Origin: Anaeroplasmataceae bacterium
GTDB taxonomy: Bacteria; Bacillota_I; Bacilli_A; Acholeplasmatales; Anaeroplasmataceae
Reading direction: 5' to 3'
NCBI GenBank assembly: GCA_029057785.1
Contig: JAIDZC010000003.1
Location: forward strand, 1 to 34,719
DNA length: 34,719 bases
In this document: positions 1 to 34,719 of the stretch, one piece after another
How positions within the stretch are numbered: the first letter of the stretch is position 1
Layout of the letters: each line of letters starts with the position of its first letter
Notes under the pieces: model-generated
Seen by the model: the letters and a program-made list of their open reading frames with translations, nothing else
What the model was told of the DNA's origin: nothing
The model's database searches: none
Position numbers and translations under genes: made by a program

Positions 1-72
1 CCCTTTTTTCAAATCCATATAGTTCTTGCTAAAAACAGAAAGCACGGCATTTGCAACAAAATACTTATCCAT
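1..72 (-). CDS. 5' end of a small regulator-like gene (MarR-like guess), cut by window edge
   Basis: Only the first 24 codons are inside the window, beginning MDKYFVANAV. A strong GGAGGTGT ribosome-binding site lies 4 nt upstream of the ATG at 70-72. The visible residues (an amphipathic start containing VFSKNYMDLKKG) recall the first helix of MarR-family regulators, but 24 residues cannot prove a family. The context supports an autoregulated repressor: a perfect sigma-A promoter just upstream is covered by two tandem 15-bp palindromes (see 97-139). The gene continues to the left of the window. Start and strand are secure; function is weak inference. Confidence 0.6.
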   Translation of the reverse strand, partial: MDKYFVANAVLSVFSKNYMDLKKG

Positions 73-96
73 ATTACACCTCCGCAAACTAATTCA

Positions 97-139
97 TATA
101 GGTTAACTATATTATAGTTCATCTATATTAACTTGTCAA
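97..139 (-). promoter_or_regulatory. Consensus sigma-A promoter overlaid by two tandem palindromic operators
   Basis: On the minus strand, -35 TTGACA (134-139) and -10 TATAAT (111-116) are separated by exactly 17 nt. Two imperfect palindromes of the form TATAGWTRAMCTATA lie at 113-127 and 97-111, with centres 16 nt apart and one nt between them. One fills the -35/-10 spacer and the other covers the -10 to +1 region. This is the geometry expected of a repressor site, most simply for autoregulation of the gene starting at 72. Confidence 0.75.
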
Positions 140-168
140 GCATTTTTTCAGAATTTAATATTATGGCA

Positions 169-196
169 TAAAAAAGGACGAGTATGTTCTCGTCCT
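169..196 (-). terminator. Rho-independent terminator downstream of hppA
   Basis: An 8-bp perfect stem (AGGACGAG at 175-182 with CTCGTCCT at 189-196, 6-nt loop) is followed on the minus strand by a run of T (169-175). It would stop transcripts coming from hppA before the promoter of the next gene. Confidence 0.75.
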
Positions 197-260
197 GTCC
201 CCGATAAATTACTGTTTATCACTCTAATATTATACTACAATCAAATGAACAAGTAAAGCA

Positions 261-298
261 AGAGCGCACTGCCTTGCTTGTAAGGTATAGTGCGCTCT
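261..298. other. Long GC-rich hairpin 3' of hppA
   Basis: Perfect 10-bp arms AGAGCGCACT (261-270) and AGTGCGCTCT (289-298) enclose an 18-nt loop with its own CCTT/AAGG inner stem. It is much more GC-rich than its surroundings. No clean U-run follows on either strand, so it is not a textbook terminator. It could be an RNA-stabilising 3' structure for hppA mRNA or a first, imperfect terminator. Confidence 0.6.
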
Positions 299-356
299 AC
301 TTATGTGGAAAAATTCCCTATGGAAACGAACTAGAAAACTGATCCATTTTATTTTT

Positions 357-2444
357 TTATTTATTTAACCATTTTACAATTAAATCCCAAAGACTTTGAT
401 AATTAATTAATAGCGGAGCAATAATCAAGGAAATGATAGACATTAGCTTAATTAGGATATCCATTGCAGGACCTGCAGTATCCTTTAAAGGGTCTCCAAC
501 AGTATCACCTGTAATTGCAGCATGATGTGTTTCAGAGCCTTTACCACCAAAATGATCCTCTTCAATATACTTTTTAGCATTATCCCAAGCACCACCAGAG
601 TTTGCCATAAATACAGCTAACATGATTGCGGATAACAATCCACCAATCAATACGCCTCCTAGACCACTTGCACCGAAGACTAATCCTGCAATGATAGGAG
701 CAAACACTGCTATTGTACCAGGTAAAATCATTTCTTTTAAGGATGCCTTTGTAGAAATATCTACACACTTCGCATAATTCGGATTAGATTCTCCTTTTAA
801 AATACCAGGATCTGATTCGAATTGACCTCTTACCTCTTCAATCATCTTATTTGCAGCACGACCTACAGAAGCGATAACCAAAGAACTAAATAAGTAAGGC
901 AGCATTGCACCAATCAGTAGACCAACAATAAATACTGGATCAGATATATCAATAAAATCAACACCTGAAGCATTGAAATATCCAACAATTAAAGCTAAAG
1001 AGGTTAAAGTGGCTGACCCAATACAGAAGCCCTTTCCAATAGCTGCAGTTGTATTTCCAACTGAATCTAGTTTATCTGTAATCTCACGTACATGTGGATC
1101 TAATTTAGACATTTGAGCTATACCACCAGCATTGTCACTTATAGGACCATAGCCGTCAACTGAAACTGTAATACCACAGGTGGAAAGCATACCTACTGCT
1201 GCAAGTGCTATACCATAGCTTCCACAAACAAAGTAAGCCACTGCAATAGCTACGACTAACGCTAAAATTGTAAAACCTGTAGATTTCATTCCACTGCCCA
1301 TACCTGCTATAATGTTTGTAGCATGTCCTGTCTGAGATTCATAGGCAATACGCTTTACCTCTTTATAATCACTTGAGGTATAAATTTCCGCAATAAATCC
1401 AACCACTATACCTGCCAGCAAGCCTGCCAGTACGGCAAAGAAAAATTTGACAGAACCCATATAGAATATTCCTATAAAAAGCGTCGCAATAATTACAAGT
1501 CCTGTTGCTACATAAGTTGCAATGTTTAATGCTCTATGGGGATTCTTCCACTGTCTCAATCGAATAAAAATAACAGCAAGCATAGATGCTATAACTCCAA
1601 CACCTGCAATCATCAGTGGGAACATAAAATTCTTAATATCTCCTAAGCTTGTTGTAAGCATTGTTGCAGCAATCGTCAAAACAGAAATAATGGAGCCTAC
1701 ATAAGATTCTGTTAAATCTGAACCCATACCTGCAATATCTCCAACATTATCTCCAACGTTATCTGCAATCGTTGCTGGATTTCTCGGATCATCCTCAGGA
1801 ATTCCTGTTTCTATTTTTCCAACCAAATCCGCTCCAACATCTGCTGCCTTAGTATAGATACCACCACCAACACGTGCAAACAAAGCAATCATAGAACAGC
1901 CTAAACCATAGCCACTGACAACCTTAGCTGCTTCTTCAACACCAAACAAAGCATAGGCACCAAAGAATAAACCAACTAATCCTAACAAGCCCAAGCCTGC
2001 AACTGTTAAGCCTAAGACAGCTCCACCGCTAAAGGCTGTATTTAAAGCCTGAGGCATTCCTTCTTCATCTGCCTTCATAGCAGTTCTTGCATTTGCTTTA
2101 GTTGCGGTAAACATACCTATCCAACCAGCAACTCCTGAAAAGCAAGCACCTACAACAAAACAAATTGCTGACTTCCAGCCTACTCCTTCAGCATGCTCAA
2201 ATGCTGGGATAAATCCTAATACAGTTAATAGGATAGCAAAAACAATCACAAATGGAATAATAATCATATATTCTCTTTTCAAAAACGCAATTGCACCTTC
2301 ATGAATATATTTTGAAATTTCTTCTACCTTTGGATTGTTTATTTTTATTCTACTTACACGTCTAAATAGAATAAACACATATGCTAATGTTACAATAGCC
2401 GCACATAGCACACATGAAAGAATAATAATACTTTCGTTACTCAT
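357..2444 (-). CDS. hppA: Membrane-bound ion-translocating pyrophosphatase (K+-dependent type)
   Basis: This integral membrane pump hydrolyses cytosolic PPi to move H+ and/or Na+ across the membrane. At 695 aa it is full length, with about 16 hydrophobic segments. Catalytic motifs are intact: DVGADLVGK at residues 202-210, the acidic DNVGDNVGD at 228-236, and the C-terminal GGAWDNAKK and GDTVGDPLKDTAGP (617-659). The motif GNTTAA at 463-468 has Ala where K+-independent enzymes carry Lys, which by the known family rule marks the K+-dependent group; whether it pumps Na+, H+ or both cannot be decided here. The ATG follows AAAGGAA by 6 nt. It is monocistronic, with a promoter carrying a cre-like site upstream (2484-2512) and hairpins downstream. 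Confidence 0.97.
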   Translation of the reverse strand: MSNESIIILSCVLCAAIVTLAYVFILFRRVSRIKINNPKVEEISKYIHEGAIAFLKREYMIIIPFVIVFAILLTVLGFIPAFEHAEGVGWKSAICFVVGACFSGVAGWIGMFTATKANARTAMKADEEGMPQALNTAFSGGAVLGLTVAGLGLLGLVGLFFGAYALFGVEEAAKVVSGYGLGCSMIALFARVGGGIYTKAADVGADLVGKIETGIPEDDPRNPATIADNVGDNVGDIAGMGSDLTESYVGSIISVLTIAATMLTTSLGDIKNFMFPLMIAGVGVIASMLAVIFIRLRQWKNPHRALNIATYVATGLVIIATLFIGIFYMGSVKFFFAVLAGLLAGIVVGFIAEIYTSSDYKEVKRIAYESQTGHATNIIAGMGSGMKSTGFTILALVVAIAVAYFVCGSYGIALAAVGMLSTCGITVSVDGYGPISDNAGGIAQMSKLDPHVREITDKLDSVGNTTAAIGKGFCIGSATLTSLALIVGYFNASGVDFIDISDPVFIVGLLIGAMLPYLFSSLVIASVGRAANKMIEEVRGQFESDPGILKGESNPNYAKCVDISTKASLKEMILPGTIAVFAPIIAGLVFGASGLGGVLIGGLLSAIMLAVFMANSGGAWDNAKKYIEEDHFGGKGSETHHAAITGDTVGDPLKDTAGPAMDILIKLMSIISLIIAPLLINYQSLWDLIVKWLNK

Positions 2445-2483
2445 AAAATATTCCTTTCTTTTTTATAAACAAACTATTATGTA

Positions 2484-2512
2484 TCTATAAGTATATACTA
2501 AAACGCTTTCAA
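2484..2512 (-). promoter_or_regulatory. hppA promoter with overlapping cre-like (CcpA) site
   Basis: Minus strand: -35 TTGAAA (2507-2512), 17-nt spacer, -10 TATAGA (2484-2489). TGAAAGCGTTTTAG at 2498-2511 matches 12 of 14 positions of the Bacillus cre consensus TGWAARCGYTWNCW and overlaps the -35 box. The placement suggests catabolite repression of hppA; binding is inference. Confidence 0.5.
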
Positions 2513-2574
2513 AAGAAATGGTTTTTTAAAAATAATTCTTAAAAATATGTTATTTTTTTAATATTTTTGCAAAA

Positions 2575-2616
2575 AAATAGAAAAAAGAGTTAAAAACAAG
2601 CGTCCTTAACTCTTTT
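2575..2616 (-). terminator. Terminator after the Sel1-repeat pseudogene
   Basis: An 11-bp perfect stem, AAAAGAGTTAA (2583-2593) with TTAACTCTTTT (2606-2616), is followed on the minus strand by a T-rich tract. It lies between the end of the Sel1 gene and the hppA promoter. Confidence 0.75.
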
Positions 2617-2687
2617 AATATGCTTGGATAAACAACATTTTTCTATATGTCTTTCAAACAATTTAATTTTATTTTTATTAGTTTAGC

Positions 2688-3145
2688 CTATTCTTCACTT
2701 GGAGCATATCCATTTTTAATTGCTTTATCCATCCAAATCTTTGAAAGCTTTTCATCTTTTTTAACATATTCCCCATTTTTATAAAATAAGCTTAGCGATG
2801 CTTGGGTATATGTATTATCGTGTTCTGCTGCTTGTCTTAACCACTTTATTGCCTCAGCATCATTCTGCTTAACTCCTTTTCCATTGAAGTAGCAATCACT
2901 TAAAAAGAATTCCGCATGATTATTGCCACCCCTTGCAGATTGTACCATCCAGTCAATAGCCTTAAACCAATTTTGTTCTACTCCTTGACCTTTGGAATAA
3001 TAAAGTCCTATTCTATATTGGGCATTGACATTACCTTGCTCTGCAGCTGAAAGATAATAGCTCATAGCTTTTGAATACTTTTTTTGTCTTCATATTCACA
3101 AGCTAAATTAAATTCTTTTTCTGCCTTTTCTTTTTTATTAAACTT
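2688..3145 (-). pseudogene. Sel1-repeat (TPR-like) protein, start codon lost and frameshifted
   Basis: The open part (2688-3065, 125 aa) encodes three Sel1-type helical repeats, seen as spaced motifs such as AEQGNVNAQYRIGLYY, KGQGVEQNWFKAIDWM and GKGVKQNDAEAIKWL. Sel1 repeats are protein-interaction solenoids. The ATG at 3063-3065 has no ribosome-binding site and falls inside a repeat. Reading upstream, a 1-nt frame change in an A7 run (3079-3085) restores a Sel1 reading ending EYEDKK followed by YSKAMSYY. That frame reaches a strong AAGGAGGG site (3152-3159), with AAG (3143-3145) where an ATG would be expected. Two lesions therefore point to a pseudogene, unless one is a sequencing error. 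No signal peptide is visible in the restored N-terminus. Confidence 0.7.
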
Positions 3146-3159
3146 AACAAGCCCTCCTT

Positions 3160-3397
3160 AATTTTACTATATTCCAAATCCATCATTTTGTATTTATATT
3201 TTCCATAATAAGCACCCACGTTGTACTTATTTTGGGCTCATATATTTAAGCCTTATAGTTTGATTATATCAAAGGATAATTTTTTTGACAATAGTATGAG
3301 ATTATCTAGTTCATCTACTAATCATTTAAAAGACTTACTATCAATCATTCTATATTAAAAGAAAAATAAATGTTTTTTTCAAATCTACTAATAAAAT
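3160..3397. other. Gene-free AT-rich interval
   Basis: I see no open reading frame with a ribosome-binding site and no RNA gene between the Sel1 gene remnant and the tRNA-Cys terminator. Confidence 0.5.
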
Positions 3398-3466
3398 GAA
3401 AAAAGGGTCAAAACAGGCATTTTCTATCGAGTTAGAAACTCATTTACCTATTTTGACTCCTTTTTC
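3398..3466 (-). terminator. Branched terminator of tRNA-Cys
   Basis: Long complementary arms (3398-3417 and 3447-3466; G/A-rich against U-rich, about 17 of 20 paired) enclose a second small hairpin, GAGTT-aga-AACTC (3429-3441). Minus-strand transcripts leaving the tRNA end in a U-run followed by TTTCATTTTA. It is a large, branched version of an intrinsic terminator. Confidence 0.6.
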
Positions 3467-3596
3467 AATACGCTATAATGTGCGTTTAATTTTTGCTGGA
3501 GGCCCCGAACAGATTCGAACTGATGGTCGGGCAGTTGCAGTGCCGTGCCTTACCACTTGGCTACAGGGCCATTTTGCCTTTTCATTATAGCGTATT
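3467..3596. repeat. 14-bp perfect inverted repeat flanking tRNA-Cys
   Basis: AATACGCTATAATG occurs at 3467-3480 on the plus strand and at 3583-3596 on the minus strand. The right copy supplies a TATAAT box facing into the tRNA. The left copy puts the same box facing the opposite way, antisense to it. Confidence 0.7.
3497..3570 (-). tRNA. tRNA-Cys (anticodon GCA)
   Basis: The 74-nt gene has a 7-bp acceptor stem (GGCCCTG with CGGGGCC, one G-U pair), D-arm, anticodon loop CTGCAAC with anticodon GCA, T-arm containing GTTCGAAT, and an encoded 3' CCA (3497-3499). A TTGACT-17-TATAAT promoter and a second TATAAT box lie upstream. A 14-bp inverted repeat flanks the gene (see findings). Confidence 0.97.
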
Positions 3597-3652
3597 AAAT
3601 TATATCAAACTCTATACCTAAAGTCAAACCAAAACTTTCAATTTTAACTTTT

Positions 3653-3694
3653 TTGGCACTCATATATTGACAGTGCCAAAAATAAGAGTATAAT
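3653..3694 (+). promoter_or_regulatory. CIRCE-type HrcA operator embedded in the clpB promoter
   Basis: Arms TTGGCACTC (3653-3661) and CAGTGCCAA (3671-3679) are separated by exactly 9 nt, as in CIRCE (TTAGCACTC-N9-GAGTGCTAA); the A-to-G change at arm position 3 is compensated on the other arm. The -35 box TTGACA (3667-3672) lies inside the operator, and the -10 TATAAT (3689-3694) follows after 16 nt. Both boxes are perfect, so this is a strong promoter likely repressed by HrcA until heat or protein stress. Confidence 0.85.
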
Positions 3695-3741
3695 ATAAGA
3701 GTGCTTGGAATAAACTATAAATGAAAAGTGAGGTTTTTACT

Positions 3742-5844
3742 ATGGAACAACAAAACACAAATGAAAATGTATTAGAAAAATACGGGAGAAATGTAGTTGA
3801 GCTAGCCAGAAACGGAAAAATCGATCCTGTCATTGGAAGAGATGAGGAAATTAGACGTATTATCAAAATTCTTTCTAGGAAAACAAAAAACAATCCAGTA
3901 TTGATTGGTGAGCCAGGTGTGGGTAAGACTGCTATTATTGAAGGTTTGGCTAGAAGAATTGTTGCAAATGATGTTCCTTCTTCTTTAAAGGACAAGGAAA
4001 TCTTTGAGCTAGATATGGGAGCTTTAGTTGCAGGAGCGAAATTCCGCGGAGAGTTTGAAGAGCGTTTAAAGTCTGTTTTAAACAAGATTAAAGAATCTGA
4101 TGGTAATATTATTATGTTTATAGATGAAATTCATTTAATTGTAGGGGCTGGCAAATCTGATGGTGCGTTAGACGCTTCCAATATGCTAAAGCCTATGCTT
4201 GCACGTGGAGAACTTCATTGTATTGGTGCTACTACTCTTAAGGAATATCGAGAATACATAGAAAAAGATAGTGCTTTAGAAAGACGTTTTCAAAAGGTCC
4301 TAGTCAGTGAACCAACCGTTTTAGATACTATTTCTATATTAAGAGGTATTAAGGAGCGTTTTGAACTTCATCATGGAGTAGCTATCACAGATAATGCGAT
4401 TGTTGCAGCCGCAACATTATCTAATCGCTACATTACAGATCGCTTTTTACCAGATAAGGCTATAGACTTAATTGATGAAGCCTGTGCCTCTTGTCGTATG
4501 GAGTTAGATTCTAAGCCTGCTGAATTAGATGATTTAGACAGAAAAATCGCACAATTAAAAATTGAGCAAATGGCATTAAAAAAGGAAGCAGTCTCTACTT
4601 CTAAGAAGCGTCTTGAAGATATCAATAAAGAGCTTACTTCATTAGAGGAGGAAGCAAAAGTTCTAACAGAAAAATGGCAAAAAGAGAAAAAAGAGCTTCT
4701 CCATTTTAAAGAAATGAAAACATCCTTAGATCAAAAACGATTTGAACTAGAAAAAGCCTTCAATGAAGGAAACTATAAATTAGCATCCGAGCTCCAATAC
4801 TCTACAATTCCCACATTGGAAAAAGAGATTATTGACTATCAGAATCGCAGTAAAGAAAATCATCTTCTTTCTGAGGCGGTAGATGAGGAAGACATTGCAG
4901 AGGTCGTTGCAAAGTGGACCAATATACCTATTTCAAAATTGATGCAAGGAGAGAAAGAAAAAATACTTCATCTTAAAGAAACCTTAGAAAAACGCGTTAT
5001 CGGACAGGAGGAAGCTGTAAGCCTCATTAGTGATGCTATTATTCGTCAAAGAGCTGGCATAAAGGATGAAAATCGCCCCATCGGTTCTTTTCTATTTTTA
5101 GGTCCTACAGGAGTTGGCAAAACTGAACTTGCCAAAGCATTGGCAGATACCTTGTTTGACAGTGAATCCCATATCATAAGAATTGATATGTCAGAATATA
5201 TGGAATCTCACAGCGTTGCCAAGCTTATTGGAGCGCCTCCAGGATACATTGGCTATGATGAGGGTGGACAGCTCACAGAAAAGGTAAGACGAAATCCTTA
5301 TTCTATCATTTTGTTTGATGAAATAGAAAAGGCACATCACGATGTGTTTAATCTTCTTTTGCAAATCCTAGATGATGGTAGGCTTTCTGATTCTCAAGGA
5401 AGAACTGTGGATTTCAAAAACACGATCATCATAATGACTTCTAATATAGGAAGTGAACTCCTTCTTTCTAATGAAGATGAAAAGGAAATCTCAATATTGT
5501 TAAAGCAATACTTTATACCAGAATTTTTAAATCGTATTGATGAAATCATTACTTTTCATCCTCTATCCAAAGATGTTCAAATGAAAATTGTAACGAAAAT
5601 GCTTAGAGATTTAGACATGAGATTACTCTCTCAAGGCTTGAATATTACTTTTACAGATGCATTAAAAAAATACATTTTAAATCAAAGCTTTGATATTGAA
5701 TTTGGAGCACGTCCAGTAAAACGTTATATTCAAAAGCATATTGAAACCTTCATCGCAACCAAAATCATCAGTGGAGAATTAAAAACAAATATAGAGTATG
5801 TACTAGATGCTTGTAACAATGAAATCCGTATGATTACCAAATAG
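3742..5844 (+). CDS. clpB: ClpB-type AAA+ disaggregase lacking the N-terminal domain
   Basis: This cytosolic Hsp100 chaperone would pull proteins out of aggregates with DnaK/DnaJ/GrpE. From the ATG at 3742 (GTGAGG ribosome-binding site 8 nt upstream; an in-frame ATG at 3721 has none) it is 700 aa. Nucleotide-binding domain 1 has Walker A GEPGVGKT (56-63) and Walker B FIDEIH (126-131). A long coiled-coil M-domain spans about 255-375 and is diagnostic of ClpB over ClpC. Domain 2 has GPTGVGKT (454-461), LFDEIEKAH and the GAR motif. No ClpP-docking IGF loop is present. The usual ~150-residue substrate-binding Clp-N domain is absent: the protein begins at the linker (LEKYGRN), like the internal-start isoform of other bacteria. 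No N-domain remnant lies upstream. It is monocistronic, with a CIRCE promoter and a terminator. Confidence 0.93.
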
Positions 5845-5847
5845 ATT

Positions 5848-5870
5848 AAGGGGAGGAATCCCCTTTTTTT
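5848..5870 (+). terminator. clpB terminator
   Basis: A 7-bp stem AAGGGGA/TCCCCTT with a GGAA tetraloop is followed by seven T, a textbook intrinsic terminator just after the clpB stop codon. Confidence 0.9.
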
Positions 5871-5920
5871 ACGAATAAGGCTTGGGCTTTAGGAATAAAC
5901 TATAGTAAGAGGTGCATTTC

Positions 5921-6376
5921 ATGAAATATTTAAAAATTGGTATAGTTTTTGTAGTCTGTTTACTTCTTTATTTTCTTCCAGCCTTACTCTTTAAAGCAGA
6001 TCCAGCTTATTACAAATCATTAAATCTGCCAAACTATGCGCCACCTGCAATCCTATTTGCTATAGCATGGCCAATCCTCTATGTGATATTCAGTATGTAT
6101 TTAGCTATTAAGATTACCAATCGTGATTTTTCAAAAGAAATGATTGTATATTTTATCATTAATTATGCCATTAGTTTCTTCTTCAACAAAGTGTTCTTTA
6201 TTGATCATAATTTATTTCTAACCTTTGCAGTAACCTTCTGTTGTTTTCTTTCAGGCTTGTTTTTATTCATTTCTAGTTTTAAAAAAAGCAAAAAAGAATT
6301 CTTTATATTTCTCCCATATCTATTATGGACACTCTTTGCATCCATACTTATGGCACACATCTATCTAATCAATTAA
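5921..6376 (+). CDS. TspO/MBR-family membrane protein
   Basis: A 151-aa protein with five predicted transmembrane helices. The first loop, YYKSLNLPNYAPPAILF followed by an AWPILYVIF helix, matches the TspO pattern (L.KP...PP..VF...W..LY). The C-terminal YLLWTLFASILMAH fits the family's last helix. TspO proteins bind tetrapyrroles or sterols and act in stress responses. I place the start at the ATG at 5921, 6 nt after AGAGGTG; the in-frame GTG at 5912 is part of that ribosome-binding site. The usual second tryptophan of helix 3 is not evident, so ligand binding may differ. It stands alone between two terminators. Confidence 0.8.
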   Translation: MKYLKIGIVFVVCLLLYFLPALLFKADPAYYKSLNLPNYAPPAILFAIAWPILYVIFSMYLAIKITNRDFSKEMIVYFIINYAISFFFNKVFFIDHNLFLTFAVTFCCFLSGLFLFISSFKKSKKEFFIFLPYLLWTLFASILMAHIYLIN

Positions 6377-6378
6377 AA

Positions 6379-6415
6379 AAACAAGGGGCCAACCTAAAAG
6401 CTGGTCCCTTTGTTT
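6379..6415. terminator. Bidirectional terminator between convergent genes
   Basis: AAACAAGGGGCCA (6379-6391) pairs with TGGTCCCTTTGTTT (6402-6415), with one G-U pair and one bulge. Flanking A- and T-rich tracts serve the TspO-like gene on the plus strand and the small membrane gene on the minus strand. Confidence 0.85.
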
Positions 6416-6708
6416 TATTTAATAAAGTTTGGAAGTCCTAAACCTAAGATTATAGATAGCAATGAAACAATCGCTAAAATCCAAAATATTATTCTCCAAC
6501 CCTTTGTTTGTCTGCTTGCGTAATCATAAGCTGAAAATAACACAACAATTAACAGCAATAAGCTTGCAACACCTGTAAGAATACCACCAACTGTATTATT
6601 TACATTTAAAGCATCTAATACAATTTTGATAATCCAAGCAATTGCATTCAATAGCATTACTGCAAAAGCAAACATTCCTAAATAACCTGTTCTACCTTTT
6701 CTAGACAT
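6415..6708 (-). CDS. Small membrane protein of unknown function
   Basis: A 97-aa protein with a short basic N-terminus (MSRKGRTG) and three hydrophobic segments (about residues 13-33, 42-62 and 73-92), so it is probably a three-helix membrane protein. The ATG at 6706-6708 follows AGGAGG by 7 nt; an earlier in-frame start at 6729 has no ribosome-binding site. I recognise no family. The gene is on its own, converging on the TspO-like gene. Confidence 0.8.
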   Translation of the reverse strand: MSRKGRTGYLGMFAFAVMLLNAIAWIIKIVLDALNVNNTVGGILTGVASLLLLIVVLFSAYDYASRQTKGWRIIFWILAIVSLLSIILGLGLPNFIK

Positions 6709-6776
6709 ATTTTTTCCTCCTAATAACATTTTGATTATACCATTAATAATGTAAAAAAGACAATATTTTTGTTAAA

Positions 6777-7346
6777 TTAATTTTTTAACACTATATTCAG
6801 CCATTGTTCTTCTCTTTCAGGTCTAACATCTAATGTAATACATTCATTAACAATATCAAATTGAGTTGGTTCAATAAGTTTTTTAAAACGCTCTAAATTC
6901 ATATCTGTAAAATATCTCTCATCACGAATCCCTTCAAAATCACCATATTTAAAAGAACAGTAAAGAATCCCGTTTTCTTTTAATGCCTTATAGCACCTTT
7001 TGAATACATCAACCAATTCAGATGAAGGGATATGAAGTAAGCTCGCACAAGCCCAAATCCCATCAAACTGATTCACAAAATTTAAATCCTGTGCTTTCAT
7101 TTGATAAATATTTTTAAGACCAATTTCTTTGGCATGCTCACAAAACTCTTCAGTTACATCTATACCATAAACCTCATACTTCTTCTGGAAATACAAAGAA
7201 TCTCTTCCACTTCCAAAACCCAAGTCTAAAATACAACTGGCATTTTTATTCAATTGTTCTTCAAATAAAGAATATTGAACGGACATATCGCAATCTTCTG
7301 TAGCCTCTATATACCCCTTAGAATGAAGACTATAAAAATCACTCAA
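6777..7346 (-). CDS. Class I SAM-dependent methyltransferase
   Basis: Motif I ILDLGFGSGRDS (about residues 40-51) is the SAM-binding loop. YGIDVTEEF is motif II, with an acidic residue for the ribose, and GILYCSFKYG fits the later strand motif. Overall it resembles small TehB/UbiE-like methyltransferases; the substrate is unknown. The likely start is TTG at 7344-7346, 6 nt after GAGGTGG. The in-frame GTG at 7353-7355 overlaps that ribosome-binding site. Length about 190 aa, typical. It is divergent from the XRE regulator gene at 7512, which may control it. No restriction genes are adjacent. Confidence 0.85.
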   Translation of the reverse strand: MSDFYSLHSKGYIEATEDCDMSVQYSLFEEQLNKNASCILDLGFGSGRDSLYFQKKYEVYGIDVTEEFCEHAKEIGLKNIYQMKAQDLNFVNQFDGIWACASLLHIPSSELVDVFKRCYKALKENGILYCSFKYGDFEGIRDERYFTDMNLERFKKLIEPTQFDIVNECITLDVRPEREEQWLNIVLKN

Positions 7347-7511
7347 AAAAACCACCTCATTTTTATTATAGCATACTGCTTATAAAATAAAAAGAGATGG
7401 CTATCGCAACTTAAAAGTGCGGTATGGAAACAAAAAGCACTTTGTATTGGGTAGACGAAATGCAAGAGATATGAGATAATGAATTCAACTAAAAACAAGG
7501 AGAAAAATATA

Positions 7512-8201
7512 ATGAATTTCGGAAAAAATTTGCAAATTTTAAGAAAAATGTCAGGAATGACTCAAGAGGAATTGGCTGAAAAAACAAATGTTAGTCGTCA
7601 AACCATTTCCAAATGGGAGTTAGGATCAATTTTACCAGAAATTGAAAAACTATTCGAACTGGGCGAGATGTTTCATTGTACCATTGACGAATTGCTGAAA
7701 GGAAATTTTGATTATAGCCACCAGCTATATTCAGATATCAAAATCGTATCAGTCGCACCCTTTAAATATATAAGTTATGCGGTTGTTAGCTGTGAGCCTG
7801 AAGAGGATGCGATTGCACACGTGGAGAGATGGGCAAAGCATTTAAGAATAGAGAATCCATATATTATCGGTTGGGATTTTTCGCATGTTTCACAGGAACA
7901 GAGAAACAAATACCATATGAGAGGCTATGAAGCTGCCTTGCTCCTTGATGGAAATGATAAAGGAGATATTGATGCAGTAATCAAATTCCAAAATCGACAA
8001 AACTATGTTAAGATTACGCTAAAAGAAACTGCAGGCGGAGAGTTCTCCGTAATTCCAAACGCCTATAAAGCATTAAAGACGTATATGTCAATCAACGGAA
8101 TTAAAGAGAAACGAGATCCTGCCGTGTTATCCTGTTATGAATATGAATATTACGATACAAATAACACAAAATTTATGGATGTTTTTATTGCAATTGAGTA
8201 A
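7512..8201 (+). CDS. XRE-family regulator with GyrI-like ligand-sensing domain
   Basis: A 229-aa two-domain regulator. Residues 1-65 form a Cro/C1-type helix-turn-helix (MTQEELAEKTNVSRQTISKW), with the QTISKWE signature common in Bacillota. Residues about 80-229 resemble the GyrI/AraC effector-binding fold (SVAPFKYISYAVV start, GGEFSVIPNAYKALKTYM, and a closing YEYYDTN segment) that binds small hydrophobic ligands in multidrug-type regulators. The start at 7512 is preceded by AAGGAG. It may sense a toxic compound and control itself or the divergent methyltransferase gene. Confidence 0.85.
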   Translation: MNFGKNLQILRKMSGMTQEELAEKTNVSRQTISKWELGSILPEIEKLFELGEMFHCTIDELLKGNFDYSHQLYSDIKIVSVAPFKYISYAVVSCEPEEDAIAHVERWAKHLRIENPYIIGWDFSHVSQEQRNKYHMRGYEAALLLDGNDKGDIDAVIKFQNRQNYVKITLKETAGGEFSVIPNAYKALKTYMSINGIKEKRDPAVLSCYEYEYYDTNNTKFMDVFIAIE

Positions 8202-8253
8202 TTATAATTTATTGATTAGATAAAATATTCAAACAACTACAAATCATTGCTTT

Positions 8254-9282
8254 TTATTTAAATATATCAATTACTAGATCTATGTCAAATGTTTCTTTAT
8301 TATAAACATCTATGTTTTGTTTTAGAATTAATTTATTTCCTAAAAACACTTCTAAAATCGCATATTCTTTAAACAATTTAAAATTCATACTAATACTTTC
8401 TTTTTCTTTGGTTTTAATAGGAATTACAATATCGTTAGGAATGTAAAGATAGTATGTAACATCTCGTTTTGTATCATATACACCTTTTTTAAAAATTGTA
8501 ACAAAATTATATTTGCTATTATCTTTCGCAAGATTTCTATGATGATTCCAATCATTGCCGTCATTGATTGTAACAATAATTAAATTCTTATTATCTTTAA
8601 TATAGTTAGATACAAGAATTCTTCTGCTTTTCTTTGTAAACCCCGTTTTGCCCCAAAGAAATTCATTATCACTTGTCACAAGCTTATGCTTATTATGCCA
8701 GCTATAATTTGAATCCTTAGATTTACAAGTATATTGATGTGCAGAGGAAATAGCTACAAAAGTTGCATTTTTAGCGGCATAGGAACTGAGTAATGCCATA
8801 TCATAGGATGTGGAAAGATTATATTCTCTTTCATCTAGTCCTGAAGCATTGGCAAAAACACTATTCTTCATTCCAATTTTTTTGGCCATATCATTCATTT
8901 GCTGAATGAACTCTTTTGAATTGTGACCACTCAAAGCTGAAGCTGCATCATTTGCTGATCTCAGCATTAATGCATAAAGTAAATCCCTTCTTGTAAGAAC
9001 TTCATTTTCTTTTAAATATACTTTAGACCCTACCTCTAATGTATCTGCCTTAGTTATTTTTATTTCTTCATCTAACTTATAGTTTTCAATGGCCGTAATT
9101 GCAGTCATAATCTTTGCAGTGGATGCCACAAGATATTGCTTATTCAAATTACTTCCTTCTAATATACGATTGGTTGTTGTTTCCATAACAATATAACTAG
9201 AATCTGTATTTGTAATTGCGCTTACACGAATTGGAAGAAACAACATAAATAGCGCTACGAATAAAAGAATTTTTTTCTTCAA
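8254..9282 (-). CDS. D-alanyl-D-alanine carboxypeptidase (peptidase S11, DacA/DacF-like)
   Basis: This low-molecular-weight penicillin-binding protein trims the terminal D-Ala of peptidoglycan stem peptides outside the membrane. Numbering from the TTG at 9280-9282 (5 nt after AGGTGA; the in-frame GTG at 9291 is inside that site), it has a signal peptide ending near residue 23 (FLPIRVSA), nucleophile motif STAK at 54-57, SAN at 109-111 and KTG at 212-214, so all three catalytic motifs are intact. The C-terminal ~90 residues are a beta-rich extension like the PBP5 domain. There is no obvious C-terminal amphipathic anchor, so it may be anchored by an uncleaved signal or secreted. About 342 aa. 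It is a single gene. Confidence 0.92.
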   Translation of the reverse strand: MKKKILLFVALFMLFLPIRVSAITNTDSSYIVMETTTNRILEGSNLNKQYLVASTAKIMTAITAIENYKLDEEIKITKADTLEVGSKVYLKENEVLTRRDLLYALMLRSANDAASALSGHNSKEFIQQMNDMAKKIGMKNSVFANASGLDEREYNLSTSYDMALLSSYAAKNATFVAISSAHQYTCKSKDSNYSWHNKHKLVTSDNEFLWGKTGFTKKSRRILVSNYIKDNKNLIIVTINDGNDWNHHRNLAKDNSKYNFVTIFKKGVYDTKRDVTYYLYIPNDIVIPIKTKEKESISMNFKLFKEYAILEVFLGNKLILKQNIDVYNKETFDIDLVIDIFK

Positions 9283-9346
9283 AGAAATCACCTATATAAG
9301 AATATGCATAGGTCTTCTAATATATAATCTAAACACCTAAATCTAA

Positions 9347-9370
9347 AGAAAAAACTACTGCAAGCAGTAG
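9347..9370 (-). terminator. Terminator of the nine-gene apt-to-9393 operon
   Basis: Stem CTACTG/CAGTAG (9355-9370, small loop) is followed on the minus strand by TTTTTT. It lies just past the 100-aa gene that ends the run of closely spaced genes. Confidence 0.85.
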
Positions 9371-9392
9371 AATTCTTTTTAAAATATAAAAT

Positions 9393-9695
9393 CTATAACT
9401 TTAAGATATTGATATCTTCTATCTCAACAATAGGTATAAGCTTAAGCTCATTATCCATTTGAAGTTTTAGCCCTAGTTCATTAACCTCTTCGACAATACC
9501 TTCATAAGTCCCTTGTTTTGTGTAGATTTCAGCCAAAACATGGATACGATAATAAAGCATCGCTTCTATGTCCTCTAATCGGTGATGAGCTACCTTTTTT
9601 CGTTTCACATTCCGACTATCAAAAAAATCCTGATTTTCATTTCCGTCCTTTTTATCACTTACGCTATCAATAAATAAAGTTGGATCATTTATCAT
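9393..9695 (-). CDS. Small protein with a YolD/Sm-like beta-barrel C-terminus (tentative)
   Basis: A 100-aa soluble protein. The N-terminal half is polar and basic (RNVKRKKVAHHR). The C-terminal half has a strand pattern VLAEIYTKQGTYEGIVEEV then IPIVEIEDINIL, with a Gly turn and a closing I..IxxI pair that recalls YolD-like or Sm/SH3-type small barrels. Families with this shape bind RNA or act with DNA-repair partners; no function can be assigned. The ATG follows AAGGTGA by 7 nt. It is the last gene of the operon, 36 nt after the trxB-like gene. Confidence 0.7.
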   Translation of the reverse strand: MINDPTLFIDSVSDKKDGNENQDFFDSRNVKRKKVAHHRLEDIEAMLYYRIHVLAEIYTKQGTYEGIVEEVNELGLKLQMDNELKLIPIVEIEDINILKL

Positions 9696-9731
9696 TTTCG
9701 AATCACCTTAGTATAATACTATGATGGCGAT

Positions 9732-10580
9732 TTAAGATTTATGCATTTTTAAATAATTTGATACTGAGGTTGCACAAATAGCTCCTTCTCCAACAGCCTT
9801 AGAAACCTGTAGTAATCCCCCAATAGAATCTCCACATGAAAACAACCCGTCAATATTGGTCATTAGATTTTCATCCACTAAAATACTATTTCCATTAAGA
9901 CCTATTCCTAAATGCTTTGCAAGAGTGAAGCCTGATGCATTTCCAATCGCAACAAAACAGCCTTCAACAGGATAAGAATTGCCTCCCGCTTCAATCGCTT
10001 CAATATGAGTGTTTCCAAGTATTCTATCAATCGGTTCTAAAACAACAGGTAATGAAGAACTAATTTCTGCTTCTAAAGGTTTTCCATCTGTAAATATCAT
10101 GATATCCTTACAAATATTTTCTAAAACTGAAAGCTCATGTGCCATATAATTTCCATTTCCTATAAGAGCTATTTTCTTTTTTCTATAAAAAAAGCCATCA
10201 CAAGTAGCACAGTAGGAAACTCCTTCAAATTGATCTGCCTTGGCATACCGATTTCTTGAAGTACCACAAGCTAATATCACAGTTTTCGCTTCATAGGTTT
10301 GTTCGTTAGTAGTAATGACAAAATGAAGTTCTTTACTAATTTCGAGTACCTCTTCTGCTTTTATAGAAATCCCAAAAGCTTTTGCTTGGTTTTCTCCAAC
10401 CTTCAAAAGTTCTGGCCCTGTAATATGAGGAATACCATAATAGTTTTCAATATCCTTAACCTTCTCTAAGGCTCCACCATCTTTGGCAATAATGAGAGGT
10501 TCATAGCCATATCGTTTTAAATAGATACCAGCAGTAATTCCTGCTGGTCCTTTTCCTATTATTATACAATCGTAAATCAT
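9732..10580 (-). CDS. Thioredoxin-reductase-like flavoprotein with degenerate NADPH site
   Basis: A 282-aa FAD-dependent disulfide reductase of the low-Mr thioredoxin reductase family. The N-terminal FAD loop GKGPAG (about residues 9-14), the redox motif CATC, and the C-terminal FAD motif GLFSCGDSIGG are present. The NADPH domain is odd: GxGxxA becomes GNGNYM and the HRRxxxR phosphate-binding motif is missing (IFTDGKPL instead). Ferredoxin- or flavin-dependent thioredoxin reductases are known to lack these motifs, so electrons may not come from NADPH (inference). It overlaps trxA by 4 nt, so the two are translationally coupled and probably partners. The family is certain; the electron donor is not. 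Confidence 0.85.
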   Translation of the reverse strand: MIYDCIIIGKGPAGITAGIYLKRYGYEPLIIAKDGGALEKVKDIENYYGIPHITGPELLKVGENQAKAFGISIKAEEVLEISKELHFVITTNEQTYEAKTVILACGTSRNRYAKADQFEGVSYCATCDGFFYRKKKIALIGNGNYMAHELSVLENICKDIMIFTDGKPLEAEISSSLPVVLEPIDRILGNTHIEAIEAGGNSYPVEGCFVAIGNASGFTLAKHLGIGLNGNSILVDENLMTNIDGLFSCGDSIGGLLQVSKAVGEGAICATSVSNYLKMHKS

Positions 10581-10876
10581 TTAATAAATTCCTTCAAGGC
10601 TGAGATAGGCTGATAGCCTACTGTCTTATTTACAACCTTGCCATCCTTTACTAAGAATAAAGCAGGAATAGATGAAATATTGAAGCTGCTTGCTAGCTCT
10701 TCCTCTTCATCAACATTTACCTTGCCGATGACTAGATTTTCCTCTTCGGCAAGAGTCTCCAAAACTGGAGATAGCATTCTACAAGGTCCACACCAATTTG
10801 CCCAGAAATCTAATATAATGGTTCCCTCTTTTACTACCTCATTAAAATTATCCTTTGTTACTGTAATTACTGACAT
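10577..10876 (-). CDS. trxA: Thioredoxin
   Basis: A 99-aa cytosolic thiol-disulfide oxidoreductase. The active site WCGPC sits within FWANWCGPCRM at the usual position, and the cis-proline loop SSIPALF is intact. I start it at the ATG at 10874-10876, 5 nt after AAGGAGTG; an upstream in-frame ATG at 10906 has no such site. The gene begins 4 nt after the trmL stop codon and overlaps the reductase gene by 4 nt, giving a ready-made thioredoxin pair. Confidence 0.95.
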   Translation of the reverse strand: MSVITVTKDNFNEVVKEGTIILDFWANWCGPCRMLSPVLETLAEEENLVIGKVNVDEEEELASSFNISSIPALFLVKDGKVVNKTVGYQPISALKEFIK

Positions 10877-10880
10877 AATT

Positions 10881-11444
10881 TCACTCCTTATATTCTTTAT
10901 GTACATCTGTTAATTCATCTAAATTCAAATCCTCTAAGAAGCTTTTTCCTTTAAAGGTATCTGGTTCATCCTTAAAGATTTCTTCATCCTCTAATTGACT
11001 AGAGGCTAAAAACAATACGATTGCTGCACAATTTGAAAGATTTAAGCTTCTCACCTTATCTGTTGTAGGAATGCGGAAGCAATCTTCAAGATGATCTTTT
11101 AAAATATCATACGCAATCCCTGTAGATTCAGCCCCTAAGATGAGATATATATTTTCATTCTTTGCTTCTTTGAAATTAATCTCTATAGGACTTTTATGTC
11201 CATATCTCGTTAGAAAATAATATTTACCAGGATTCTTTTGGCAGAAGTCATCATAATCTTTATAAACCTCATATTCCAAATATTGAAAATAATCTAAAGA
11301 ACTTCGCTTTAAATGCTTTTCATCCAAGCTAAATCCCAAAGGCTCTATCAAGTGAAGCTTTGCATGAAAGCCAACACAGCTACGCATAATATTGCCTGTA
11401 TTCTGAGGAATTTCAGGATGATATAATACTACATTTAATTTCAC
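10881..11444 (-). CDS. trmL: tRNA (cytidine/uridine-34 2'-O)-methyltransferase TrmL
   Basis: This SPOUT-family enzyme would methylate the wobble nucleotide of tRNA-Leu isoacceptors. Visible family features are the N-terminal LYHPEIPQNTGNIMR, the middle strand YLILGAESTGI with its glycine turn, and the C-terminal trefoil-knot motif IPTTDKVRSLNLSNCAAIVL, where SAM binds. At 187 aa it is slightly longer than the usual ~155-160 because of an acidic, lysine-rich tail after about residue 150 (LEDEEIFKDEPD), which looks lineage-specific. It sits 48 nt downstream of rimO in an operon with other translation genes. Confidence 0.93.
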   Translation of the reverse strand: MKLNVVLYHPEIPQNTGNIMRSCVGFHAKLHLIEPLGFSLDEKHLKRSSLDYFQYLEYEVYKDYDDFCQKNPGKYYFLTRYGHKSPIEINFKEAKNENIYLILGAESTGIAYDILKDHLEDCFRIPTTDKVRSLNLSNCAAIVLFLASSQLEDEEIFKDEPDTFKGKSFLEDLNLDELTDVHKEYKE

Positions 11445-11492
11445 TTTACTCTTCCTTTCTTAGTATGTGTAAATAGAGCCAGCTTTTATTCC

Positions 11493-12797
11493 TTAAATTT
11501 GTTCTGCAGTTAAGGTATAAGCATCAGCATCTAAAACACGTACATCAATTCTTTGACCTAGAGATAGTTCTTCCTTGGCAGCAATGTAAATACAACCATC
11601 AATTTCATCTGGGGCAAATTCCTCAGATCTTGCAACATACATATAGGATTCTTCATCATAACCTATGATGAATGCAGACTGGATTATACTTCCAATCTTT
11701 GCTTGTTTTAATTCATAAGCAATTTCTTCTTGCGCTTTCATTAAGCGTTCATATCGCTTCTGTTTTGTTTCCTCACTGATATCATTTGGATATTTGCAAG
11801 CAGGCGTATTTTCTTCTAAGGAAAATGTGAATGCCCCCATATGATCAAAACGTATATCTTGAAGAAACTCAATCATCGCATCTACATCTAGTTCCTCTTC
11901 ATAAGGAAAGCCAACCATCAAGGTTGTTCTTAGAGTGGCAGTTGGAATTTCTTTTTTTATCTTATGTAAAAGAGTAACAATCATTTCCTTATTACTTCTT
12001 CTAAGCATAACTTTTAAAAGCTTATCCTCACTATGCTGAATCGGAATATCAAAATACTTCATAATCTTAGGACTATTCTTAATCAACTCAATAAGCTCGT
12101 CACTCACGAGTTCAGGATAAAGATAAAGAAGTCTAATTTTAAAGTCTCCTTCAATTTGAATGAGTTCCTTTAACAAATCGGTCAAAGCATGTTTATGGTA
12201 TAAATCATATCCATATTTTGTCGTATCCTGAGCTACTAAATTTATCTCATAGGCACCCTCAGAAACCGCAGTTTTCACCTCAGTAACAATACTTTCTATC
12301 GTTCTACTTTTTAAATTTCCTCGAATTAAAGGAATTGCACAAAAGGCACATCGGTTCATACACCCCTCTGCAATCTTTACATACCGCATATAGTTTGGTG
12401 TAGAATAAATACGATTGAGAGGATCATATTTCTTTTGATACTGATAATCAGATTTTAAAACCTGATTGATAATATTTGCAAGATTTGGATACTCATCTAT
12501 TGTAATAAAACGATCCACTTCAGGAATAAGCTTTACAATTTCTGTTTTATATCGTTGGGGAAGACAACCACAAACGACAAGCTTAGCTTTCGTCTCTTTT
12601 TTCACATCAACCAGATTAAATATCGTATCAATAGCTTCTTTTCTTGCAGGTTCAATAAAAGCACATGTATTTAATAGAATAAGCTCAGCCTCTGTTGGTT
12701 CAGCAACAAGCGTTATATTTTCCTTTAATACGCCTAAAAGCATTTCACTATCTACTTGGTTTTTTGCACAACCAAGACTTTGCATAAATAACTTCAT
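11493..12797 (-). CDS. rimO: Ribosomal protein S12 methylthiotransferase RimO
   Basis: This radical-SAM enzyme with two iron-sulfur clusters adds a methylthio group to an aspartate of ribosomal protein S12. The 434-aa protein has the N-terminal UPF0004 domain with cluster cysteines C10, C45 and C78 (SLGCAKNQVDSE is the RimO signature), the radical-SAM cluster CMNRCAFC (C146, C150, C153), and a C-terminal TRAM domain from about residue 370. It could be confused with MiaB, but GCAKNQVDSE and the CLPQRY context favour RimO. It begins 15 nt after the preceding gene. Confidence 0.94.
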   Translation of the reverse strand: MKLFMQSLGCAKNQVDSEMLLGVLKENITLVAEPTEAELILLNTCAFIEPARKEAIDTIFNLVDVKKETKAKLVVCGCLPQRYKTEIVKLIPEVDRFITIDEYPNLANIINQVLKSDYQYQKKYDPLNRIYSTPNYMRYVKIAEGCMNRCAFCAIPLIRGNLKSRTIESIVTEVKTAVSEGAYEINLVAQDTTKYGYDLYHKHALTDLLKELIQIEGDFKIRLLYLYPELVSDELIELIKNSPKIMKYFDIPIQHSEDKLLKVMLRRSNKEMIVTLLHKIKKEIPTATLRTTLMVGFPYEEELDVDAMIEFLQDIRFDHMGAFTFSLEENTPACKYPNDISEETKQKRYERLMKAQEEIAYELKQAKIGSIIQSAFIIGYDEESYMYVARSEEFAPDEIDGCIYIAAKEELSLGQRIDVRVLDADAYTLTAEQI

Positions 12798-12812
12798 ACT
12801 ACCTTATCCATC

Positions 12813-14507
12813 CTATACTTTTACTAAAAATACAATCCCCACAGTTATTGCAACACTTAAAATATAAGTCAAGATAACAGACCAAGATGTTTTCTTATGT
12901 CTTAAAAAGCCTAATAGTAAGCAGACTACAGGGCCTAGGAATAAGAAATAAAGTTGTGTCTTTACTACATTTAAAACAGATTCAGCTAAAGTATCCATTA
13001 TAACAAAGCCACAAGTATAAATTATTCCTAGAGTTGCAAGTGTAACCCCAAGAGATAATCCAGCCATACCTACATCACCATAAAAACGATAAAATCGGTC
13101 TATCTTTTTAGCATATCGTGCTTCATTTAATTTTAACTTTTCAAAATCCTTTTGTTCCTTTTCTATCAAAATGGCTTCATTCTTTCGATAGTAGGCCAAT
13201 CTACATAAGCCATTATATTTCTTTTTTGCTAAGCTTCTTAATACGAATATAAAGATTGCCACAAATAAAGCTATTCCAATACCCACAAAAAAGTAAACAG
13301 GAAGCATAGGAGGTAAGGCCTCTAATTCTTCTCTTTCCTTATCTATAATCTGAGTTAAACCTTGTACCACTAAATCCTGTAAGCTAGAAATCATACCAAA
13401 GAATAAATATCCAATCGTCACAAATATCCCTAAAAGAATACTCCAAAAAGAAAAATACCAATGGTTTTTTAAAGACTTTTCTAGTTTACGTAAATCGTAT
13501 TCTACCTGCAATACAGGCGTATAACTTTTTTCAATAGAATCACGGACAAGCATAGATTCCTCTAACAGCTTTGAACTCACATATGTATTACAATATGGAA
13601 TCGTTGGTTCTAAATCAGAGTCCTTAATTATGACTTTTTCTAGTTTATATAAATCCACCCATTCTAGATACAATGTGTGAAGTTTTTCCTGATAGGATAA
13701 TTTTGCTGCATCAGAAAGCTTATTATATTTTTTGAAAGTTTTTTTACTTCTTTTAATTTTTTTACGATGATTTTTTCCTTCCAAACCCTTAAACTTAAAA
13801 TTCTTAAATGTATTTAAAATTGAAGAATAAAAAGCATTTTCCAAAATAGAAAGTGGCAAATCAAATTCACCCTTGACTATAGAGAATCCTTCAAAAACTG
13901 GACAATTCTTTTTGCGTAATTCCAAAACCTGGCCTAAAGAATATTTGTAAGCTAAAGCCAACTGTATCTTTCTAGACTGAAAAATATGTAATGCTTCTTT
14001 AAAGGGATCCTTAGCTGATGGAATACTGCTAATCTTTGGATCAACAGATTCAATCGAATCTTTATTTATATATCCTTCAAAATAATCCAAAGAAAAATCA
14101 TCAAAAAAATTCTCTTCAAATGCCTTTAAATCAGCTTTTAACTTTTCATCTTCTAAGGCAGGTAAAATGGTATTTGTAAATCCATGATCTTCTGCAAAAA
14201 ATTTAAAGGCTGAATTCTTTTTAATATCACTTAATATACTAGAAGTTGTTAAATATCTTCGATGTCCAACATAAAATATATGGTCATCTGTGACAAGATA
14301 AATGATCATACTCAAAGCATTTTGTAAATATCGACTTTGATATAATATAGATTGAATTTGTTTTTTATAGGTTTTAAAGCTCTTAAAAAACTTCACAAAT
14401 GCTTTTTCTTTTATCGCTTGTAAAGCTAAATCAAATTTATTCACAAAAGCTAAACCTAAAGAATTTAAATCTTGATATTCTTCCTCATCAAATATAAATG
14501 GTTTCAT
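12813..14507 (-). CDS. 564-aa membrane protein of unknown function
   Basis: Not recognised. Residues 1-350 are predicted cytoplasmic, lysine- and phenylalanine-rich and mostly helical, beginning MKPFIFDEEEYQDLNSLG, with a very basic patch near 240-265 (NHRKKIKRSKKTFKK). Five hydrophobic segments follow at about 354-380, 408-432, 485-510, 523-542 and 546-563, split by a charged loop (KEREELEALPP) and a basic cytoplasmic stretch. There is no signal peptide and no obvious catalytic motif. The ATG follows GGGAGG. It sits 10 nt after dtd and 15 nt before rimO, so it is co-transcribed with translation and stringent-response genes. The basic patch could contact nucleic acid or phospholipid heads (speculative). 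Confidence 0.85.
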   Translation of the reverse strand: MKPFIFDEEEYQDLNSLGLAFVNKFDLALQAIKEKAFVKFFKSFKTYKKQIQSILYQSRYLQNALSMIIYLVTDDHIFYVGHRRYLTTSSILSDIKKNSAFKFFAEDHGFTNTILPALEDEKLKADLKAFEENFFDDFSLDYFEGYINKDSIESVDPKISSIPSAKDPFKEALHIFQSRKIQLALAYKYSLGQVLELRKKNCPVFEGFSIVKGEFDLPLSILENAFYSSILNTFKNFKFKGLEGKNHRKKIKRSKKTFKKYNKLSDAAKLSYQEKLHTLYLEWVDLYKLEKVIIKDSDLEPTIPYCNTYVSSKLLEESMLVRDSIEKSYTPVLQVEYDLRKLEKSLKNHWYFSFWSILLGIFVTIGYLFFGMISSLQDLVVQGLTQIIDKEREELEALPPMLPVYFFVGIGIALFVAIFIFVLRSLAKKKYNGLCRLAYYRKNEAILIEKEQKDFEKLKLNEARYAKKIDRFYRFYGDVGMAGLSLGVTLATLGIIYTCGFVIMDTLAESVLNVVKTQLYFLFLGPVVCLLLGFLRHKKTSWSVILTYILSVAITVGIVFLVKV

Positions 14508-14517
14508 GTAAACCTCC

Positions 14518-14967
14518 CTAAATAAGATCCCTACTATCTAAAATAATCGTTGTAGGTCCAACATTAGTAAACTCTATCTGCATGTCAGCGCCGAAAACAC
14601 CTGTAGCCACTTCTACATTATACTTCTTAAGTTCATCAACAAAGCACAAAAATAATTCGTTTGCCCTTTGATAAGGCATAGCCTCAGTAAAACTAGGGCG
14701 ATTACCTTTTCTTGCATCTGCATATAATGTAAACTGAGATATTGCCAAAATAGATCCATTAACGTCTAAAATGCTCTTATTTAGTTTACCCTCTTCATCT
14801 TCAAAAATTCTTAAGCCTATAATTTTCTTAGCCAAATGCTCTATTTCCTTCAATGTATCTGTGTGAGTAAAACCAACAAGAAGCATATATCCTTTATCAA
14901 TCTGTCCTGTGATAGAATCATCTACATAGCATTTTGCATTTTTAGAACGCTGTACAATTACTCTCAT
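14518..14967 (-). CDS. dtd: D-aminoacyl-tRNA deacylase
   Basis: This 149-aa enzyme hydrolyses D-amino acids (and Gly mischarged on tRNA-Ala) from tRNA, keeping translation chiral. The active-site motif SQFTLYA (77-83) and the Gly-cisPro motif in TNVGPTT (G137-P138) are both intact; NVGP in place of the commoner NDGP is a small change. It overlaps relA by 4 nt (ATGA), which indicates translational coupling. The relA-dtd neighbourhood is conserved in many Bacillota. Confidence 0.96.
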   Translation of the reverse strand: MRVIVQRSKNAKCYVDDSITGQIDKGYMLLVGFTHTDTLKEIEHLAKKIIGLRIFEDEEGKLNKSILDVNGSILAISQFTLYADARKGNRPSFTEAMPYQRANELFLCFVDELKKYNVEVATGVFGADMQIEFTNVGPTTIILDSRDLI

Positions 14968-17132
14968 AAATTATCTCTTTCTATATTGTCAATAAATTTA
15001 ATTTTTTTCATATTCACAATCATTTTCTCTAAATCAAGCAAGCTATAAGTTAACACCTTAAGTTTAACAATTGTTTGTAAATTCTGATTATTGTTTGCAT
15101 TGATAGATAAAATAGATAAACCATTTGCAGAAACCACATTCATAATATCTACTAACAAGTTATTATGAGTGGTGGCTGTAATCTTGATACAAACTGGATA
15201 TTTACGATTTGGATTCGTAGCCCAGGAAAGAGGAATCAAACGTTCCTTTGTAAAGGTGGAAGCATTCTTGCAGTTCGTATGGTGAATAACGATTCCATAG
15301 CCCTTAGTAACATACCCCATAATAGGATCACCAGGAATTGGATTACAACAGCTACCCAGCTTAAGCTGTGGATTGCTTAAGCCCTCAACAACTACACCCG
15401 TTTCTGAATTAGTAGTTAATATTTTTTGAGAACGCTCCATTTGCTTAGCTAAGTTCACCTCATAGCTTTGTTTTTCTCCTAAGCGGTTAATAACGGTTTT
15501 AACTGAAAGATTTCCTTTACCAATTTCATAATATAAATCTTCTAAAGAATGAACATTATTCTTGCCAAACTGAGAATCAACTATTGCATCATCAAGCTCA
15601 CAGGTCATCTTAGAAATACGGAACTCCTCTTCAAGACTGGCTTTGCCATTTGCAACCAAAACATCTCTATTTTGTTTATTTAAAAATCCTTTAATCTTGT
15701 GTCTAGCATTAGAAGTTTTAGCAATTTTCAACCAGTTTTCTGATGGACCAAACGAGCTTTTACTTGTCTTAATAGAAATGATATCGCCATTTTGAAGCTC
15801 ATAATCTAGAGGTACAATCTTTTGATTTACTAAAGCTCCTACAGTTTTATTTCCTATATTTGTATGAATTCTATATGCAAAGTCTAGTGGTGTAGCTCCC
15901 TTTGGTAAAGCAATAACCTCTCCTGTAGGAGTATAAACATAAACATTGGTTGTTAAAATATCTTCCTTTATCGTCTCTACAAAATCTTTTGCTTCACTAT
16001 TTTTATCTTCTTCTGAATACTCTAAAAGCTCTGCATACCATTTCAATTTAGAAGCAATCTCAAATTGTTCTTTTTCTCTTGAATATTCCACATTTTCCTT
16101 ATATGCCCAGTGAGCTGCGATACCAAGCTCTGCAACCTTATCCATTTCAACAGTTCTGATTTGTACCTCAAAAATCAGTCCATCACTACTAATTACAGTC
16201 GTATGTAAGGATTGATACATATTTGGCTTTGGTACAGCAATATAATCCTTAAATCTCTTAGGCACTGGTGTATAATGGGCATGAATAATTCCTAATACCT
16301 GATAGCATTCTCCAATCGTATTCACAATAATACGAATGGCCAAGATATCATATATATCCTCAAATGCTTTATTTTGATTCATCATCTTTTTATAAATACT
16401 AAAGGTATTTTTAATTCTACCCTTAATCTCAAACTGAGGAATTTGATGTGGGGCTAAAAAGCCTTTGATCTCATCGATTGTGTGATCAATACTATTTAAA
16501 CGAACAGAGGTGTTCGTTTTAATCTGATTAACAATTTTGGCATAAACTACAGGTTCAACATACTTTAAAGCCGTATCCTCTAGCTCTGCCTTGATTTGGA
16601 ACATACCTAGTTTATGTGCTAAAGGGGCATAAATTTCTAAGGTCTCTCTTGCAACACGCTTTTGTTTTTCTTCTGGGCAGGCACCAAGCGTTCTTATATT
16701 ATGCAAGCGGTCAGCAAGCTTAACAATAATGACACGAATATCCTTTGCCATAGCAAGAAGCATATGCTGGTGATTCTCCACTTGTTTTTGTTCCAAGGTA
16801 GCAAATTTCATTTGAGAAATTTTTGTAACACCTGCAACAATAGAAGCAATATCCTCACCAAAGGTTGATGCCAAATCCTCTTCTGTTTCTTGAGTATCTT
16901 CAACAGTATCATGTAGTAATCCTGCACAAATCGTTGCCGGTCCTGCATGAAGTTGTGCTAAAATAATTGCTACATTTAATGGGTGAATGATGTAGGCTTC
17001 TCCAGATTGACGAAATTGTCCTTCATGAAGACTACTTGCTAAATCATACGCCTTTTTCATCAAGACTTGCGATTCTTCTTTATGAATATATTGACTTGTA
17101 ATTGCGTATAAATCTTCATAGTTTACCTGCAT
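14964..17132 (-). CDS. relA: Bifunctional (p)ppGpp synthetase/hydrolase (RelA/SpoT, Rel)
   Basis: A 722-aa long RSH enzyme controlling the stringent response. Domain order: HD hydrolase (LLHDTVEDT, H74-D75), synthetase with the RFKD loop typical of bifunctional Rel enzymes and the EVQIRT...HWAYKE motifs, TGS (VYVYTPTGEVIALPKG), a zinc-finger/helical region, and a C-terminal ACT domain. The CCNPIPGD motif of the conserved-cysteine domain is present. The start is the ATG at 17130-17132, 8 nt after AGGAGG; the GTG at 17141 is part of that site. Both catalytic halves look intact, so this is probably the only long RSH. It follows apt by 28 nt and overlaps dtd. Confidence 0.96.
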   Translation of the reverse strand: MQVNYEDLYAITSQYIHKEESQVLMKKAYDLASSLHEGQFRQSGEAYIIHPLNVAIILAQLHAGPATICAGLLHDTVEDTQETEEDLASTFGEDIASIVAGVTKISQMKFATLEQKQVENHQHMLLAMAKDIRVIIVKLADRLHNIRTLGACPEEKQKRVARETLEIYAPLAHKLGMFQIKAELEDTALKYVEPVVYAKIVNQIKTNTSVRLNSIDHTIDEIKGFLAPHQIPQFEIKGRIKNTFSIYKKMMNQNKAFEDIYDILAIRIIVNTIGECYQVLGIIHAHYTPVPKRFKDYIAVPKPNMYQSLHTTVISSDGLIFEVQIRTVEMDKVAELGIAAHWAYKENVEYSREKEQFEIASKLKWYAELLEYSEEDKNSEAKDFVETIKEDILTTNVYVYTPTGEVIALPKGATPLDFAYRIHTNIGNKTVGALVNQKIVPLDYELQNGDIISIKTSKSSFGPSENWLKIAKTSNARHKIKGFLNKQNRDVLVANGKASLEEEFRISKMTCELDDAIVDSQFGKNNVHSLEDLYYEIGKGNLSVKTVINRLGEKQSYEVNLAKQMERSQKILTTNSETGVVVEGLSNPQLKLGSCCNPIPGDPIMGYVTKGYGIVIHHTNCKNASTFTKERLIPLSWATNPNRKYPVCIKITATTHNNLLVDIMNVVSANGLSILSINANNNQNLQTIVKLKVLTYSLLDLEKMIVNMKKIKFIDNIERDNL

Positions 17133-17160
17133 CAGGCTCACCTCCTTAAATACTTAAAAA

Positions 17161-17682
17161 TTATTCTTCTTCATATTCCATTAAAGATAAAACATCATAT
17201 CCCTTTAATAGGTCACGACCCTTTAATTCTACAAGCTCAATTAGACATGCAATGCCTACAACTGTAGCACCCAAACGCTCACATAAATTAATCGTAGCTT
17301 TTACAGTACCTCCAGTTGCAAGAAGGTCATCGATAATGACAACACGGTCTCCCTTTTTAAGAGCATCCTCGTGTATACATAAAGTATTAGAGCCATATTC
17401 TAAATCATATTTTTCATCTAAAGTTTTTCTAGGAAGCTTACCAGGCTTTCTGATAGGGGCAAATCCTATCCCTAAATTTGTAGCCACAGGACAACCAAAA
17501 ATAAACCCACGAGCCTCTGGTCCTACAATCATCGTTGCTTCCTTTTCTTTTGCAAACTTTGTAATCTGGTCGACAGAATAGCGATACGCTTCTCCATCTC
17601 CCATTAAAGGTGTGATATCTCTAAATATAATGCCTTCCTTTGGATAATCATTTATTGTTGCAACATAATTCTTTAAATTCAT
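17161..17682 (-). CDS. apt: Adenine phosphoribosyltransferase
   Basis: This cytosolic purine-salvage enzyme converts adenine and PRPP to AMP and PPi. At 173 aa it is typical. The PRPP-binding motif [13 protein letters not shown] is intact, as are the N-terminal [15 protein letters not shown] and the ARGFIFG segment. The ATG follows GGAGG by 9 nt. It is the first gene of the operon; pairing with relA is conserved in Bacillota and ties purine nucleotide supply to (p)ppGpp. Confidence 0.97.
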
Positions 17683-17710
17683 AATTCAAAACCTCCAACA
17701 CATATATTGT

Positions 17711-17719
17711 ATTATATCA
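17711..17719 (-). promoter_or_regulatory. Extended -10 promoter of the apt-relA operon
   Basis: TGATATAAT on the minus strand is a perfect -10 with the extended TGn motif. No good -35 lies at the usual distance. It would drive all nine genes down to 9393. Confidence 0.55.
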
Positions 17720-17746
17720 TAGATTTATTAAAAAAAGGTTGATGAA

Positions 17747-19204
17747 ATGAAAAAAAAGTTAACAAATATCGAAGTTATTCTAATTGTAGGTACTACAATT
17801 AAGATTTTAGGTCTAGTTTACAAGATTTTACTCACAAGAATACTAACCATAGAGGGTATGAGAATTATGTCCTTTGTATTTCCAACCCTGAGTTTAGTTT
17901 TATGTTTATCCTCCCTATCCATTCAAACTGTAGTCAATCAAAATATATCTGCAAAGCTAAATAGTTCAAGAACGATTTTGAAATCTGCCTTTCGGATTAC
18001 CTTTATTTCCTCTTCTATAATTTCTATTATACTTCTGTTTTCTTTTCCGCTTTATAAACTAATTTATCAAAATAGCTTTATTTACTATCCTCTTTTAATC
18101 TGTATTCCTTTAATCTATTTATCTAACACCTCTGGTTTATTTAAAGGATATTTAGAAGCAAACAATAATTTTAAAACACCTTATTTTTCTAATCTTTATG
18201 AGCAAATTGCGAAGTTCACTTTGACATTCTCTATGCTGTTCATCTTTGCTAAACAAAGCTTAGAGTTTAAAATATTTATGTGTTTTTTTGCTCTTATGCT
18301 ATCTGAAGTAGTATCCTTTACTTATCTGTTTTTTAAAGTGAAGAAAAAGCATAAATTTGCTTATCGAATGATTGAAACAAATGGTTATGAAAAAAGCATA
18401 TTAAAACAAGCTCTTCCCCTAACTCTTGATCAGCTTGCAGTAACCATAACAGGCTATCTTGAGCCACTTATATTTTACTATGCAATGAGCTTAAATGGCG
18501 TGAATATTTATGAGTCCACCCTATACTATACACAAGTCTGCTCTTATGCCGTTCCTCTATTGCTATTTGCCCAGTTTGGAATTTATAGTATCACGAAATA
18601 TACCTTTCCTAAAATTACAAAAAATCAAGGAAAGCCTGAACTACATCAAATCTTATCCAAGGCTTTCTTCCTTTCTATGGTAATTGCAGCTTCCAATCTA
18701 GTCTTGAGTTTATTTTATGCTAAAGAAACATTAAATCTGATGTATAAGGATTCTAGTGCGTATCCTATTGTAGAAAAGCTTGCCATATTTTATCTCTTCT
18801 CTTATTTTAATCCAATTCTTATCTCTATTCTTCAGTCCTACAAAAAAGAAAAAAAGCTATTGGTATGCTCCATAGCTTCATATACAGTAACATTGGGATT
18901 AGTATTTATCTTAACATATCTTTATGGCAAATCTGGATTCTTGACAAGTATCGTTATCGGCAATATGCTAAAATTCAGTCTGCTTCTTTTCTTTGCCAAT
19001 CAAGCGGTACATTTTAAACCGCATTTGAAACGCTTGTTGCCATTAGGAGGAATTGTTGTCATTTATCTATTAATGAATTACTTTCACAAAAGTCTATTCA
19101 CTTTAATTATCTCAACTCTACTATGTGGCCTGTTAGCTCTGGTTCTTTTTTATCTTTTCTATAGTAAAAATAAAAAGTACTCTTATGCAAAGACGCATAA
19201 ATAA
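17747..19204 (+). CDS. MOP-superfamily flippase (SpoVB/MurJ/polysaccharide exporter type)
   Basis: A 485-aa protein with about 12-14 hydrophobic helices and almost no soluble domain, as in lipid-linked sugar flippases. The N-terminal KILGLVYKILLTRILTIEG and the later GLFKGYLEANNNFKTP and LPLTLDQLAVTITGYLEP segments match the SpoVB-like branch, which moves lipid II or polysaccharide precursors, but substrate cannot be told from sequence. The start follows AAGGTTG. It is divergent from apt. Its last 98 nt overlap the 3' end of the opposite-strand yetF-like gene. Confidence 0.85.
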   Translation: MKKKLTNIEVILIVGTTIKILGLVYKILLTRILTIEGMRIMSFVFPTLSLVLCLSSLSIQTVVNQNISAKLNSSRTILKSAFRITFISSSIISIILLFSFPLYKLIYQNSFIYYPLLICIPLIYLSNTSGLFKGYLEANNNFKTPYFSNLYEQIAKFTLTFSMLFIFAKQSLEFKIFMCFFALMLSEVVSFTYLFFKVKKKHKFAYRMIETNGYEKSILKQALPLTLDQLAVTITGYLEPLIFYYAMSLNGVNIYESTLYYTQVCSYAVPLLLFAQFGIYSITKYTFPKITKNQGKPELHQILSKAFFLSMVIAASNLVLSLFYAKETLNLMYKDSSAYPIVEKLAIFYLFSYFNPILISILQSYKKEKKLLVCSIASYTVTLGLVFILTYLYGKSGFLTSIVIGNMLKFSLLLFFANQAVHFKPHLKRLLPLGGIVVIYLLMNYFHKSLFTLIISTLLCGLLALVLFYLFYSKNKKYSYAKTHK

Positions 19205-19778
19205 TTTTCTTGTGATTTAGATGATGCTTATCTAGCTTCTTCATGAAGTCTTCATAGTCCCATTCTAAAAGCTTTAGACTATCCTTTATAATTTGACCAC
19301 TCATAATCACAGGGAGCTTGATTTCGTCAAAGCGTTCTTTTCTAAAAATCGACAAGGTTCCATTTGTCTCTAGAATGGCTAGCTTTATTTCATCAATATC
19401 CATAATATGTTCTAATCTCATTTGGGACACTAAATCGTCTACGGTATAGTGTTCCTTTTTCATATTTTGAATCAGAAGTTTGCCATCTAACACAATTGTT
19501 GTAGGAGATCCATCAATGATGTTTCTGAAAAAGGCACATTTAATCAGTAAAAGACTAAGTAATTTCTGCAAGACAACCAAAACAAATACACAAAAATAAC
19601 TAGGAAGAATAAACTGATCATTATCAATACCTAAAGCGCCAATATCTGCAATAATTAAAAGGACAACCAAATCGAAAATAGAAAGCTCTCCGACCTCTCG
19701 CTTTCCAAGTATTCTTAAAACTAAAATCAAACAAAAAAAGATAGCAGTTATCTTTAATAATAATATCCCATAGTTCAC
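19107..19778 (-). CDS. YetF/DUF421-family membrane protein
   Basis: Three N-terminal transmembrane helices hold the family motif RILGKREVGELSIFDLVVLL. The soluble C-terminal part contains the TTIVLDGKLL and YTVDDLVSQMR segments found in this family. Bacillus homologues are linked to spore or membrane functions of unclear mechanism. The start is either the GTG at 19776-19778, 6 nt after AGGTGA, or the ATG at 19784, which abuts that site; I prefer the GTG. About 223 aa. Its 3' end overlaps the flippase gene by 98 nt, so the YetF tail and flippase tail constrain each other. Confidence 0.85.
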   Translation of the reverse strand: MNYGILLLKITAIFFCLILVLRILGKREVGELSIFDLVVLLIIADIGALGIDNDQFILPSYFCVFVLVVLQKLLSLLLIKCAFFRNIIDGSPTTIVLDGKLLIQNMKKEHYTVDDLVSQMRLEHIMDIDEIKLAILETNGTLSIFRKERFDEIKLPVIMSGQIIKDSLKLLEWDYEDFMKKLDKHHLNHKKIIYASLHKSTFYFYYRKDKKEPELTGHIVELR

Positions 19779-19847
19779 TTGCATTCACCTAAAGTTATTT
19801 TTAACATAAAATACAATTCCTATTCATATATTTAACTGGTGAATCAT

Positions 19848-20207
19848 ATGAAACAAAAAGTGAAAAGTGGTATTAAGATTTATTTATTTTTAGTATTATA
19901 TTTAACAGTAGCAACTATAATCTATACTATCTATATCAACAAAACCAGTCAGGACTTTAACTTAATCGTAAAGTTAGTTATTGGTGGCGTTGCCTATATG
20001 ATGTTAGGATTTACCTATGCGAATGCAATTCATAAAAAAGGGCTTATTGTAGGACTATTTGTAGGACTTCTGCATTTCTTTCTCATCGCCTTAGTTTATT
20101 TTTTATGTACTGGAAAATTTGAATTTCAGGTTTTACCTTTCTTCATAAGTGTATTACTTTCAGGAATTGGCGGTATGCTTGGCGTTAATCTTAAGAAATT
20201 ATTTTAA
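19848..20207 (+). CDS. Four-helix membrane protein (TIGR04086-like)
   Basis: A 119-aa protein with four hydrophobic helices and a basic N-terminus (MKQKVKSG). The pattern GGVAYMMLGFTYANAIHKKG followed by GLFVGLLHF and a final SGIGGMLGVNLKK matches the TIGR04086 family of uncharacterised membrane proteins common in clostridia. The start at 19848 is 5 nt after GGTGA; the GTG at 19839 belongs to the ribosome-binding site. It lies 41 nt before rarA on the same strand. Confidence 0.75.
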   Translation: MKQKVKSGIKIYLFLVLYLTVATIIYTIYINKTSQDFNLIVKLVIGGVAYMMLGFTYANAIHKKGLIVGLFVGLLHFFLIALVYFLCTGKFEFQVLPFFISVLLSGIGGMLGVNLKKLF

Positions 20208-20248
20208 AAATCGCATAAATATGATACAATAAGCAGTAGGTGATGTAT

Positions 20249-21460
20249 ATGAAGCCATTAGCTTATCGAATTAGACCAAAAGCATTTGATGATATTGTTG
20301 GGCAGGATCATCTGGTAGGACCTAAGGGTGTCATAAGAAAAATGCTAGAGACAAATCAGCTTTGTTCTATGATTTTATATGGACCTGCAGGATGTGGGAA
20401 AACCTCTATTGCAGAGATTATTGCAAGCTACTACGCTCTAAATTCCTACCATTATAATGCTTCCATTGATAATAAAGCAAAGCTTAAAGAAATTGCAGAG
20501 GCTGCAAAACTTTATCAAAACGTTATATTGATTATTGATGAGATTCATAGAATGAAAAAGGATGTTCAGGATTTTCTTCTTCCCTTTGTAGAATCTGGTG
20601 CATTAACCATTGTTGGCTTAACAACCGAAAATCCTTATCGTGCAATCAATCCTGCTATTCGTTCTAGAACACATATTTATCGTCTAAATGAAATCACAAA
20701 GGAAGATATTATCAATCTGCTAAAGAAAACAATAAAACAAGAAAAAATGAAACCTATTACAGAAGATATCTTAGAGTATATTGCAATTGTGTCTTCCTGT
20801 GAGGTTCGTTCTAGTTTAAACATGCTAGAAATTGCAAATATGCTTGAAGAGGATGAAATCACTTTAGACAATGTAAAAGCATTAATTGGTAAAAAAAGCT
20901 TCGCCATAGATGAGGAAGGCGAAAGCTATTACGATATTGCTTCTGCAATGATTAAATCCATCCGTGGAAGTGATCCGAATGCTGCAGTCCACTATCTTGC
21001 AAGACTATTACAATCTGAAGATATTGAATTCATTGCTAGGCGTTTGATGATTTTAGCTTATGAGGACGTCGGGCTTGCAAATCCAAATGTGGGCCCTAGA
21101 GTTTATGCTGCATGTCATGCAGCCTTAGAAGTCGGTCTTCCTGAGGCAAGAATTCCTCTATCCTATGCTGCCCTAGATTTAGCTACTTCTCCTAAAAGTA
21201 ATTCTGCCTATCTAGCAATTGATGCTGCTTTAGCAGATTTAGAACAAATGACTTCTATGCAAATTCCTCCACATATCCTAAATAAAGAATTAAAAAGCCA
21301 TAAATATACATACCAATATCCGCACGATTTTAAAGGTGGCTATGTCAAACAGCAATATCTACCTGATGATCTTATCGATAAGGTTTATTACGAGCCAAAG
21401 GATACAGGAGCTTATGAACGCGGAATTAAGGAATATTTAAATAAATTAAAACAAAGCTAG
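20249..21460 (+). CDS. rarA: Replication-associated recombination ATPase RarA (MgsA)
   Basis: This AAA+ ATPase related to clamp loaders acts at stalled replication forks. Walker A GPAGCGKTS and Walker B LIIDEIHR are intact, with the sensor-1 region GLTTENPYRAINPAIRSR. The C-terminal MgsA-type tetramerisation region includes HYLARLLQSEDIEFIARRL and the KSNSAYLAIDAAL motif. The start is the ATG at 20249, 5 nt after AGGTGA. 403 aa. Its stop codon overlaps that of the opposite-strand FtsK-like gene (21457-21460). Confidence 0.95.
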   Translation: MKPLAYRIRPKAFDDIVGQDHLVGPKGVIRKMLETNQLCSMILYGPAGCGKTSIAEIIASYYALNSYHYNASIDNKAKLKEIAEAAKLYQNVILIIDEIHRMKKDVQDFLLPFVESGALTIVGLTTENPYRAINPAIRSRTHIYRLNEITKEDIINLLKKTIKQEKMKPITEDILEYIAIVSSCEVRSSLNMLEIANMLEEDEITLDNVKALIGKKSFAIDEEGESYYDIASAMIKSIRGSDPNAAVHYLARLLQSEDIEFIARRLMILAYEDVGLANPNVGPRVYAACHAALEVGLPEARIPLSYAALDLATSPKSNSAYLAIDAALADLEQMTSMQIPPHILNKELKSHKYTYQYPHDFKGGYVKQQYLPDDLIDKVYYEPKDTGAYERGIKEYLNKLKQS

Positions 21461-23133
21461 AATTTGATTTTTTCAAAGTCAGCTACAGATACATAAGGTG
21501 TTTGTCCATGATATAAGGTGCCATCCTTTCGAATGAGGACATCACCTTTTTTTTGTAGTCTGCACGCCATATCAGAACCAAAAAGCTTTACAGAAGTGGA
21601 AACATCACTCATATTAAAGGCGATAATATCACACTTATTCATCTCTAGCTTAGAAAGTGCATTTTTAGTTCTGGCAACAATAATCATCGTCATACCTGCA
21701 CGTGCAGAAAAACGAATTGCATAAGTAATCTTTTGATATAAACTCGCCGATATGCTTCCCATATCTAAACATAAAAAATGAAATTGAGGCAATAAAGGCT
21801 CCATATCAAGATTAGATTTTTTGATCTGTGCATTTGCTTCTTCTATGCTATCACAATTAAAATATTTTAAAACCTCATTCCTTCTTTCATATTCACTAAA
21901 GGCTTCATCTAAGGCGATAGACGCAGACTTCTCGTTGTTGACATACAAAAAGCCATCCTTATTCATTTGTGGAAATTCATGTTCAAAATCGTAAAAATAA
22001 ATATCACTGTACTTTATATTTTTGATTAAAATGCTTAGAACCAAGCTACGGATAAATGTCTTAATTCCACTTGTCGTATCTCCCGTTAAAACAATGAGTC
22101 TTCCTTCCTTCGCCTCAAAGCTGATATGACTTCCATCTACATCTACTGCTAAAGGTATCTTTTTACTGCTTCCTTCTTCCATCAGCATTGTTTTTAAGGT
22201 TAATAGCTTACGAAACTGATTCGGATAATCTAAAGCATACCCGTTTTCCTGTTTAATGAAAAAACACTGTCTATTAAAGAATCCTAAAATAGCTTTAATT
22301 TCCTCATCATTTCTATGGGCAAATTTCATTAAAATTCGTGAAGACGAATAGGAAGTCTTATAGCTATCTACCATAGCGTAGATTTTTCTTTCCTTTACAA
22401 AGTTTTTAAAGTTTTGAAATTTTTCTTTATTGATTTCATTTTGCAAAGTGAAATTCACTTGTTCTTCTGTATCCTCTAAGCTTTGCATAGTCATCTTTTT
22501 GGTTTGTTTTTTAGCAATTGTAGGGTAATGAATATTTTTAAAATATTTTTTTGTTGCGGTAATAGCCTGTTTGGGTAGCTTGGTTAAATGCCCTCCTTTA
22601 AAAATATTTAAAATCTTTAAGTTTGCAAAATAAGAGATTCCAATCAGCATAAAAGCAATGCCTAATAAAATACTACCAATCTTACTTACCAATAGACATG
22701 TTACCTGTAAAATCAGTGCCCCTATAATCCCACCACCACAGCTATAGCTAATGTTATAAGATTTTAAATAATGCTTATATAGGTCTAAGGTTTTACTTAA
22801 AATATTTGTACTAGACATTCCTAAGGCATCGTATAATCCTAAATGTGCAAACATTAAAAATGCTACAAAGATAAAAACCGATCCGATAAAGGAGATATGA
22901 TGGAAATCTAATCTCTTTTTTAAAAATAAGAATATAATGCAATAGCCCAGAATAAAGGCTAAAATTACAGTAGAAAAATCTCCAATCAAAAAGCTAAAAA
23001 ACAAGGCTAGTGTTCTTCCTGCCAAGCCTACTCTTCCAATCAATATAATACATAAAATACTGACACCAATACACACAGCGATATATAAATAATCCTTCTT
23101 TTCACGAATGATATGATTCTTAACCTTAGGCAT
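21457..23133 (-). CDS. FtsK/SpoIIIE-like protein with degenerate ATPase motifs
   Basis: A 558-aa protein with the FtsK/SpoIIIE layout: four or five N-terminal transmembrane helices (to about residue 175), a basic linker, then alpha and RecA-like beta domains. Similarity is clear (IYFYDFEHEF for the usual DPK segment, FSEYERRNEVL for MERRYELL). But the P-loop GATGSGKS aligns to GDTTSGIKT (351-359), with Ile in place of the catalytic Lys, and Walker B aligns to FHFLCLDMG (451-459), with Met for the catalytic Glu. The C-terminal winged-helix gamma domain that reads DNA polarity is absent. The frame is intact. It is likely a non-translocating relative acting as a septal membrane scaffold (inference). 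It lies downstream of rnj, behind a terminator; start ATG after GGAG. Confidence 0.85.
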   Translation of the reverse strand: MPKVKNHIIREKKDYLYIAVCIGVSILCIILIGRVGLAGRTLALFFSFLIGDFSTVILAFILGYCIIFLFLKKRLDFHHISFIGSVFIFVAFLMFAHLGLYDALGMSSTNILSKTLDLYKHYLKSYNISYSCGGGIIGALILQVTCLLVSKIGSILLGIAFMLIGISYFANLKILNIFKGGHLTKLPKQAITATKKYFKNIHYPTIAKKQTKKMTMQSLEDTEEQVNFTLQNEINKEKFQNFKNFVKERKIYAMVDSYKTSYSSSRILMKFAHRNDEEIKAILGFFNRQCFFIKQENGYALDYPNQFRKLLTLKTMLMEEGSSKKIPLAVDVDGSHISFEAKEGRLIVLTGDTTSGIKTFIRSLVLSILIKNIKYSDIYFYDFEHEFPQMNKDGFLYVNNEKSASIALDEAFSEYERRNEVLKYFNCDSIEEANAQIKKSNLDMEPLLPQFHFLCLDMGSISASLYQKITYAIRFSARAGMTMIIVARTKNALSKLEMNKCDIIAFNMSDVSTSVKLFGSDMACRLQKKGDVLIRKDGTLYHGQTPYVSVADFEKIKF

Positions 23134-23185
23134 AAAATCAGCTCCATACGCGTACTATAGCATGCCTAAAATAAAAAAAATGATG

Positions 23186-23212
23186 AAAAAAAGGCTACTT
23201 CGTAACCTTTTT
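23186..23212 (-). terminator. Terminator overlapping the end of the rnj-like gene
   Basis: Arms 23188-23198 and 23202-23212 pair (AAAAGG/CCTTTT core), and the rnj stop codon (23195-23197) lies inside the stem. Minus-strand RNA continues into a T-rich run. It partly separates the RNase J-like gene from the FtsK-like gene. Confidence 0.7.
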
Positions 23213-24892
23213 AGAATTTTCTATATCCGTTGATATAAGTACTGGAATGATGATAGGATTTCTTTTTGTTTTCTTATAAATAAAATGCTGAAGCTCTGTT
23301 TTTAATGTAGTCTTATATTCGCTCCAGTTAATAAATTTATTTACTAAAAACTGAATAGAAACCTTTTTAAATACTTCAATAATATCTGTATTTAAATCGC
23401 CATCCACATTGGTATAAACAAAACCTTTTGAAATAATTTCAGGTCCAGCAACTAAAGATTTTGTGCGTGGATTGATGTTTGCACATAGCATCAAAAGTCC
23501 ATCTTCTGCTAAAAGCTCACGATCTTTCATGACAACATCGCCAACATCCTTAAAGGCTTTACCATCTAGCATAATTTCTCCTACAGGAACTTCTCCTGTA
23601 ATTCCTCGATATTCCCCATCAATAAATGTTGCAATATCTCCCGAGTCTAATATAACAACACGATCATCCTTATATCCTAAGCAGTTTGCAACAATTCGCA
23701 AAGCATACTGATGACGATATTCTCCAATCACAGGAATAACATACTTAGGTAATAGGATATTAATCATCTGTTTAATTTCTTCTCGGTTTGCAGAAGACTG
23801 AGGTAATAAATTTGAGTTAAATTCCTTGACATTCGTAGTTACACGATAAATCACATCTAAAGTTCTAGCAGCCATTTTCTCTGTACCAAGATAAGGGTTC
23901 GTTAAAATGACAATCGTATCAGTAGGCTCTAAATGAATAAGTCTGTCAATATGCTTTGCCATACGTTGTAACATAAAGTAAGGCTCATGGCGTTCTCCTG
24001 TGACTAAAACCACTAGGTTTTTATCATTGTTCTTTACTTTATCATCAATGAATTTTAGATTAGCCAAATTATTCTCTGGGCATTTTAAATAGCCTAGCTG
24101 CATTGCCTGATTCACTAATCTTTGAGTTTTTCTACCTAAAATCGCAATCTTTTTATGCTCCGCAACTGCAATATCAATAATTTGTTGAATTCTTAATAAG
24201 TCAGAGGAAAACAGCGTGAAGATCACACGATGTTCAGAATGAGTCAATATGTTTTTAATTCGCAGATTAAATTCCATAATTGTTCCTCTATTTTGATCAT
24301 TGTCTGCTCCTAAACTTTCTGTCATTAAGGCTAATACACCCTCTTTTGAGAAAATTGCAAGTTCTCTATACATCTGAGCATAGTTAATCTTTGAGTTTTG
24401 ATCAAAATTATAGTTTCCTGTATAAATGATATATCCATCCGGAGTTTTAATTGCAATTCCTAGACAATCTGGAATACTATGGGCAACATCAAAGAAACGG
24501 ACATCAATATCCTTAAAATGTAATAAGGACTTAGAATTTACTGTAATAAATTTATTTTGTTCAACAGGATATTCCTCTTCCTTTAATCGGTCAAGTAATA
24601 CTGCCATCGTAAATTTTGATGCGTAAACAGGAACCTTTACTTCCTTTAGAATATTGTATACTCCACCGATATGGTCATCATGTGCGTGAGTTAAAAAGAT
24701 TCCCACTACTCTATTTTTATTTTGAATTAAAAAGGAAATATCATTGATAATCATATCCACACCATAAAGTTCGGCTGTTGGATACTTTAATCCTGCATCT
24801 AAGATAAATAATCTATGATTAATTTCTACAACATATAGATTTTTTCCATCCTCTTGGAGTCCTCCAAGCGAAAATATGTTCAGTTCTGCCAT
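23195..24892 (-). CDS. RNase J-family protein with partly lost active site (J2-like)
   Basis: A 565-aa metallo-beta-lactamase/beta-CASP protein. The first metal motif HAHDDH (69-74) and the AHSIPD histidine (H138) remain. Other canonical residues are gone: TGDFKFD is TGNYNFD (Asp to Asn at 160), the HVSGH signature reads LPQSSA (363-368), IPVHGEYR reads IPVIGEYR (389 His to Ile), and the phosphate-binding TGSQGEP reads TGERHEP. In Bacillus the RNase J2 paralogue is weakly active and works as partner of J1; this looks like a further-decayed partner, with an active J1 expected elsewhere. The ATG is fixed by an in-frame TGA 6 nt upstream. The leader has a hairpin (24904-24923). Nuclease loss is inferred from motifs. 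Confidence 0.88.
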   Translation of the reverse strand: MAELNIFSLGGLQEDGKNLYVVEINHRLFILDAGLKYPTAELYGVDMIINDISFLIQNKNRVVGIFLTHAHDDHIGGVYNILKEVKVPVYASKFTMAVLLDRLKEEEYPVEQNKFITVNSKSLLHFKDIDVRFFDVAHSIPDCLGIAIKTPDGYIIYTGNYNFDQNSKINYAQMYRELAIFSKEGVLALMTESLGADNDQNRGTIMEFNLRIKNILTHSEHRVIFTLFSSDLLRIQQIIDIAVAEHKKIAILGRKTQRLVNQAMQLGYLKCPENNLANLKFIDDKVKNNDKNLVVLVTGERHEPYFMLQRMAKHIDRLIHLEPTDTIVILTNPYLGTEKMAARTLDVIYRVTTNVKEFNSNLLPQSSANREEIKQMINILLPKYVIPVIGEYRHQYALRIVANCLGYKDDRVVILDSGDIATFIDGEYRGITGEVPVGEIMLDGKAFKDVGDVVMKDRELLAEDGLLMLCANINPRTKSLVAGPEIISKGFVYTNVDGDLNTDIIEVFKKVSIQFLVNKFINWSEYKTTLKTELQHFIYKKTKRNPIIIPVLISTDIENSKKVTK

Positions 24893-24931
24893 ACTAAATC
24901 ATGGAATAGCAAAGAGGCTATTCTTCCTCCT
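24890..24931 (-). promoter_or_regulatory. rnj leader: ribosome-binding site separated from start by a hairpin
   Basis: The only good ribosome-binding sequence, AGGAGG (24926-24931), is 33 nt from the ATG. A 7-bp stem GAATAGC/GCTATTC (24904-24923) lies between and, when folded, cuts the distance to about 13 nt. A two-codon ORF, ATG ATT TAG (24894-24902), sits just after the hairpin. Confidence 0.5.
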
Positions 24932-24977
24932 ACTCAGTTTAAGAATCGATTACTTCGTTATTATAATTATAATCTAT

Positions 24978-25715
24978 TTAAACGTATTTTTCAATATATT
25001 TTTTAATAATATTTGCAGCAGAAATATATGCGAATTTAGAAGGAATTGCACTCACAATTTCATAAGAAATTCCGTACTCATATATTTTGTTTATATCAAA
25101 TCCATAAGGCGCGGAAGCAACATCAATGATTCTCTTATTCCTTAATGAAGCATAGTCCCAGTCTATGTTGTAAGGAACCGTATTGATGATCACATCATCT
25201 TCCTTATAATCCGTAGTTTTATACCCTAAAAGATGTGCATACTTTTCTTCTGCTTCATTCATAGGATAAATCGAAAAACTACAGTCATTCGCTTTTAAAA
25301 GCTCTGCAAGAGTAAATCCAATATTGCCAAAACCAACAATAAGAATTTTCTGATCGGATATTGCCAAATTCTTTCTGCTTAAATAATCAATGATTCCCAT
25401 TGAGGTTAGTTTTGCATTTGGAATAATAAATCTATAATCCTTTAAAAGCTCAATCAACTTAATATTTCTTTGTTCGCATAATTCCTTAAGCTTACTATTA
25501 GCATTTCCAACTAGAATTGTTTTTATAGCATTTTCCCTTAAAATGTCTAACAAATTTAGATTAGACTGCTTGATATTGTATTCCTCATCAATTCCCCCAA
25601 AGGGTAACAATAATACATCAATATCCAAAAAATCATATAATTCGTTTGAAAATATAGCTGGCATAAGCTCTGCTAAAGCCTCATAACGAATATCCCCTTT
25701 TACTATACCTAACAT
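24978..25715 (-). CDS. Dipicolinate-synthase-subunit-A-like protein (SpoVFA/DpaA homologue)
   Basis: A 245-aa protein with a Rossmann dinucleotide fold: ILIVGFGNIGFTLAELL (mid-protein) is the GxGxxG loop. The flanking pattern (LLLPFGGIDEE near the N-terminus, VIINTVPYNI, RIIDVASAPYGFD, and the C-terminal IPSKFAYISAANIIKKYI) matches the layout of dipicolinate synthase A, which with subunit B makes the spore compound dipicolinic acid. It is shorter than the usual ~295 aa, and no subunit B gene is adjacent. The start is the ATG at 25713-25715 (after GGTGA); an earlier GTG lies inside the preceding terminator. It could have become a different dehydrogenase-like protein. Confidence 0.7.
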   Translation of the reverse strand: MLGIVKGDIRYEALAELMPAIFSNELYDFLDIDVLLLPFGGIDEEYNIKQSNLNLLDILRENAIKTILVGNANSKLKELCEQRNIKLIELLKDYRFIIPNAKLTSMGIIDYLSRKNLAISDQKILIVGFGNIGFTLAELLKANDCSFSIYPMNEAEEKYAHLLGYKTTDYKEDDVIINTVPYNIDWDYASLRNKRIIDVASAPYGFDINKIYEYGISYEIVSAIPSKFAYISAANIIKKYIEKYV

Positions 25716-25752
25716 TTCATCACCGTTTTTAGTGTATGAAATACAAAAAGAA

Positions 25753-25771
25753 AAGGTGCCCATAGCACCTT
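25753..25771 (-). terminator. Terminator after the CBM20-like gene
   Basis: Stem AAGGTGC/GCACCTT (25753-25759 with 25765-25771) with a 5-nt loop is followed on the minus strand by TTTTCTTTTT. Confidence 0.8.
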
Positions 25772-25781
25772 AATCTTTTCT

Positions 25782-26087
25782 TTAGAAATTTAAAACTTTT
25801 ACTTCTACTTTTGTACCCTTAGCAGCTACGAATGCATGATTTTCTACATCCTCGCCCCAAGCACCTTTCTCTACTTTATCCCAAGTCTTACCAGCTAAAA
25901 CCTTGAACTCAACATTTGTATCTGCTGGCAATAATTTAGAAGCAGTGTAGCAGCCACATTCAGCACAATAGGTAAGTTTAACTCCTTTAGAAGCATTCCA
26001 TTCTCCTAATGCTGGAATATTTCCAACCAAGTATAATTCATCCTGAACAGGAGCACTAACTAAAAACTCAATTCTTGTATTTGCCAT
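25782..26087 (-). CDS. Cytosolic stand-alone CBM20-like starch/glycogen-binding protein
   Basis: A 101-aa protein made of a single starch-binding-type beta-sandwich: YLVGNIPALGEWN (18-31) is the CBM20 hallmark, followed by LLPADTNVEFKVL and the aromatic TWDKVEKGAWG (68-78), placing W30, W69 and W77 where sugar-binding tryptophans usually lie. There is no signal peptide and no fused enzyme, so it should act in the cytoplasm, for example on glycogen (inference). The insert CAECGC (C41, C44, C46) is an unusual CxxCxC cysteine cluster. The start ATG is at 26085-26087; the longer frame to 26183 includes promoter DNA. A cre-like site lies upstream. It is followed by its own terminator. Confidence 0.8.
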   Translation of the reverse strand: MANTRIEFLVSAPVQDELYLVGNIPALGEWNASKGVKLTYCAECGCYTASKLLPADTNVEFKVLAGKTWDKVEKGAWGEDVENHAFVAAKGTKVEVKVLNF

Positions 26088-26134
26088 AACTTTAATCTCT
26101 TCCTTTCTTAATTTCGAAATGATTTTATATAAAA

Positions 26135-26166
26135 AAAAGAATGAATTCAAGTATAAAACGTTTCCT
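26135..26166 (-). promoter_or_regulatory. CBM20-like gene promoter with adjacent cre-like site
   Basis: Minus strand: TTGAAT (26145-26150) with an AT-rich -10 15-17 nt downstream. Directly upstream, AGGAAACGTTTTAT (26153-26166) matches 11 of 14 cre positions and shares AARCGTTTTA with the hppA site. This would be sensible for a carbohydrate-binding protein; unproven. Confidence 0.35.
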
Positions 26167-26265
26167 AAATGAAAACTTGCCAAAATAATACATATTATTT
26201 AAATTTTTAGTAAAAAATATAGCTGTAACCAATAAAAATGTGATATGATAAGTATGGTGATACGA

Positions 26266-26835
26266 ATGAACTTTCCAACAAAGAAAAAAGAACAAAAAAA
26301 GGTAATTAATAAAGCCAATCTAGGTATGGACTTAGAACAGGCAATCAATGAAAGTAATACCTATTATTTAAATAATGATATTGCTGTGATTCACAAAAAG
26401 CCTACTCCAGTCCAAATCGTAAAGGTCAATTATCCTTCAAGAAATAAGGCGGTTATAACGGAGGCCTATTATAAAACTCCTTCTACTACCGACTATAATG
26501 GAATCTATAAAGGAAAATATATTGATTTTGATGCAAAGGAAAACCACAATAAAACTGCTTTCCCTCTAGCCAATGTTTCTGCCCACCAGGTAGAGCATTT
26601 AAGAGCTGTTCAGGCACATGGTGGAATTGCATTTTTGCTTGTAGTCTGGAATATGTATGATGAATATTATTTATTACCCTTTGACGTTTTGTTCGAATAT
26701 TGGAATGCATCCTTGAAGGATGGCAGAAAGTCCATTCCCTATGAAGCTTTTAAAACAAGAGCCTATCCAATTAAGCATGGCTACTTGCCAAGAATACCTT
26801 ATTTAAAGGTCATCGATGAAATCTATTTTAAATAA
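26266..26835 (+). CDS. recU: Holliday junction resolvase RecU
   Basis: A 189-aa endonuclease of the RecU family that cuts four-way DNA junctions in recombination and chromosome segregation. Family landmarks: NLGMDLEQAINESN near the N-terminus, the acidic catalytic run YIDFDAKENHNKTAF (nuclease-fold D...E.K), and HQVEHLRAVQAHGGIAFLLV. The start at 26266 is 5 nt after GGTGA; an earlier in-frame ATG at 26245 lies in the promoter-like region. The stop overlaps the start of the penicillin-binding protein gene, an arrangement conserved with ponA in Bacillus-type genomes. Confidence 0.95.
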   Translation: MNFPTKKKEQKKVINKANLGMDLEQAINESNTYYLNNDIAVIHKKPTPVQIVKVNYPSRNKAVITEAYYKTPSTTDYNGIYKGKYIDFDAKENHNKTAFPLANVSAHQVEHLRAVQAHGGIAFLLVVWNMYDEYYLLPFDVLFEYWNASLKDGRKSIPYEAFKTRAYPIKHGYLPRIPYLKVIDEIYFK

Positions 26836-28768
26836 ACTGCTTCTAGCCTTTACCATACTTACACTTATCATCACAATTATTGGAAGCATTGGTGGAATTA
26901 TTCTTTTTAGAAATGCCAGCAATACTTCCATTTTTATTCGCGAGAACAGCAAGCCTATCTATATCTATGATGATACAGATACTCTTGTTTCTTCAGACAG
27001 CTTGTACTATGAATATTGCTCAATCCAGGAGGTAAGTCCTGAAATAATTCATGCTGTGGTGGCGATTGAGGATAATGACTTTTACAAGCATCCTGGAATT
27101 TCTATTCCGAGAATTGTGCATTCTATTTATCAAAATATAACCAATGGTTCTATTATTTCTGGTGCTTCTACAATTACTCAGCAATACATTAAGAACACCT
27201 ATTTTACAAATGAAAAAACCTTCTCAAGAAAAATCAATGAAATTGCTTATGCCTTAGAGCTAGAGAAAAAATATACAAAAGATCAAATTATGGAAGCCTA
27301 TTTAAATACTGTTTTATTTGGCAGTAATATCTATGGCATCAAAATGGCATCAAAGTATTACTTTGATAAAGACCCAAAAGACATCACAACAAATGAAGCA
27401 GCAATTCTTGCAGGTATGATTCAGCTTCCAAACCATTATAATCCTTTAAGAAATCCAGAGGCTGCTACTACACGCAAAAATTTAGTATTAAAACGAATGT
27501 GGGAAGAAAACTATATCTCTGAACAGACCTATAATGAATTGAAAGAAATCTCTGCTAAAGATATCGTTCAAAAAGGCTTTACCAATCAGAGGATTACCTA
27601 TTTAACCCCTTATCTTGACTATCTTTTTTCTAATCTGCCACAAAATAGTGATACCATCACTTCTATTAAAACCTATTTAGATACAAATATTCAAAAAACA
27701 CTTTTTTCAATTATGAATAATGACTATAAATTATTTAATGATGATGAACTAAATTGTGCCATTGTTGTTTTAGATAATGCTACCTATGGGGTCAAAGCCA
27801 TTGCAGGAAATAGATCCTATGATGAACGTGTAATCAATTATGCAAGCGATGTTCTTTTACAGCCAGGGTCTACAATTAAACCACTTTTAGACTACGCTCC
27901 AGCCATAGAATATTTGAACTATACTCCAGCCACTATAATCAAGGATGAAGAATATACATATAAAAATGGAACTAAGCTAAAGAATTATGATAATAATTAT
28001 TTGGGAGCTATTACCTTAAGAAAAGCCTTAAGTGATTCAAGGAATATTCCTGCAGTAAAGCTGTTTAATGAAGTCGGGTATGAACGTGCTTTTGGTTTCT
28101 TAAAAAATTTAGGCATTGAAAAAACAGATACCATCTATGAGGCAGATGCCATAGGTGGGGCAACTACAGGATATACTCTTCTAAGTCTAGCAAATGCTTA
28201 TCAAGCATTCGCCAATCTAGGATACTATAAAAAAGCTAGCGCCTATAAAGAAATTGGTTATGAGCTATCTACCTACAAAAATGATTCATCTGCTAAGCTC
28301 GTTATGAAGCCAACTACTGCTTTCTTAATTAATTCTATTTTGCACGACGTGTTTAAAGGAAGTGTATTTGATCAAAAAAGTACCTATATGATGGCTAAAA
28401 CAGGACAAACGAATTATGATCAAGCCTCTATCCAAAAATATCATCTTCCTAGTAATGCAACTAAAGATTCCTTATTAATCGCTTATACAAAGGACTTAAC
28501 CATCGGTGTATGGGTAGGATATGAACGTATCATAGATGGAAAATTCTTAGACTATTATAAGAAAAATATTCCTAGAAGTATTATGAAAATGCTATTGGAT
28601 ACATTTGCAAAAAAAGGGTTATACTATGAAGAAATTGAAGGAATTCAAAAAAGCTACATTACAATTTATCAAGACCAGGTCTATTTGGCTAAAGATAATG
28701 GGTATTATGAATACTTCTTAGAAGGGACCCAACCTCTAACCTATCCAAATTATGAATTTAAGGCATAA
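26816..28768 (+). CDS. Class A penicillin-binding protein (glycosyltransferase/transpeptidase)
   Basis: A bifunctional peptidoglycan synthase of 650 aa anchored by one N-terminal transmembrane helix (about residues 8-31). The glycosyltransferase 51 domain shows AIEDNDFYKHPG (E85 catalytic), GASTITQQYIKN and AYLNTVLFGSNIYGI. The transpeptidase domain has STIK (352-355, nucleophile S352), SRN (408-410) and KTG (528-530). All catalytic motifs are intact. It is a little short because it ends soon after the transpeptidase, without the long C-terminal extension of PonA. It overlaps recU by 20 nt and is therefore coupled to it, and ends at a strong terminator. Confidence 0.95.
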   Translation: MKSILNKLLLAFTILTLIITIIGSIGGIILFRNASNTSIFIRENSKPIYIYDDTDTLVSSDSLYYEYCSIQEVSPEIIHAVVAIEDNDFYKHPGISIPRIVHSIYQNITNGSIISGASTITQQYIKNTYFTNEKTFSRKINEIAYALELEKKYTKDQIMEAYLNTVLFGSNIYGIKMASKYYFDKDPKDITTNEAAILAGMIQLPNHYNPLRNPEAATTRKNLVLKRMWEENYISEQTYNELKEISAKDIVQKGFTNQRITYLTPYLDYLFSNLPQNSDTITSIKTYLDTNIQKTLFSIMNNDYKLFNDDELNCAIVVLDNATYGVKAIAGNRSYDERVINYASDVLLQPGSTIKPLLDYAPAIEYLNYTPATIIKDEEYTYKNGTKLKNYDNNYLGAITLRKALSDSRNIPAVKLFNEVGYERAFGFLKNLGIEKTDTIYEADAIGGATTGYTLLSLANAYQAFANLGYYKKASAYKEIGYELSTYKNDSSAKLVMKPTTAFLINSILHDVFKGSVFDQKSTYMMAKTGQTNYDQASIQKYHLPSNATKDSLLIAYTKDLTIGVWVGYERIIDGKFLDYYKKNIPRSIMKMLLDTFAKKGLYYEEIEGIQKSYITIYQDQVYLAKDNGYYEYFLEGTQPLTYPNYEFKA

Positions 28769-28770
28769 AT

Positions 28771-28808
28771 AAAACAGCTGTGAAAAGCTATACTTTTACA
28801 GCTGTTTT
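28771..28808. terminator. Bidirectional terminator
   Basis: A long stem (AAAACAGCTGT with ACAGCTGTTTT, extended by AAAAG/CTTTT with a bulged G) separates the penicillin-binding protein gene on the plus strand from the kinase gene on the minus strand. Confidence 0.9.
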
Positions 28809-28809
28809 T

Positions 28810-29361
28810 CTATAAAGAAAATTTTTCTTTAATCATTTTAGCTACTACATCAGGCTCTAAATTGGTATTATCTATTCTTAAATAATTCTTAAAAGGAAGT
28901 TCATTTTCATTGCTTATACATCTATGCTTCTTATAATCATTTAATAAACGAGATTCGGATAACTCGAGATTTCTTTTAGAAGCCTTACTTTTTAAACGAT
29001 TCTCTGTTTTATTTCGTTCTAAACGCACTTCTAAAGAAGCGTCTAATTCCACATAATAGATATCAGCATTTACTTTTTCAAAGGTTTCTGTAATTTTCCT
29101 TACAATATCCCAATCTTCCTGTTCATCAAAGGCCCACATGAAGGTAAATACCATTCCATAATTATCTGTTTTAGAGAATTCTTCAAAAACAACATCTCTT
29201 AATTTTAATATGGCATCCTGATGAAAACTCCCAAATACCTCTAATACTAATTCTATAGTCATATGATTATGAAATAGTCGCAAATCAGTAATCTTACAGA
29301 GTTCCTGACCAACTGTCATCTTCCCAACTGCACAATCTCCAAATAGTAATACAAGCTTCAT
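28810..29361 (-). CDS. P-loop kinase-like protein (AAA/shikimate-kinase fold)
   Basis: A 183-aa protein with an N-terminal P-loop GDCAVGKMT (8-16) in a LVLLF strand, as in small-molecule kinases. ADIYYVELDASLEVRLERNKTENR looks like a core strand followed by an arginine-rich lid. No shikimate- or nucleotide-specific motif is clear, so the substrate is unknown; many such proteins in Bacillota are annotated only as AAA-family ATPases. The ATG follows GAGGTG by 6 nt. It follows mgtE by 14 nt and may share its transcript. Confidence 0.75.
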   Translation of the reverse strand: MKLVLLFGDCAVGKMTVGQELCKITDLRLFHNHMTIELVLEVFGSFHQDAILKLRDVVFEEFSKTDNYGMVFTFMWAFDEQEDWDIVRKITETFEKVNADIYYVELDASLEVRLERNKTENRLKSKASKRNLELSESRLLNDYKKHRCISNENELPFKNYLRIDNTNLEPDVVAKMIKEKFSL

Positions 29362-29375
29362 CTAAAGCACCTCAT

Positions 29376-30755
29376 TTAAAATGCTAAGAAAAGCAAGTAT
29401 GCTAATCCATAATATAATACAATAGCAATAATATCATTTAAGGTTGTGATAAATGGACCTGAAGCAACTGCAGGGTCTATTTTTATTTTCATAAAGAAAA
29501 TTGGAATTGCTGAACCAATTAAGCTACAGATAGTCATCGCAAGTAATAAAGATAAGGATACAATTCCGGATGCTTTAAGCGCCTGAAGGTGATTGTACAC
29601 ATCTCCACTAATCGGCTGTTTTGTAATAAACAAGAAGCAAAATACAAAGACAAAAGCTAAAATAGCTAAAATAAGACCATTTAAAAATCCTACACGAATC
29701 TCTTTGAAGCATAGTTTCAACAAATCCTTTGTTTTCACCTCATCAGATAACATACGAATAGTTACCGCTAGAGATTGTGTTCCTGTATTTCCGGCCATGT
29801 CTAATATCAAGGATTGGAAAAATACAATTACAGGCAATGCTGCAACTACTGCCTCAAATCCTGAAATCAAAGTTGAAACAACTAATCCTAAAAACAATAA
29901 CGCAATCAGCCAAGGTAATCTTTTCTTAACAGATAAGAAAATAGATTCACCTAAATTTTCCTCTTCTGTCAAACCACCGAGCTTAGCATAGTCATCTCCC
30001 ATTTCTTCATCCAAAACTTCAACAACATCATCTGAGGTAACTACACCGATAATTTCATTTTTGGCATTCAAAATCGGATAGGAGTCCAACGCATAATCCT
30101 TTAATCTACCAATACAATCTGTAACCTCTTCATTAGCATAAAAGTAAGGATAATTTTGTTTCATTAGAGAAACTAAATCATCATTTTCTCTTGCAATAAT
30201 TAGATCACGTAAATCTAGCGCTCCAAAGAAGTGATGGTATTCATCTTCTACATAAATCGTAGCCACATTGTCATTTTCTGCTGCCTCAGAAATTACTTTC
30301 TTCATTGCAGTCTTTACATTATTGCTTTTAGATATTAAAATGAAGTTCGTAGTCATTTTACTACCAATTTGTTCTTCGTTAAATTGATCAATCAATTTGA
30401 TATCTTCTATAGAATCAGGTTCCATTAAAGACTCAATTTCTTTACGATCATCCTCATCTAGTTCTTCTAAGACATCGATTGCATCATCGGAGTCCATCAG
30501 CTCAATAATATCTGCTGCCTTTTCTTGATCTAATTCCTCAACGTAGTCTGCAACATTATCTAAATAAGCAAAGATTTCAGAAACATTTTCCTCACCTAAA
30601 ATGTGATAAAGCTTTAATCTCTGTTCTTTATTTAAATTTGCTAATGCATCTGCAATATCACTTTCATGGTATTGTAATATTAGATTTTTTTGTTCTTCTT
30701 CAGTTTTAGAAGATTCGATAATATGAATCAATTCTTCTACATAATCTCTAATCAT
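29376..30755 (-). CDS. mgtE: Magnesium transporter MgtE
   Basis: A 459-aa Mg2+ channel/transporter of the inner membrane. Domain order: MgtE N-domain (1-130, with acidic EELDEDDRKEIESL stretches), two CBS domains (about 135-250), a linker helix, then five transmembrane helices containing the pore motif VFFQSLILDMAGNTGTQS and the closing DPAVASGPFITTLND. Acidic residues of the N and CBS domains sense intracellular Mg2+ and close the channel in the known structure. The ATG follows AGGAGG. The gap to the upstream gene is only 20 nt, so no Mg2+-sensing riboswitch leader is present here. Confidence 0.97.
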   Translation of the reverse strand: MIRDYVEELIHIIESSKTEEEQKNLILQYHESDIADALANLNKEQRLKLYHILGEENVSEIFAYLDNVADYVEELDQEKAADIIELMDSDDAIDVLEELDEDDRKEIESLMEPDSIEDIKLIDQFNEEQIGSKMTTNFILISKSNNVKTAMKKVISEAAENDNVATIYVEDEYHHFFGALDLRDLIIARENDDLVSLMKQNYPYFYANEEVTDCIGRLKDYALDSYPILNAKNEIIGVVTSDDVVEVLDEEMGDDYAKLGGLTEEENLGESIFLSVKKRLPWLIALLFLGLVVSTLISGFEAVVAALPVIVFFQSLILDMAGNTGTQSLAVTIRMLSDEVKTKDLLKLCFKEIRVGFLNGLILAILAFVFVFCFLFITKQPISGDVYNHLQALKASGIVSLSLLLAMTICSLIGSAIPIFFMKIKIDPAVASGPFITTLNDIIAIVLYYGLAYLLFLAF

Positions 30756-30775
30756 AAGATTACCTCCTATATTTA

Positions 30776-31546
30776 TTATAGAGAAAACTCAAAAGAAAAA
30801 TGCAATTTGAAATCTGCTTGAAGAGATTTATTCATATCCCTTGCCTGGTAATTTTTTTCACGTAAATACATTAGTTCTCTTGTAGTAAGTTCTTCTTTAT
30901 TAAATATATCCGCTTTATTTAAAGGAAATGTCATATTTCTTTTTTCTTTTATAGAATTAAAATGCTCTATAGATTCTTTATAAAAAACAGCAATCTTCTC
31001 ATAATCCTCTGAAGAGATTTCTGAGGAAGTAAAATTACTTCTACACTCCTTCATAAGATTCTTAAAGCCAACTACATTTCCAGTACGATATAACATAATT
31101 AATGAGGAATAGATTGTTCGTTCTAAATCCGAAGAATACGCCTTCACTAAAGGGTGATGCGTAGAACAATATTCAATAAATTCCTGGTCGTTTTGTTCCA
31201 TATCCTCTTTGGAATAATTCTCTAACTGTTTATCCCATTCTTGAGCCGACTGATATTGTCTTTCAAAATTATGAATATTTGCTTCAAACTCTTTTCGACA
31301 CTGTTCTAAGAATTCTTTAATCTCTGCTTCTGTTTTTCCATCTGCAGCCATAGCAATTGCCTTAATTAAATATTCATTTTCATATTGTAAATATCTTTGT
31401 TGTTCCAATTCATCATGAAAGTTCAAAAAATATGCATAATTCAAAAAAACAATTCTTCGTTCTGTCTGTTCAAAATCTATAACAAGTTCTACTAATTCAT
31501 TTTTAATAGCTGTAAATTCTTCTAATTTCAAATTCCTCAACTCCAT
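30776..31546 (-). CDS. Soluble helical protein of unknown function
   Basis: About 256 aa, charged and helical throughout, without transmembrane segments or a recognised motif. Features are an N-terminal helix MELRNLKLEEFTAIKNELVE, aromatic-rich LNYAYFLNF, and EIKEFLEQCRKEFEAN. The start is uncertain: the ATG at 31544-31546 lacks a strong ribosome-binding site, while the longer frame to 31600 overlaps the tRNA-Arg promoter. It lies 20 nt before mgtE on the same strand, so it is probably co-transcribed with it and the kinase. Confidence 0.7.
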   Translation of the reverse strand: MELRNLKLEEFTAIKNELVELVIDFEQTERRIVFLNYAYFLNFHDELEQQRYLQYENEYLIKAIAMAADGKTEAEIKEFLEQCRKEFEANIHNFERQYQSAQEWDKQLENYSKEDMEQNDQEFIEYCSTHHPLVKAYSSDLERTIYSSLIMLYRTGNVVGFKNLMKECRSNFTSSEISSEDYEKIAVFYKESIEHFNSIKEKRNMTFPLNKADIFNKEELTTRELMYLREKNYQARDMNKSLQADFKLHFSFEFSL

Positions 31547-31590
31547 TTGACATAAAATACCTGAAAATGTAAACAAAAAAAATTTATATC

Positions 31591-31619
31591 TTGAAAACAA
31601 TTTTCATTTGCGTTATAAT
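31591..31619 (+). promoter_or_regulatory. Native tRNA-Arg promoter (now in front of a half-tRNA)
   Basis: TTGAAA (31591-31596), 17-nt spacer, TATAAT (31614-31619), with the tRNA 5' end at 31636. It is a consensus stable-RNA promoter that today drives only the truncated tRNA copy. Confidence 0.75.
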
Positions 31620-31634
31620 TATAGCGCTGTGAGT

Positions 31635-31676
31635 TGACTCGGTAGCTCAGCTGGATAGAGCAACGGCCTTCTAAGC
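31635..31676 (+). repeat. Truncated tRNA-Arg 5' half / integration direct repeat (left copy)
   Basis: These 42 bases are identical to 31903-31944: the tRNA-Arg acceptor 5' strand, D-arm and anticodon arm up to just past the anticodon. After base 31676 the match stops. The T-arm and 3' acceptor strand are missing apart from a possible decayed trace (CGAATCCTG at 31735-31743). Confidence 0.9.
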
Positions 31677-31902
31677 AAGTGACCTATCCATTAAAAACCT
31701 TGCTAGATAGTGCTAAGGTCTGCGGTTTTAAGCTCCGAATCCTGATAAAATATAGCAAGTATGCGGGATAATGTGCGGGATTGCATATAAGCCAGTGGAC
31801 TTAACGACCTTTGTACTATCCTAGAAAAAAATCACTACATTGCGTTGACTTTTACGCATTTTAGCCTTAAAATTTAATCAAGATTTTAATTTTATCGTCA
31901 AA
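31677..31902. mobile_element. Short insertion remnant between tRNA-Arg copies
   Basis: 226 bp with no gene. It carries two copies of TGCGGGAT 12 nt apart (31762-31769 and 31774-31781), possible integrase arm sites, and a promoter-like TTGACT-17-TAAAAT (31845-31873) facing the intact tRNA. Being bounded by the 42-bp direct repeat, it looks like the residue of an integrated element or a tandem attachment junction. Confidence 0.5.
31845..31873 (+). promoter_or_regulatory. Replacement promoter for the intact tRNA-Arg
   Basis: TTGACT (31845-31850), 17-nt spacer, TAAAAT (31868-31873), about 30 nt before the tRNA 5' end. It lies inside the inserted segment, so the element seems to have supplied expression of the repaired tRNA. 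Confidence 0.5.
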
Positions 31903-31903
31903 T

Positions 31904-31980
<77 letters not shown>

Positions 31981-31991
31981 TTTTGTTATAT

Positions 31992-32025
31992 AAGAGGCAC
32001 TAGTTAGATGCCTCTTTTTGTTTTT
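31992..32025 (+). terminator. tRNA-Arg terminator
   Basis: Stem AAGAGGCA/TGCCTCTT (31992-31999 with 32009-32016) is followed by a T-rich run. Confidence 0.85.
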
Positions 32026-32141
32026 ACAAGTAGCTAAACGATATATTCTTTTTATTTACATTTTTAAGTTTAAGTAATTATATCATAGATGATATAATTT
32101 ATCAATAAATTTTGTGCTAAAAAGACCTTGAGTAAGGACGA

Positions 32142-33701
32142 TTAAACTTGTCCTACATTCAAGGTCTTTTCTACTTGTTTTGATTTAATTCTCACAAACT
32201 CCAAGTAATCCATATACTCTTCATAGCTTGTGAATCCAAGCCTTTTCATTTCTTCTTTGGCTTTCTTGTATTCACTTACTGAGTTATCTAGAGGTTTATC
32301 AGTTCCACCTGACATAAGTGTGTCTATGACTTGAACTGCTTGGGCATCACTGCTTTTTAGAACGTATGCATAGATGTCTGAAGTTGTAGATGGTTTGGAA
32401 TGCCCAGCTCTAGCTGATACTGTGACTAGAGGAATACCTGCGGCTAGTTGAACTGCTATGTTGGTATGTCTTAAGCTATGAAGTGAGAAATGAGATAATC
32501 CACAATCTACCAAGAAAATATTTAACCACTTATCTAATACAGAAGGGTGAATATTCTTTCCAAATTCTCCTGTGAATACTTTATCAGTTGGCATGAACTG
32601 TTTTCCTTTACTCTTTTGATCTTCTTCTTGCCATTCCTGATATTCTCTTAATTGTGCCATAAGAGATGGAGATACAGTGATTGACCGAGCTGATTCTTCA
32701 GTTTTTGGACCTTTTTCTATACAACCAACGCCAGTGATTTGAACAATCGTATTTTGAATTTGAATTTTGTTTCTATCAAAATCAATATACTTCCATTCTA
32801 ATCCAGCCACCTCTCCACGTCTAAAGCCTGTAAGTATAAAGACCATTAAAGCTGTCTTTATCTTTATGTTCTTATAGTTTAGTAAGCCATCAATAAATAT
32901 TTTAATCTCTTCATCATTCATTGTTTTTACATTTCTTTTAGGTCGTTTAGGAAAGTCAATATACTCTGCTGAAGCATAATTATCTTCAACGAGTCTATTC
33001 TTCTTTGCCATTGCCAAGATAGTTCTAACAGTTTTCTTATAATGCTGGATTGTTTCATATGCATATGGCATTTCTTTTTCGAGTGTTTCAAACAATTCAT
33101 CAAAAGGAATCTTGGTAACTGAGCATAATCTGTCAGCCCATTTCTTTGATACATTCTCACATTTCAACGCTTTAGATAGTGTGAAACTTTGAATATTATA
33201 CTCATATCTTAATTTACGATAATCAAAGTCTTTGTCAGCCAACTTCTTTCTAAACTCTTGTCTAGGCTTGTATTGAACCACTCTCCTCTTTCTCTCATCA
33301 AGGCTATCATAGAACCTTTGAATGATTAGAGGTGTTAATTCTCGGAGTTTATAGCCACCTATAAATCCTTTTAATTCCTCAACTATCTGTTTAGACCTAG
33401 TATAATGAACTAAAGAACATTCCCTTTCGATTTTCTCTAACCAGAGGAGTGAATATTCGTAGAATGTAATATTAAAATTGTTTGCAGATATTCCACCATC
33501 AAGTAGTCCTCTTCTTACTTCCTCTTCAAAGAGATCTGCTTGACACTGAGCTTCTTTCATTAACTGCTTAGCTGGTAAATCTTCAGTGGGTTCCCATATC
33601 ATACTTTTACGGACTCTTTCTCCACTTCCCTTATCAATAATATCAACTTCCAATCTAAAGACAGTTCCTGTTTTTCTGACAATCTTTCTTACATACGCCA
33701 T
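32142..33701 (-). CDS. int: Tyrosine integrase of an integrative element
   Basis: A 519-aa site-specific recombinase, long for the family. The C-terminal catalytic domain has TGFRRGEVAGLEW (Arg 294), K333 region GPKTEESARS, HSLRH (408-412), the AGH histidine (434) and Tyr 444 in SDIYAYVL, so the catalytic set is complete. An N-terminal SAM-like core-binding domain is split by an insertion at about 150-210 that reads like a helix-turn-helix (FTLSKALKCENVSKKWADRL). The 3' end points at tRNA-Arg, and an excisionase-like gene lies upstream, the usual int/xis/att layout. ATG after AAAGGAG. Confidence 0.95.
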   Translation of the reverse strand: MAYVRKIVRKTGTVFRLEVDIIDKGSGERVRKSMIWEPTEDLPAKQLMKEAQCQADLFEEEVRRGLLDGGISANNFNITFYEYSLLWLEKIERECSLVHYTRSKQIVEELKGFIGGYKLRELTPLIIQRFYDSLDERKRRVVQYKPRQEFRKKLADKDFDYRKLRYEYNIQSFTLSKALKCENVSKKWADRLCSVTKIPFDELFETLEKEMPYAYETIQHYKKTVRTILAMAKKNRLVEDNYASAEYIDFPKRPKRNVKTMNDEEIKIFIDGLLNYKNIKIKTALMVFILTGFRRGEVAGLEWKYIDFDRNKIQIQNTIVQITGVGCIEKGPKTEESARSITVSPSLMAQLREYQEWQEEDQKSKGKQFMPTDKVFTGEFGKNIHPSVLDKWLNIFLVDCGLSHFSLHSLRHTNIAVQLAAGIPLVTVSARAGHSKPSTTSDIYAYVLKSSDAQAVQVIDTLMSGGTDKPLDNSVSEYKKAKEEMKRLGFTSYEEYMDYLEFVRIKSKQVEKTLNVGQV

Positions 33702-33719
33702 ATTCTCGCTCCTTTCTTT

Positions 33720-33917
33720 TTATAAATAATCTAATAATGAATCATAATTAACCAAATATCTTGTTCCTATCTTAATGAAACTAACTTGGTTGTTTAAGCA
33801 TAAGGTTCTAATTGTATTGTACGTTATGGCTGATTTAGGGTCATCTGCTTTAAGCATTTTAACGCACTCTTTAATTGTCCTCATTCTTTTTACTTTAACA
33901 TTTTCTTCGTTTGTCAT
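33720..33917 (-). CDS. Excisionase-like helix-turn-helix protein
   Basis: A 65-aa basic protein with a MerR/Xis-like winged HTH (RTIKECVKMLKADD at the start and VSFIKIGTRYLVNYDSLLDYL at the end, the typical wing and closing helix). It sits 18 nt upstream of int on the same strand, as excisionases do. I start at the ATG at 33915-33917 after AGGAAGGTG; the TTG at 33935 is within that ribosome-binding region. It probably directs excision and controls int. Confidence 0.8.
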   Translation of the reverse strand: MTNEENVKVKRMRTIKECVKMLKADDPKSAITYNTIRTLCLNNQVSFIKIGTRYLVNYDSLLDYL

Positions 33918-33972
33918 ATTTAACACCTTCCTCAATTGACATATGAGGATGACAATTAGTGTTTTACATTAT

Positions 33973-34010
33973 AAAAGGCACGATAATCCTCATATCTCTT
34001 CGTGCCTTTT
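33973..34010. terminator. Hairpin terminator between xis-like and RHH-like genes
   Basis: A perfect 11-bp stem AAAAGGCACGA/TCGTGCCTTTT (33973-33983 with 34000-34010) has T-rich flanks on both sides. It would end the transcript of the upstream element genes before xis-int. Confidence 0.8.
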
Positions 34011-34033
34011 TTATAGTGCTGAAGCACACATAC

Positions 34034-34258
34034 TTATTGTTTGTTTCCTAAACTCTCTTTTAAGGAAGTATAACCAGCATAGATTAACTCTACTTTAGTC
34101 ATACCATTTTCTTTTAGAAATGAATTGATTTCCTCAAAATCAGTTCTAGGAATAAATGTTGAGAATTGAGCATTAGCTTGCTTACGCTTTTCCTTATTCT
34201 TTTCTTCGTACTTTCTTCTAGAAATACGCATTGGTGTATCTTCTTTTTTATTATTCAT
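34034..34258 (-). CDS. Small RHH-like protein of the integrative element
   Basis: A 74-aa basic protein. A lysine-rich N-terminus (RRKYEEKNKEKRKQ) is followed by a ribbon-helix-helix-like pattern (AQFSTFIPRTDFEEINSFLKENGMTKVELI), as in small plasmid and element DNA-binding proteins. The ATG follows AGGAGG by 8 nt. Possible roles are copy/transfer control or a relaxosome accessory; no partner toxin is seen next to it. Confidence 0.7.
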   Translation of the reverse strand: MNNKKEDTPMRISRRKYEEKNKEKRKQANAQFSTFIPRTDFEEINSFLKENGMTKVELIYAGYTSLKESLGNKQ

Positions 34259-34270
34259 CTTTTCTTCCTC

Positions 34271-34393
34271 CTACCCTTTGGTAATGGCACAAATCATAAT
34301 GCCAACTATATTCAAAATGAAATTTGCGATAATAATCATTCCAGCTACTACAAGTCCTAAAATTTGAACTCCAAATCCTAATACTTTTCTCAT
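34271..34393 (-). CDS. 40-aa hydrophobic peptide
   Basis: A short gene beginning MRKVLGFGVQILGLVV and ending CAITKG, with two closely spaced hydrophobic stretches (about 10-35). A strong GGAGG ribosome-binding site lies 7 nt before the ATG, and its stop codon abuts the ribosome-binding site of the RHH-like gene, so it is part of that operon. It is a probable membrane microprotein; function unknown. Confidence 0.65.
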   Translation of the reverse strand: MRKVLGFGVQILGLVVAGMIIIANFILNIVGIMICAITKG

Positions 34394-34411
34394 TGCTCTA
34401 CCTCCAATGCC

Positions 34412-34719
34412 TTAGTCCACGTATACAAGTGAAGTAAGGATTTCTTCTTGAATAATCTTTTCCATTTCAGCTTCGATTCTCAAATCTTCTAAATAATTAC
34501 CAGTCTTTTTATACTGATCTTGTTTAGATAATTGAGAATACATTGTTTCATAGAGTTCCTCTGCCTGTTCATCAATGCCATGCAGATATGCTGGTACATC
34601 TCCACCTAAAGACCATAACTTACCTTGTTTATGTTCTTCTAGGTACTTCTTGGCAAGTGTTCCATACTTTCCATAAGTATGAACTACAGGCTTGTGAGTT
34701 TTCTCATACTCAACAACTT
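34412..34719 (-). CDS. TnpV-like transposon/element protein, 5' end outside window
   Basis: The visible C-terminal 102 codons include YGKYGTLAKKYLEEHKQGKL, then a WSLGGDVPAYLHGIDEQAEELY segment (Gly..YLxxIDxQAEE), and a helical tail (MEKIIQEEIL). The pattern resembles TnpV proteins carried by clostridial transposons and integrative elements, whose function is unclear. The gene runs off the right edge. It is the first in the visible operon with the 40-aa peptide and RHH-like genes. Confidence 0.65.
   Translation of the reverse strand, partial: VVEYEKTHKPVVHTYGKYGTLAKKYLEEHKQGKLWSLGGDVPAYLHGIDEQAEELYETMYSQLSKQDQYKKTGNYLEDLRIEAEMEKIIQEEILTSLVYVD

Follow-up and report, generated by a model that had tools for sequence, protein, structure and literature searches.

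SpoIIIE of Bacillus subtilis has two activities, parting the septal membranes that surround the trapped chromosome and pumping DNA (PMC4423119), and it is counted as a core sporulation gene (PMC3533761). An ATPase-dead form, SpoIIIE(ATP-), still allows fission of the septal membranes but does not translocate DNA (PMC4423119, citing Fleming et al. 2010); fission requires the SpoIIIE transmembrane domain together with the large extracellular loop of that domain (PMC4423119). SftA, a soluble Bacillus translocase, is unable to rescue septum-trapped DNA in B. subtilis (PMC4744071). In the EccC/EssC proteins of type VII secretion, degenerate Walker motifs within an FtsK-like fold are kept for structural or regulatory use (PMC11154593). 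A survey of Anaeroplasmataceae reported sporulation genes, including spo0A, in many members of the family and did not mention SpoIIIE/FtsK (PMC10868615). Our literature search, which covered mainly freely accessible papers, returned no description of a natural motor-dead SpoIIIE or of a degenerate SpoIIIE in this clade.

Here, we analyzed a 34,719-nucleotide stretch of contig JAIDZC010000003.1 (the window) from an Anaeroplasmataceae bacterium (assembly GCA_029057785.1), which encodes an apparently motor-dead relative of SpoIIIE, referred to as pseudo-SpoIIIE. The protein resembles B. subtilis SpoIIIE in its membrane domain and alpha/beta motor fold, its link to sporulation, and an rnj-spoIIIE neighborhood like that of outgroup family f15, but its Walker A and B motifs are broken, the gamma domain is missing, and the motor is not the conserved part. 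The fission-competent, translocation-deficient laboratory form (PMC4423119) likewise joins a membrane domain to a hydrolysis-dead motor, whereas pseudo-SpoIIIE is natural across several families, has its catalytic residues erased, and has lost gamma. SftA belongs to the same superfamily, and an intact SftA-type protein occurs in the same genomes; pseudo-SpoIIIE is the reverse of this soluble protein with its intact motor and gamma domain, since it has a membrane domain, a broken motor, and no gamma domain. The degenerate domains of EccC/EssC share a polypeptide with an active motor, while in the present case the whole protein appears to be motor-dead and the motor is on a separate soluble protein.

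A membrane protein of the FtsK/SpoIIIE fold with degenerate Walker motifs

The pseudo-SpoIIIE gene (positions 21457 to 23133, minus strand) encodes a 558-amino-acid (aa) membrane protein of the FtsK/SpoIIIE fold in an intact open frame, as the initial annotation had stated. Its predicted layout consists of a membrane domain (approximately residues 15 to 169; positions 22627 to 23091, minus strand), a linker (residues 170 to 212), an FtsK alpha-like domain (residues 213 to 320), and a beta/RecA-like domain (residues 321 to 558), after which the chain stops. Four hydrophobic stretches are located at the N terminus, and a conserved GGG motif (residues 133 to 135) lies at the end of a loop, ahead of the last helix of the membrane domain. 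The protein matched the Pfam FtsK_SpoIIIE profile (PF01580) at 27.7 bits (cutoff, 24), and no match to FtsK_alpha or FtsK_gamma (PF09397) was found in it. The score against FtsK_4TM was 13.2 bits, below the cutoff of 23.1, and two orthologues scored above the cutoff (26 bits in genome G004 and 27.2 bits in G016, the latter with its neighbors in frame). FtsK_4TM gave no match in the B. subtilis control and is too insensitive for order-wide detection of membrane SpoIIIE; a family profile was used instead. By hhalign profile comparison, the membrane domain of the pseudo family matched that of intact SpoIIIE with a probability of 99.8, which, together with the four hydrophobic stretches, upholds the earlier claim that the membrane domain had been kept. 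Only one alpha-beta unit is present, compared to the several FtsK-like ATPase domains of EccC/EssC.

The degenerate Walker A motif (positions 22057 to 22083, minus strand; residues 351 to 359) reads GDTTSGIKT, with Ile in place of the P-loop Lys and a Lys one position later. In the degenerate Walker B motif (positions 21763 to 21783, minus strand; residues 451 to 457), FHFLCLD is followed by Met, so that the Asp is kept and the catalytic Glu is lost (FLCLDM); Leu occupies the latter position in congeners. Both substitutions had been proposed in the initial annotation, and both were found to extend beyond the window protein: both GxxxxGK[ST] and the Walker B Asp-Glu pair are missing from all 25 aligned pseudo-SpoIIIE members, and no relative of the gene with an intact P-loop was encountered in the order. 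Structural residues persist, including the strand-2 Asp (25/25) and the Arg of MExRY (23/25). Families f1, f4, and f19 have another residue at the position of the P-loop Lys, for the most part Ile, Val, Leu, Met, or Tyr; within Anaeroplasmataceae, the altered loop itself shows the conserved pattern SG[IVLM][KR]T, with R362 after it. Members of f12 retain the Lys but have lost the preceding Gly and following Ser/Thr; in f7 and f9, the P-loop is beyond recognition. Loops from members of these last three families read GNDINSKID, GMYQDDLQS, and GSYQNENIA. As judged from sequence, pseudo-SpoIIIE lacks the hallmarks of an active FtsK/SpoIIIE DNA translocase, namely, Walker A, Walker B, and gamma. 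The most degenerate relative is a 514-aa protein (L020) in which the P-loop is partly deleted and several motor segments are missing; its host, G016, is SpoIVA positive and has a soluble FtsK.

An AlphaFold2 model of pseudo-SpoIIIE was built from 17 window and locus sequences. The pLDDT was mostly 85 to 90 in the cytoplasmic part, and the membrane part was less certain (about 40 to 75). A 345-residue alignment of the predicted cytoplasmic part to solved FtsK motors was obtained (Z of about 32; Foldseek E value of 3e-18), so that the predicted fold is that of FtsK. A phmmer search of the window protein against solved structures found nothing useful. Model residues 213 to 320 align with the alpha subdomain of FtsK, which the initial annotation had missed. 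Since the alignment covers 345 residues, the alpha and beta folds are both predicted to be kept and gamma alone to be missing; the absence of gamma, already claimed from the letters of the sequence, is thus borne out by profile search and predicted fold alike. The predicted fold and the synteny described below rule out an unrelated protein with a chance resemblance to FtsK.

Probable orthology to SpoIIIE

Directly upstream of pseudo-SpoIIIE, on the same strand and separated by a 61-bp gap, is the gene for ribonuclease J (RnJ; positions 23195 to 24892, minus strand), which marks the spoIIIE neighborhood. Further upstream lies a DpaA-like gene of a divergent dipicolinate synthase subunit A family (positions 24978 to 25763, minus strand). 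On the other side lies a convergent gene for an MgsA/RarA-type AAA+ ATPase (positions 20240 to 21460, plus strand), which adjoins RnJ directly where relatives have lost pseudo-SpoIIIE. The gene order DpaA-like...RnJ-SpoIIIE is common to the pseudo-SpoIIIE carriers of f12, f7, and f1 and to G180, a genome of outgroup family f15 that has an intact SpoIIIE (776-aa open frame) in the dpaA-rnj-spoIIIE neighborhood.

In a motor-only profile comparison, the pseudo family scored 287 against SftA and 246 against SpoIIIE, and in the motor-domain tree, the pseudo motors fell outside the SftA group (100/99) on very long branches, and the opposite placement was not rejected (p-AU of 0.31). Because the motor profile scores and tree do not discriminate, orthology rests on synteny and the membrane domain. 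The window gene is best explained as the SpoIIIE orthologue, given its dpaA-rnj-spoIIIE synteny and its predicted SpoIIIE-type membrane domain. A mobile or conjugative FtsK-like protein is ruled out by the chromosomal, stable neighborhood.

Distribution and selective constraint

The pseudo-SpoIIIE family was found in 21 of the 160 genomes of the order, in f1 and f4 (Anaeroplasmataceae and one other family), and proteins of this kind (527 to 633 aa) are present in four further families of the class (f7, f9, f12, and f19). The named relatives are metagenome-assembled genomes, mostly labeled Anaeroplasmataceae, Anaeroplasma, or uncultured Mollicutes.

The loss of the catalytic residues and the gamma domain would be expected of a decaying pseudogene. 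Against such decay, every full-length member has an open frame, the gene is kept across six families, and dN/dS among same-genus members is 0.03 to 0.12 for the whole gene and for each domain, including the dead motor, these values being rough for several pairs in which dS exceeds 1. Open frames and a dN/dS this far from 1 rule out the pseudogene reading, to which we assign next to no probability. The initial annotation had suggested a retained pseudo-motor rather than decay and had named dN/dS among relatives as a check; the suggestion holds, with the P-loop degenerate across genera and families.

Between families, the membrane domain of the pseudo family is 30% identical and the beta domain 20%, compared to 23% and 64%, respectively, for intact membrane SpoIIIE. 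The best-conserved part is the membrane domain in the pseudo family and the motor in intact SpoIIIE. Constraint has moved from the motor to the membrane domain.

Association with sporulation

SpoIVA was used as a genomic proxy for sporulation in these uncultured bacteria. Within the order, pseudo-SpoIIIE is present in all 17 genomes in which SpoIVA exceeds the cutoff, and none of the 139 genomes without pseudo-SpoIIIE has SpoIVA above the cutoff (Fisher's exact test, relatedness ignored, P = 1.7e-19). When phylogeny was taken into account using the soluble FtsK tree, about 8 of 9 independent contrasts agreed and none opposed (P of about 0.008). The presence of pseudo-SpoIIIE follows SpoIVA through repeated losses. 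SpoIVA was not detected in four carriers: G002 (72% complete), G008 (380 contigs), G021, and G086, the last two of which still have the other genes of the pseudo-SpoIIIE locus. Conversely, G250 (f19; L278, L219) is SpoIVA positive and has a soluble FtsK, and no pseudo-SpoIIIE was detected in it, which may reflect a gap in the assembly (180 contigs) or genuine loss of the gene.

In eight informative non-sporulating relatives, in which the RnJ-MgsA neighborhood is present, pseudo-SpoIIIE is absent from its spot. The genes for the DpaA-like protein, DUF421, DUF3792, flippase, and PBP1 are also missing from the locus in the same eight.

An intact soluble FtsK in the same genomes

A second, intact FtsK had been proposed as a check, and the genome of the window has one (G000:C40). 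It is a 766-aa protein that carries GATKSGKS and VVDEF motifs and both alpha and gamma domains but lacks membrane helices, and this predicted layout is that of SftA (PMC4744071). An intact FtsK was examined in 32 pseudo-SpoIIIE genomes, and in each of them it is soluble (SftA type). In the intact-motor tree, an SftA-type group separates from a membrane SpoIIIE group (95/98), and the former contains the soluble motors found in pseudo-SpoIIIE carriers as well as those of f15, a family in which SpoIIIE and SftA are both intact.

Of the 41 genomes in the class sample with SpoIVA above the cutoff, 17 have the pseudo form, 23 belong to families with the intact membrane type (placed by family, f14, f15, f17, f21, and f22, with part of them read individually), and G250 has neither. 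Sporulators of these five families have an intact membrane SpoIIIE, except G201 (f14), a SpoIVA-positive genome in which large EssC-like FtsK proteins were the only ones detected and SpoIIIE and SftA were not, probably owing to an assembly gap. No SftA-type copy was found in the members of f14, f17, and f22 examined, in which the membrane type is present. In lineages that kept SftA, the SpoIIIE motor has in most cases been free to decay; in those where SftA was not found, it is intact.

Possible roles at the sporulation septum

We consider it likely, though well short of certain, that the window gene is this lineage's SpoIIIE, with a dead motor and a membrane half kept for sporulation as a septal channel or collar, and with any pumping performed by SftA. 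In this proposal, the membrane half and the overall fold would be under purifying selection because sporulation needs them. Pseudo-SpoIIIE would assemble at the asymmetric septum formed in sporulation and build a channel or collar there, which would separate the mother-cell from the forespore membranes where the chromosome is trapped, like ATPase-dead SpoIIIE of B. subtilis; a septal scaffold role is what we infer from this analogy. Chromosome movement, where needed, may be carried out by the soluble motor of the SftA type, which would act before the septum closes or while docked on a ring of pseudo-SpoIIIE. The docked arrangement, a split chromosome pump in which a motor-dead SpoIIIE channel and a soluble SftA-type motor meet as two proteins at the septum, is a tentative idea that we rate as less probable than its absence. 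Since B. subtilis SftA fails on septum-trapped DNA, a handover of pumping to SftA would not be an established behavior of this protein. If true, the split pump would be a long-lasting arrangement among the sporulating relatives of mycoplasmas.

Alternatively, there may be no pumping at all: sporulators with small genomes could have the entire chromosome inside the forespore by the time the septum closes, leaving the motor useless and only a role in septum sealing or membrane fission to survive. The loss of the motor and the superior conservation of the membrane domain between families agree with this, as does the sufficiency of ATPase-dead SpoIIIE for septal fission in B. subtilis (PMC4423119). 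However, the carriers checked keep a soluble SftA-type motor, and the SpoIIIE motor is intact in sporulating f14, f17, and f22, where no SftA-type copy was found, which suggests that a motor is still wanted; we therefore regard the absence of pumping as rather unlikely, although deserving serious attention. The conserved altered loop of Anaeroplasmataceae and the persisting structural residues of the beta domain would also suit a partner with a regulatory or structural role, which would join the intact motor in mixed rings or bind nucleotide without hydrolysis, in the manner of the degenerate, apparently ATPase-inactive domains of EccC, for which regulatory or hexamerizing functions were proposed (PMC11154593). 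The loop is replaced by unrelated sequences in f7, f9, and f12, so ligand binding is not general to the family, and a partner role of this kind seems improbable.

A slightly smaller probability still is given to a general cell division scaffold resembling the N-terminal domain of FtsK, with no special tie to sporulation. Division of Escherichia coli requires the FtsK N-terminal membrane domain (PMC3870252), but pseudo-SpoIIIE is wholly absent from non-sporulating relatives within the genus and family, and its association with SpoIVA survives correction for phylogeny. Because PBP1 is lost at the same locus and wall loss coincides, a tie to wall-bearing division is not fully separated from the tie to sporulation.

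Under the preferred reading of a motor-dead SpoIIIE kept for sporulation, these lineages would provide a natural separation-of-function experiment on a debated point, namely, whether the membrane part of SpoIIIE acts as a channel or fission machine apart from the motor, and the lineages in which an SftA-type motor may do the work of SpoIIIE can now be named. A gene matching FtsK/SpoIIIE would be counted as a functional pump, yet several families of sporulators appear to live with a dead one, and genome-based predictions of the sporulation machinery in this clade can be wrong.

Other genes of the window

The product of the DpaA-like gene scored 68 bits against an equivalog cutoff of 320 bits for dipicolinate synthase subunit A, making its predicted activity uncertain, and no DpaB was found beside it in the window. 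Positions 17747 to 20207 encode a SpoVB-like flippase, a DUF421 (YetF) protein, and a DUF3792 membrane protein. Since the DUF421 and DUF3792 genes are missing alongside pseudo-SpoIIIE and DpaA in non-sporulators, they are candidate sporulation genes in this lineage. The class A penicillin-binding protein (positions 26816 to 28768), also missing from the locus in non-sporulators, occurs here in a family thought to be without a cell wall. Finally, a tRNA-Arg gene (positions 31904 to 31980) is located next to a tyrosine-integrase-like gene called by eye (positions 32142 to 33701, minus strand), and positions 31904 to 33701 probably represent the edge of an integrated element.
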